Of a stretch of DNA of 64,000 nt, positions 1 through 64,000 are shown piece after piece; the first letter of the stretch is position 1; every line of letters starts with the position of its first letter. A program made the translations under genes and the position numbers. Source of the stretch: Malachius bipustulatus (Eukaryota > Arthropoda > Insecta > Coleoptera > Melyridae); NCBI GenBank assembly GCA_910589415.1, contig OU342632.1:52627341-52691340 (forward strand). Direction: 5' to 3'. Below the pieces are notes generated by a model, which saw only the letters and a program-made list of their open reading frames with translations, was not told the DNA's origin and ran no database searches.

Positions 1-1668
1 AAATCGTCTAAAATAGTTTCCTTTACAATTTTTCTCCAATCCCAATAATAAGACTGCCATCTCGGTGTAAAGAAATTAGCTGAATTTACTTTATGTTAAA
101 TATCTAGGAAGCTATGGAGATTTTCAAAAAAACAAAAGCTGTTTCGAATTAAGCTCATAAAACTGCACTACTTTCCCCATTTAACCGTTCCTCTAACTGC
201 AGTAGCTTACGAGATCCCTGTACTAAACATTGAAAAAAACTCACCCTGTATATTTAATTGAAAAGGTCATTGCTGCAACGATTTCTCATCACGAGTTGTC
301 TTGTATTTTTATCTGTATCGCTACGTTGGATGATCTATGATCTATGTATCGAGTGAATCATTAAAAATGGTCACCGAAATTATCTCAGAAACTAAGCGTC
401 GTGCAGCCTCAGGAGAAAATATTTTCCAAAGAAAAGTGGCCGCAAAAACCTTTGATAAATATTTTGAGAATGACCGTTTGGGGGCATAAGAGCCGTGACT
501 AAATGAAACATTGGAATTTTATCATCATTTTTCGCAGTTAGGGTATATTCAGAATATCATGTGCGTTATGCTTAAATAACTTCGATTATTTTACATTGCA
601 GGTTTTTTTATAGCTCCAAAAATAAAAGGGTGGAGGAATGTCTAAAAAAGTCAATACTTTGTTAATTCAAATGTCGATGATCCCGGTTATTTAACAAGAT
701 TAGTCTCGTTACAAAGAGTTTTCCTTGATTCTTTTGCCGATAACATTTAAAAAAAAATTCATCTCGACTGTTCGCAACATCGCAACCGCTAGATGGCGTT
801 ATCTGACATGTAAGCCAATATCGGATTTTTCTATAAAAAATTAAATGGAAATGTATATTTATTTTTACATAGTGACAAAATTAATTAAACTATTAAGTTG
901 TCATTGAAAACCGCAAGGACAACTTTCGCCCAATTTTAAGTAGATATCTGCAGGTAAATATTCGTATAATTTTGTTCGTTTTATTAGCAAAAAGAAGAAA
1001 AAGATTTTAATGCCTTTTTAATTATTATACTTAATAGATTTTTCCTACGACCACTATACAAAACACTAATTTGCGCATCGTTTTTGGTGCGCAAACTAGC
1101 AGATTTCTTACGTATCCAAAACTGTGCGACAAAGTGACATAACGCATAGCCAAAAATCGTTTCCGTACAGTTTTAATGTAAATAATAGTGATGGGCGGTA
1201 ACTGAGAACTCACTGTTACTTATTGTTAATGGAATAACTATTCATTTAAAGCTTCAAGGTAATAAAATAAATACAAATAGGATAAGATAGAACCCGACAA
1301 GACTATAAAATATAATAAACTTATTATTCTCTTGTGGCAGTAATTATTAAAATTTACGAGTTGATCGCTAATAACAGCATTGGTAGCGTTCAAATCAAAT
1401 TCACGAACGTGAAAACTCGCACACCTCTAACTTCAATCGACGATGCACAGTTGTGTGGAAGTTGCATATCTACCACGTCTCCACGCTCCACGTCACTTTA
1501 TTTTTAGTTTAGAAACGGAGTCTAATAATAAATAATAATAATATTGTCGGTAGAATTCAATGATTTAACAGTATATAATAGTAATATTAAAAAGCCATTG
1601 GTAGAATTGAAAATAATACCTACCTAGGTAGTCTGAAAAAATAAACTTTAGTTACCTATCATATTATA
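1..1668. other. AT-rich intergenic DNA, no gene seen
   Basis: No reading frame here has recognisable protein features. Around 180-250 there is an ACAGGGTG-type motif (seen as CACCCTGTATAT), a sequence that recurs at the ends of small inverted-repeat elements across this window. I see nothing else supportable. Confidence 0.6.
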
Positions 1669-1878
1669 ATGGATTGTGATTCCTCTGAATCTGAAGCAGA
1701 AAATACACCACCTGAAGTCAGAAAACAAGCAGGTTTGTGTTCTTTGAATTTGCTACCTATACTTTCGAGAGAAAAATACGAATCTGCTTATAAACATTTC
1801 ATAAATTGGAGAAAAGGTCATAAAAGCAGAGCATTGTCAGAAAAAATAATTTATGTGTTAAATTTGTTAAATAATTAA
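1669..1878 (+). pseudogene. fragment resembling the N-terminal SAM-like domain of an insect tyrosine-recombinase-like family
   Basis: A 69-codon frame starts with ATG and an acidic N-terminus. It continues with an LLP...S.EKY...Y..F..W spacing (LLPILSREKYESAYKHFINW). That pattern is what I remember from the N-terminal SAM-like segment of repetitive insect proteins related to phage-integrase/tyrosine recombinases. The frame stops after about 69 codons where the family would continue into a long helical domain, and I find no downstream catalytic part. I therefore read it as a truncated mobile-element remnant. The assignment rests on pattern memory only; a chance ORF or a short host gene exon are alternatives. 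Confidence 0.35.
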
Positions 1879-1917
1879 TCTGTTAAATTGTGGTCGTAGG
1901 AAAAGTACTGTGTGTAG

Positions 1918-2003
1918 CACGTGCGGAAAAGAAATTTCACACTCAACTTCGTCTCGTTTCACAATTCTTTCACAGTCGTGAGAAATTTTCTATTTTCCGC
2001 ACT
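1918..2003. repeat. imperfect inverted repeat (hairpin)
   Basis: GTGCGGAAAAGAAATTTC at the left is mirrored by GAGAAATTTTCTATTTTCCGCAC at the right, giving an interrupted stem around a short loop. It is probably the core of a small inverted-repeat element whose outer borders I cannot place. Confidence 0.5.
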
Positions 2004-2908
2004 TGTTTCACAATATACTATTTGGTTTCCTTGATTTTTTCAATAACTTTCGACATGTTAAAACAAAAGTTAACGATGAAAGAGGCTTTAGTCGGCTTTG
2101 AAAATTTTTTAAATGTCGAATTGATTGGTTTTGATGACTTGCTGTAATCCTACAAAAAAGAATGAAGTTTCGAGAGCATTTGGAGCAATTCTTCCAGAAA
2201 AAACACTGTGTAAATTTTTTATTGTAAGACTTCAAATTTTCTAATTTAAATCGAGATAGAAGTATTTCTTAGAAGAATTGGCGTCGATTGTGTATGAATG
2301 TAAATTTGTCTAAATTATTTGGAATGAATAAAAAATGCCTTTTAAAGGCCATTAATATCACAACAGCAGGGCCCTCAAATAAGAGTGTGAACGTAGGAAT
2401 AATTAGGAAGGCAGTGACAGGTGACGAAAAGCTCATACAATAGACGTGTTTACCTTCCAACGGTTACGATGACGAGTAGATCTACGATAAGAAAGTGCTT
2501 AAAAATTAGTGACTATAGAGTAGGTATATACATATGAGTATCTATATCTGTTCTCAATAAATTAAACAACAGATGTAACGTTTTACACTAACCTGTCAAG
2601 TGTAAGCATAAAAAGGTTCATGAAAGGAAATTGTGTTTTGCAAAGCAGTAGAGCATTAATGATTCCGAAATTAAACACAATTATGTATATTAGGTATGTA
2701 AGTGGGTAGAATAAGTATAATAATAGGAAGCCTATTTCTATTTATCACCAGGAAGCACTTCAGGAAGTGTTCAATTTCTAGAATTAGTTATTTTATCGAT
2801 TTAGTGTTTATTGATTATTTTTAAACTTTTTAATTTCGTCACACGAAGAAACAACTATTCGCATACAAGTAAAGTTACCCTCACTGTAATAACTGTAAGT
2901 ACGGTATT
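2004..2908. other. intergenic, no gene seen
   Basis: Short frames on both strands lack any recognisable domain and overlap AT-rich sequence. Nothing is supportable. Confidence 0.5.
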
Positions 2909-3144
2909 AGTTGCGACCATCTAAATGTGAACGGATTTTTGTTGTCATGGAAATTTTACCTACCTCAATTTTATCATAGTGAGTCAGTTTGTTCAGTAGG
3001 TCAATGGAATAAAAATATTTGACATTTATCTTTTTTCGTCAATGATAGATCCATTTGACATCTATCTTTGACGGCGCCTAAGATTTGAAGTTCAAATTAG
3101 GTACGTAATAAAATTTTACCGTTCTCATTTGGATGGTCGCAACT
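2909..3144. mobile_element. small inverted-repeat element (MITE-like)
   Basis: The left end AGTTGCGACCATCTAAATG is mirrored by CATTTGGATGGTCGCAACT at the right. Further inverted similarity follows inside (AACGGATTTT against AAAATTTTACCGTT). The element is about 236 bp with no coding capacity. I could not find a clear target duplication, so the superfamily is undecided. Confidence 0.7.
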
Positions 3145-4043
3145 GTACATACACTGTGTCTCTTGAATTTCTGGACATGACTCTCATGGGCTCATCAGTA
3201 ATGAATTGCCCTCCATATTAATTTATTCTTTCCACCTTCTTTAGAGATCTCAACAAATCCACCACTGTGTGGAGTCGATAGACAGTTTGGAAAGTAAGGA
3301 TGACACAATTATTTTTTCAAAAATTTTTGGAATTTTAAACTCTGAAAGGTAAAGGGGTCACGTATTGTGGGACAGAAAAAATTATAAAACTCATATATTG
3401 AACTAAAACACATTAAAGCGTCAAAATCACAAAACTATGTATAAAACCATTGAAAAATTGAAAAATTATGTTAAAAATCTGTTCATGGCCCGTAGGACCG
3501 CAAAATTATGGTAAAATAGCAGTTAATTGTGATAAGGGGGCTATTCGTTCTTTATTTGGAAGGCTGTATTTTTTGTTTTGTTTTAATTGACAAAATGAAA
3601 GAGAGGTATTGAAATTTCACATACGAGGTTCGATTTCGAAAACGTACAAGTGTCATCTTTCACTCTATCGAGTCAGTCATACCACTAGGTTGAAACGAAT
3701 TATTTTGCCCTGAGAGGGAAAAACAAAACAGTTTAGAGCATGAGACAACAATAAAATAGCAAGGGTCGTAAGATATACATAGTCGTAAACAGTGTTTCTC
3801 GCACATGGATACCCCAAGTAACAGGGACATAGGAACTGTCACTGCTATATACTTATTAGGCTCTCCCAACTCTTGTCCAAGCGCAATCGAAATTGATATA
3901 AATCTAAACAATATGACGTTAGTGACATTTTAGCATTGTTGATTTACTAAAGGCTATTCTTTTTTCAAAGGAAATGTTAATTAATAAAAATAAATTGCCA
4001 AATAAATAACTAAAGTTTCCTTATTTATTTATATTGTTCAAAT
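3145..4043. other. intergenic, no gene seen
   Basis: AT-rich sequence without a recognisable coding region. A minus-strand frame near 3660-3911 shows no domain. Confidence 0.5.
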
Positions 4044-4058
4044 TAATTAAAAACGCTA
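4044..4058 (+). repeat. left target-site duplication of LINE insertion
   Basis: TAATTAAAAACGCTA occurs here and again at 5476-5490, exactly bracketing the LINE at 4059-5475. A 15-bp duplication is typical of target-primed reverse transcription. Confidence 0.8.
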
Positions 4059-4416
4059 GGTTGGCAACGTAGCACCGGTATGTATGGATGTGTTTTTTGG
4101 TCGATGATTGAAATTATGCCCAAATTCCTGTAAAAATAAGAGTTTGAAATATTGTTTTCGCGCACAATAGTTAGTGAAAGTATTTATGAGTGAATCTATG
4201 CAAGTAATAATTGGAAATTTCATTACTAATACGCGGAAATAAGCAGATCAGAATTTGGCGTAAAAGACGAAAATTGTTATCAAAGTGTGATAAGTCCAGG
4301 CTACAGCTAAACCACCACATCGACGTTGCCGAGTTGTATAGAATTTACGATTAAAATAAAACCAATAAAGTGAATGTGTATTTATTGCGTAGACAATAAT
4401 TCATTAATCAAAAATC

Positions 4417-5059
4417 ATGGAGAAGAAATTAGATCATATTTTGCAGCGTCTAAATGAAGTAGAAATAAATCTCAAAAGTAATCTACAAGCAACGAATACC
4501 GAGATAATGCAAATAAAAGAAATTTGTTTAAATAACAAACAGAAGTATAACGACCTGAACATAATGGTGCAAAGGCAACAATCCACAATAGATTTTCTGC
4601 AAAAGGAAGTAAACAAGAACAATCTCATAGTATTTGGGATTCCGGAAGACGAAGAAATTTTGAAATTTTTCATAGATACTGTGGGCCAGAAGCTGAATAT
4701 CAAATGTACAGAATCTGGCGTAAGAGCCATTTATAGAATTGGGCAGAAAGCAGATGACCGGCAAAGACCAGTAAAGGTACCTATGTCTCCACGATTATCG
4801 CCTAAAAACTCACATCTTTAATAATAGACGCAAATTAAAGAATACGCACATATTTATTAATGAAGACTTGCCACTGAAATACAGAATTGAGAACAAAAAG
4901 AAACGGCTTCTACTTACCGGAAGAAACCGAAAACGTAACAAACCACAGTCATCAGAGGATTCTGAAGCAACCCCGGAAAAGATAGTTCAAGAAAAGAAGA
5001 AAGTGAAAAATGGGAGGAACATAGTTCAAAGTAATTGCAGTCAAACTCCAAAAAACTGA
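4417..5059 (+). pseudogene. LINE ORF1-like RNA-binding protein, frameshifted
   Basis: The frame opens at ATG 4417. Residues 1-70 are charged and heptad-like, with many Leu/Ile and Asn/Lys/Gln, as in the coiled coil of L1-type ORF1 proteins. They are followed by NNLIVFGIPEDEE, typical of the RRM-like region, and later GVRAIYRIG and RPVKV. The reading frame is lost near 4777. The family-typical continuation (NRRKLKNTHIFINEDLP) resumes in another frame from about 4815 and ends at a Lys/Arg-rich tail at 5059. ORF1 proteins of this type trimerise and coat element RNA. The break makes this copy a pseudogene unless the shift is a sequencing error. I assign the family by recognising these motifs. Confidence 0.6.
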
Positions 5060-5081
5060 ATTTGAAAAACATTAGGGTAGT

Positions 5082-5165
5082 GTCGTGCGGAATTGCCAGG
5101 GTTTAACTAACTTTACATCGTCCTTGACAGACTTACAGGGTGCCTACAACTATGAAGATGACCTG
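5082..5165 (+). pseudogene. start of LINE ORF2-like frame, truncated by the internal deletion
   Basis: The frame reads VVRNCQGLTNFTSSLTDLQG, resembling the opening of apurinic-endonuclease-containing LINE ORF2 proteins (xxWNxxGL). Similarity ends after about 28 codons and the remaining ORF2 is absent. This is weak evidence taken alone, but its place directly after ORF1 supports it. Confidence 0.35.
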
Positions 5166-5475
5166 ATACTATACTTTTGTAAAAATAGAGTCACATTCTT
5201 GATTATGATTGTTAACTATATTATGATTAGTAGCTCGTTATGATTGTTTTTTCCTGTTAGTTTTTACAGTCAGATCAAGGGATGGGTATGCGGTACATTG
5301 TATAATATGGATTTTGTGGGTACTTTAGTGGGTGTGATTGTGTGTTGGTTAGTTAGTTTTTTCTTTCATGCATTATAGTTGAGATACATACCTAACTACA
5401 ATATTTAGATTTATAACTTATAACCTGTCAACCATTGTAACAAACCGATAGGTTTAAATACAATAAATTCTATTC

Positions 5476-5490
5476 TAATTAAAAACGCTA
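5476..5490 (+). repeat. right target-site duplication of LINE insertion
   Basis: Identical to 4044-4058 (TAATTAAAAACGCTA). Confidence 0.8.
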
Positions 5491-6182
5491 ACGTAAGAGC
5501 GAAAAACTGTAATAGTTGAAAGTTATCTTCGCAATGGTAGTATATTTCATGGAATGTAGATGTTGTTCTCTATAGATCTGTCTTGAGTAATGATCATGTT
5601 GTAAAACCCAAGAATTACTTCTAGTTCCTCATCAAACTCGGTGCTCGGACGGAATGTTTCTATAGGAACCTGTTTACAAGCTCCTTAGAAAAGGTGCTCA
5701 CTTTTATCCTTATCCAGTGATATAGCAGTGAAAGTATACCTACTCCGAGAATTCCTGGCAGATAAAATTTTTGTCAATAGTCTTCCAGAAACTTACAGTG
5801 TTTTCACCAAGATGTTTTGCAGGTTTAGCATGGCTTAGAATATCATGTAGAGCAGTTCCCAGAGTTACAGAACATTGATGGAAAACTTCCGAGGCAACCG
5901 ATTTAGTGAAAGTGATCTGTGGAGATCGACTTATCTGTCGTAGTATAACGATACCTAGATTTCTTACTAAGCATTTACATTGAGGACTCGATATTTTTTG
6001 TGAGACTGTAACGAAGTCAAGTCAAGTAATCGAGAGAAGTTCGTTGAGATCAACAATACACTCAGTTACGGAGCGCTTTTAGTGGAGTGCGAAACCGTGT
6101 ACTAAAATGTGTCCAGGAGGGTGAAAGGCATTTCACTTATCTTTTAAATGAAATAATTGTTGATTTTATTTGAAGTGAGTTC
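5491..6182. other. intergenic, no gene seen
   Basis: No recognisable coding region, RNA gene or repeat. Confidence 0.45.
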
Positions 6183-6750
6183 ACTTGGAGTGAGCCTCGG
6201 AGCGAACATGTCGTGGCATGATCATGTTGCAGGTCTGGCGAAGAGTGCTTCTCAGAAACTTGGAACACTCTTCCGCACGAAGAAATTTTATACACCGCAA
6301 CAGCTTCTCCTCTTATACAAGGCTCAAATCCGACCATCCTTATTGAAGTACCGCTCACATGTTTGGAGCTCAGCTCCTAAACATACGCTGGGACTAATCG
6401 ACTCTATCCAGAAAACACCCATACACTTGATTGAGGACCCAGATTTTACAAAAAATTTAGACACTCTCGAACATCGAAGAAGAGTAGCTACCCTGAGTCT
6501 GTTTGACAGATATTTTTATGGAAAGTGTTCAAAAGACGTGGCCCGCTTGATCCCACCAAGAACAAGACCGGGCAGAAATACACGTCGAGCCTCAGACGCT
6601 CATCCGTATCAGGTTCAGCTCGTTACACCTCGTACCACCCTATTTGCAGCGATTCAAGGCCAACGTGAATCGATATCTCCGCTCATGCACCGCTCCCAGA
6701 GCGTCATAGGGATTTCCCTGCAGTGCATGTGCATTTTCAATAAAAAAAAT
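6183..6750 (+). pseudogene. 5'-truncated LINE fragment, C-terminal part of reverse transcriptase ORF (copy A)
   Basis: The translation carries LGVSLGANMSWHDHVAGLAK, LYKAQIRPSL, HVWSSAP and RTRPGRNTRR. These are typical of the region after the RT palm in jockey/CR1-like insect LINEs. Four related copies occur in this window (also 7366-8278, 28961-29879, 36902-37757). Similarity starts abruptly at about 6183 (5' truncation), and the copy ends in TTCAATAAAAAAAA at 6750. Compared with the 28961 copy it lacks a stretch before the last 100 bases (CCTATTTGCAGCGATT against a longer segment there). It is a dead insertion. Confidence 0.75.
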
Positions 6751-7365
6751 CTATTTTATTAACGTTCTTGAATGTTTTGACAACTGTCCTAATCTAACAG
6801 AATCAAGAGCTGTCAGTTGTAAAAAGTGGATTAAGCTAAGACAAACCTCTTTGTGTCAGGGCCTACTCCAAAATGGATTTGTTTTCGAACACCCCTTACC
6901 TTTGAATGAAACCTGCTGTCTTTTGTATTTTTAATCTGCCATCATGCAGTTTAATATAAAATGCCCCGTTTGGATCAATTTCATTTTTGTGTGATTCATT
7001 TTGAATGACTCACCTAACGGCTCGTGTTGAAATTTTCATTCTCGTGAATAATAGCCATCATTCTGCGCTCGTTGAGGAATACACTATTAGGTATATTTAA
7101 ATAATCATATATATTTACTTTTTTCAAATATTCCTGGCTATAATCCAGAAACTTTCATTTATTAATATAATAAAAAATATTCCATTATATTCAATTATGT
7201 AATCATTATTTTCGTATTTAATTAATTAATTAAAATAAATATAATACTTAAATAATTGAAAAAATGGTTACAAAGGAGGACTTCCTTGAAGAGCTCATCC
7301 TCCTGAAATTATTATATATATTTCCGGTCATCCCAACATATAGTTGGTTGACAAAAGGGGTTTTC
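6751..7365. other. intergenic, no gene seen
   Basis: AT-rich spacer between two LINE fragments that face each other tail to tail. No other feature is supportable. Confidence 0.5.
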
Positions 7366-8278
7366 TTTTTTTTTTTATTGAAAATGCACATGTACTGCAG
7401 GGAAATCCCTATGATGCTCTGGGAGCGGTGCATGAGAGCGGAGATATCGATTCACGTTGGCCTTGAATCTATGTAAGTTGTATACTTCGGGAAACACGCC
7501 CTTTGGAATGTTATTCCAAAGTGATGCGGTTCTTTACATAAAAGAAGTCTGAAATAGGGTGGTACGAGGTGTACGAGATGAACCTGATACGGATGAGCGT
7601 CTGCGGCTCGACGTGTATATCTGCCCGGTCTTGTTCTTGGTGGGATCAAGCGGGCCACGTCTTTTGAACACTTTCCATTAAAATATCTGTAAAACAGACT
7701 CAGGTCAGCTACTCTTTTTCGATGTTCGAGAGTGTCTAAATTTTTTGTCAAATCTGGGTCCCCAATCAAGCGGATGGCTCTTTTCTGAATCGAACCGAGA
7801 AGTTTCAGCGTATGTTTGGGAGCTGAGCTCCAAACATGTGAGCAGTACTCCAAGGATGGTCGGATTTGAGCCTTGTATAAGAGGAGAAGCTGTTGTGGTG
7901 TATAAAATTTCTTCGTGCGGAAGAGTGTTCCAAGTTTTTGAGAAGCACTCTTCGCCAGACCTGCAACATGATCATGCCAAGACATGTTCGCTCCGAGGCT
8001 CACTCCAAGTAAACGAAGAGATGACGCTGGGGTAAGAGAGTGTCCCGCCATCATCATATCTGGCTCCAAAACGTTGGTCTTTTTGGAGAAGATGACTGCT
8101 TGGGTTTTTCCAGCATTGAATTGGACTTGGTTTCTATCGCCCCAAGTTAGAATGTGTTGCAAGTCATTGTTAAGTATGACAACTTCTTACTCCCTGCGAG
8201 TCTGTGCGTCGATGGCAGATGTTCGCGCATCTAACGTATAAGAAGATATGAGGGTACTGTCGTCGGCAAAACTATTTC
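7366..8278 (-). pseudogene. 5'-truncated LINE fragment, reverse transcriptase C-terminal part (copy B)
   Basis: Read on the minus strand from about 8278, the copy starts within the palm motif region (TTTGCCGACGAC...). It continues through WGDRNQVQFNAGKTQAVIFS, LGVSLGANMSWHDH, LYKAQIRPSLEYCSHVW and RTRPGRYTRRAADAH, and ends with a poly(T) at 7366-7380 (poly(A) on its own strand). An open frame of 236 codons covers 8162-7452. It is the longest open frame of this LINE family in the window but lacks the endonuclease, most of the RT and ORF1. Copy A lies 0.6 kb away in the opposite direction, making an inverted pair. Confidence 0.78.
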
Positions 8279-9180
8279 TTCCGACGGTTTCTACTCAGGT
8301 AATAAAGTATTCAAGACCTTTTTTTAATTATCCTCTATTGTGTGTTAATTAGTTTTTTTTTTATTAGATTAATTTATTGAAATTATCTTTGAGTTCATAT
8401 TTACCACCTATGAACATCCTGCGTTGGTTTATATTATTCTGCTTGTTTCATCAACTTCCAAACTCGTGCATTGAAAAATGTACTAGATTTAACATAACGA
8501 CTTTAAAGACATAAACCGTCTAATTGACCATCAACCTGGGATTTACCTTGTTACGTGACGCTCGTTATCAGTTGTATTAAATTTTCAAGAACAACTTATG
8601 TCTCCTAAAATATCGGCCTCATAAATTCGACAGTAATTGAAAAGTGAAAGAGGAAACGACTGGTACGTGTACGCCTGTTACGACGATGCATGTGAGTTGT
8701 GGTCGCCCGATGGCCTCATAGCGACGTCGCTTTATTGTCGACGACGTCCGGCGTTCCAGACATCTCACCGTCTCCAGGAATGCTTTGGGATCGCAAATGG
8801 CGTTCATAATGCATGATCCGATACAATACACTTGTCCTGGTTTCTGTTTGCTGTAACTGCTTGGTGAAATTTTTATTTATATCAGCAATCTGCTTAATGT
8901 TTTTTATTCACAATCACATCACAATAATTGGCGTTCTATCTACACTTATGAAATTATATAAACTACCACTTTATCCACTAGCATAATAATTAAATCAATT
9001 AATTCGACTAGTGAAATAATGAAACATACAATCTTAAACAATGTCGATAAACAATTGAAACTAAATAGCAACCATGAATTAAAACACCAACCAATTTTTT
9101 TTTTAGATAGCCATCCAATAATGTTGACATGTTTTCATCAATATGCGAATGAAAAATGGCACATTATTTATGTTTGCAAG
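8279..9180. other. intergenic, no gene seen
   Basis: No recognisable coding or RNA feature. Confidence 0.45.
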
Positions 9181-9290
9181 AGATTTAAGATTGGGGCGAT
9201 AGAAATCAAGTGTAGTTTAATGCCGAGAAAACACAGCCTCTCATTTTCTCCAAAAAAGTCAATCTGACTTGTTCATCTGAAGAAGAAACT
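9181..9290 (+). pseudogene. short LINE fragment of the same family
   Basis: One frame reads WGDRNQV, then a stop, then FNAEKTQPLIFSKKVN. This matches the segment WGDRNQVQFNAGKTQAVIFSKK seen in the 7366-8278 copy. Similarity fades after about 110 bp. Confidence 0.55.
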
Positions 9291-11717
9291 CACCCGAAAT
9301 CCAAAAACCAACTTCCTGATGCCAACTTTCTGGCAATTGGGAAATACTATTGCTTCCACATTATTCCCATGAAGAAAGGGTCACCGGAACACTACGATTT
9401 TCTCACCTATGCTCACGTGAGGACCTTCTTGCATGTACGGGCGCTATTCCCATGGGCAGGATATATGCTAAGACTGTATCATCTCCATTTCCGGTGGTTG
9501 TATTTTATTTTTGAGCTGCGTATTGGGGTACGTTGTCTGGGAATAAAGCAACTTCCGCCAGATTATCTCAGAATAATGCTCGCTTTCAAATTATGTACGA
9601 CTACGTAGGTACGTTCTTCCTAACACAGGCACCAACGGGGATACATTTTCCTACTTCGACGCCAGATTATAATATCTGATTCCGATCTCGATGACGTAAA
9701 ACAATCCCACTAATATTTACCCGCTCCAGAGCTCACCTTTAGATTAAGTTACAGTAAGTTCCTCGTAACAAGATCTAATAAATAAATAAAGCCATGGGAA
9801 AACCTCTCCTCAGTTAACAATCGTAACGTGTCATAAATATAAAAACAAGTACTCAGTACAATGATTTACAAATAAATTTGAACCAATGTCTACGAGACAC
9901 AACAACCAAGATTTTCTGATCGAGTGAAAATAATAAAACTATTAAACCACTAAGTTGCAACAGCATTCACAAATAATGTCGTACCTGGGTGCGCAGTACC
10001 GTGGTGCACACGGCACTGTGACCATTCAGAAGTGACAAAGCATACAGTCATTAAATTACAATTAAACTGAAGTTCCCATCTTCAGGTACTTAATTGAACA
10101 GTAATTCCCAGTACAGGTTGCGCCGTTTCTTTAAGTGTTTAAAATAGAAAGTTGTTTGACAAAACGATATTCTGTACGCTGCCTTTTTCACTTGTTACAG
10201 TATGACCGTTGGAAAGCTAATCAGCACGGAGGCAGTCCTCCACCGGCCATGGGCCGCCGATGCATGAGTGGTGTCGTTTTCAGTGTAGAAATTCATGTGA
10301 ATTATTGACCTAGCTAGATATAAAACTTGTAAATTTCATAGATGGGCTAGATTTTTCCGAGGGGTTTTCCTAGCACTTAGCACTCATCTCCCCCTCCATG
10401 TAGCTCGAAGGAAAAGATACATAAATTCTGTGAATTTTCATTTGTGATAACGAATTGTTCTCAAAACTGAACATGTTGACGTATGTGTGAAAGTTCTTGT
10501 TTGATTGAAGTTATGTCTTCCCATTCAAACCACTTGTTGGTTTCGAACCAGAACCAAGTGAAGAAATCTACTACCACATAAGTACTGTGCACACTGAAGC
10601 GTGTCTTATCCTGAAGGTAAGGTAGAAAATCGTCTCATTTAACCGACCCTGTCTCTCTCAGCGTTTTCGAGATACCCATAGTGAGCTCTGAAATAGGAAA
10701 CACCCTGTACAGTGCCCTGTAATATAACTTTATTCTAATACACATTTCAAAAATAGAAAAAATAGAAAAATATACACACGCAAAGTCCCCAAAGACTTAT
10801 AAGTATTTTTTTTATCTATCAACAAACGGCTATTTAAGTATCGTTCTTTCAAGAGATTTACTTATTAAAATATTTTTAAAACTCTCACTATTCTCGTGCC
10901 ATGTTTTTCTACATATCTGCCCCAGCTAGTTTACACGTTAAAACACCTCTCACCTCTTTCTTATCTTTTGGTGTTATTCCAAAACTCCACGGGAGATCTA
11001 ATTTTCTCTCCGATTTCCTTTGGTATAGCTCTACCTTTTCATGCGGGGGCGAGATACCGTCTCGGACTGGAACATCTTACAACTCCCCCAGGAGTCGATG
11101 TGGGACCGCTGATTGTTATTTCGGCGTCCCTCAACAGTCGTTATGGAAGGGCCTAACCGAGCCCGTCGCTCTCATTCCAATTACCTTTTAGCTTATGAGT
11201 TACTGCGCCCGCGACAGACACTATATCCTAATTACCGGAAAGGGGATTTTATTTAATTATTTTATTGCGGTGTAATGTTACTTGGAATAGCTGGGCGGGG
11301 AAACGGATTTAGTAACTAACGTTTTCATTGAAAACTTTAGCAATTAAGGTACTTTCTTTGTAGAAATTTAATGTCTACTATAATACTGTACTCAGCAACG
11401 ATGTGGAATTATTATTGATTCACTTCCCTTCTTTGAAGTCGTCCTTTTTTACATTAATTTTAGCTTCTAAATAGCTCTGACTCGGGTGAAGTTAATAACG
11501 AAAAGTTATCGATGGGAGTGGCTAAATATCTGGCGCGGGTAAGATGATAATTAAAGTTATTACATAATTTGCTATTATTTTTTGAATGACAATGGAATGC
11601 CACTTCATGAAGTCATGTGAGAATATTTGCACCTAAAAATAAAAAATCCTAGCAACTTGTAATCGGCAGTTCTTTCAGTTGAAGATCATTTTTAAAGCTG
11701 GAAATCTGAACTGTAAG
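9291..11717. other. intergenic with one less AT-rich patch
   Basis: No gene is supportable. The patch at about 10895-11200 is visibly richer in G+C than its surroundings. It contains two overlapping frames of 86 and 96 codons with no recognisable domain, and could be a conserved non-coding element or an exon piece. An ACAGGGTG-type motif (ACACCCTGTAC) lies near 10700. Confidence 0.45.
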
Positions 11718-11810
11718 TCTTAACTGTAAGACATAGTCGCTCCACTCTGGTAATTTTGGCTTTGAGATCAACTCATATAGGCACAGAAAAATGTATCACC
11801 TATTTTCGCT
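11718..11810 (-). repeat. fragment of the SINE-like repeat found at 38096-38345
   Basis: GTAAGACATAG followed by GCTCCACTCTG and TAATTTTG occurs here in the same order and spacing as at 38131-38190. Only the part distal to the tRNA-like promoter is present. Confidence 0.45.
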
Positions 11811-12594
11811 TGAAACGCCGCTGATATTACAACCTAGCCTGCCCTTTCGCTGATATTGCATTTATTTAGATATATTACAAGTTACAAGTTGTTAAATTTA
11901 GTAAGATTCCTCCAGAGAAGTCCGACATGTTACTTGAAGCCATCGCAAAAGTTTCTATACGCGAATTCACCCGATCCTCATACTAGAATTTCGAATTAGT
12001 GTATGAGATAGACGGAGCCATGCAGCCTCTGACCTCTTGATCTTACACGTCACAATTGGCACCTTCAACATGTCACGCTACCATACTTTATTTTTTCTGA
12101 ATAAGTGATAAGCAAAAAATGAATAGAAAATATGTTGTAGAAGAAGCCTAATTTTATCGATTGGCATACCGAAACTAAAATATTATCAAAATTGGAGCAT
12201 TATAGAACACACATTTATCAGTAAATATGTGCGAATCATGCTATAGTGCTTGCCAGGTCTGAGACGAGCACCAACATCGGCCCTGACGTGACGAAATGTC
12301 ATACCTTTACAAGCTTCCCCCAGTTCACCTTATGCACGCTGATCAGTAACTCGCGCACTCGACTTACAGTATTTCCCTTATTCAAGTTTGAAGCTAATTA
12401 TTTTAATAACTATGATAAAAATAAGTGAGTAATTAAGTCTACCGTCTGGAATGGAAACCATTTGATTCGCCAGTTTTTTTATGCATTACCTAAACCTCAT
12501 TACAGAGGAATGAAAAATGTTTAAAATTGATATCATACCTAAATCTGAAAGAAATTTCAAGTTTGCTAAGCTCCTAAACTCGACTTAGGGTTCG
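11811..12594. other. intergenic, no gene seen
   Basis: No recognisable feature before the Harbinger cluster. Confidence 0.45.
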
Positions 12595-12597
12595 GCC

Positions 12598-13251
12598 AGG
12601 CTGGCGAGCGATTTGTCGTGAGCGGAAAATCGTGGACGACAATGTAGTGAGCGATATGCGACATTCTGTCCAATGCAAAGCGGTTAATTATTTAGTTTAA
12701 GCGATGTCACGAAAATTTTTCTAATTATTTTCTGCTTTTGGAAGACGATATTTTGCCCAGTTACATTTCTCAGAGTAAAAAAAGACAATATGGTGTACAT
12801 CCCGTTGATAGATACAGGCAGGAGTATGAAGAGTTTCATCATTTGTACAGGCAGTAGCGAAAATATCCGGAAAGATTTTTCCAGTACCTTAGGATGTCTG
12901 TAAAAATGTGATGATGTAAAAATGATTTCTTTGAAATGTTTATTTGTGTCTTGCTATAGAACAGGCCTACTTTGAACTTCTGATATCAAAATTTCTTTGA
13001 AACACGAAGCCATGTTGGCGTGTTGATAACACGCCAACTAAATATCTGAGCGACAACTAAATATCGCTCAGATGTCAAACAACGTTGAATTCAGAACGAC
13101 ACGGTCAGTCGCTAAGCGATATGTCGCGCATGTTTTGTGTCAGTATATAGCCGCCCCAATCTGTTGTGTACATGTTTGAATTTCTTTTTTGTCGCTCTGT
13201 CGTCCACGACTTCCCGCTCACGACAAATCGCTCGCCACTCTGGCCGAACCC
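12598..13251 (-). mobile_element. PIF/Harbinger deletion derivative (MITE), copy 1
   Basis: This 654-bp element starts GGGTTCGGCCAGGCTGGCG and ends with the mirrored CTCTGGCCGAACCC, flanked by TTA on both sides (12595-12597 and 13252-13254). TTA is the 3-bp TWA duplication expected of PIF/Harbinger. It is inverted relative to the coding copy next door. On its plus strand it keeps a decayed piece of transposase exon 1 (KRQYGVHPVDRYRQEY, then RKYPERFFQYLRMSV). On its minus strand it keeps the start of the MADF gene (CCAACATGGCTTCG). Everything between is missing, so it derives from the coding copy by internal deletion. Confidence 0.8.
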
Positions 13252-13324
13252 TTAAGGGTTCGAATTCAACGTTGTTTGATATCTGAGCGATATTTCGTTA
13301 ACTGTGTGTTGTCAAAACGCCAAC

Positions 13325-13451
13325 ATGGCTTCGTTTGTTAAAGAAATTTTGCCTGTTCTATGGCAAGACACAAATAAACATTTCTAATTCAAAAATAAGA
13401 GTGTGACGGACAAGCTGTGGGCAGAAGTGAGAAGTGCTTGTGGGACGGAAG
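13325..13451 (+). pseudogene. MADF/Myb-like accessory gene of Harbinger, exon 1
   Basis: ATG at 13325 opens a frame that continues to a donor-like GAAG|GTAATT at 13451/13452. An in-frame TAA at codon 21 breaks it. The second half (KSVTDKLWAEVRSACGTEG) looks like the first half of a MADF domain, the SANT/Myb-related DNA-binding module of PIF/Harbinger second proteins. Joining at 14557/14558 keeps the frame and gives the expected W-x-E-V...KWKNLKDQFRRE arrangement. Such proteins bind the element ends and bring the transposase to the nucleus. Splicing is inferred from sequence only. Confidence 0.6.
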
Positions 13452-13522
13452 GTAATTAATATAATTTAGGTTATTTTGTATAAAAACAAGTAAAAGTTTG
13501 GTGAAATTTATTATGGATATAA

Positions 13523-14480
13523 TTATTTAGGGTACATACACACTTCCGTGTTATTAGTGTGAGTATTATCGTTGATTGAAGGTATTATGTTAGGATTAAT
13601 GCTGTTCATACAAATATTTTTCAAACATTTCCCGAATTTCTTTAGCTTCCTTGGTGCACCGGTTATTGCTTCTACCTTGAAAGACTCAGGCCTGTGTGCT
13701 TGACTCTGCACATTTAATTCCTCCATAACATTACAATAATCTAGATCGCTGTCACCATCGTTGTATCCTATAAAGTTGTGAAGTATGCAAGCACATTTTA
13801 TCAATGTACAAGCTTTTGCTGGATATGTCTCAATATCTTTTGATAAAAAACACCACTTCGAATAAAGAATCCCAAACGCACACTCAATGCATTTTCAAGC
13901 TGTAGAAAGGCGTGTATTAAAATATTCTCTTCGTGGGGTAAGTATTCTGCGTGGATATAGACGGAGTAAATATGTTTTCAAAGAGTACGCTTCATCACCA
14001 ATCATAACGTTTGGTAATTTGATATTTGAATTTGGTGCTTCTTGATCCGGAGGGACACAGTGTATTTTCGTTTCCAACAATTGAAAGAGAGTGGATGCAA
14101 CAAATGTACCTCCATCACTTTGTTTTCCTTTTCCTCCTACCTCAATTGTTAGGAACTTCTTATCAGCATCGGCAACTGCTTGTCGTAGTACAACGGAAAA
14201 ATACTTCAAGTAATTAAGGTACTGTGAACCAGAATTTGGGGGACATTTTATTTGACAATGCTTGCTATCGACGGCCGCAAAGCAATTTGGTAATTTCCAC
14301 CGATGATAGTAATCGGATATAACTTTTTGTAGATGTTCCTCAGTGGGTACGGGCATAAAATCATCTACCAACTCTTCCCAAATAACTTCAGCAGTTTAAA
14401 ACACTATTGTACTCACAGTAGATCTACCCATTCTAAATGAAAATTCTAGGCCTCTAAATGAAGCTCCAGCTGCTAAGTAC
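13523..14480 (-). pseudogene. PIF/Harbinger DDE transposase, exon 2 (catalytic core)
   Basis: Read on the minus strand from an acceptor-like TTTTGTTTTAG|G at 14481/14480. The order is LAAGASFRGLEFSFRMGRST, VPTEEHLQKVISDYYHRWKLPNCFAAVDSKH with the first catalytic Asp, and VMIGDEAYSLKTYLL with the second Asp. It continues to CIECAFGILYSKW with the catalytic Glu and CILHNFIGYND. This is the DDE_Tnp_4 layout of PIF/Harbinger nucleases, which cut and rejoin DNA at TWA sites. Two in-frame stops, at 14398-14396 and 13897-13895 (the latter shortly before the Glu), disable it. The frame is otherwise continuous to 13523, so decay is moderate. The gene lies antisense inside the large intron of the MADF gene. 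Confidence 0.85.
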
Positions 14481-14558
14481 CTAAAACAAAATAAATAAAC
14501 ATAGTTCAAATGACTTGAAACTCCTTGATTCGCCCTACTTTAAAAAATTTTTTTATAG

Positions 14559-14878
14559 GAAATGAGGCAAAAATAAAATGGAAAAATTTAAAGGATCAAT
14601 TCCGAAGAGAAAGTCAGAAATTGCCCGTTTTAAGATCAGGATCAAAAGCCATGACAGTTACAAGTAGATGGAAGTATTATACCATTATGCAGTTTTTGCA
14701 ACCTTTTGTGACGGGCAATTTAGACAGAGTTGGTGAACCAGAGCAAATTGATAGAAGTGAAGAAAATCATAAGATTACCGACGATGAATTTGATGGTTGC
14801 AGCCTTCATACTGATTTGCTTCTTTTGGTAAACCTGGAACTCAGAACCAGCATTCAACACCTGGTGTTGGGGAGCTAA
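14559..14878 (+). pseudogene. MADF/Myb-like accessory gene of Harbinger, exon 2
   Basis: The exon follows an acceptor-like TTTTTTTATAG at 14548-14558. It begins in the phase left by exon 1, giving GNEAKIKWKNLKDQFRRESQ, the second half of a MADF domain. SRWKYYTIMQFLQPFV follows, as is usual in these proteins. The remaining part is acidic, and the frame ends at 14878. It lies antisense within the transposase intron (14481-14914). Function would be DNA binding at the element ends and transposase recruitment (family knowledge). The exon 1 stop makes the gene a probable pseudogene. Confidence 0.65.
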
Positions 14879-14914
14879 CTAGTTCTGAGATTGTATTATA
14901 TATTACTTACTTAC

Positions 14915-15104
14915 CTGATTGTTACCACTAGCCTTTCTTCAGAAGAAATTGGTTTTCCAAAATTTGTTGTATGTTTCTCAATTTTTTGTTTAAATTTTCT
15001 TCAGTAACGCGTCAAACGTTTCTACAGACATCCTAAGATACTGGAAAAACCTTTCCGGATATTTTCGCAACTGTCTGTACAAATGATGAAACTCTCCATA
15101 CTCC
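14915..15104 (-). pseudogene. PIF/Harbinger transposase, exon 1, 3' part
   Basis: On the minus strand from the gypsy junction the frame reads YGEFHHLYRQLRKYPERFFQ and YLRMSVETFDALL, then KPISSEERLVVTIR in a shifted frame, up to a donor-like ATCAG|GTAAGT at 14915/14914. This matches the N-terminal region of PIF/Harbinger transposases (GEYHxL...F..Y.RMS...F..LL...I...KPIS.EERL..T.R). One frameshift/stop lies near 15000. The 5' part of the exon lies 12.6 kb away at 27711-27833 because of the gypsy insertion. Confidence 0.8.
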
Positions 15105-15299
15105 TGTAACGTGAATACGTCACCTGTTGTCCTCTTTGCAAAGCTTCTCTCGTTTTAAAGAGAATTGTAAAATTACAGTTCCCTACAACTCCCTATAATA
15201 TAGATCGCATCTTTGAACTGACTACCCACACCATATTCTGGCGCTGGTACCGTCTGGATAATTCACTACTAGATGGCATTGCACGTTTCGTTTCACTAG

Positions 15300-15382
15300 G
15301 ATTTTGAGTTCCTTTCAGGAACCAAATAAGTTGTCGTTTCAGTCCGATCCTGAGTTCTTTTCAGGAACCAAATAAGTTGTCA
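15300..15382 (+). repeat. tandem hairpin repeat inside the LTR
   Basis: Two copies of a TTGAGTTC-type unit follow each other. The first has GTTCCT-TTC-AGGAAC and the second GTTCTT-TTC-AGGAAC; in the second the single change turns a C:G pair into a U:G wobble, so the stem survives. Both are followed by CAAATAAGTTGTC. The same pair is present in the 3' LTR (about 26236-26318). Confidence 0.7.
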
Positions 15383-15542
15383 ACTGTCAATCAGATTTCA
15401 GTATCTGCCCATGACATTTCTCCTTTCACCAACCGAAGGCGAATTTCCTCTCCAGTTCACGGAACTGAATTCACTTCCTTTTTATCTGTCCATCAAGAAA
15501 GTTGATTCTCTTGATCGTTCCCATCGAAGCCTGTTGTTCAGG

Positions 15543-15548
15543 GTAAGT
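15543..15548 (+). promoter_or_regulatory. candidate 5' splice donor in the LTR
   Basis: TTCAGG|GTAAGT matches the metazoan donor consensus well. If transcription starts near 15225, downstream of the TATAATATA at 15194, this donor lies in the transcribed leader. It could join to the acceptor at 23790 to make an ORF3 mRNA. This is an inference with no transcript evidence. Confidence 0.4.
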
Positions 15549-16774
15549 CGCCATTACAGATAATTTTGAAGAGAAGCTCTAATTTGATTATTACTTATTT
15601 TTAGCTTTGGGAATTTTATCTTAACTCTACCTTATACCTTTATCTTTACCTTTCCCTTTGGTAAATACCTTACCTTCTCCGGTATTTACTAATATCCGGA
15701 TTTATTGTCTATCGTGACCGAGGGAGCCATCTTGGACTAGGAAACAAAGGGAGCGTGGCCCATTTCTGTTCTTCAACTATCTAATTGATCCTTGCATCGT
15801 TTTCACTTATCCATGGTGAAATAAATCAACGTTTTGGTGATTTTCAACGACAGCAGAACATTTCCCGGTACTAGTGCTGTTTTGGTTGTCCAATTCTAGG
15901 AGTCTCATCAGGGCGTCGTCTCTGCACCTGCTGCTTTCTCTGGAGACTTCAATGCCTGATTGAGCACCACCCCTAGCAAAGTCCAGGAGTTATTAATATC
16001 CTTTTTACTGTCAAAATAAAGACAGTTTTTACCTCAATCAGCTTCATCCCGGAAACTGTAAGTGTTGTCTTTTATTTTATCTCACCGATCATGACGAGGA
16101 AGGACTAGAAGATCAGTGCTAACTTAGTAAATTAATTAATTACCACTCACGAACTTTATCTTTCCCGATATAAATGATATCGGAAGTATTTTATTCTTTT
16201 GTACACAGGTGTACAAAGTAAAGGATCCTTTATTTTCAAACAAACTGATTGTTTAAACATATTTATATCAGATTTAAAGCTTTTAAAATAAGACAGGATA
16301 ATTATTTGATTTTAATTAAACAGGAAATGTAAACCATAATTTGCTCATTAAACATCTGTCCATTTTAACTTATTCTTTGAAAATCACATTAACATCTTTA
16401 TAACCCTAAATCTACTTTTTATTAGTTCTTCATAGAGTTTAGGTAGCACAATAAAAATAAGAACTCGAGCAAATCGAGTTAATAAGAACTGAAGAACTCT
16501 TTGGCATCCCTAATCTACCTTAGATACCTATATATAGGGTGTACCTTTTTAAATAATTAAAGCAGCAGAATAACTAGCACTCTGATAGTATTTGATTCAG
16601 TTTTCAAGTTATTCAACTTCATTGTCTTCAGAGAAATTTGTCGTGAAAGTTTCTTTTGCAGTATTATCGTTTTGCCGAAACAACATTTTGCCCTTCGCTT
16701 GCACTGCAAGCTCTCGTTACTGCTACTTTCGACACTCCCTGAATCATAATTAATTATTTTGCTCACGCTGCAAT

Positions 16775-16799
16775 TGGCATTTCCCCGGCGGGAATCGAA
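16775..16799 (+). other. probable primer-binding site
   Basis: TGGCATTTCCCCGGCGGGAA lies two bases after the 5' LTR. Its complement ends in CCA and contains TTCGATTCCCG, like the T arm and 3' end of a tRNA. The spacing does not exactly fit any tRNA I can recall, so the primer tRNA is not assigned. Confidence 0.6.
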
Positions 16800-17888
16800 T
16801 TCACCCTCAAACTTTGGATTAGAAACTACCTTAATTAAATAAAAGCACTTGATCTCTTCCTAGTTCCCATTATAAATGGAAAATTGATATTAACGTCATA
16901 AATTACTTTGTTCAGATGTATCGTACAGTTATCTTACTTTTTTAATGCATGATTATTATAGTTGCATGAACTCGCATGTTAGTCTAAGAATGTCTTAGTT
17001 AGTTATTGTTTTTTTTTTACTGCTGGTGAATAATAGTGTCGTGACGCGAAAATACCTTATCTTCTTACCGCTACACTGCCGCTAAAGGGTAACCTTGCAA
17101 AAGGAGCTTTACGGAGTGGTTGTTAATACTGTCGCGAAGGTCTCGAGTAAGCTTTGGGAGAAGTTTGACTCCGTGCAAAGAGGATACTCTTAAGAGAGCT
17201 CTGCGATCAAACTGTCTTTGAAAGTTACAAACATTTCCTTCATTAACATTATCCCATACCTTCGCTCATGAATTTTAAGTTAAATTCGAAATATCTGAAT
17301 TATCGATCAGCTGTTCCAACTGGTGTCCCTCTGTCATTGTCATACGCTGACAGACTGCTAAAGCAACGACAATTCTTTACGTCTAACGTAGAAAGTGAAT
17401 TCTTTACGTGTAAAGATACGTCATGGTGACATGTACTTCTTCCGATCCCTACCTTACCGACTCTAGAGAATATCTGTTCTTACCGACATACCTATGCATA
17501 TTTAAATATTGCCTTATCTTATCTTAGTATCTCTCTAGATTACCTTTATCTCTCTCTCTACTAAGAAATTATATCTTATATCGGTATTTTAGTTTTTTTG
17601 AAATACCGTGACCTATTTTTTCGTTTTAAAACGAAGGGAATTCTTTTGAATTTAAATCTCTCTCTCTCTCACTTGTACTGGTGACGCGACGTCACAGCCA
17701 AGTCAAGTAGGCCAGGTTTATTCTTTCTTTATATAGGCCAGGTTCATTCTTTCCTTATTTAGGCCAGGTACACTAGGTGCTACGTTGCCTACCTGTGCTG
17801 ATAATACTACTGTCTTCTCTCTAGAATAAAATAAAAAATTTTATTCTCATCTATCTATACTATATTATAGTACCTACATTTTTCTAAA
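16800..17888 (+). other. gypsy 5' leader
   Basis: About 1.1 kb of non-coding sequence lies between the primer-binding site and the gag ATG. A triple repeat of AGGCCAGGT with T-rich spacers occurs at about 17710-17770, and pyrimidine runs (TCTCTCTCTC) near 17540-17670. Packaging signals would be expected here, but none is identifiable by eye. Confidence 0.6.
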
Positions 17889-19280
17889 ATGAATCCCGCT
17901 TCAGCCCTGCTCAGCGATGAGCTTACCTATGAGATTGCGTTGAGGAACCAAACACCTCAAAGTACGCAAGACAAGCGAAGGAAACAATTCCGAGCGCTTA
18001 TTAATAGGGAAGATTCTACGGTAGCGTTAGAGTCACCCTACGATTTTGATAAGGATCTTTCTGAAATCAAAGCAACTTTGCTAGATTTAAAGAAAAAGAT
18101 TCCTGAAGCTTCTGGATTGTTCACTGATCTTGCAAGCAGACGTATCCCTTTTCGAGTGGATCACGTTATCGCTCGAATAAACAGATTAAATGTTGAAGCT
18201 GATGCTTCTAAGAAATTTCATAGAGATGAGGCTTATGGAGAAGCACTCCAGTTGGAGGGAGAATGGCTTCTGAAGTTGGATGAGAATGAACCAGTCGTTC
18301 CTCCTGTTTCTGATATCTCGCAATCATCCACCTCAACAGCTAGTACCAAGTACAGTGTCCCTGTACATAAGTGGAACCTAAGGTTTTCAGGCTCTAATAA
18401 AGACAACCTGATTTATTTCCTAGAAAGGGTTCGTGAATTGCAAATCTCGCGGAATGTTTCCGATGAAAATCTTTTTACTTCAGCAGTTGACTTATTTGAG
18501 GATAAGGCCCTCACCTGGTATCGCAGTGTTGCCGGTTCGTTAAAATCTTGGCAGGAAATTAAGTTAAAGTTGAAGGAAACTTTCTTACCCCTATCTTACG
18601 ATGATGATCTTCTCAATGAGATAAATCATCGCACTCAAGGAGAAGAGGAGCTAGTAGCCCTGTATGTAGCCTCCATGAAAGAACTTTTCAAAAGACTTTC
18701 AATTATTCCCTCAGAGGAGGAACAGTTTAAGATCATAAAGCGGAATCTACACCCCTACTTCTTGAACCATTTGGCTCTGGTTGAAGTGTCAACTGCCAAT
18801 GAGATTATCTCTATATGCAAGAAGCTAGAAGACAATAGGGCCATGATTTCTAAATATCGACCCCCTCCCTCAAAGAAGGTGCATAGCCTCCTTAGCTCAG
18901 ACCTGGCATGTCCAGATGAGGCCATTCTAACATCGGCAAAACATTCCTTTGTCACTTCAAGGCCAACTTCTCGTCTTTCAGGAAAACGTGATGCAGGTCA
19001 CGACCAAGTTTCTTTACCTTTCTGTTGGAATTGTTCTAACCAGGGTCATCTCTACCCTAAATGTCGAAAACCCAGAACTATTTTCTGCTACGGTTGTGGA
19101 AAGAAAGATGTTTTTAAACCAAAATGTCCCTCTTGCTCACCGAACTATTCTCGTCCAAAAAACGAGAAGACTGCGCGTCAGGGTGCAACGCAGCAGGAGC
19201 CAAGACACCCAAAAGTATCTCTCCCTTCGAAGAGGCCCGTGGATACAAACCACGCAAGCCCCTCCGAAAACCAAAAGTAA
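17889..19280 (+). CDS. gag: gypsy Gag (capsid/nucleocapsid) polyprotein, 463 aa
   Basis: ATG at 17889 follows AAA (good context). The middle (about residues 155-320) has the retrotransposon-gag capsid fold pattern: KWNLRFSGSN...FLERVREL...F.DKALTWYRSV...W.E.K..L..TFLP...L..EI..RTQGEEE. Near residue 379 a CCHC zinc knuckle is intact (CX2CX4HX4C). A second Cys cluster has CX2CX4VX4C, with Val where His is expected; I recall this variant in related insect Gags, so it may be normal. Gag packages element RNA and forms the particle in the cytoplasm. Its last 157 bases overlap pol in the -1 frame. No stop interrupts it. Confidence 0.93.
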   Translation: MNPASALLSDELTYEIALRNQTPQSTQDKRRKQFRALINREDSTVALESPYDFDKDLSEIKATLLDLKKKIPEASGLFTDLASRRIPFRVDHVIARINRLNVEADASKKFHRDEAYGEALQLEGEWLLKLDENEPVVPPVSDISQSSTSTASTKYSVPVHKWNLRFSGSNKDNLIYFLERVRELQISRNVSDENLFTSAVDLFEDKALTWYRSVAGSLKSWQEIKLKLKETFLPLSYDDDLLNEINHRTQGEEELVALYVASMKELFKRLSIIPSEEEQFKIIKRNLHPYFLNHLALVEVSTANEIISICKKLEDNRAMISKYRPPPSKKVHSLLSSDLACPDEAILTSAKHSFVTSRPTSRLSGKRDAGHDQVSLPFCWNCSNQGHLYPKCRKPRTIFCYGCGKKDVFKPKCPSCSPNYSRPKNEKTARQGATQQEPRHPKVSLPSKRPVDTNHASPSENQK

Positions 19281-22200
19281 ATATCTTTACGACTGCGGAC
19301 CTCCACCATCAAAGGAATATGTGGAAGGTCTGGTTAAATAGAGTCTCTGATTTCTATCGGACTCCAATTGTCATCCCTAAAAATAAACCTAGTAGGTCTA
19401 CGACCCCTGAAATGATACCCCCAATCGTGTCTCAAATTCTACAACCCGATCCAGTAGATAACCGTCCCTATATCTCGGTGGATATGCAAGGAAAGCGTTT
19501 CACTGCTCTTTTTGACACCGGAGCGAATATTTCGGTTTGTGATGTTGAAGTCATAAAAGAAATTTTCGGCAGAACCCATGATTCCTCTGGAAATTCAGAT
19601 CTCTTATGTTCCCTTCGAAATGCAGATGGTTCACCATTACCTGTCACTTCAATCTTGGACCTTACCTTAACTATTGATGACGTCACTAAAGTTGTTCGTT
19701 TTCATGTTGTACCTTCTATCTTGCCCGAGATTATCTTAGGTATGAACGTGGCCATAGCTTTCAATATCTCTATTGATTTTTCCAGAGATTCATTTGAGGT
19801 TAGAGACCGAGTGGATCCTCCCTCTTGTTTTGAAGAACCCCAGGTTAGCACCATAAGTAGAATCCATGATTTTTCTACTCTTCCTCCTGAAGATGTCGTG
19901 AAATTGAACCCGATTATCGAAAAATTTCAAATTTTATCTCCTATCGATGTGCTGCCCGAAACTTCCGTTCTCTGTCATTCTATAGAGACCCCGAATGCCA
20001 AACCTTTTAGACAAAGGCAGTATCCCTTGTCTCCGGCAGTTCAAAAATTTCTAAATGAGGAAATTGATAAGCTTTTGAAACTTAACATCATAGAGAAAAG
20101 TAATTCCCCCTGGTGTTCGCCAGTCCTTTTAGTGAAGAAAAAGGATAATACCTATCGCATGTGCTTTGATGGGAGAAAACTAAACGAAGTTACCACCCAT
20201 GATGCATACCCTCTACCTAGGATTGATTCCATTCTCTGTAAACTGCGAGACGCAAATTTTCTTTCCTCTATAGACTTAAAGCAAGCCTTTTTCCAAGTAC
20301 CTCTAGACGCTGATTCACGTCCAAAGACAGCTTTTATAGTACCCGGAAGGGGTTTATACCAGTTCCGGCGTATGCCTTTTGGTTTGCGGAACAGCGCGCA
20401 AACGCAACAACGTCTCATGGACAGGATCATTGGACCTGACCTCGAGCCGTTCGTTTTTGTTTATCTGGATGACATAATTGTTGTCACTCATACCTTTGAG
20501 AAACATCTTGAAGTTCTAAACGAAGTCTATGAAAGGTTACGTAAGGCCAACCTCACTGTGAATTTTAAGAAGTGTCAATTTTGTCGTGACTCTCTTTCTT
20601 TCCTTGGATTTATTGTAGACAAACACGGTCTCCGTGTTTGTGAAGACAAAGTAAAGTCAATCACAGAAGCTCCCATTCCTCGCAACACCACAGGTGTCAG
20701 GCACATTCTAGGCATTTTGCAATATTATCGTAGATTCGTCAAAGACTTTTCCACTATTAGTGCCCCTATCTCTGCACTTTTGCACAATAGAAAGAAGGGA
20801 CAGTCTATTACTTGGACTTCAGAAGCTGACCAAGCCTTTAAACTTCTTAAAGAACGCCTAACATCGGCCCCTGTCTTGGCTAGCCCTGATTTTTCCAAGC
20901 CTTTCTGCATACAAACTGATGCGAGTGACTATGGAATCGGCGCAGTTCTGTATCAAGAAGACGAAGGTTTCGAACACCCAATAGCCTACGCTAGTCGCAC
21001 TCTCTCTAAGGCAGAGAGGAAATACTATGCTACCGAAAAAGAATGCCTCGGAGTCCTTTTCGGCATAGAGCATTTTCGTCCCTATGTTGAAGGCACCAAA
21101 TTCACGGTCTATACCGACCATGCCTCTCTTCTCTGGCTTAAAAATTTTAAGGAGCCCACAGGTCGTTTAGCTAGGTGGTGTGTACGACTTAGCCAGTTCA
21201 ATTACGAGATGAAACATCGCAAGGGATCTTGTAATGTTCCAGCAGATTTCCTTTCTCGAAATATCTCTCTCTTAACCGCGAATGATCTTACACCAGATGA
21301 GTGGTATAGGAAAATGGTGGAAAACGTCACGGGAAATCCAGATAGTTACCCAAATTTCACGGTTGAAAACGGTCTTCTTCTCAAACATCTGAAGCCGAAC
21401 CATTCCTTATCGTCAAATCTTTCCAATTGGAAAATAGTCATACCTACACCAAATAGGGATGATGTTGTTGCGTCTTTTCATAATCCCCCTACTTCGGCCC
21501 ATTTCGGCGTAAGAAAAACCAAGGCACGAATATCGGAATTCTACTATTGGCCCAAAATGGACCTAACGGTAAAGAAATTCATACGAAATTGTCAGGTTTG
21601 CGGTGCTCACAAATCGACTAATGTCGCTCGTGCTGGTTTAATGGGTGGTTACAAAAGCATAAGCTTTCCTTTCCAATTTATCTCCATAGATTTTATGGGT
21701 CCCTTTCCTAGGTCGAAAGCCAGGAATACACAACTTCTCGTAGTCACAGATTGGTTCTCTAAGTTCGTACTGGTAAAACCCATGCCGAACGCGACCGCAG
21801 CTGCAGTTGTAAAATACCTCGAAAATCAAGTTTTCTTGATCTTTGGTGTCCCTCAAATTGTTCTCTGCGACAATGCTCAGATTTTTAAGAGTACTCAGTT
21901 CATCAAGTTATTGGAAGAGTACCAAGTTAATTTGTGGTATAGTGCTAGGCACTTGTCACAGGTTAACCCTACCGAGAGAACCAATCGAACTTTGCTTACC
22001 GCTATCTCGTCTTATGTGAAAGATAATCACAAAGACTGGGATAAAAATGTCTACAAGGTGGCCCAGGCAATTAATTTGTCTGTGAACGAAGTCACCAAAC
22101 ATTTTCCTGCTTTTCTTGTTTTCGCACGAAACATACCTATTGACGGAACCTTTTATGGTCCTGTCGAAAATAACTACCTTGCCCTACCAGAAGATCTTTC

Positions 22201-22549
22201 TTATGTGCATAGGGAAAATGATATCTCCAGATTACCTCCTATCTTTGAAGACGTCAGAGTCAAATTAAAAAAGGCTTATGACGTAAATAAGAAGTATTAT
22301 GATCTGCGTAAGCGCCCAGATGTTTTCCAGGAAGGAGAGTTAGTATGGAAACATACTTACCCCCTTTCGAATGCTGCAAAGAACTTTGCTGCTAAACTGG
22401 CCCCCAAATTCGTACTTTGCCGAATTTCCAAGGCAATATCTAAATTAGTGTACGAACTACAGGATCAGGAAGGCAACCCGCTAGGTCGCTGGCATGCGAA
22501 GGACTTAAAGGCGTATGGAGGCAAAGATCCGCCACGAATTGATGAATAG
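19124..22549 (+). CDS. pol: gypsy Pol polyprotein: protease, reverse transcriptase, RNase H, integrase
   Basis: The open frame spans 1141 codons. In the protein it is probably entered by frameshifting at 19157-19163 rather than at its own ATG. An aspartic protease is seen as LFDTGA with the Asp at residue 131. RT covers about 300-480 with YRMCFDGRKLN near 344 and YLDD at 447-450. RNase H covers about 590-715, starting TDAS with Asp 599 and including YATEKE and YTDH. Integrase has an HHCC zinc segment from His 786, then the catalytic triad Asp 856, Asp 916 and Glu 951. A GPY/F-like tail ends with WHAKDLKAY; no chromodomain is apparent. All key residues I looked for are present and no stop interrupts the frame. 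It would cleave Gag-Pol, copy the RNA and insert the cDNA. Confidence 0.95.
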   Translation: MSLLLTELFSSKKREDCASGCNAAGAKTPKSISPFEEARGYKPRKPLRKPKVNIFTTADLHHQRNMWKVWLNRVSDFYRTPIVIPKNKPSRSTTPEMIPPIVSQILQPDPVDNRPYISVDMQGKRFTALFDTGANISVCDVEVIKEIFGRTHDSSGNSDLLCSLRNADGSPLPVTSILDLTLTIDDVTKVVRFHVVPSILPEIILGMNVAIAFNISIDFSRDSFEVRDRVDPPSCFEEPQVSTISRIHDFSTLPPEDVVKLNPIIEKFQILSPIDVLPETSVLCHSIETPNAKPFRQRQYPLSPAVQKFLNEEIDKLLKLNIIEKSNSPWCSPVLLVKKKDNTYRMCFDGRKLNEVTTHDAYPLPRIDSILCKLRDANFLSSIDLKQAFFQVPLDADSRPKTAFIVPGRGLYQFRRMPFGLRNSAQTQQRLMDRIIGPDLEPFVFVYLDDIIVVTHTFEKHLEVLNEVYERLRKANLTVNFKKCQFCRDSLSFLGFIVDKHGLRVCEDKVKSITEAPIPRNTTGVRHILGILQYYRRFVKDFSTISAPISALLHNRKKGQSITWTSEADQAFKLLKERLTSAPVLASPDFSKPFCIQTDASDYGIGAVLYQEDEGFEHPIAYASRTLSKAERKYYATEKECLGVLFGIEHFRPYVEGTKFTVYTDHASLLWLKNFKEPTGRLARWCVRLSQFNYEMKHRKGSCNVPADFLSRNISLLTANDLTPDEWYRKMVENVTGNPDSYPNFTVENGLLLKHLKPNHSLSSNLSNWKIVIPTPNRDDVVASFHNPPTSAHFGVRKTKARISEFYYWPKMDLTVKKFIRNCQVCGAHKSTNVARAGLMGGYKSISFPFQFISIDFMGPFPRSKARNTQLLVVTDWFSKFVLVKPMPNATAAAVVKYLENQVFLIFGVPQIVLCDNAQIFKSTQFIKLLEEYQVNLWYSARHLSQVNPTERTNRTLLTAISSYVKDNHKDWDKNVYKVAQAINLSVNEVTKHFPAFLVFARNIPIDGTFYGPVENNYLALPEDLSYVHRENDISRLPPIFEDVRVKLKKAYDVNKKYYDLRKRPDVFQEGELVWKHTYPLSNAAKNFAAKLAPKFVLCRISKAISKLVYELQDQEGNPLGRWHAKDLKAYGGKDPPRIDE
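19157..19163 (+). promoter_or_regulatory. canonical -1 frameshift slippery heptamer A AAA AAC
   Basis: In the gag frame the codons here read CCA AAA AAC, giving A AAA AAC in the correct phase. It lies within the gag-pol overlap, and a slip of one base backwards enters the pol frame. This would fix the Gag to Gag-Pol ratio. I did not verify a downstream pseudoknot. Confidence 0.75.
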
Positions 22550-22789
22550 TTCACTTCCTTCTCTCTCCAGAAATCTTATTTCTACCTAATTTCTATCTTC
22601 TCTACAGCATATACAAACTCCTGTTTGGAATGAGGTTAGACAATACGCGAATTGAGAAGGCTATGTCTTTTGTCGTATCTAGAATGAATGAAGAATGTAT
22701 GAAGAATGTATGCAGAATGAACACCGTACCTTACAAGGCATTCTCAAGGATCTCGAAACTAGTTGTGTGAATGTGTCGACAAAGTATAA

Positions 22790-22978
22790 ATGTTGCTAAT
22801 TTTGGGATCGGTATCTGTTATCCTCAGTCTCTTATCTTGTTCGATCGCTCAAATTTTGAGAACCCATAATTTTTCTGGTTATCTAAACTATTACCTCAGG
22901 AAGAAACTATTCATCTATCTTATCTGGCTAACGTTTGCGAGTCTAATGTTATCTCTTAAGTTTTCTTGTGTTCATTGA
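22790..22978 (+). CDS. possible small membrane protein, 62 aa
   Basis: ATG at 22790 opens a frame whose first 20 residues are a hydrophobic stretch ending in small residues (LLSCSIA), like a signal peptide. A short polar segment with a potential N-glycosylation site (NFS) follows, then a second hydrophobic segment of about 20 residues (FIYLIWLTFASLMLSL). It lies in the gypsy spacer after pol. No family is recognised. A 62-codon frame in AT-rich DNA can easily look hydrophobic by chance, so support is weak. Confidence 0.25.
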   Translation: MLLILGSVSVILSLLSCSIAQILRTHNFSGYLNYYLRKKLFIYLIWLTFASLMLSLKFSCVH

Positions 22979-23166
22979 ACCAAAGGAAAACACTATCTTA
23001 CCGTTGTATCTACCTTATCTTGTCTTTTACCGTTATCTTATCTACTATCTATGTAGGGTGCTTTCCCGACAGTTTCCGCCCTGCTACGTGCTAAAGTGAA
23101 AACTGCTCTGCTTGTCCAATCAGACGACAGCAGATACCTTTTATCTTATCTTCCCTTACCTTATTT

Positions 23167-23468
23167 ATTAGCACCACAGTAAAATGGTGGCTAATGCTTA
23201 TCTTAGATATTCTTTTCAATGAAGGAAAGAAACTATCTTATCTTATCTTATCTATACCTATTAGTACCATAATGGAATGGTGACTAATGTTTATCTTAGA
23301 TATTCTTTTCAAAGAAGAAAAGAAATTATCTTATCTTACCTTATTAGCACCACAGTAAAATGGTGGCTAATGCTTATCTTAGATATTCTTTTCAATGAAA
23401 GAAAAGAAATTATCTTATCTTACCTTAATACCTTTACCTATTAGCTTCATAATGAAATGATAGCTAAT
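23167..23468 (+). repeat. four tandem hairpin repeats with compensatory changes
   Basis: Hairpins lie at 23167-23195, 23260-23288, 23343-23371 and 23440-23468 (spacing 93, 83 and 97 bases), separated by TTATCTTAGATATTCTTTT-type sequence. Stems are ATTAGC-ACCA with TGGTGGCTAAT (copies 1 and 3), ATTAGT-ACCAT with ATGGTGACTAAT (copy 2), and ATTAGC-TTCAT with ATGATAGCTAAT (copy 4). The C:G pair of copies 1 and 3 is T:A in copy 2, so both arms changed together. A single unpaired base in the 3' arm is kept in all four. Confidence 0.8.
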
Positions 23469-23773
23469 CATTATCTTCTCTGCGAATATTTCCTCAACAA
23501 AAAATAGAAATCTAAGTAAATTAGAGTTCTGAATTTGCAAAGGTGGCTCTAGATATTCAGTGCTGCTGTAAAGGAATCTGAACACTGATATCGAATACCC
23601 CTTTATCTCTATGATGAAAATGGCTTTCCCGTTTTCTTATCTCTCCAAGTGATGGAATTATCTTGATGTGTCTTTGATATCCAAGTCTATCCCTTTGTAA
23701 CTGGTAGTAGTTAGAACGACAATTGTCTAGTATCTCTATTGTCTCATGAGAGAATAGAACAATCTTCATTTAG

Positions 23774-23790
23774 TTTTTCTTCTATTACAG
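23774..23790 (+). promoter_or_regulatory. candidate 3' splice acceptor before ORF3
   Basis: TTTTTCTTCTATTACAG is a long pyrimidine tract ending in CAG, only 7 bases before the ORF3 ATG at 23798. The arrangement resembles the spliced subgenomic mRNA used for third ORFs (env) of some gypsy-like elements. Confidence 0.55.
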
Positions 23791-23797
23791 TGGAAAA

Positions 23798-24952
23798 ATG
23801 CCCCCCAGGAGGCAAGGCGTTCATCAATCTGATCCCAGGAAGAAGAGGTTCAATATGAAACTCTGGGCTGAAATGAAAAATATGCGTGATTTCGAAGTAA
23901 ATCCGGGTCTTCAGCCATGGCATGTCCAATTGGACAAAGATGTTTTTCTAGTGGAAAAGGAGCGTTATTTTAAATTCCTAACCGCGCATGCCGTATTAAC
24001 TCATGACCATCCGAGAGTTCCTATTGATGAGGAACAATTTGAAATTTCGAGAGAAATATGTCGAGAGAACGGTATAGACGTTCGTTGGTCGTTGAGCAGC
24101 TTCAATGCCAGACACCTTTCAACTGAGATAATAGCGGCGGAAAATCCTAGTGCAGATAGTGTCTCAGTAGGAAATTTGGCGTTCGTGGGAATTTATAACA
24201 AACCAAAACCATCAGAATTAGGCCGTTACAGGCCAAATAAATTCAAAAGAGGACCAAACCCTTCCTGCCTGCCCTCAGTACGGACAGATCCTGACGGAGT
24301 TCTAATCAGGGAACTCATCACACCATATCTAACATGTCAAGAAAAGGTTCTACTCGCTATAGCTTTCCCTTTTGATGATATTGCCCTTAAGAGGTGTAAC
24401 AAGAAGACTTGTGGGATCGACCTAAGAAGAACATATTACCCAGCCCTCATAGACCGGTACTCGCCATCGGGTAGAGATTTTACCCCTTTGCGTGATTTTA
24501 AGATGGCTTACGCTATAGACCGTTCCTATGCCTCACAGGTGCGTTTTGAGATACCTTGTCATTGTAGTCTGCTGTTGTCCCACATCATATGCAGAGGACT
24601 GCACATTTCTTATCTTCTTTATTGGCATTTTCATCACAATACCAACACGTCCCCAAGTGAAGGAGAACTTTTACTCCCTCTGACAACTCCCCCATTAGAC
24701 CGACTTGCTCCCACTACAGATATCCCTGCATATCAGATAGTTACCTTGGAGAAACCGAAACAACCTGTGCTTAAAGACTCAGAATTCTGGATAATTTTGG
24801 GCAAACGATTGGTCAAATTTTATTACAAATCGGGTTTTATCCTACGAAAATCTGAATCTCCATTTAACTTCGTAAATCGCAGAATCCAGGATGCCTGTGG
24901 AGTATGGTCGCCTAGTATGAAAGTTGCTACTAGAACGTCTTGGGAATGCTGA
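23798..24952 (+). CDS. gypsy ORF3, 384 aa, family not recognised
   Basis: The ATG lies 7 bases after a splice-acceptor-like sequence, and no stop occurs for 384 codons. The N-terminus is basic (MPPRRQG...PRKKRF) and there is no signal peptide. The protein is mixed charged and hydrophobic, rich in Pro and Arg, and has a Cys/His-containing hydrophobic stretch at about residues 252-275 (CHC, then LLLSHIICRGLHISYLLYWHF). I see no fusion-protein features, furin-type site, coiled coil or terminal membrane anchor, so it does not look like a typical Env. It is shorter than usual insect errantivirus Env proteins. It might be a nucleic-acid-binding accessory protein or a captured gene. An open frame of this length next to a young element suggests it is maintained. 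Confidence 0.7.
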   Translation: MPPRRQGVHQSDPRKKRFNMKLWAEMKNMRDFEVNPGLQPWHVQLDKDVFLVEKERYFKFLTAHAVLTHDHPRVPIDEEQFEISREICRENGIDVRWSLSSFNARHLSTEIIAAENPSADSVSVGNLAFVGIYNKPKPSELGRYRPNKFKRGPNPSCLPSVRTDPDGVLIRELITPYLTCQEKVLLAIAFPFDDIALKRCNKKTCGIDLRRTYYPALIDRYSPSGRDFTPLRDFKMAYAIDRSYASQVRFEIPCHCSLLLSHIICRGLHISYLLYWHFHHNTNTSPSEGELLLPLTTPPLDRLAPTTDIPAYQIVTLEKPKQPVLKDSEFWIILGKRLVKFYYKSGFILRKSESPFNFVNRRIQDACGVWSPSMKVATRTSWEC

Positions 24953-25194
24953 TTCTATTTCTGGTCACCATTTAAATCCTTTTCTATCTATTTTCCATGT
25001 ATCTTATCTCTTTTCTAAGCATATGTTTGTGAATACCTTTTTGAGTTGGCTGGTTATCGAACAAAGTTGTTTCCGCGTTTGCCTTAACCTAGATAGTTAA
25101 GTTCAAGCTTTTCCTAGACATTGAATTTGAATGTCCACAACTACCTAAAACAAATGGCCCTGTTTTGGAGGCTGTGTTTGTTCGATGGGAGATT

Positions 25195-25269
25195 CCCATG
25201 GCATTTCTTAGTCCTTCAGTGTTGGCGGTTTTTGAAACCCCAGGCTGAAGTAGTGTTCAAAACCATGGG
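25195..25269 (+). repeat. nested hairpin, copy 1
   Basis: The outer stem is CCCATGG (25195-25201) with CCATGGG (25263-25269). The inner stem is CTTCAG (25214-25219) with CTGAAG (25245-25250), and the apical stem is GGTTT with AAACC. A further small hairpin AACAG...CTGTT follows at about 25304-25318. Confidence 0.75.
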
Positions 25270-25484
25270 CAGTCAAACGTCAAATAGAACGGCACAGATC
25301 TATTAACAGCACTACTGTTATATCGAGAAATCGATTTACCTCAATCTCTGTATATATATGCCTAATTATATCTATCCCGCTACCTTGACTTTTTATGATG
25401 AAGTCAGAATTTCTGGATTTGTTTAGTTGTCCATTCTATCGGGTAGCAGCCCTGTTTCCGAGAGTTTTGGTTTGTGTGAAAACT

Positions 25485-25561
25485 CCCATAGCAATTTTCT
25501 TAGTCCTTCAGTGTTGGCGGTTTTTGAAACCCCAGGCTGAAGTAGTGTTCAAAACTATGGG
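25485..25561 (+). repeat. nested hairpin, copy 2, with compensatory outer-stem change
   Basis: The outer stem is CCCATAG (25485-25491) with CTATGGG (25555-25561). Against copy 1 a G became A on one side and the partner C became T on the other, so pairing is kept. The inner and apical stems are identical to copy 1. The following AACAG...CTGTT hairpin is also kept, while its loop differs. Confidence 0.75.
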
Positions 25562-26027
25562 TGGTTGAACATCAAACAAAACAGTGCAGCTCTATTAACA
25601 GCGAGCCTGTTATACCGAAATGTTATAACTTAATTTTAATTCTTGTATATACAATATCTAATTATAAGTGTTTATAATAATAATCAACTTAGTAGCATGT
25701 TATCTAGAAAGAATGCATGTACATTTTCTTTTATCTACTTAGCATTAAGGTTTTGTAATTATAAATTTAATCTGCATGAGCGAGTTAAATATTTCTTTTT
25801 GTATTGTATAGCTAGTTAAAGTGACTAACTGTGCGATATTATCTGAACAAATAGTAAACATGGTAGAAAACTTTTACAAAGTTTGTTTTTGTAAAACACT
25901 ATTCTCTCTCTTTTTCGATTTGTGTTGTCCTTGTTGGTCATCCACAATCATACCTTCATGTATACCCTTCTACGGGTATAGAAAGAACTAGAATTTTCTT
26001 CTAGTTTTTGAATTTTCTCTTGCATCG

Positions 26028-26040
26028 GTAAGGGGAGGTG
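26028..26040 (+). other. probable polypurine tract
   Basis: TAAGGGGAGGTG lies directly before the 3' LTR start at 26041. A purine-rich run at this place primes plus-strand synthesis in LTR elements. Confidence 0.65.
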
Positions 26041-27710
26041 TGTAACGTGAATACGTCACCTGTTGTCCTCTTTGCAAAGCTTCTCTCGTTTTAAAGAGAA
26101 TTGTAAAATTACAGTTCCCTACAACTCCCTATAATATAGATCGCATCTTTGAACTGACTACCCACACCATATTCTGGCGCTGGTACCGTCTGGATAATTC
26201 ACTACTAGATGGCATTGCACGTTTCGTTTCACTAGGATTTTGAGTTCCTTTCAGGAACCAAATAAGTTGTCGTTTCAGTCCGATCCTGAGTTCTTTTCAG
26301 GAACCAAATAAGTTGTCAACTGTCAATCAGATTTCAGTATCTGCCCATGACATTTCTCCTTTCACCAACCGAAGGCGAATTTCCTCTCCAGTTCACGGAA
26401 CTGAATTCACTTCCTTTTTATCTGTCCATCAAGAAAGTTGATTCTCTTGATCGTTCCCATCGAAGCCTGTTGTTCAGGGTAAGTCGCCATTACAGATAAT
26501 TTTGAAGAGAAGCTCTAATTTGATTATTACTTATTTTTAGCTTTGGGAATTTTATCTTAACTCTACCTTATACCTTTATCTTTACCTTTCCCTTTGGTAA
26601 ATACCTTACCTTCTCCGGTATTTACTAATATCCGGATTTATTGTCTATCGTGACCGAGGGAGCCATCTTGGACTAGGAAACAAAGGGAGCGTGGCCCATT
26701 TCTGTTCTTCAACTATCTAATTGATCCTTGCATCGTTTTCACTTATCCATGGTGAAATAAATCAACGTTTTGGTAAATTTTCAACGACAGCAGAACATTT
26801 CCCGGTACTAGTGCTGTTTTGGTTGTCCAATTCTAGGAGTCTCATCAGGGCGTCGTCTCTGCACCTGCTGCTTTCTCTGGAGACTTCAATGCCTGATTGA
26901 GCACCACCCCTAGCAAAGTCCAGGAGTTATTAATATCCTTTTTACTGTCAAAATAAAGACAGTTTTTACCTCAATCAGCTTCATCCCGGAAACTGTAAGT
27001 GTTGTCTTTTATTTTATCTCACCGATCATGACGAGGAAGGACTAGAAGATCAGTGCTAACTTAGTAAATTAATTAATTACCACTCACGAACTTTATCTTT
27101 CCCGATATAAATGATATCAGAAGTATTTTATTCTTTTGTACACAGGTGTACAAAGTAAAGGATCCTTTATTTTCAAACAAACTGATTGTTTAAACATATT
27201 TATATCAGATTTAAAGCTTTTAAAATAAGACAGGATAATTATTTGATTTTAATTAAACAGGAAATGTAAACCATAATTTGCTCATTAAACATCTGTCCAT
27301 TTTAACTTATTCTTTGAAAATCACATTAACATCTTTATAACCCTAAATCTACTTTTTATTAGTTCTTCATAGAGTTTAGGTAGCACAATAAAAATAAGAA
27401 CTCGAGCAAATCGAGTTAATAAGAACTGAAGAACTCTTTGGCATCCCTAATCTACCTTAGATACCTATATATAGGGTGTACCTTTTTAAATAATTAAAGC
27501 AGCAGAATAACTAGCACTCTGATAGTATTTGATTCAGTTTTCAAGTTATTCAACTTCATTGTCTTCAGAGAAATTTGTCGTGAAAGTTTCTTTTGCAGTA
27601 TTATCGTTTTGCCGAAACAACATTTTGCCCTTCGCTTGCACTGCAAGCTCTCGTTACTGCTACTTTCGACACTCCCTGAATCATAATTAATTATTTTTGC
27701 TCACGCTGCA
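26041..27710 (+). repeat. 3' LTR of gypsy element
   Basis: The LTR is 1670 bp and near-identical to 15105-16772. Differences noticed are GGTAAATTTTC against GGTGATTTTC, GATATCAGAAG against GATATCGGAAG, and one extra T in TTATTTTTGCTC. It is followed by the CTCC duplication. Confidence 0.93.
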
Positions 27711-27833
27711 CTCCTGTCTGTATCTATTAACGGGATGAACACCATATTGTCTTTTTTCACTCTGAGAAAAGTAACTGAGCAAGATATCGTCTTCCAAAAG
27801 CAGAAAATAATTCGACGTTTTCGTGAGCGACAT
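27711..27833 (-). pseudogene. PIF/Harbinger transposase, exon 1, 5' part
   Basis: On the minus strand ATG at 27833-27831 opens a frame reading MSLTKTSNYFLLLEDDIL, then SEKRQYGVHPVNRYRQE up to the gypsy junction. R-x-x-V-x-P-x-N-x-x-R followed by the GE(F/Y)H motif on the other side is the usual PIF/Harbinger N-terminus. The exon continues at 15104. Confidence 0.75.
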
Positions 27834-27912
27834 CGCTTAAACTAAATAATTAATCGCTTTGCGGTGGACAGAATGTCGCATATCTCCCACTACATTGTCG
27901 TCCACGATTTGT

Positions 27913-28513
27913 CGTGAGTGGAAAGTCTTGGACGACAGAGCGACAAAAAAGAAATTCAAACACGTAAAGAACAGATTGGGGCGGCCATACTGACACAAAA
28001 CATTCGCGACATATCGCTTAGCGACTAAGCGTGTCGTTCTGAATTCAACGTTGTTTGATATCTGAGCGATTTTTAGTTGTCAACACGCCAACATGGCTTC
28101 GTGTTTCAAAGAATTTTGATATCAGAAGTTCGTAGGCCTGTTCTATAGCAATACACAAAATAAATAAACATTTCAAAAACATCATTTCTACATCATCACA
28201 TTTTTACAGACATCCTAAGGTACTGGAAAAACCTTTCTGGATATTTTCGCAACTGTTTGCACAAATGATGAAACTCTCCATACTCCTGTCAGTATCTACG
28301 GGATGTACACCATATTGTCTTTTTTTACTCTGAGAAAACTAACTGGGAAAAACATCGTCTTGAAAAAGCAGAGTAATAATTCGACGTTTTCGTGAGAGAG
28401 AAATCGCTTAAAATTAATCGTTTTGCGGTGAACAGACTGTCGCATATCGCTCACTACATTGTCGTCCACGATTTTCCGCTCACGACAAATCGCTCGCCAG
28501 CCTGGCCGAACAC
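27913..28513 (+). mobile_element. PIF/Harbinger deletion derivative (MITE), copy 3, fused to copy 2
   Basis: The same family as 12598-13251, in the orientation of copy 2. The right end CAGCCTGGCCGAACAC is followed by TTA. The left terminal repeat is missing: the sequence passes from copy 2 (GTCGTCCACGA) into copy 3 (TTTGTCGTGAGTGG) through the shared bases CGATTT. It retains the MADF start (CCAACATGGCTTCG) and transposase exon 1 pieces, and lacks the interior. Confidence 0.75.
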
Positions 28514-28516
28514 TTA

Positions 28517-28960
28517 TTTAAATAATAAAATCCCTTCATTGCCATGCATGGAAATAGAAATGATGAAAATGATATCCAGCCCGCACTTACTCACATGTTC
28601 AGTGCAGTGTTGCCACTTTTACTGTTACAAAAATGGTATTATCTTTGTAGAAATGAACTTACAGCACTGCGGTAAGAAAATTGAATACTCTTAAAAAGTA
28701 AAGTTTGTCACAGCATACTCCGAGTGCACGAGTTACTAATCAGTGATCATCCTACTTACTGGCTATCTTACATAGTGATTTAGATCTAATGCATATCGTG
28801 AGTTTATGTGAGTTTATCATACCTTCTGCTGGTTTATTGTGTGAAGTACTAGTATGTGAAGCTAGTCTTTAAGAGTTGCTGAGCAACTGACCTAGAGGTG
28901 TCTTGTGAATTTTTTTTTTATTTATTTTGTGTGCTAGAATAAAATTAGTATATTATTATA
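28517..28960. other. intergenic, no gene seen
   Basis: No recognisable feature. Confidence 0.45.
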
Positions 28961-29879
28961 TGAAACAACAAAAAATCCAATATATAGTTTTGCAGATGAC
29001 AGTACACTCATATCTTCTTATACCTTAGATGCGCGAACATCTGCCATCGAGCACAGACTCGCAGGGAGCAAGAAGTTGCCATACTTAACAACGACTTACA
29101 AGACATTCTAGATTGGGGCGATAGAAACCAAGTTCAATTTAATGCTGGAAAAACCCATGCAGTTTTTGCCAGCAACGTTTTGGAGCCAGATATGGTGATG
29201 GCGGGACACTCTCTTACTCCATCGGTATCTCTTCGTTTACTTGGAGTGAGCCTCGGAGCCAACATGTCTTGGCATGATCATGTTGCAGGTCTGGCGAAGA
29301 GTGCTTCTCAAAAACTTGGAACACTCTTCCGCACGAAGAAATTTTATACACCACAACAGCTTCTCCTCTTATACAAGACTCAAATCCGACCATCTTTGGA
29401 GTACTGCTCACATGTTTGGAGCTCAGCTCCTAAACATACGCTGAAACTACTCGACTCTATCCAGAAAAGAGCCATACACTTGATTGGGGAACCAGATTTG
29501 ACAAAAAATTTAGACACACTCGAACATCGAATAAGAGTAGCTGACCTGAGTCTGCTTTACAGATATTTTTATGGAAAGTGTTCAAAAGACGTGGCCCGCT
29601 TGATCCAACCTAGAACAAGACCGGGCAGAAATACACGTCGAGCCGCAGACGCTCATCCGTATCAGGTTCAGCTCGTTACACCTCGTACCACCCTATTTCA
29701 GACTTCTTTTATGTATAGAACCGCATCACTTTGGAATAGCATTCCAAACGGCGTGTTTACCGAAGTAACCTACAGCGATTCAAGGCTAACGTGAATCGAC
29801 ATCTCCGCTCATGCACCGCTCCCAGAGCGTCATAGTGATTTCCCTGCAGTGCATGTGCATTCTCAATAAAAAAAAAAAA
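28961..29879 (+). pseudogene. 5'-truncated LINE fragment, reverse transcriptase C-terminal part (copy C)
   Basis: Starts at GAAACAACAAAAAATCC, within the palm region (SFADDSTLISSYTL). It continues through LGVSLGANMSWHDHVAGLAK, IRPSLEYCSHVW and RTRPGRNTRRAADAH to FQTSFMYRTASLWNSIPNGV. It ends in TTCTCAATAAAAAAAAAAAA. Open over 29180-29794 (204 codons) but frameshifted before that. It is the fullest 3' end of this LINE family in the window. Confidence 0.78.
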
Positions 29880-30330
29880 TGACCGATTATATCGTTCCTA
29901 TTCACACCTTTGCTTTGTTGATCAAATTTTTACAGTCCGGGTGTTATGAAGTATAACTCAATACATAGGTAAGTACAAATAATAACCTCGACAATTCATA
30001 AAAAAAAATAATAATTGGAATATTATTCAACAGAAGTAGAAAAATACACTTATGTACACTAGGTACTCAATAATTATACGTTCACTATTCGACAATATGC
30101 AATTTAGATAGTCATGCAGTTAGCTACTGCTTTAAGAAAAGAGGAGCATTACACGTATTTTATATTACTTGTGGGGAACCATTTAAAATGGACCAGAGTG
30201 AAATCAGTGCATTTGCTACAAAGCCGAAACAATACGTTAACAATAATGTAGTTATGATTACGTTCAAACATTGTTGAACTAGCATTGCAGACAGGATACG
30301 CTTAGCACCGGTATGCCCTCGCATATGATG
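29880..30330. other. intergenic, no gene seen
   Basis: No recognisable feature. Confidence 0.45.
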
Positions 30331-30351
30331 TGACGTCACCTTGTGACGTCA
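30331..30351. promoter_or_regulatory. two perfect CRE-type palindromes
   Basis: TGACGTCA occurs at 30331-30338 and 30344-30351, 13 bases apart, in a repeated TGACGTCACC context. This is the binding site of CREB/ATF bZIP proteins. No gene start is recognisable nearby, so function is unproven. Confidence 0.45.
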
Positions 30352-32769
30352 CCTGGTTAACGCAAAGAGGCGGTTTACTGTTTATACTTTGAGTGTTCTA
30401 AAAGGAAGTGATAATTTCGCCTATTTGTCTAATAATAATACACATCTTAAAATACGAATATTGATAAAATGAGAGCTGGTATATTTCTAATAATAATATA
30501 CATATTTTTTATAAAGCTTTTATTCAAGAAGACTAAATAATAGACAATAATTATTAATAAAAGTTATTAAAAATAAATAATCAAGAAGTTTTCCATACAA
30601 TATAAGTCCAACTTAAGTAGACACACTGTAAGTATAAACATGTATGCATGGAAAGACTAAGTGCTGCATCGAAAAACATCCGACTTGCAGATTGCTTTCC
30701 ATGCCCGAACCCGCTTCTTGTGGCGCTTATTTTGTGTTATATTTTTGGCACTCTCTTCATAGTCTATGGTTGACAGCAGCAAGTTGAGTTGGTAGCTAAA
30801 CGTGTAGTTCTTGCTGAACAACGACATAATGCCCCTCAGTGGTAGAAAGCATCTCCTGATTATGGCAGCTTCCGCTCCCGATGATGACGGAAGCCGGATC
30901 TTGATGATGGCGACAGCAACTGCTCTTTGGAGCATGGCAGCCGCTTGTTACGTCTTAATAATTAATTATTAGACTGTGAGACTAAAGTTTGTAAGTTGGC
31001 CACTATTACAACAGAGTACAAATCTGAAAGGTGTCGTTTGGGGATCGCTTGTGTCCCCAAAAAGCTCCCCATATGCAGGCAGACTTTCGAAACTTCACGG
31101 CACTTGAATAAAAATATAATAATAAACCATCATGTTTAACGTCTGAGCTCAATCTCTCTGGTTCTTCAAATAATTGAAATACAAAATGAGACCACCATTT
31201 TGCGGGAAGGGATCTGTAATTTGTGGGAAAACCTGAAAGATAATTAAGGGAAGGGGTGCATAATTTGTGGGTAGCCCTTATCAAACTATCCGGCTCCGAG
31301 ACTAGACTAACTAGAAGAAAACCACCACAGTTTCACAATGGAAACGTGTGAATTGCAGAACGTTTCTTTCTAGTAATGAATCCCCTGGACGTACAAACAT
31401 GCGGCCATCTTTCACGTCCCACTGATGAAGAGTCTAGAGCATATCAATCGACGGGTTGCATTGTGTATGAAACTGAAAGACACTACAATTCCTCTCAAGA
31501 GCTCTAAAATATCTACAAACATGTTATAATCGTAATGTTTTGTAACTATGATTACTATTACCTTTTAATATATGGTCAGTTCTTATCTGACTGGCGCCAT
31601 AAAGACGGGCTTCATGAATCATTCCTTACATTTTTATGTGACAATTTACTATAGGTACCTACCATAGGTGCATATTATGCAAAAAAATAGAGTGATTTTT
31701 CCGAGTCTATCAAATCGTGAAATTGCATGTAAATATACTTTGTTTAGAAACATGACATGAATCGTTTCGGATTAATTCTAACTCTTCAATCTAGGCCAAC
31801 ATACCTTGCTTTGACACAAGACATAGTATATGCTAATACCATTTATAACTTCCGAATCAATTACGCTAAGTTTTCCATAGGCATGTTGATTTTATCGCGC
31901 GATCAATCCAGAGAGACAGACTACAGGGTCAAGAAAGTAACGAACATGTCTCGGGTGATTTTATCGGCGATTTGATTATAAATACAGGCGTTTCAGGGGC
32001 GATTAAGGCGATTATATCATAAAGTCACGTAGCAGGCTACATGACAGAAAAACGGATGCAATAATACGGTCGGAAATCGAACGAGGCAGGAGCGCGCTAG
32101 GCGGTGTGACAAGACAGACAGTATCAGTCACTCAAGCAGGGCAGTGAGATTGATAGTTCAAATCAGAGCTAATTGAGTGGTGAAACTGTGATTGATGTGG
32201 AAATAATACGTGAAAATCATGGTGACTCGAAACAAATTGTGCAGTTGCCTCTTGTTCGTCGAATAGTTGAGCCAAACGGACACTCTCCGCTTGTCTGTAT
32301 GTCTGTATTCTCTCATGAATTATGGTCAGGCTTGGTAGAGAATGGAACACTGGCTTCTAATTTACATTGTAACATCATAATGAATGATGAGACCGTCGGT
32401 GGTCAGATCAAGAAGGAGATACTGAAGGCAATCCTCGATTTTTGGCTACTTGGTTCTTCCTTTTATAGATACCAATCTCACTGCGAATTCCAAAAGAACA
32501 CGCTATCAAATGGCTGCAAAAATATTCATAAATTTCAGATATGAAAGAAAAAAATTGCGGATACGATCATTCAAGTACATCTAAATAAAAAGGTTTTCAT
32601 ATATTCGTATAGGTACCTACTTGAAAATATTCAAGACATATTTTATTTTATTTACCTTTCCAGCAGAATGGGTGCTGGATCATCTTTGCATTCTTTGTAA
32701 TTTTTTCTTGAACACTTCTTATGTTCAAGTCTTTTAGAAAGCAGTCGGTAAAAGTTTATAATATTTAAA
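30352..32769. other. intergenic, no supportable gene
   Basis: A minus-strand frame at 30657-30935 and a plus-strand frame at 32173-32544 show no recognisable domain; the latter has no ATG at its start. A TATAAATA lies near 31978. Nothing ties these into a gene. Confidence 0.45.
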
Positions 32770-33578
32770 ATCGAAGATATCGTTCTCCATTTAAATGTTC
32801 GTTCAGAAAAAAAGTCCAATTATTTGCGTACCTAGATTCCGCACCACACGTTTACAGACAAACGACCCCGATGTTGAACTTCTTGAATCCAGTGAGGATT
32901 TGTTTCCGACAAATAGTGCATGTTATGACGATTAACGTCCCCATCACTGTTAAATGTAGCCTCATCTTACCACAAAATCCGTGAAAGTAATCCAGCATCT
33001 TCTTCAATCATTTGCAATCGTTTTTAATCGTTTATCAAAATCACGAGCATTTAAACTTTGGTGCAGCACCATGTGATATGGATTGTATGCATCCTAAAAA
33101 CTATATTATTATTAAATCAATATTATTAATATCAGCTTAGTTTTTGAACACCTTAGTGCTAAGTTTCTTCATATTAATAATATGTAAATAAGTAATAATT
33201 ATGTATTGTATTGTAGTCAGAAGGTAGACTTACTTTCATAAATACTTGCCTGTCATCTCTCAAAATATTTCTAAGTGTAGCTCGACATATTCTCAAGTCC
33301 CTTGATATTACCCTAGTGCTCTCATGTGAATTAAGTTCTACATATTCTAGAACATTTGTAACATTTTTCTCGGTACGACCTTTACGTTGTCGATGATGCA
33401 TGGGAAGGTGTAAATTTCTAGTTGTACGCAAACGATTTGCCAATCGAAGAAACACTTCTCTATGGTGCCGTCTTTCCGGGAATTGCACTGCATACACTCT
33501 GCTAGCAAGAGTTGCATTTCTCATATATTCGAAGTAAATCGCGAACATATCAAATGCTTCTTCATTAGTAAGAATCAT
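32770..33578 (-). pseudogene. Tc1/mariner-like transposase with DUF4817-type N-terminus and one intron
   Basis: On the minus strand the frame opens at ATG 33578 with the DUF4817/helix-turn-helix pattern (TNEE..DM...Y....NA..A.R.Y...FPERRHH...F..L..RLR.T), then STRVISRDLRICRATLRNIL. A donor ATGAAA|GTAAGT lies at 33234/33233 and an acceptor TTTTTAG|GAT at 33094/33093. Joining them keeps the frame and continues AYNPYHMVLHQSLNARDFDKRL. After a frameshift the catalytic segment follows: ILW, stop, DEATFNSDGDVNRHNMHY and WIQEVQHRGRLSVNVWCGI, stop. This Asp-bearing segment is typical of Tc1/mariner DDE nucleases. Two stops and one frameshift make it inactive, and the rest of the catalytic domain decays near 32770. 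Confidence 0.75.
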
Positions 33579-36009
33579 AATAATATTCTTTTAACAACTA
33601 ATAATGCAAATACGTAGGTAGAAACAAATTAAATTACCCCAATAGATGATATTAAACACAGCAGAAACAATGATAAGCTGAAATTACCGACATAATATGG
33701 CATTTCTGAATTATCGCATTGTCATAGGTTGCTTGCTTTTGCGGCCGCTTTTCTCGCCGAGATCAGAAAATGTATAGTTTAATTTTATTTGCCTATATCT
33801 CCTGTTTGACAAAAACTATCCGAATGCGGTTTTCAATGTCATCTTAGGCTTTTAATTTTCTAATTTATACTATAAAAATAAACCATTCCATTCGATTTTT
33901 TCTAGAAAAATGGAAAAATTTGTTTGTAAGTCAGATGAAGCCATATAGCGTCTACAATAACTGTTTTATTAATGAAAATGTGAAATGCTATCGATAGAGT
34001 ATGAAAAACGCTGTTTAACGAGACCAACTTCGCTAAAATCGGTTGGAAAATAATCAGAGTAATCGATTTAAAAAAAAAAATAGTTTTGACGTCTCCTACC
34101 ACTTTATTGTTGAGGTTACGATAAAAGTTTCAAATAAAAAAAATCTAAATGATTTTAGGATTAGACTATAACATGTGTTCTGAATGGTTTGGCAGAAACC
34201 CGGAATTATATTCAGATTCTCGAGAACGGTGGCTTCTACAGCTTTTGACCAGTACTTTTTTTGTGTAAAAATCATTGGCGCTTTGAAATTTGCTCTCAAA
34301 ATGAAAATTTTTCAAGTGCCGTAAAAGTTTGGGCGGTGAAACCTTTACGCAACCCTAAAATCTCCACCGCTGGCATATCTTAGAACATTAGCTTGGAGCC
34401 TTAAACTAGGTAATCTATTATTAATGTAAAAATTTGTACAAAAGCTGGAGCCTGTAGCTCAAACGGTTCTTGAGATATCGCATAAAAAAGTAAGGAAAAA
34501 CATTGTTTTGAACCCAGTATCTCGAAAACGGTACGTTTGCCGACCCATTTTAATATAAACCTTTTTTCTTAGTAATAAGTCGTAGAATTTATATGAAGTA
34601 CTTAACGGTTAAAGATTAAAGAAATCTGTCTATCTAAAATTCACAGTCTTAGCAGTAAATAATAAGCAAATGCGTTGTATGATTTTCTTTAGTATTTGTA
34701 GATTGACATATTATTAGGACAGCCGCCTATATATTTTATAAGTTGAGCTAGGTACCGCATGATTTGTTTGTGTACTGTGAGAGGTTCACTTTCAGATAAC
34801 TTTCCGCTGCTGATAAATAATTCTAGCTTTTCAATCCTAAGTATATTTATCACAATCAACACCCTGGCCAACGTTGAGAAGACGCATGTATGTTTCTCAC
34901 GTCTGGATGACAGTGAAACACCCTCAGGGCGGCTATGCTAACCCCATTAGCGTCCAGTTAATGAGTGGTTGCACTATAATCTCTCGGGACTAGAGCCATT
35001 GTTCATGGAGCTAGGCATCCACTCGCCCATTATCTATGCTCTCCTTTACACATGTAAACACCGTCAATTGCCTACACTCGATCGCCCTCTCGTACAACTT
35101 AACCTTGCGTCCTCAACATCTCGCTCCAGTGCGACTTGGGGTCAAACTCTCATGGTAAATGACGGATGTGATAGGATTTATAATTGAATTGGATGAGGTG
35201 GTTTCAGAGGGATGCGAAGAGTGAGTAGCCTCTCATATGAAGTGGTTTAATGTGCATGGTGAGATTGATAAACAAATAATATGATCATTTAGGTCGCGTG
35301 ACAAATGGAAAAGGAAGTTTAGAATTTCATTTCCATGCAAAACATTTTATATAAAAAGTAAGTAAGTATCTAAAACTTTGATTAATGTTATAACAATAAT
35401 TTGGAAGGATTATTCACTTTGATATAATCAGCTTGAAGGAAAATTTCATATTTAACTATTACACTACCTATCTATTTTGGTGTCCAGATCCTTGTAGAGA
35501 ATACCTGAAAAACTAACCCTGTATAAGTTACTGCGGGGTATACAGGGTGTTTTACCAGTGTCATTTTAGGAGGTGATAAAAAATGTCAAATTAAGTGGAC
35601 TTTCCACATAAAATATTTTTCATAAAGACATAACAACGGAGGCAGAAGTCTTCAAAGTTGAAGTATGAAAATCGGAAGTATGAAAATCGAACTCTGTAAT
35701 TACTTTTTCCAAAACTATCCAGTAGCGTAGATAGTGGATGGTGGCCCCAATTTTCCCACCCCATCTTCTACGCCTCTGGATGTTTTTCACAGATGATCAC
35801 ATTCTTAGATTAGAGATATATATTCAAGAATTTAGTAACGAGGAATTAAGTTTTTTTGAATACGTTGGTGATTTTCAAAATATTAAATTTAAGCATTATC
35901 TAAAATGTTTATTTAAAATGTTTTTAATCTTTTTTTCAGATTATTCATTACCCATTTTAAACAATTTAACTACTAAATAAACCACGTGAAAAGTTAAGAT
36001 AGGGCCATG
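33579..36009. other. intergenic, no gene seen
   Basis: AT-rich sequence with ACAGGGTG-type motifs (for example near 35550). No coding region with recognisable features. Confidence 0.45.
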
Positions 36010-36216
36010 TAAGCCGTTTTTACATATCTTGAGCTTTTTCAAGGTGAATCTTTTACATTTAAAAACTACGATTTTTACTTCTCATAACTCGTAAACTGCT
36101 CATTGAAGAAGATAGGCTTGCGGCTACCTTGGAGTTTTAAGAAAAAATATTTTAACAGAATACCTATCACAGAAATAACTCAATTAACACCTGTACTATT
36201 TCTGAACCAGATATTA

Positions 36217-36373
36217 GGGGTATTCACGAGGCTCGTGAAATTCGTGTAGTTTTACGAAATCATCACTTCGTACTTCTGATAACCAATCAGATTCGTTAAA
36301 TTTTGTATAAAACTACGAACTGTCTCATGATTTAGTATAACTACACGTATTTTACGAGCCTCGTGAATACCCC
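36217..36373. mobile_element. 157-bp MITE nested in the above, copy 1
   Basis: Ends GGGGTATTCACGAGGCTCGT and ACGAGCCTCGTGAATACCCC are perfect mirrors of at least 20 bp, with further inverted similarity (GTGTAGTTTTACG). It has no coding capacity. Confidence 0.75.
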
Positions 36374-36580
36374 AAATATCTGTTTCCATATCTTGAGCTT
36401 TTTCAAGGTGAATCTTTTACATTTAAAAACTACGATTTTTACTTCTCATAACTCGTAAACAGCTCATTGAAGAAGATAGGCTTGCGGCTACCTTGGAGTT
36501 TTAAGAAAAAATATTTTAACAGAATACCTATCACAGAAATAACTCAATTAACACCTGTACTATTTCTGAACCAGATATTA

Positions 36581-36737
36581 GGGGTATTCACGAGGCTCGT
36601 GAAATTCGTGTAGTTTTACGAAATCATCACTTCGTACTTCTGATAACCAATCAGATTCGTTAAATTTTGTATAAAACTGTGAACTGTCTCATGATTTAGT
36701 ATAACTACACGTATTTTACGAGCCTCGTGAATACCCC
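36581..36737. mobile_element. 157-bp MITE, copy 2
   Basis: Nearly identical to 36217-36373 (I noticed ACTGTGAAC against ACTACGAAC). It is part of the 364-bp tandem duplication, so it arose by duplication and not by a second insertion. Confidence 0.75.
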
Positions 36738-36901
36738 AAATATCTGGTTCAGAAATCGTAGTAAAGTAAGAATCGTAGTTTTTAAATTTAATCGGTTCAC
36801 CTTGAAAAAAGCTCAAGGTAAGGAAAACGGCTTAAATAGGCGCGTACTCATCTGAGCACGAACGACGAACGGGAACGAGGCAAGAGGAAGCCGAACGAGC
36901 A

Positions 36902-37757
36902 TATTACGTATATTTCTAGAGCTTTCGACCGTGTCTGGCATGATGGACTGTTGGCAAAACTGCAGGCTTATGGCATGCCCGAGAAATTCTGCTTGTAGTT
37001 TTCGAGTTATCGCGGAGATCGTTCATTACACGTGGCAGTCGATGGAGTTCTTTCTGAGACCTTTTCCATCAATGCCGGTATGCCTCAGGGATCCATTTTA
37101 TCTCCGCCTCTCTTTCTAATATTTATCGACGACTTGCTTGAAACAACAAAAAATCCAATATACAGTTTTGCCGATGACAGTACACTCATATCTTCTTATA
37201 CCTTAGATGCGCAAAGTTGCCATACTTAGCAATCACTTACAAGACATTCTAGCTTGGGGCGATAGAAACCAAGTTCAATTTAATGCTGGAAAAAACCATG
37301 CAGTCATCTTCTCCAAAAAGGTCAATGTTTTGGGGCCAGATATGGTGATGGCGGGACACTCTCTTACTCCAGCGTCATCTCTTCGTTTACTTGGAGTGAG
37401 CCTCGGAGCGAACATGTCTTGGCATCATCATGTTGCAGGACTGGCGAAAAGTGCTTCTCAAAAACTTGGAACACTCTTCCGCACGAAGAAATTTTTTTTA
37501 CACCACAACAGCTTCTCCTCTTATACAAGTCTCAAATCCGACCATCCTTGGAGTAGTGCTCACATGTTTGGAGCTCAGCTCCTAAACATACGCTGAGACT
37601 ACTCGACTCTATCCAGAAAAGAGCATACACTTGATTGGGGACTCAGATTTGACAAAAAATTTAGACACCTCGAACATCGAAGAGTAGCTGACCTGAGTCT
37701 GTTTTACAGATTTTTTATGGAAAGTGTTCAAAAGACGTGCCCCGCTTGATCCCACAT
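36902..37757 (+). pseudogene. LINE fragment, reverse transcriptase palm and C-terminal part (copy D)
   Basis: It begins within the RT at ISRAFDRVWHDGLLAKLQAYGM. INAGMPQGSILSPPLFLIFIDDLL follows, then the catalytic FADD at 37167-37178, WGDRNQVQFNAG and LGVSLGANMSW. It carries several stops and frameshifts. It reaches further 5' than the other copies but breaks off at about 37757 before the usual 3' end, so it is truncated on both sides. FADD and the order of motifs fit jockey/CR1-like LINEs. Confidence 0.78.
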
Positions 37758-37859
37758 CCAAAAATGGGGTGACATGAAGCAAAGGGGGTAAGCACAATAA
37801 GCCCATGAGGCTGAGGTGCTTCCGGCGATCCTGAATCAAACTGCCCTTGAAAGGAAAAA

Positions 37860-38085
37860 AAGAGGGGTCACTTGGAAAAACCTGTTGTAACGCTAATTTT
37901 TGTTTTTATCGGTTTTATTTTATGTCAAGTAGAGGCTTGCACGATCCCTCGACCACCGCTCGAATCAGGAAGTCCAAAATATCCAGAAATTTTCGGAATT
38001 TTTTCAGTTTTTTTGCCTATAGATTCGAAACAGTGCCTTCCTGCGAATATTTTAGTCTAATAAAAAATTCTGCGTCGAATGTGTG
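37860..38085 (+). repeat. dispersed repeat, left member of an inverted pair
   Basis: GGTCACTTGGAAAAA, TGTCAAGTA, ATCCCTCGACCACCG, TCAGGAAGTCC, TTTTTTTGCCTATAG and TTCTGCGTCGAA occur in this order. The same motifs are inverted at 40416-40662. Confidence 0.65.
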
Positions 38086-38095
38086 TATCATTTAT

Positions 38096-38345
38096 TATTA
38101 TTATTTTTTTATTAAAAAGAAATAGGCAGCATATGAAGGTAAGACATAGTTAAGTTGCTCCACTCTGATAATTTTGCTTCGAGAACGAAATCGTAAAGTC
38201 ACAGACACATTTGTAGAGAAATAAAATAGCCCTATACACGAATACAAACAACTAAGCCGAGCTGCATGGGATTCGAACCATAGACATTTTGCAGCGTTAA
38301 CGGCAAATTCAGTCAGTAACCTTAACCGCTGCGCCACTGCCAGCG
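38096..38345 (-). repeat. tRNA-derived SINE
   Basis: On the minus strand a pol III A box (TGGCGCAGCGGTTAAGG, 38336-38320) and a perfect B box (GGTTCGAATCC, 38279-38269) lie about 40 bases apart, as in a tRNA gene. Unrelated sequence follows, then an (AAT)n tail at about 38110-38096. The tRNA-like head cannot form a normal cloverleaf as far as I can see. A partial copy lies at 11718-11810. Confidence 0.7.
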
Positions 38346-38564
38346 CTGAGCTCCATTTATTGAACTCAATCTAGTATGATATGACTGAAATCGTCAGTCG
38401 AAAAACTGTGATTTTTATCAACTTTGCTGCAAAATGCATTATAGTGATTTTCGATCGTCCGTCAAATTGTGCGTTCAAGAAGTATTTAATTTTTTTTTAG
38501 TCGCACTAAATGTAATAGGTACTACTTCATGAATCAGTGACTGCGACTACTTCAAAAGAGCGCT
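38346..38564. other. spacer, no gene seen
   Basis: No recognisable feature between the SINE and the GCDTTS pseudogene. Confidence 0.4.
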
Positions 38565-39445
38565 TTTTATTCAACGAAAGCAACAAGAAACATCTCATTG
38601 GCATGCTTAACTGCATGATGAAGAATGAAGAGTAATTGTAAAAGTAGCAGAGAAAAATTCTGACAGACTCATCATCGTTACCACTGCTATTGATTTATCC
38701 TTGAATTATCCATCAGTGATAATTGTAGGAGATATCCACTAACTTATTGGTCCTACTTACAGCGTTAGCACCTTTTACCTCAAAGGTTGCACCAATGAAG
38801 CTTGGGAAAGGTGCAAAGGAAAATACTTTGTACTCTCCCAGACTCACTTCAAGTACTCGGATACTTCAGAGTCAAACATCCTGTTCCTGCATGTCTTCAG
38901 TGGGTGTGATACCACGTCCTCATTGTACCGTCAGGGGAAAATAAAGTTTGTAAAGAATTTGGAAAGGAACATTGATTTGCAAGAGATTGTTCTTATCTTC
39001 AAAAACAACAATGCTTGTGCTGATGAGATGACCGCTGCTGGGGAAAAATTACTTATAGCCTTTTATCGTGATCCTCGAAGACATACCTCATTGGATGATA
39101 TAATGTACGATGTGTTTACAAAAGCATAGTTAAGATGAACATGAAATTAGCATCCCTTTTCCTCACTATATGAAGTTAGCATCCCTTCCCCCCATTCAAG
39201 CAGCCGATCATCAGCGTGCCCTCCGGACAAACCACCAGGCCCAGACGAGGTTAGGACACGCTCAAGATCCTCTCCAGTGGGGATGGAAAACAACAAACTA
39301 AGTATGGCCTAATACCCATACTCACCATGTAGGAGCCAGCACCTTTAGAAGCACTCGACAGAGTGTCTAGCAGTTGTCGGAAAGCAGGAATAAAATGTTC
39401 GGCGATCTGCTTTGAATGCAGGGGACACTCATGCTCCAAAGCGCC
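38565..39445 (+). pseudogene. broken gene of a repetitive GCDTTS / cysteine-rich (CXC-like) family
   Basis: Successive frames read FLFNESNKKHLIGMLN, DRLIIVTTAIDLSLNYPSVI and FKYSDTSESNILFLHVFSGC. GCDTTS follows at 38902-38919, continuing YRQGKIKFVKNLER, then SLPPIQAADHQRALRTNHQA, and finally SSCRKAGIKCSAICFECRGH. I remember this order from an uncharacterised insect protein family found in many genomic copies and ending in a tesmin/TSO1-like Cys-rich motif. At least three frame changes and several stops occur, so it is a pseudogene. The biochemical function of the family is not known to me. It lies between the two members of the inverted repeat pair at 37860 and 40416. Confidence 0.55.
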
Positions 39446-39530
39446 TGATGATGATGACATCTCGCCTGTCGTTGTTAACGAAGATGACGTAGAGTTATTC
39501 ACAGAGAATATGGATCAGTCAGATATGTAT

Positions 39531-40146
39531 ACAGGGTGATCCATTATACTCTTTTTTTGAAATCATTGGGAAGGGGCATCATTTCCAGAAAAAAGTCTTG
39601 GACAAGTTATCCAGTTTGGATTTTATTGGTTTTATTGGTACAACTCTCATCGATTTTTTGATATCCATTTACTTTTTTGTGACTAAAGAACGGCCTCCAG
39701 GGGAAAATTTCAAGATGCTAAAGTTGTTTGGTTTGGAAAGGTCCATCGGTTTGACAAAAAAACTACCCTCACCTCCAATTCAACACCAGCTCCAATATGT
39801 GGGTGTGTTTGTATTGGGGGTCATAAGATATTTGTCATAAGAAAGTAAATGGATATCGAAAAATAGGTTTTTGAATTGAATTTTAGAGGATGGGGGTTAC
39901 ATCGTTTAAAAAAAAGCTCCAGATAAAAGTTTCTCACTGTTTTACACAAAATCATAATCCGCAAAAAAATGGGGTTCCCATTTAAGACGTCGAAGTCCCC
40001 CCTAGGCAGGTGATTGAAGGTGGGAGGTGGTTTTTGGCTCCAAATAATCGCCCCCTTCATATTGATAACTTATGTCTGAAACTTTTTTTTCGGAAATGAT
40101 TTCCCTTCCCAATGATTTTAAAAAAGATTAAAATGGATCACTCTTT
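39531..40146. mobile_element. inverted-repeat element (MITE-like), about 616 bp
   Basis: The left end ACAGGGTGATCCATT, then AAATCATTGGGAAGGGGCAT, is mirrored by TTCCCTTCCCAATGATTTTA, then AATGGATCACTCTTT, at the right. Inverted similarity extends about 60-70 bp. No coding capacity. Confidence 0.75.
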
Positions 40147-40415
40147 ATATTAAAATTGCTACTTTCATGAGTTAGAACGCGAGTGTACCTTTCTTGGGTA
40201 CTGAACAGCATTTGAGGATTTTTCACTGTATACATATAGGTATACTGGAACAAATTTAAAATTTCAGATCCTTACACGTTTAACACGTAATCTGACGGTC
40301 GATTGTAAGTCACCATTATGCGTACCTACTTCAGCAAAGATAGTAAAAATCATCGTTCTTCGCCTGATGAATTCCAGCCATAACACTAGACCTAATTGAA
40401 TTAGTGGGGCACTCG

Positions 40416-40662
40416 TTCGACGCAGAATTGAATCCTTTATGTATTTGGATTTTTGTAAGGATAAAATTTTCGCTTGAACACACTGTCTTTAAGGCTATAG
40501 GCAAAAAAAGTGAAAAAAGACTGAACATTTCTGGGTTTTTCGGACTTCCTGACTCAATCGGCGGTCGAGGGAGCCATACAAATCTGGGATACTTGTACTT
40601 GACGTCAAATGAACCGTTAAAACTAGCTAGCTTTCCAACACTTTTTTCCAAGTGACCCATAT
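40416..40662 (-). repeat. dispersed repeat, right member of an inverted pair
   Basis: On the minus strand GGGTCACTTGGAAAAA, GACGTCAAGTA, CTCCCTCGACCGCCG, TCAGGAAGTCC, TTTTTTTGCCTATAG and TTCTGCGTCGAA match the left member in order. Identity looks roughly 70 percent by eye. Confidence 0.65.
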
Positions 40663-40849
40663 TAAAAGATCTAATTTGACTGGCCTAAGGGTCGTAGTTC
40701 CCGAGATGTGGAAGCATCACTTGTTTTTGATAATCAGGGTTAAAGACTTGGTATTTGGTATTTTAACTAAATGTGAGAGATGGTTTATGTGGTCCCAAAC
40801 ACTGAAGCCAGCGAGCTTATTGTATTTCTCACATTTAGATTTTAATTGA

Positions 40850-41890
40850 TTAGAAGAGCTCCATTTCTTTGACAAGGTTCAGCAGTCCGCTAACCAATGA
40901 CTTTTCCGCCAGCTGGCTCTCGAGACTGGGTGGTCCCAGGACTGCATAGCGCGTTCTTGCGAGTGCTAGACACTCGAATATTACATGAGAAGCTGTCTCA
41001 TCTTCTTCATTGCAGATTCTACAAACTGGTTCTTCTCTGTATATCCCCAGCTTATGTAGGTGCACTCTTAGGTGGCAGTGTCCAAAGGTGGAAGACCCAC
41101 CACCGTTCTGATCTGCATTCTGTTTAGTTGCAGTATCTGTCTGGCAAGGTTTTGAGGGGACTCCTTAATCATTACCTTAGCATGTTTATTTCCTTTTTAT
41201 TACCTTAGCATGTTTATACGGTTCCAGTGTATTCTATGTTGGGTTCTTACCCACTGAGCCACCGCCCCGCGTACAGTGTTCCTTGGGATGCCAAACACTG
41301 GTTCGGGCCCAGTTTAGTTCATCCCAGTGCCTTTCTTGGCTAGTCGATCTGCAGCCTCATTACCAGGCGTCCCACGTTGACCCGGAACCCAAACTAGTGT
41401 AACCACGTTGCACCTGGCTAAGTCAATGAGATCTTGCAGGCATTCCCAGACTAGTTTTGATCTGATTTCGTAAGCTGTAAGGGCTTTCAGGCTAGCCTGA
41501 CTGTCGGAGAGGATATAGATTTCCCTACCTCGATAGTTCCTTCTAGTATTCTCTCCAACGCATAGCCTAATTGCATTTATTTCAGCCTGGAAGATGCTGG
41601 CATGAGTCCCCAGTGGTACGTAAATACTGCATCTGGGGACCACCCCATGCACTCTAGCGCCGGTACCTGTCTCTGTCTATGAGCCGTCTGTATACCAGAC
41701 CAGCCCTTTTTTCAGGCACAGGTGTTCAAGTTGTTGCCATTCTTTCCGGTCTATTAGGACCTTAAATGGTTTTACAAATGATACCATCAGATTGCATTTC
41801 CAGGATAGGATCTGCGATGGTATCAGTTATTCTGGAAGGCCCGGTTTTCCCAGGTTTGTCCCAGTTTTGGTTTAGTTTCAGCCTGTAGGG
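40850..41890 (-). pseudogene. LINE relic with RNase H domain and C-terminal zinc motif
   Basis: On the minus strand the frame reads LVYTDGS, stop, then FQAEINAIRL, IYILSDSQASLKAL and TPGNEAADRLAKKG. These are the four acidic positions of an RNase H1-like domain. A decayed stretch follows, then EEPVCRICNEEDETASHVIFEC, the Cys/His motif found at the C-terminus of many insect LINE ORF2 proteins. Stops after DGS and after GTGMN plus a frameshift before the zinc motif show decay. A 19-bp sequence (ATTACCTTAGCATGTTTAT) is duplicated at 41171-41189 and 41199-41217 inside it. An RNase H domain separates this element from the FADD-type family found elsewhere in the window. Confidence 0.75.
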
Positions 41891-43110
41891 TTAGAGACTC
41901 AGTTGGTCTTGCTTATTCTGAGTATGGCATACAACAATAATTATTTGTTCTGAACTGAGGTGCTGTGGACATGCTAGAAGTGATAAAACATTTTTTTATC
42001 AACATATCTCAGGGAATTTAGAAATGTTTATTAAAATGGACGTATTATTAATCATTTGTACAAAGCTAAAGCAAAACGATGCGGGCCACTACAACATAAT
42101 TAAAAGAGAAATTTAGTCACTTATTACTATGAGAAGAAATGAGGTACCGACTCATGATGTGTACAATTATTGTTGTCCTAAGTACTGACTATAGTTGTTT
42201 TGTACAAATTTAAAAAAAATCACTTAAATAACTCAATTTGAGGTGCTTAAATCTTTTAGAATTAAAAAAAGACATAGCAAATAAATAAATCACTAACGAA
42301 GTAAAATCCTACAAATACAACTTGGCAGATCCCGCATTTTACATGACCAGAATTTATGGCTCTATGACTTTATCTATCACCTGTAATCTGGGACATGTAC
42401 CTCTCTGAGGTGTTTACACCGGGCTAGGCAGCGTGGCTAAGGTTGCCCTCTAGTCATTATTTGTAGACTTAATGGCCTACTTCTCTCACAAAATGCACCA
42501 TCATCCACTCTAATTGCAAGGATAGACATCCATCAATTGTTCACCAAGGTTTAGGAAACCAGATGTTCAAGCTGAAATTCTTTATTTCGTCCGAAAGGAT
42601 ACTCTATTATGTTTGTACAAGATTCAATGCTTATAATTGCAGCAAGTAAATTTTTATACGTTATTAAAAACAAAATATATTCAATGAGTGATTTTATATT
42701 ATTTAATAATTGTAACTACCAATATGTTAGGTAGGGCTATAATAGCGATTGCGAACTATAACTACATTTAGAGGTGTTTAGGCGTTATGAACACTGCGAA
42801 CTCTTATTTGAGATATCAGCCACCTCAGACTAATAATAAAGATAGACCAATTTGTTTACATTGAAAACCGTCTCCAACACCTCTGTCGAAAAAGTAAATA
42901 ATAACATAAATAATAACAAAAACAATAACAAAATCATAAAACTAACTAAAGTTGTGCTGCCAGTTTTAAAACCAAGACATGCAATAAAGAAATTGTATAA
43001 TTTTCAAATATTTTATATTAATTTAAATAATTCTTCAGAAAACATCAATTACGGAATGTGAAGAAAAAAATTATTGAATCACTACTGAATTTTTTCCTAT
43101 ACCTTTTCAA
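41891..43110. other. intergenic, no gene seen
   Basis: No recognisable feature; AT-rich with simple runs such as AATAACAAAAACAATAACAAA near 42905. Confidence 0.45.
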
Positions 43111-43275
43111 TGTCAATTTCAGAAAAAGTTGCCTTTATTTCGGAAAAAGTAAAATCAAATTCAGAAAAAGTAAAATTAAAAACAGAAAGGGTAATTTCAA
43201 TTTCAGAAAGGTACAATCAAATTTAGAAAAGGGAACTTCAATTTCAAAAAGGTAAAATCAAATTCAGAACATTAG
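43111..43275. repeat. minisatellite with a period of about 21 bp
   Basis: Seven to eight degenerate units of the type TTTCAGAAAAAGTAAAATCAA follow one another. Read as protein this gives a periodic FRKSKIK pattern, but no coding evidence exists. Confidence 0.65.
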
Positions 43276-46200
43276 ATTTAAAAAGGTCTTCCCGTGAATA
43301 AATTATCTTTTATAAATGCATTTATTATACTAATTAGGTGCATAATATGGTTATTTTTATAATTTTTTTCGGTGTGATGTACCTATGTTTCTATAGTGTG
43401 ATATATTAGCGGTTTTGTAGGGCACCCCACAAAGGGCTCCTGGTGCATGGGTGAAGACCTCTGGCGACGACCCACACTTTTTTTTTCAGATTAATTTTCG
43501 AATGTTTATGAAAAACGTATTATGCGATCTATTGAGTGGTGAGGGCCAGTGAGATTGACACTGAAACATGTAAACCGTTTTCCTCCATCTTGAGTTATTT
43601 TTGTTGCACACCGTCATGAATTTTAAAAATTGCGGTTTTCACTTGTTTAAAACTCAAAAAATACTCAATCCAAACTCTAATTGTAAAAACCAGTAATTTT
43701 TTTTCTCTCAGACAATCTAAAAATTTAATAACATAAGAGAATTTCACAAAAAAAAAAACACAACTTTCATGTGTTTCATATTTTTGGGACATTGTACTTA
43801 TGAATATATAATGTTAAAAGGTCCCTTTCACGGGGCGTCTATCCTCTTCAAAAACAAAATTGTCTTAAAATCATGGGACGTAGTCATTATTTTTCGTAGT
43901 ATAGGTATGCAGTGGATAACACTGTATAAATAGTAAACTTGTGTCTGGGCAGAATGAGTTAGTTGTCGAAATCCAAAATTATTGTAGTGGACCAATTTTG
44001 TCTTATCTATAGATAGTTAAAACCGATGTTCCCTCTTTTCTGAGAAAAAAAAATATCTGACCCTTTTAGAAATTTACATGCACGCGTATGCCTCCGTTGC
44101 AAAAGAAAACTGTAAACAAAGCTCCCCTGCCTCATCTAGCCTATAGCATGTTGGAGACAAAACAGGCAATGCATTTAGAATGCAAATGCTCGGTCTATTC
44201 TTGTATTTTAGTCTATGTCAACCACCAATGAGTTAGAGCGGTTACCAATCAGCTACATCAAAGGATAACTGTTTCTTATGAAAACACAAATTTTGAATGT
44301 ATGGTATATGTGATTTACACCCTGTGCTAATACTGTTAATTGAAAACTATTGCTATAAACGAAAGAATTTTTGCTACATCTCGTACAGGCGATAAAGCAA
44401 TTAAATAATGTATTGTTGTGTGTTGTTCTGCTCTGACCTCCACAATCAATTAGTTTTTCAGCCGACGTTTTTCAATTATTTTATTGTTATTTTTTATTAA
44501 TTGACAAGTAGGTACAGTAATACTACCGCTATAATTTCTCGGTATTATATTTTTACTTATAATTTCCCTTCATTATCTTTAATTAATATAGGAAGTCCTT
44601 AAATTTAAAAAAGTAAAATGTGCAGATATTTATTTTGCAAGTGCATGCCTAGAGGTATAGGTACCTAATAGTTAAGAGTTATTGGTCAGTTTAAGAAGCT
44701 CTGTAGGAGGATTTCTACAAAAACAAACTGGCACAGCGCTAGAAGCAGCAAAGTTTAAGCGGATACGCGCCAGTAAAGGCAGTTTTAATGGCCGATAATT
44801 TCAGCGGCTATGTATCTATATTCAGATCAACGACTTGGTAAGACCTAGTATGGGAACAGTACCACAATCCCTTGTTGATGGTTTTCATCCTTGGATAATG
44901 GATATATAGATAGATAGCGGACGGAATTTACATACAATATACCTGACGACCGCTCACTGACAGCTTTCCGTATCCTTCTTTTCATTCTCCAATCAGATGT
45001 TATATACCCATTATACGACTAGCCAGAGCTTTTTATGGGTGCTTTGGATTCTTACCGAAACAAAATGAAGTCGATTTATTTGATCGGATAACTTAAAACA
45101 TCTGCATGAAACCTGGTGGCAAAAAAAACTATATTACTGAATTTTTAATGCAGAGAAAGATAATACTTTTCAATGGGATATATGGGTTGATAAGTTGCTA
45201 TTAAATAGTCACGAACTGAATTTATGAAAACGGTGAGTGCTTTTTTGATACCTTTGATATAACTATATATGCAAGACTATGACAGACCTCAACGCAAGTT
45301 AGGCTTGGATCTTGGGAGAACGAGGATTATTAGATTAGAACACAAATAATACTTATACATGATAAATATTAGAACGATGAAGAATTTTTAGAGAGTTGCA
45401 GACAATCCTGCTTATCAAGGCCATTTCAAATTCAAATTAAGTTTTACATTCTACATATATTGAACACATGCGATATTAGTTCAATTATAAATACCTAAAA
45501 AAATGTATACCTTTCGTAGTAAATTTTTTGCACTAAATAGGAATATATTTTTCGAAATTAAATTAATTATTATATTATTAATTATTATTAAATTAAAAAC
45601 AAAAATGGAAAAATTAGATGACGAAAGGCAGTGTTGTCGAGAGATTTGAAAAATATTCGCAAGTTTTGACGGGAGACACGATAAGCGCCCTGAAACAACT
45701 GGTAACGAGGTCCGTGGTGTGGAAAATCGAAAAAGGAGATATGTGATGGGAGACCTAAATATGAAGAAACCATTAGCAACAATTAACATGGGATTTGCCG
45801 GTGCGGCGAAGAAGACCTGGCTGTATGCTGGGCGCGCTGCTAAAACTCACGTACCTAACTCACCACAAGCTTCATTACTATACCTTCGGGAGAGATTTCC
45901 ATATAGTGAAGTCTTGGTGTTACCATTGCCGACGAGGGACGCAAAAGCTTGACTTTAAAGTACCTAGGAGTTAATACAATTAACTATGCGGGACAAATTG
46001 GTGGAATCGCGATTGTAGCCCACAGGGATAATATAATAGTGAGGAACTGCAAAGAAAGTGACAAGTGGATGAATACATCTCCTAGATAATAATCTGTCGT
46101 CAATGAATCTCGCCTTATTCCATATGAAATTACGGAATTTCATGGATCTAGCATATATGATATAAAAGACCTAACGGTTAAAATATACATAAAACATAAA

Positions 46201-49056
46201 CATAAAATTAGTCAAATATGTATATCGTTTTATAAAACAAATTGTTTAAATTTAAATATAGAAGTGCGGAGGATAAATATTATACAGAACTGGTGGTAAA
46301 AAAGACGTGCTGTTAAGTTTATAACAGTCATTAAATAGACTATCAAAAGTCAATCACAATCAATAAAATTATCCAGAAATCAAGCAAATGGCATCAAGTC
46401 CAACGTCTCAGACATCAAGACGGCCGTCTCTATACGTTATCTGAATACCCATCAGAGTTAGCGTTGGAATTAATAGCTTTTAAATTGTGATTCTCGAATT
46501 TCTAAACATAAAAATAAACGTAAACATTTTATAGCCGTTGTTTTAGTGTTATGCCTTTGTAGAAGTATCTGCTCTCTAAGTATATAACATTGTACTTAAG
46601 TTAAAATGATGAACAATAAATAAAGTGCCTTATATCACTGTTCGTGCTTAAACATATAAAGGTAGGTACCTAAGTGAGAGAACTAAGCTAGATTTGATTT
46701 TTAATTAAAATAGTCTAGTAGTAATCACTTTCATTCTGTTTAACTACCAGTTATCGATTTTTCCGGCAGTTTTCGCTCGTAAAGTTCTAATTAACTTTTA
46801 ATCGGGTCCTATAAAATTAAATGGAATAAGAATTATAGTAAACTTACCTACATCAATGTGATCCAAAGTTGTATGGCCATTACTTCTACGTTCTTAGGAC
46901 TAGGTATTTAAGAATTTATGACATTCGAATAATTAAAATGTGATCAATTTCCTCAATTTTAACGCATACTTTTGATTGCAAATTAGAGAAAATTTATAAT
47001 TTTAAGGGGATACTTTCAAAGATTAACTATAAAGGAAGTTGGAAGTGTATAATCTAAATAAATCTGTTCCTATCTCGATAATACAAATAACTCAGAAATG
47101 TTTATTATAGTATAATACCGTTCTCACTTGTTATTAGTTAAGGTCATAGTATTATAACATGACAGTAAAAAAATGTGATACCTTATACTTATACGATTTA
47201 ATTAATTTTTTTTTGTACCTATAGGTTTACATAAGTTGACAAAAGCTATTCATCTGATACTTGATAAATTTTCAAAGCTGACTATAATAGATCTCAGAGA
47301 TTTCATAGTTAACTTTTGTTTTTGTTATGTCCGCCGTATATTCTTTTGCATGTAATTTGATAAAAAAAAAATCAGGACACCAAAAATACAAGGTGATCCC
47401 AAAATGGTGAAATGGTTTTTATATACGGATAGTAGCACACAGCTCATTCATGGTTGATTAGAGAATCTAAGTTCATTTACTTTTATCTCCGGCGTGGATA
47501 CTTAAAGAAGATATACCTATTTTGTGTAAAAAAAGTGACAACATTGCACTGCATCGAAACCCTTCTTATTAGGGAAGAAAAATAGTGTGTATATATATCT
47601 GATATAATATTATTAAAAATTTATTTTAGTTTTATTGCTAAGTTCTAATTCGAAAAATGATCCCATATTGACAAATTTTATTGAGATCAAGATAGATGAA
47701 ATGTGAATGCCTGTAATTCCGTTACCGATAATAACTAATCGCCTCGTTGATTTAAATTTTGGAAAAGCAACCTTATATCTCGGCCTCGGTAACGAAGCCG
47801 AGGAGTCAAATTTTGTTTAAATTATACAGTCCTTCTAAAGATTCTCTACAAGACTCTTTATATACTGTTGCCATTTCGTGATCCCACTGTATATTACATT
47901 AAACAAATATTTCAAAATTTTATTTCTTAGCGAAAAAAAATACAAAATGTCATAATATGGCTGCATAAAATTGACATCATTCGGAAGAAATTTTGTTTTT
48001 CTCTGATAAAAGAAGAATAAAATTTTTAGTTTTTTTGGAATGTATAGTTCCTAATAAATTTTTGATTTCCTTGAATTTTTTAAATCGAATGAAATGAAAT
48101 TGATTTAAAAACCTTAGAAATGTAAAATGGGGCGCCTCTTATGTAGAGCTAAATCTATACAAAATAAAATTAAGTAATTTATTTCAAATATAGTCAAAAA
48201 AATATGTCTAAAATTATAAATCTCGATATTTCAGTTTTTAAGGATATTTCAGCAACGTCTGAAGTTTTTATCAATGTTATTTCAGATTCTTATTACGTAA
48301 GTATAAAAAAGATCAAATTTTCTCCCGTTTAACTGGCCTTGCATCTCTTACCGATTTACGAGGTCCCAATGATGCGGGTAGTACAAAAATTTTGCCACCC
48401 TGATCCTTATATATTATCATAATAATTCTAAAACTCTCAAATCTTATACGCATGTTCAGGTCACCGAATTTGATATTCGACAACGGTTTTTTATGTAAAA
48501 ATAGGTATGATTATTCGTTTTTAGTTTATCCTGATATAAATTATATGGAACTAACAGAATGAACGCGATTGCTCAAGATAAACATTTGAAAGATATAGTA
48601 GGTAATGTATAACAATTTGAAAGTATCAACATTAAAAACACACTAAAGTACCTATTCTTAGCCGGTCTAGGTGCATGTGATGAAGAAAAAGAAGAAAAAG
48701 CATTGGCGAGGACTAAAACCAAAAACGATAGCGTGATCTCGTGATCGTAGTGGGCGTGAGTGCGATATCGGTGCCAGTTGCCGGTTGTGTCAATGTAGGT
48801 ATTGTCCTCGCGATTGGAGGCTAATTACCACCACCTACACGCATCATTCAGACAGCCGATCTATCCGCTAATTGCTCCCTTTAATTAACAAATAAATATA
48901 CACCACACATACAGACACTGAGTGAAGGTGGGCGTTGTTGTATGTATGTGTTACTTAAATAATGATCATAGGTAGCACACAGAACCAAATCATTTTCGAT
49001 CAAATACCCGGGTATTCAATATGTTTTCATAAATATGTATGCGAAAGGCAGATCTA
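43276..49056. other. long AT-rich intergenic stretch, no supportable gene
   Basis: 43570-43760 resembles parts of the element at 36010-36834 (AACCGTTTT, then TTGAGTTATTTTTG). Around 45600-46100 a less AT-rich patch has short frames without recognisable domains. 47385-47895 may be a decayed inverted-repeat element (GGTGATCCCAAAATGG against CCATTTCGTGATCCCA). 48670-48930 is richer in G+C and holds several TAATTA-type motifs. Confidence 0.45.
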
Positions 49057-49402
49057 CAGTTTTTTTCTTTTGGTTTCCGTCTTTTGTCAATTGCTTTTCC
49101 TAATTTGACAAATACTTTTCCCATTTATCAAACGTCAGTGTGATTTTTCAATAATTGAAATTCCTCTTTTGTCAAATTAAATTCCCTTTATATCAAATGC
49201 TTTTCCAATGTTTATAATAATGTTACTGTACGTAAATAGGAAAAGGAATTGACATAAAGTGAAACTGATTTGACATAAAAGGAAATTGATTGATAAATCA
49301 ATGACTATAATCATTGATAGATAGAAAAATAAGAAAATAATTTGACATACTAGGAAAAGCAATTATTGACAATAACAGAGGAAAACCAAAAATAAACCAC
49401 TG
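49057..49402. mobile_element. Tc1/mariner-type MITE with internal GACAAA/GGAAAAG repeats, copy 1
   Basis: Ends CAGTTTTTTTCTTTTGG and CCAAAAATAAACCACTG are imperfect mirrors, flanked by TA on each side. The interior consists of degenerate repeats of TTTGTCAA(N)TT(N)CTTTTCC and, after the middle, their reverse complement. No coding capacity. Confidence 0.7.
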
Positions 49403-50529
49403 TAATATTATTTTCTAAATTCATTTTTCTAAGAGAAAAAAATGTCGAAAATGTGCATAATAGCTCATCTCTTTTAGTATAAGCATCTTCTAACATCCAA
49501 ATAAAGGCTGTCATAATGAAGTTAGAAGAAACCTAGAGAAAAAATTTCTGTCGCGAGTTATAAAAATGACGTCTTTTTTACCCTCTACGTAAAATACCTA
49601 CTCCCTTGCAATTCTCTCTACAGAAACACATTTTCTTTGGGAGTAAAGTAAAATGTAGACGTTGACATAATCACTAAGCTTCCACTTAGTGTTGCCAGAT
49701 GGTGCAACAAGGTATATATTTATTTATATATTTAATGACGTTGTAGTGAGGTGATATTATTGTTAACTGTAAATGCTTTACTAATCACAAACTTCTAATA
49801 AGTACAACGAACTGAATTTTAATAATTCAAGAGCATTGGAAATAAAAAACATTGTCGCCTATACAGGATGTCCCAGCACATTCGAAGCGGTCTCTGCAGG
49901 CCAAACGATGGACTTTTTCAAAAAAAAAATTGAAAATTCAATTACAGGATCATAATGGCCATTATTTAAAATTATTTTGGACTATACACCATGTCCCATA
50001 TGAGAGTGATATATCAAATTTATGTTTTTTTTAATGAAATGCTCCTACTTATGTTATTGCATTTTTAGATTGTCTGAGAAGAAAAAATAAGATTGGCTTT
50101 TACAGTCGGTGCTTAAATTCAGAAGTTTGTGAGTTATAAACAAGTGAAAATCGTCATTAATAGTACTTAGCAAGCTAATTCTTAAGTGCTGTATCTGATA
50201 TGGTACGATTAAGTTTAAAAAATCATATGTGACGTCATACTAACCGTCCGAATTAAGATTTTTCATTTCACCAGAAAATGTCAAACGGTTAAATTTCAAG
50301 GTGTGAACGAGAGAAAATTAATGAAGGAATCATTCCAATACAAACTGAACAGTTTGAGTCGGTTTGACAGTCACTAATAACTACATAGAATTTATTCACG
50401 TATACATAATGACATTTAGTTAAACTTAATTAAAAACTTAATTAAGAGTTCATTTCTATTCTAGATTTATTAGTCCTTTGTGTACTTCACATTAAAATAA
50501 ATTTTGCAAAATGTTACTCATTGTAATAT
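49403..50529. other. intergenic with repeat fragments
   Basis: 49862-50020 contains ACAGGATGTCCC and AAAATTATTTTGGACTA, which recur at 58575-58660. No gene seen. Confidence 0.45.
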
Positions 50530-50884
50530 ACATAGAGTGTTTACCGAGGTGTTTACTGTAAGGTTGGCCAAACTTCACAGACTGATTCTTCAGACTAAAA
50601 TAATGAAAAAAATTCATATGCAGGGGTGCCCGGAAATTTATAAAACGATAAAAATAATTACCGAACAACCCTGTACCTATATGAGAATTATTAGTAACCA
50701 TAACCTCCGTTATTATTTTTATCGTTTCATAAATTTTTAGTATGGAATTCTTGAAACTTTGAAGGAGTATATCTGTCTTAGGAAGTGTTTCCGGACACCC
50801 CTGTATATTATAAATTTTTTTCATTAGTTTAGTCTGAAGAATCAGCCTGTGAAGTTTGACCAACCTTAAAGTAAACACCCTGTA
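50530..50884. mobile_element. inverted-repeat element (MITE-like) with about 100-bp arms
   Basis: GTGTTTACTGTAAGGTTGG, CTTCACAGACTGATTCTTCA and CAGGGGTGCCCGGAAA at the left are mirrored by TTTCCGGACACCCCTG, TGAAGAATCAGCCTGTGAAG and CCTTAAAGTAAACACCCTG at the right. No coding capacity. Confidence 0.75.
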
Positions 50885-51127
50885 TAAACATTATTGAAAA
50901 AAAAAAAACAGAAATTTGTATAATAAAAATTAATTATTTAAAGGTGGATCCACATCAATACAAATTTTCGTTGTGTGTTGTGTGTTGAAATTCAGCGGAA
51001 AATTTGCGCCATAAATTTAAATCTGATGAAATATTTTTCCACGTAATTTTTATATCTTGTTCGTTGTGCGCGCGAATCCACTTGTGGGATGTGCGTCGAT
51101 ATTTGAAATAATAACATCCGCTAATGA

Positions 51128-51418
51128 TTTTTTTATTTTTCTATCTATCAACGATTGTAGTCATGGATTCATCAATCAATTTCCTTTTATGTCAAATCAG
51201 TTTCACTTTATGTCAATTGCTTTTCCTATTTACGTGCAATGACAGTATAATAAATACTGGAAAAGCATAAATTTGATAAAAAAGGAATTTTATTTGACAG
51301 AAGAGGAATTTCAATTGAAAAATCACGCACTGATGTTGGGATTGGGATAAATGGGAAAAGCATTTGACAAATTAGGAAAAGCAATTGACAAAAGAGGAAA
51401 ATCAAAAGCACAAGACTG
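51128..51418. mobile_element. Tc1/mariner-type MITE, copy 2, truncated
   Basis: Reverse-oriented relative of 49057-49402 with the same internal blocks (CTATCTATCAACGATTGTAG, TTTACGTGCAATGACAGTA). It has an intact ACTG end followed by TA at 51418-51420; the other end is missing. Confidence 0.65.
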
Positions 51419-51604
51419 TAAAATTAACAAAGTAGCCAAAATATCTAGTAAAAAATTACACAAGCACTGATTCACGTCCACATTAATATCACTGTGCGGA
51501 GCAAATCCCTTTGAAGTTGGTTGAAAACCGACAGCTCATCGGATCGTGTGCGTCGTTCGTTGCAAAAATGTTTGCGTGAATTTATTTGCGGCGCACAGTC
51601 CACA

Positions 51605-52860
51605 TATACAGGGTGGGCCATCGAAAAGGTAACAAGCCTAATAATTTGGAAAGTGAAGAGTTATGCGAAAAACGCCGAAACAGGTCGATTTTGTTATCGA
51701 GGGGGACATATTTTCGTGACAAATTCAACTACCCAAGTTCACCCCCTTGGCAGGGGTAGCTACCCCTTTGCTTATCATCATAGGGAACAGCTATCGAGTG
51801 ATACATCATGTGAAAGCTACTTGAATTCTCTTTACAACGATATCCAACATTTTGGGTTTCGCTTACATACAGGGTGGCCCAACGAAAACGTAACCAGCCC
51901 TAATAACTTGGAAACTGACCATGTACGCGAAAAACGCCGAAACAGGTCAATTTTGTTATCAACGTAGGCATATTTTCGTGACAAATTTAAATACCCAAGT
52001 TCACCCCTTTGGCAGGGGTTGCTACCCCTTTGCTTATCATCATAGAGAACAGCTATCGAGTGATACATCATTTGAAAGCTAGTTGAATTCTCTTTACAAT
52101 GATATCCAACATTTTGATTTTCGCTCACATACAGGGTGGCTTACATACAAATGATTAAGGAAAGTTACGTGTTCGTTGGGCCAACCTGTATGTAAGCGAA
52201 AGTGATACATCATTTGAAAGATACTTGAATTATCTTTACAACTATATCCAACATTTTGGGTTTCGCTTACATACAGGGTGCCCTATATACAAGTGATTAA
52301 GGCGAGTTACGTTTTCGTTGGGCCACCCTGTATGTGGGCGAAACCCAAAATGTTGGATATCGTTGTAAAGAGAATTCAAGTAGCTTTCAAATGATGTATC
52401 ACTCGATGGCTGTCCCCTATGATGATGACAAAGGGGTAGCTACCCCTGCCAAGGGGGTGAACTTGGGTAGTTAAATTTGTCACGAAAATATGCCTACGTT
52501 GATAACAAAATCGACCTGTTTCGGCGTTTTTCGCGTACATCTTCAGTTTCTAAGTTATTAGGGTGAGTTAGTTTCCGTTGGGCCACCCTGTATGTGAGCG
52601 AAACCCAAAATGTTGGATATCGTTGTAAAGAGAATTCAAGTAGCTTTCAAATGATGTATCACTTGATAGCTGTTCCCTATGATGATAAGCAAAGGGGTAG
52701 CTACCCCTGCCAAGGGGGTGAACTTGGGTAGTTAAATTTGTCACGAACATATGTCCCCCTCGATAATAAAATCGACCTGTTTCGGCGTTTTTCGCGTACA
52801 TCTTCACTTTCCAAGCTATTAGGCTTGTTACCTTTTCGATGGCCCACCCTGTATAAATAT
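51605..52860. repeat. array of about 260-bp units, direct then inverted
   Basis: Units start with ACAGGGTGGCCCAACGAAAA-type sequence near 51606, 51868 and 52131 (period about 262), with a shortened one near 52270. From 52326 the same units run in reverse (CCACCCTGTATG at about 52326, 52582 and 52845). Each full unit contains CACCCCCTTGGCAGGGGTAG and the 14-bp palindrome GGGGTAGCTACCCC. One unit (about 52015) has GGGGTTGCTACCCC. The whole array could fold into a hairpin of more than 500 bp per arm. Confidence 0.8.
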
Positions 52861-52932
52861 TCCGCCGCACACGAGCAAATTTGTGTCAAAAACAACGCAC
52901 AACGAAAATTTGTATTGATGTGGATCCACCTT

Positions 52933-53453
52933 AAGAATCATTATTGTAGTAATATCGTAAAATTTAATTTGATTATCGTTAAGCATTTTAATGTGATTAT
53001 AAAATTAATAAGAAGGCAACCATTATATTCTACCGAATCAACTGCTTTAAGAGTTTAATTTCATGTAGATATCAACCATTTGCGAACAATAAAGAAGGTA
53101 TTAATAATACCAGGTAGCTTTAACATATCTAGTTGTTCATTTATAAATTACTGTGCTCTTTATACATATGGATAATTATTATGTCTACAATATTTACATA
53201 ATTACATGCGAATATTTTTTTATAGTTATTGTTTTACTTAAAGACAAGTGTAACTCATTAATATCAAAGAAATAATGAAACATTATAGTGATGACAATGA
53301 CATAATATAGATCACGCTGATGATACAACAAAATTCCAGGAACTGATACCTGGCTAAGATCAAGTGTGCAGATGATGCTAATTTGTTTAACTTTTACAAT
53401 CGATAAATAGGATATTTTGAATCTGAATCCTAATTAATACATATTTATATGTA
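52933..53453. other. intergenic, no gene seen
   Basis: AT-rich, no recognisable feature. Confidence 0.45.
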
Positions 53454-53732
53454 TGGCTTGTCCACTGAGTGTTGTCCGGTGAGATGTCACACTGATCCTG
53501 ACTATAAACGATTTAATTTTTTATGTTTGTATTCGTACTAATTCTAATTATTATAATTGTACGAATCAAATCAATTATTGTATTATAATATTTATATTAT
53601 AATAATAATAAATATTATAATTATAATATAAATCAATTATTAAAATTTTACGAATTAAAACATAAAAAATCAAATCGTTTATAGTCAGGATCATTGTGGA
53701 AACTCACCGGAGAACACTCAGTGGACAAGCCA
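53454..53732. mobile_element. MITE with about 75-bp inverted repeats
   Basis: TGGCTTGTCCACTGAGTGTT at the left is mirrored by AACACTCAGTGGACAAGCCA at the right. Inverted similarity continues through GATCCTGACTATAAACGATT. The flank is TA on both sides. The centre is a nearly pure AT palindrome. Confidence 0.8.
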
Positions 53733-54819
53733 TAGGTATACTTTTTATACCTACTTAAAACACTGAGATAGAGATAGAGCTAGCAACGTCATAGACAAAG
53801 CACAGGTAAGTAGGTATATATTTATTTGTAGTTCAGTCTCTATACTATGTATACAATAATAATTGCCGACGGACTAGTTCTTATATTATTATTTAAATTT
53901 AGTGGGTATTTTAATTATTATAGTTTTTTTTTTATAAATATAAGTTACCTTTATAAAATATTGATTTTCAAAGCAAATCAAACAAATAAACTTCTCTCAT
54001 ATTATACACAAAAAAATTTTATTAGTTACCGTTTCAGCACCTTCTTGATAATATAAATAATTATTATAACAGGATAATAATTAACTATACTCACAAAAGT
54101 TATTTATGTTAATCTATGTACCTATACCCAATCTTATAGTGCGCGAAATTGAACTTTGGCGCTTGAGGACGAGAGGTTGTTTGTCGAGACGAGAGCCGAG
54201 ACAAAAAAATCATTCGAAGACACCATAATTTCGAACTCGAGCTGCATACAACATTTTTTAGACAATTTAATCTGAGACAATCTGGCAGTTAATTTGAGAC
54301 AATTTGAGTGATTTGACAAATATCAGTGCTTGCTTAATCTTTAATACCTCGATCAGCTGATATTGTCAATAAAGATCTGCTTATAATACGTAGGCGTCGT
54401 CATGCTTTACATAATTTTCCTTTATGTAGGTATTTCTGAAATCACTATAGGTACTTAATGTAGAAACTTATAATAAAAAAATAGAGACTTTATCATAATA
54501 AGATCATAGATAAACTAATTGAAAAAATATTGTAAAAAATAAAAATTTTATATACCTAACATTTTTCTGTAGAAACAATTATTTCTAAAATATCTTTACA
54601 AAACACCGTGAATCTAATTGTGACAATCAGACATAAATTATTTAAAAAAGACAATTGTGTTACCGCCTCCATTCAAGTTAATCCACCCTTCTTTCATACA
54701 AACATCCTCACACTTAATTAATCCACACACCATCACTACTTTCTCTACCTAATCTCCATCTTCCTCCCTCTTACGTGTGCTTCTCTTTCCCTCCAAAGCT
54801 ACCTTGGCAGGCCATATCA
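53733..54819. other. intergenic, no gene seen
   Basis: AT-rich without recognisable features. Confidence 0.45.
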
Positions 54820-55045
54820 CCCACATGACATTTGAAGTCGGAGATGATTTATTGCCGGTAGATGGCGCCCATTAGATTAGGAGGATAGTGCGCGCGGTGT
54901 GTGTCCGACCCCTGGTATAAATATTCATATCGAGGGCAGCAGGGGGTCCGGGTCATGGGACGTCATGCAACCCGGGCATTAATTAGAGGGCGTTGCCTCT
55001 ACACACCGCTTGGGGGCGGGGGTGGTATGCACCTGTGGTATAAAC
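54820..55045. promoter_or_regulatory. GC-rich patch with TATA-like motif (candidate regulatory element)
   Basis: This patch stands out from its AT-rich surroundings. It contains GATAGTGCGCGCGGTGTGTG, GGTATAAATATTCATATCG and AACCCGGGCATTAATTAGAG, then a G-rich run GGGGGCGGGGGTGG. A TATA-type box inside a GC-rich island could mark a promoter or enhancer. No gene start is recognisable downstream. Confidence 0.3.
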
Positions 55046-56162
55046 TAACCGTTGCCGGATGGGTGATTATGTGATTTATATGATAAAATTGATACACAGA
55101 CCCAGTTCTGCTTTACTTGACACATTTTTATTTAAACTTTTTATCTATTTATCTATGCCGGTCATAAACATAACGACGGCATTAGCTTCCACTGTCACAC
55201 GTCACACAGGTAGTTTTATATGGTGTATCTCAATATTCTCAGCCCAAGAAGATTGCGAAAGGCTTTACTGCAAAAACTGAACATTCTATATGCCGTATAA
55301 AAACAAAAAAATACACTCACAGGAAAAATTATTCACGATACCTATACGTTCGTCCAAAAATATATGAATATATGAAAGTGATCATCCATTCGGACGAGAG
55401 ACATTCAGAGTTGAGATCGCTGTTGATTTGACTTGTAGAATAGCGATTGCCTTTTGGCAGACAAATAACGACAAAATTATGCAATTATTCAAATGGTTGT
55501 GGTAAGGGGTACGAGTACAGAAAGACAGGCAGACAGAGAGCAGACAATGCATCCGCCGAGCCATAGTGGAATTAATCAAACAGCTGTAAACGAAGAAAGG
55601 ATTGATATGAACAGGATCGCATTCATCGAGACGGCGAGCGCTCTATGGCGGCCCACGCTTAACGTATTCATTAAACTTATTTACATAGAACATTTAGCGA
55701 TTCTCTAGGCCGGAATCACCGTTTTGAGTAAAGTATACATCGGCCAAGAATTTATGGGGCGGTTTTGCCAGGACATAGAATGAAAGTTATATGTGATACA
55801 CGAGGTTAAAGCAGTTTTGTCATTTTAATCAAATATGAAAGTATTTTGTTGCTGGTTGTTAGGTAGGTATACGTACCTATTTACACAGAAATTTTGCATA
55901 TCATTGATATTAAGTGTTCCCGGTAGAGTATAAGAGTAATAGACTGCTGTTGGGGTACCTACGATTTACTAATAATTGTGATTGAAAATGAGAATCATTT
56001 GCAGTTCATTCAAAATATATAATCGCACTTGAGTACAACCATATTCGGAACAATTTGGGAATGCAGTCAGTTTAATAAAAGAACACTCTTTTTTCTACTC
56101 CAAGTTTTCGAACTTCATTTCTACTCTTTCATAGGGTACCTACAATAGATACCTATACAATA
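55046..56162. other. intergenic, no supportable gene
   Basis: Moderately GC-rich at 55380-55720 with short frames that lack recognisable domains. Confidence 0.45.
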
Positions 56163-57285
56163 CCCAAACAGCACACAACATCCAATGGACGGGACGATTA
56201 TGTCCATAATACGTACATGACGTCCATGGACCTTTTGCGCTACATCCATTGGATGTCGTTTTATGTACCATATGTTTTAGTACATCAGAGGACGTCCGTT
56301 CGATGTCCATTGAATGATTCGTTTGTACAAACCCAATCATGTCCTAGTTTGGACGTCCCATTAATGTACATATTGTGACTTAAAATGGACATCCATATCG
56401 ACACTTTTAACAGCACGTTTAATGTTACTCTCAACAGGTTATTAATTTTTGTAGAATTCAATAATTTTGTAACACCACGCAAATAAACAATATTTCAAGC
56501 AATTAGTCACTTATTATTTACTATAATTATAATTATAAATCTTGTATTACGTTAATTATCAAGAATTGAAGGCCAATAATAGTTCAAACGAAGAAAAAGA
56601 AGAAATCCATACAAGTTATACCTAACCTAAAATAAAAATGAAAATTCATTTTGCCTTCAATGACGACACTGGACACTGGTCGTATTAATCTTTCAGTTTT
56701 CGAGGTTCGAGGTTTATTAGGTATTGAGAGTTTGTTTATTGCGGTCCCACTATAGCAAAACCCTCATCAATCAGTACGGAAATTGTGTGCAGTCATAATA
56801 TAATACAAATAAACAGTGTCAGTGTATAAATAAATTGTGTAGTTGTATCATGTGTGGGGTAAGCTGACATTTCAAGAACAGCAATTTCAGAGAAGCGGCA
56901 AGCGAGAAAAATCTTCTATTTTCTGCTAAACGCTTCTCCGAATTTGCTTTTTTAGTAATGTCAGCTACCACAATTTCCGTACGGATGAAAATTGTTCATT
57001 ATTGATCCACATAATGTACGCTAATGAACGTCCATGTTTGTGACAATGGATGTCCAAAGGACATTTTTTTAATTATACAAATTTGATCCAAAAGTAGTCC
57101 AGATTTTAATCCATACAATGTCCACTGAAGGACTAACAATGGAGGTCCCAAACTGTGTCATTCGTATCATCCACTGGACATCCACTGAATGTACGATGTC
57201 CATATGTGGATGGCCAATGGATGTCATGGAAGTCCACAGTAGTAATATAAATGGACATCCACTGGATGTTATTGTGCTGTTTGGG
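56163..57285. mobile_element. TIR element built of TGGACGTCCA-type palindromes, copy 1
   Basis: CCCAAACAGCACA at the left and TGTGCTGTTTGGG at the right are perfect mirrors, flanked by TA. Both subterminal regions (about 56176-56400 and 56995-57270) are packed with degenerate palindromic units such as TGGACGTCCATTGGATGTCC. The centre (about 56400-56990) is AT-rich and unrelated. No coding capacity. Confidence 0.8.
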
Positions 57286-57944
57286 TATGTATATTTATTT
57301 TAATGTTTTAGATGTTAATTTTATACTAACAGATTGTGCATGATGTTAAAATATAAAGTTTTTTTTTGTAAAATATTGTTAATCATACGCTAAATAAGTA
57401 ACTATATAGTGCCGCTACCGCGAGGACAAACTTGACAATTCTATGAGTCAAGTACCGTGTGCACGCTATTCATTTTAATATATTTCTCATTGTATAAACA
57501 TCATGAGATCTTTCGAGAATAAAAAAAAAAAAAATAAATTGGTTATGTTTTCTGTATACAATTGAGTTTTTATGTTGATATGAACGTTTCATGTTGATAA
57601 GGAAGGTGACATTTTTTTTAAACGGAACAATTATTATTATATCACCTGAAAAATAGGACAATAATAGGCATTTTCATTTTTACGAGTGGTATGTGCTTAT
57701 GTGCACCATGAGTCTCCCTAAAAGAACGGTTTCTTGAAGAAAGTGTCAGGAAAACGTATTCTGTAACATCGCTTAAGTGAAAACTTATCATGAGATTTCG
57801 CCCTTTTCTCATGCAAGGATTTAGAACGAAAGCAGTCGAGACCGACTGCTTGGGCATGACTTTTAATAATTTATGGTCAGTCATAATAAATTCAAAAACC
57901 TCTATAAATACACTGTCAAATATTTTTGTTATTATAGGCTATTA
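57286..57944. other. intergenic, no gene seen
   Basis: No recognisable feature. Confidence 0.45.
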
Positions 57945-58545
57945 CAGGGTGAGCTATCGAAAAAATAACAACCCTAATAGTTTGGAAAGTGAAGATGTAT
58001 GCGAAAAACGCCGAAACAGATCGATTTTGATATATAGGGGGACATATTCTCGTGAAAAATTTAACTACCCAAGTTCACCCCCCTTGGCAGGGGTAGCTAC
58101 CCCTTTTCTTATCATCATAGGGAACAGCTATCGAGTGATCGTGATACATCATTTGAAATAAGCTACTTGAATTCTCTTTACAACGATATCCAACATTTTG
58201 GGTTTCGTTTATATACAGGTTGGCCCAACGAAAACGTAACTCGCCTTAATAACTTGTATGTAGGCCACCCTGTATGTAACCGAAACCCAAAATATTGGAT
58301 GTCGTTGTAAAGAGAATTAAAGTAGCTTTCAAATAATGTATCACTCATCGATATCTGTTCCCTATGGTGATAAGCAAAGGGGTAGCTACCCCTGCCAAGG
58401 GGGTGAACTTGGGTAGTTAAATTTGTCACAAAAATATGTCCCCCCCCGAAAACAAAATCGACCTGTTTCGGCGTTTTTCGCCTACATCTTCACTTTCCAA
58501 ATTATTAGGCTTGTTACCTCTTCTATGGCCCACCTGTATACAGAA
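57945..58545. repeat. inverted dimer of the about 260-bp unit
   Basis: One unit runs forward from TACAGGGTGAGC (57947) to about 58215. A second runs in reverse from CCACCCTGTATG (58264) to GGCCCACCTGTATA (58540). Both keep GGGGTAGCTACCCC (about 58088 and 58380). Same family as 51605-52860. Confidence 0.8.
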
Positions 58546-58739
58546 CGCCACTACCGCTTCCGATATAAAAATCCAAACTAGTTTTTATACAGGGTCGTAG
58601 TCTCTATATAACTTAAAATTATTTTGGACTACACAGGATGTTCCATATGAAAGTGACATAGCAAAGTTAAGATATCAACAATTAAGAAGGTTTCTATGAT
58701 AACTCATTGAAATAGAGCCTATAAGAATTTCCTTAGTCA

Positions 58740-61664
58740 CGGTTCTTGGTGTGGGCTGTTCGTCTGTGGCCTATTCAAAAGAAATAGCTGGCCTTAAGAA
58801 GGAGAATGCTCGTCTCAGAGGGGCAGACGCAGCTCTCAAGGCAGGGCTCAGTGATTCCGCTAACCTGGCATTAACCACTGTATCATCAGATTCGATCTCA
58901 AACCCTCGCAATCTTCTGAGGACAAAGAATTCTCTACACAGCCAGCTGTAATTATCAAGCCAAAGGACAACAAGCAATCATCCGCAGTAGCAAAAGCAAA
59001 CCTTAGTGCGAAAATCAATCCAGTTATTTCCAAGTTCAGTGTTTCTCCGATTCGGAGACTAACTTCGCGAGAGTGTGTTTCTCGTGTACGACCTCTAAGG
59101 GATGGAGGAGTTCTGATCAACTCGAGTAATGCAGCCGACACGTCCAGATTGAACAATCTGGCAGACTTATGCTTCAGTGATAGATACAACGTTCGCATTA
59201 CACGCGGCATCAATCAAAAGGTGCAAGTCAATCAAAAAGTTTCTTCCTGCCTCCCCCACGACGTTATTCTAATAAGTTACTGAGGGTAATTAATTTTTTC
59301 ATATTTAACAATGAGGATATGAGGTTAGTAGAGTATCATACGAGAGAATTGTCTCTGTTGGCGTTGTCCTAGTTGACTTAGATTTATGTCGGGTATTCGA
59401 TGCTCTGGAAGAGATTATGCGTTGTTTTAAATGTAACAGCTTCAGTCACCGCGCGTATTGTCGGTCTGATATATCTGATTGCACCCAAATTTGGTGTGGG
59501 GCTTGATTTTAAGAACTGTAAATTCATATTCTTAAAATGCATCAACTGCTGCACGGGTATAAAAGAACAATAGAACTAGTAAAAGTCTTGACGCCGGACA
59601 TGCTCCCTGAGGCGTCAAGTGTCCTTCCTATATCAGGGCGTGCGATGGTCTGAGAGCCACTTGTTTAAGTGTGTAAATCCCTCCTATCCCATCCCACATC
59701 TCTCCTCCTTTTTCTCGGTATTTAAATCGTTAACTCAATCGTATTGTCAAAATGAAAGAAACCTGAATAATAAGCTTCTGGACTTCTTTAACTACTCTAT
59801 CATTACTGAGTATGATTTTGTTGTCCTTAGCGAAACTAGACTGATTCCCAGAAGCGAAAATAACATCTCGACGATATGCCCAGTATAATGTCTATCGTAA
59901 GGATATGAATCTGGTAGCTCTGAGGGTGTATTGATTGCTGTCAACACCAAAATACTATTCCTCACTCATAAGCACGAAGAATGATTTCGTTGCCTCATCT
60001 AACGACATTGTGTGTGTTTCCGTAAACTTTTGGCACCGTCCTACTCTCATAGTATCAGTAGGTATACATTCCGCCTAATCTACCTTCATGTGAGATATTA
60101 TACTTTTCCGACTTTCTTATTGACTTAAGTGCTACACAATCTAACCGCTGATCTGATAATATTGGGTGATTTAAACTGCCCAAGGCTGTCCGCTGTTTCA
60201 GCACCGATGAGTAGTGGAATAAATCCTATTGGCAATAGATACATGAATCAGACATTTTTACTCTAAATCTCGTTCAATTAATCACGGTAAAGAATGATGG
60301 TGTTTTCATTCAAGATCTTCTTCTTTCTGATTCCCCCCTTACCTCTCTTAGGGCGGAAGATCTCCTCGTAGAGAGGATAACCATCACACATCTTTAGCCA
60401 TTCTGTTCTCCTCTAACTATAATCCACAGTCACCAATTATTGTGCCCCATCTTCATTCAACTTAAAAATTGCAAACCTTCCTAGCTTATCTGAAAACCTT
60501 TCTTGCGTTAACTGGGATTCCTTATTGGGTCCTTGTACAGATGTGGACGTCGCCTGTGATCTATTTTGTTCTGAACTACATAAGGCGTCTCAAATATTTG
60601 TACAAAAAACGAGATTTTTCTCCAAAAAAGAAGTACCCTCCTTGGTTTACCAGCTCTAATTAAAATGAGTTGGGGATTAAGGCATATCTCTCCATCGATC
60701 CTACAAGCCGTTTGGCGATTGAAATGCTCTTCTTGAGTTTATGCGTCTTAAACTTTATCTTATTATTATTTTATTATTTATCTTTATCTTTATTCGTTAA
60801 ATTCTTTAACGAATCCTTAAAGCGAGACATTGCGCGGGCATATCAAAACTTTATTTCAGAAACAGAGTAACACATAGTTGCGGATCCTGGAGGGTTTTGG
60901 TCATTCGTAAATAATCGACGGGGTTTTTCTGACCTTCCAGGTACTATGGTGTACGACGGCAACCAGATTATTAATCTTCCTGATATCCTCAATACTTTCC
61001 GTGACTTTTAGGTCTACAACTGATAGAACGAATACTAGCTTACCTTCGGATTCTATATCAAACATCTAGGGTCTTATCATCTTGTAATTTTCTAGTGATG
61101 AAGTTCTCAAAGTTCGGAAATCTTTCAAAAATTCTAAGAATCCAGGCCCAGATTGCATTCCCTCTTTCTTATTAGGTGACTGTGCTCTGGTTCTATCCTG
61201 TCCACCTATCAAACTATTTAACTTTTCAATGACCTCTAGAAAATCACCCGCTCGATAGAAACTATCAAGCGTGGCCCCTGTCTTCGAAAGGGCGACATGA
61301 GTGAAATTACCAATTGTAGGCAGATTTGTATCATACCTAATTTTTGAAAAGCCTTTGAGGCGACTCTTTATAGAGTGATATATCACCACGTCAATCTTCA
61401 TAATATCCAACACTTAACATGATCTCATGAAAGGTCGATCGATGAAAGGTCCCTGATTTGTTTGCTTTAAACCAGTATACTTCTGAAATTATCGACTGTC
61501 GATCCCAAGTGGACGTGATATATACGGATTTTTTCAGAACCTTCGATAGGGTAGATCATGGGTTGCTACTTCGTAAGCTCTCCAGCTTTGAATTTTTCTG
61601 ATGCTCTTATTACCTTCTGTGTCCATTATTTCATTATTTTTCTGGTCGCTCACAGTATAATATA
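58740..61664 (+). pseudogene. decayed LINE, ORF1 zinc knuckle to reverse transcriptase N-terminal part
   Basis: A charged coiled-coil-like segment (EIAGLKKENARLRGADAAL, about 58780) is followed near 59413 by a Cys/His motif (CFKCNSFSHRAYC...CTQIWCG) like LINE ORF1 zinc knuckles. NNKLLDFFNYSIITEYDFVV then LSETRL (about 59765) resembles the apurinic endonuclease. FWSFVNNRRGFSDLPGTM (about 60898), NSKNPGPDCIPSFLLGDCAL (about 61130), VAPVFERAT and GRSWVAT lead into the RT. All frames are full of stops and frameshifts. The element is split by a TIR element at 61665-62651 and continues after it. It is an old, dead insertion of a jockey/R1-like LINE. Confidence 0.7.
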
Positions 61665-62651
61665 CCCAGATAGCCCCGAGTGTCGTATGGACGTCCGTTG
61701 AGTATCCATTTACGTCCATTGGTCCATGGACAATAAATGGACGTCCTATGGACTTCTCCGCACGGACTTCCTATGTACGGCCACAAAAGTACGTCCATTG
61801 GATGTCCATTTCTTGTCCATCGAGTTATTTTTGACTATTGCGCATGACGTGCTGTCGCAGCCAGGAAGAGCATAGCAGCACAAGTGCACGCACGCGCTAA
61901 CCACCCCATCTTCCATTCTTCCACTATCATACAATCCACATTCCTACATTATACATTAAACATTAATTCGTCCCAACGAAAGACTTCCGCCATTCCCATC
62001 AAACTCAAGACTGCTAGCGTGAAGATGAAGACATCTGCATTATACAGTGAACGTAAAGAAAGAAATTCGATGAATCTTTAATTTTTAGAGTTTGTGAAAA
62101 ATCCAAAAACGAATATTTTCATTTAAGTTTATCAATATTATCATAAACTAATATACTTTATACAATTTTTCAATGAAAATTACCAGATTATACGTAAAAC
62201 TTAATGATAGGAACACGTAAGTAGGTAAGTACCTAGTCGTTTTCCTGTATTTTTAGACGTTATCAACGTGACTTTCAAAACAGAAAATTACCGTCTATAC
62301 CTATACCTATTCACTACATTTATTGGATTTTTTCAAAACTCTAAATTTAAAGACTTATCGAATATTTTCTTCCTTTTGTTGCTCACTAGGATATTTATCA
62401 GCAAATGCTTTCTGGACATCCGATAATGGACTCTCTATGGACATCCGATAACGGACTCCCTATGGACGTCCGATAACGGACTCCCTGCGGATGTCCAAAG
62501 TAGTGATAAATGGACACAACTTTTGTTGTGTCCATAGGAATAGTCCCATGGACGTTCATAGGAAAAAAAACGGAAGTCCTATTATGGACGTCCGTTGGTA
62601 CATAGGGGGATGTCCATTGGACGTCCATAGGACTACTTTGTGCTGTTTGGG
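61665..62651. mobile_element. TIR element built of TGGACGTCCA-type palindromes, copy 2
   Basis: The left end is CCCAGATAGCCCC (mutated) and the right end TTTGTGCTGTTTGGG. Subterminal blocks of ATGGACGTCC/GGACGTCCAT units match 56163-57285. The AT-rich centre differs in length. The insertion splits the LINE reading frame between a GRSQY-like and a VNSGVFQGS-like segment. Confidence 0.75.
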
Positions 62652-63061
62652 ATCTCTTACTGTGAAAAGTCCGTCGAATATACTGTAAACTCTGGTGTTT
62701 TTCAAGGCTCCCAACTGGGCCCATTGCTCTCCAGCTTGCTTATTAGCGATATCGGCTATGGTTGGAGGTCAATATTTACGCCGACAACCTGTAGATCTAC
62801 TGTAATGTGAGATCCTTCATGGATGCCACGCACTCCAGCGTTCTCTTGACCATCTCAACGCGGTGTAGTAACAAGTTAGGTACTTCCATTAAACATTTAA
62901 AAATGTTTTGTTCTACAGCCTTAAACTTAACATCATGAAATGTACCTACTCTATTGGGGAATACTTTATTGACAGAATTACTGAATTCAAGGAGATTGGG
63001 GTAATCTTTAAGTCTAGACTATCTTTCAACAGACAAATGGAATATCCATCCCCTACTGCTT
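62652..63061 (+). pseudogene. decayed LINE, reverse transcriptase palm (continuation)
   Basis: VEYTVNSGVFQGSQLGPLL and SLLISDIG match the RT motif (SGVPQGSHLGPLLF..YINDI). YADN follows where YADD is expected, then EFKEIGVIFKSRLSFNRQME. Frameshifts separate these pieces. Together with 58740-61664 it forms one LINE. Confidence 0.7.
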
Positions 63062-64000
63062 TTAAGGCTTCTTATCCGCACGTCGCACGTACACACCTAA
63101 ACTTAAAAACCCAATATACCTGCCACCTGCCGGAATATGGATGATTTTCAACAAAGTGGTGTAGGTTGATAAACAACAATATCTGTTCTTTGGGGCACTT
63201 TTACTAAAATTCCTATACCTGATGGAATATGGATAATTGTCCACAAAATGATGTCTGTTGATTGGGGCACTCTCACAAGTTTGTTAGTAAAGCTAATAAT
63301 TGCTGAGCATAATTAAAAATAAAAGTGCAAAACTCTCTGAGACATCCTTGTATAGGTACATATAAATATTCCGAATTTTGAGTGTTTTCATGCAAAATTT
63401 ATATATTAAGTTCAAAGAGAGTTCAAAATTTACAATTTCAAAATTGTCGTACCTAATATATTTAAAATTAGAATCAAAAAGCCTGCTATTTAATAATTTG
63501 ATGTATGAAATGTCTCTCTAGGAGGCTTGATCAAAGGAAGAATGAAATGATAAAAGATCTCTAAATTACTTTGGTGACGAAAAGCACAAAAGTATCCTAT
63601 ACAGAGTGAGACTGTCGTAAAGCTGTAGTAATTCCTTCCTTGTCTCTCAATGGCCCCAGGCATATAAAACACCACTAAAGCGGACATAAAACACAGCCAA
63701 GTGCACTTGCTGGGTCGTAACTGTTACGCGAACGGCTGTCCCACGCGGCAAACGGGCCGATTATTGAAATTGCGGAACATCAAACTGGCTCCAAATCACA
63801 CATACACTTAAACAAATGACCCTCCAGATCCACCGATATGACAATTGAACCGCTGCTTTATGCACGTTCAAGAATTACCTAGCACGACGTTCGAATTCTC
63901 TTTTAAAAACTCCCCTCAAGGACCTTTATTTCTTTTATGGTGGCCGTGATCGTTCCTGGGCAATCGCAAAGGAAGTAAGGATTACTTGGGGGATTTTTAC
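63062..64000. other. intergenic, small local duplication
   Basis: GGAATATGGATGATTTTCAA...TTGGGGCACT occurs twice (about 63130-63195 and 63218-63272) in diverged form. No gene seen to the end of the window. Confidence 0.45.

Follow-up and report, generated by a model that had tools for sequence, protein, structure and literature searches.

Tandem hairpins with conserved base pairing between pol and ORF3 of a gypsy-like retroelement family in Malachius bipustulatus

Results

A young gypsy-like element with a hairpin array between pol and ORF3

The 64,000-nucleotide stretch of Malachius bipustulatus DNA analyzed here, in the following called the window, contains a gypsy-like element at positions 15105-27710. 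Its two LTRs of about 1.67 kb are 99.76% identical over 1670 columns, and the element is young. The characteristics of the Ty3/gypsy group are present, i.e., LTRs, gag and a pol gene with the order protease, reverse transcriptase, RNase H, integrase (Table 1), with the protease matches in pol lying below or near the Pfam cut-offs. The gag and pol ORFs reside in different frames, and the gag stop falls inside pol. A noncoding gap of 1248 bases separates the pol stop (22549) from the ATG of a third ORF, termed ORF3 (23798), and it is this gap that harbors the structures described below. Several other sequence features were recorded. A 123-nt direct repeat is located 3' of ORF3 (25204-25326 and 25496-25618, 86% identical), and the 5' leader that precedes gag has tandem TAGGCCAGGT repeats (17708-17780), which may constitute another leader signal. 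Outside the element, four ORFs (6157-6762, 7452-8162, 29180-29794 and 37207-37596) have the stretch LGVSLGANMSW... in common and are presumably pieces of one non-LTR element family.

Table 1 Features of the gypsy-like element, in order of position in the window
Feature	Position	Strand	Basis
5' LTR	15105..16772	+	matches 26041-27710
gag ORF, 463 aa	17889..19280	+	Retrotrans_gag E 6.7e-9
pol ORF, 1141 aa: protease, RT, RNase H, integrase	19124..22549	+	domain matches
pyrimidine tract, 75% C+T, directly 3' of pol stop	22550..22609	+	composition
UUAUC(U) linker motifs	22818..23663	+	motif count
module A, 85 nt	23055..23139	+	copies, folding, covariance
hairpin B copy 1	23167..23195	+	sequence
spacer hairpin C copy 1, UUCUUUUC/GGAAAGAA stem	23203..23240	+	fold
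hairpin B copy 2	23260..23288	+	sequence
spacer hairpin C copy 2	23296..23333	+	fold
hairpin B copy 3, identical to copy 1	23343..23371	+	sequence
spacer hairpin C copy 3	23379..23416	+	fold
hairpin B copy 4, shifted register	23440..23468	+	sequence
3'-splice-site-like TTTTTCTTCTATTACAG, just before ORF3 ATG	23774..23790	+	acceptor score
ORF3, 384 aa	23798..24952	+	ORF listing
pyrimidine tract, 76.7% C+T, directly 3' of ORF3 stop	24953..25012	+	composition
3' LTR	26041..27710	+	matches 15105-16772

Further copies were sought in the source assembly (544 Mb, 52 contigs), all of them therefore from one genome, where the hairpin region gave at least 49 matches (40 of 339 candidates scored). Two sets were used. 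The array set consists of the window and 39 further copies picked by similarity to the hairpin region; the presence of hairpins in this set is thus no independent evidence. The ORF3 set comprises the best 30 ORF3 matches, the window included, and shares loci with the array set. Twenty copies, hand-picked from the 39 with exclusion of the ORF3-bearing copies L009, L012, L016 and L017, were followed downstream. Searches of viral contigs with pol, ORF3, the hairpin pattern, the pol alignment and the module pattern, and of prokaryotic genome contigs with the module pattern, did not yield relatives. Among proteins, pol has relatives of up to 67% identity.

Hairpin B is kept base-paired across genomic copies

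An earlier note on this DNA had described four tandem hairpins between pol and ORF3 at 23167-23468 with periods of 93, 83 and 97 bases. These hairpins, here designated B, are seen in the sequence, as are the stems ATTAGC/GCTAAT in copies 1, 3 and 4 and ATTAGT/ACTAAT in copy 2. Since the 29-mers of copies 1 and 3 do not differ, the number of variants in the window alone is three and not four. For copy 4, the change of the inner stem to TCAT/ATGA holds, but the mismatch ascribed to it vanishes in a shifted register in which this inner stem pairs fully and the outer stem comprises 7 bp (ATTAGCT/AGCTAAT). Likewise, all copies retain a single bulged base in the 3' arm, but it is not the identical base as had been claimed, since the bulge of copy 4 sits one position further in. 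Nor are these four hairpins the whole structure, only part of which falls within 23167-23468: it also includes additional hairpins in the spacers and an upstream module, designated A.

All 40 copies of the array set contain at least four hairpins B (32 with four, 7 with five and 1 with seven), and the resulting 170 units fall into 23 distinct sequences. In the ORF3 set, hairpins B number two to five in 30 of 30 copies, seven of which have only two. When arrays are counted as for the plant element Retand, i.e., as at least three repeats between pol and the 3' LTR, four to seven repeats are present in 40 of 40 copies of the array set and at least three in 23 of the 30 ORF3 copies. The number of units is therefore variable, from two to seven for hairpin B and, as detailed below, from one to five for module A, while B, C and module A are kept base-paired across the sampled copies.

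A minimum spanning tree connects the 23 hairpin B variants by 30 substitutions. None of 2000 random base-matched placements of substitutions was as stable as the observed one (-176.8 vs. a mean of -148.6 kcal/mol). All nine variants with at least four copies keep a stem of 10-11 bp and a single 3' bulge, and weakened variants (-6.0 to -7.7 kcal/mol) occur only one to three times each in the array set; one variant of -7.7 kcal/mol, the 11-bp stem of which is intact, has 12 copies in the ORF3 set. The pair formed by positions 6 and 24 is C-G, U-A or U-G, with U-G in 32 units, and that formed by positions 8 and 21 is C-G or U-A. Where C6 faces A24 (17 units), the bulge moves and C6 pairs with G23. 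Counted pair by pair, 95.7% of the cells are paired, and double-changed cells amount to 11 vs. 3.8 after shuffling, a value as high as that observed being reached in none of 500 shuffles. Double changes affect two pairs, which is not unusual by the same procedure (229 of 500 shuffles), and unrepaired A-C mismatches are also present, in one to three units or rows each. By and large, the comparison with other genomic copies that the earlier note had suggested is thus in favor of structure, with unpaired changes in some low-copy variants. The placement test was also run on 17 overlapping control windows taken from noncoding sequence upstream in 21 copies; none reached p ≤ 0.05, and these windows carry fewer substitutions than B or C.

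For the 360-nt hairpin region, the folding energy has a z of -3.2, and none of 100 shuffles matches its stability; a 451-nt stretch including module A gives z = -4.7 on the plus and -3.9 on the minus strand (60 shuffles each). Since the tail of pol also reaches z = -2.5, the main evidence is covariation and not folding energy.

Spacer hairpin C and UUAUCU linkers

Each spacer between B hairpins carries a second conserved hairpin, C, for which the placement test gave 0 of 1000 (129 of 130 spacers, 25 variants, 51 substitutions). The structured units are linked by a strongly strand-biased motif. The gap between pol and ORF3 contains 24 TTATC and no GATAA (shuffled means 3.3 and 2.2; 0 of 1000 shuffles reach 24), although part of the TTATC excess stems from the tandem nature of the units. 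TTATCT occurs 23 times on the sense strand of the 1.25-kb gap and not at all on the other strand, and TCTT is found 33 times vs. a shuffled mean of 18.0.

Module A upstream of the array

Module A is composed of a proposed pseudoknot (GGGUG/CGCCC), a stem (CAGUUUC/GAAAACUG) and a 3' hairpin (CUGCUUGUC/GACGACAGCAG). The fetched stretches of 40 elements hold 100 copies of it, one to five per element, and tandem copies are spaced by 112-117 nt, mostly by 113-114 nt. In the ORF3 set, one to four copies are located within 1.5 kb upstream, and A and B occur together in 30 of 30 copies. In the 3' hairpin, two pairs are changed on both sides (C-G/U-A), and U-G intermediates at the covarying pair 58-78 are present in 8 distinct rows of 35. 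Over 42 rows, 29 double-changed cells were counted vs. 11.8 after shuffling (0 of 500), and four pairs are changed on both sides, a number reached by 11 of 500 shuffles; the underlying alignment places the 3' hairpin of A', a diverged form of the module introduced below, one column off in two rows, so that some pairs score as broken. In the placement test the central stem (H2) was marginal (24 of 1000; 34 of 35 rows), and the 3' hairpin (H3) failed when taken alone (137 of 1000; 33 of 35 rows).

A GGG/CCC hairpin predicted by RNAalifold at the 5' end of module A was discarded, as it is broken in both A' copies. In its place we propose an H-type pseudoknot, in which GGGUG would pair with CGCCC in the loop of the central stem. 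This pairing is retained in both A' copies, and 98.1% of its cells are paired (42 rows), with one supporting change (U-G to U-A) and four broken cells.

Module A and hairpin B occur in related families

The copies L098 and L099 represent two families of the same genome with ORF3 proteins of 34-36% identity, and both carry the module A type. L098 has three near-identical copies of module A and the diverged A', and L099 has A' only; the covariance model finds A' at E values of 5e-8 and 5e-7. In the central stem of A', C-G is changed to G-C and G-C to U-A, on both sides in each case, and the stem is fully paired. Module A of the window is identical to that of L098 at 79 of 81 positions (97.5%), compared with 371 of 494 for the upstream flank, and recombination between the families could also explain this near-identity. 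Hairpin B is present in L098, L099 and in L102, the ORF3 of which is 84% identical, and is weaker in the latter (-4.8 kcal/mol). In all three, additional hairpins are predicted in the stretch from module A to B, and the bias of TTATC over GATAA is found here as well (21 to 0 in L102, 27 to 4 in L098 and 25 to 4 in L099). For three of five distant ORF3 relatives, L100, L101 and L103, no similar array was found in the 1.3-2.2 kb fetched, and the strand bias of TTATC is absent from these stretches.

Two other features were observed in the related families. Just upstream of ORF3, L098 and L099 contain a tandem array of about 22 nt of the TCCAGGCGATTAT type (reverse strand, ~1790-2040 and ~1920-2050, respectively). 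In L102 a MITE-like insertion with inverted ends (TCCGTATTCATC ... GATGAATACGGA) is located at ~560-724, in the spacer before hairpin B.

The array is retained in copies without ORF3

Within its own genome, the ORF3 family (L104) has 31 near full-length copies of 97-100% identity and about 40 long matches of 33-36%. ORF3 gave no match in Pfam, NCBIfam or PDB at E ≤ 1, and searches of 5.8 billion proteins, with 2001 and 3719 candidates, yielded no homologs outside the genome at E ≤ 0.001, by a procedure that reaches only relatives sharing exact 5-residue words. The AlphaFold2 model, built from two sequences, has a pLDDT of 28.7, too low for a comparison of folds. The N-terminus is basic (MPPRRQGVHQSDPRKKRF in the window, MESRRQRRSQ in L098 and MESRRRRRSQ in L099), as might be expected of a protein that binds RNA or is nuclear, and indicates no more than this.

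An ORF3 match within 3 kb is lacking for 33 of the 40 array-bearing copies. Among the 20 copies followed downstream, 18 proved ORF3-negative in tblastn, which overstates the proportion because four ORF3-bearing copies had been left out; the figure for the whole set is the 33 of 40. In nine ORF3-less copies that were inspected, the sequence resumes at 25353 and runs into the 3' LTR. One identical hairpin set is common to 13 copies, all of them ORF3-less, which argues for recent amplification. The ORF3 protein was possibly supplied in trans to these copies, for which the 31 copies with a near full-length ORF3 at other loci are potential sources. The earlier note had considered that the hairpins might serve translation of the downstream ORF. 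With 33 of 40 copies devoid of an ORF3 match, this has become unlikely, and the same applies to an ORF3 leader or IRES. As ORF3-less copies keep the array, it is there a 3' noncoding element of gag-pol/genomic RNA.

Pyrimidine tracts at stop codons and splice-site-like motifs

Directly behind the pol stop, pyrimidines account for 75% of the 60 nt, both in the window and in each of the 20 fetched copies; the value is 80% in L098, for which the count starts at the stop codon itself, and 82% in L099. At least 75% pyrimidine is reached by 15 of 9208 overlapping internal 60-nt windows, and at least 76.7%, the value behind ORF3, by six. The fraction behind ORF3 is 0.767-0.783 in 29 of 30 ORF3 copies, the thirtieth, L077, having been left out of this count since the frame picked ended after 11 codons. 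No pyrimidine tract follows the gag stop (46.7%). Note that the tracts were noticed after the composition profile had been viewed, and the finding is thus post hoc.

Splice-site-like motifs were scored with approximate weights. The tract behind pol contains two CAGs resembling 3' splice sites, with first exon bases at 22571 and 22608. The motif TTTTTCTTCTATTACAG before the ORF3 ATG has the fourth best acceptor score in 22000-25200, and the best-scoring donor in 15105-23800 is AGG|GTAAGT at 15543 in the 5' LTR, a candidate for the production of spliced ORF3 RNA. The pyrimidine tracts at the stop codons could simply be splice-acceptor tracts.

Strand of the acting form

The reverse complement of module A is more stable in 35 of 35 rows (mean -29.7 vs. 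-22.6 kcal/mol), and for the 3' hairpin alone the reverse strand is more stable in 29 of 35. Hairpin B shows no significant strand preference (16 of 23 variants better on the minus strand, p 0.11). Folding energy is therefore against the sense strand or neutral, and what speaks for the sense strand is the bias of UUAUCU together with the U-G intermediates.

Discussion

Selection on structure and a possible role of the array

The earlier note had inferred selection on an RNA (or cruciform) structure from the window. Selection on an RNA (or single-strand) structure is borne out by many copies and by related families: module A and B are found in the latter, too, and we consider selection on structure well supported. 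The identity of the acting strand is less so. For the function, we regard it as about an even bet (probability around 0.5) that the array is a modular, multi-site, cis-acting RNA scaffold for stability and export of full-length RNA; both this function and RNA as the acting form are what we infer. Such a scaffold would belong to the noncoding 3' portion of full-length RNA, both gag-pol and genomic, where proteins of the host or of the element may bind simultaneously to many of the repeated hairpins and pyrimidine linkers. The resulting RNP would protect an intron-containing RNA whose 3' UTR is long against splicing and decay, and would carry this RNA to the cytoplasm in a way comparable to retroviral RSE, CTE or RRE elements. 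A variable number of units combined with conserved pairing fits additive binding, i.e., avidity. The role in stability, understood as protection from nonsense-mediated decay (NMD), is included because pyrimidine tracts follow the pol and ORF3 stops. Stability and export together are the most likely of the functions considered, followed by packaging.

A packaging or dimerization signal, to which the Gag nucleocapsid would bind via the hairpins and module A so that any array-bearing RNA is encapsidated, strikes us as possible but rather improbable. It would account for the retention of the array in ORF3-less copies and for the recent multiplication of 13 of these with an identical hairpin set, and Gag possesses a run that we take to be a zinc knuckle-like motif of the CCHC type. 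In Ty1, a pseudoknot reportedly plays a role of the packaging/dimerization type. Known retroviral packaging signals are mostly found near the 5' end, however, unlike the 3' position of the array, and packaging leaves the UUAUCU linkers and the pyrimidine tracts at the stops unexplained.

It is also conceivable, though we think it doubtful, that the array, two types of hairpin and a pseudoknot module strung together by UUAUCU linkers, is a multivalent RNA response element. The ORF3 protein, which has a basic N-terminus and for which no relatives were found, would recognize it so that genomic RNA is exported or protected, and ORF3-less copies would parasitize ORF3 made elsewhere in the genome. 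If true, such a system would resemble Rev/RRE or CERV, with an RNA side that is modular and tunable in copy number.

Splicing control, with the array lying upstream of a 3' splice site before ORF3 and tuning the ratio of spliced to unspliced RNA, appears less probable again. The acceptor-like positions 22571, 22608 and 23791, the donor-like position 15543 and the UCUU-rich linkers are what such a control would use, but the array is retained where ORF3 is gone. Moreover, the motif before ORF3 is present only in the two ORF3-bearing copies of the 20 followed, the second CAG behind pol is lost in four of these 20 (L052, L058, L064 and L065), and L098 lacks a CAG directly behind pol.

The array may have no function at all and consist of tandem duplicates whose matching changes arise when, through template switching or gene conversion in the course of reverse transcription, one arm serves as the template for its partner. 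The varying copy number would be expected in this case, and recombination could cause the near-identity of module A between distant families. We nevertheless deem this improbable, since the U-G intermediates are stepwise, substitutions avoid stem-breaking sites, clearly weakened variants stay at one to three copies in the array set and the A' stem contains two double changes; template switching, in addition, would tend to perfect the arms and to erase the bulge. The least probable explanation is a DNA-level element, i.e., an enhancer, insulator or recombination hot spot: TTATCT, with 23 occurrences in 1.25 kb, complements AGATAA, which we take to resemble GATA sites, just as the ATTA/TAAT arms presumably resemble homeodomain-like sites, tandem arrays of variable copy number are usual for protein-binding DNA and the lack of a strand preference in folding energy is compatible with it, but the motif has one orientation only, and DNA sites would not be expected to covary through U-G intermediates or to show a 3' bulge that migrates.

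To our knowledge, export and survival of unspliced RNA are understood for few gypsy-type elements. The family described here is a many-copy natural experiment that offers covariation, two types of module and a contrast between presence and absence of ORF3, which makes questions of RNA export and stability directly testable.

Comparison with known systems

One of the closest parallels for a scaffold protecting and exporting full-length RNA is provided by Rous sarcoma virus (RSV), where an RNA stability element (RSE) located directly behind the gag stop fulfils part of this role (PMC5580461; PMC4764554). The RSE comprises 400 nt, with a minimal element of 155 nt, and is bound by the polypyrimidine-tract protein; PTBP1 bound near stop codons blocks UPF1 and thereby shields the stops from NMD (PMC4764554; PMC5580461). 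As in RSV, pyrimidine-rich RNA lies close behind stop codons here, those of pol and ORF3, in an unspliced RNA with a long 3' UTR. In contrast to the RSE behind gag, the array resides behind pol, and the pyrimidine fraction at the gag stop is 0.467. A tandem string of hairpins is not mentioned for the RSE in the sections of the two accounts on which we draw (PMC5580461; PMC4764554).

Among the families of Rfam, no gathering-level match of the window was obtained, and the hits of copy L011 were at chance level (E 4.1 and 4.7). The CTE of Mason-Pfizer monkey virus and the HIV RRE are single compact folds, unlike the two to seven short hairpins and one to five modules of the array. Both serve as structured RNAs for the export of unspliced RNA (PMC10309623, as far as the consulted part of that article goes).

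Cer1 of Caenorhabditis elegans is a Ty3/gypsy element in which CERV, produced from a spliced mRNA, is needed for export of the genomic RNA, and the authors of that study raise the question of a comparable role for other 3' ORFs (PMC10309623, same part). ORF3 is similar in position, as an ORF between pol and the 3' LTR for which relatives outside were not found; this likeness does not imply relatedness. Unlike Cer1, for which the portion of the article used here mentions no cis-acting RNA array (PMC10309623), the element described here has one, and an ORF3 match is lacking for 33 of the 40 copies sampled.

The plant gypsy element Retand carries tandem arrays in the same place, between pol and the 3' LTR, and their origin and function are called unknown (PMC11963269, in the sections consulted). 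These sections do not mention hairpins or secondary structure (PMC11963269), whereas the array in M. bipustulatus has hairpin structure. Retand also has antisense TRP28 ORFs, whereas no antisense ORF of at least 90 aa is present in 22550-26040. Covarying RNA structure in tandem arrays between pol and the 3' LTR was not found reported in the open-licence literature. Structured cis-acting RNA is known in retroelements; the form described here is unmatched by Rfam and, if the array is the response element for ORF3 considered above, would as far as known provide the first covariation-supported function for tandem arrays located between pol and the 3' LTR.
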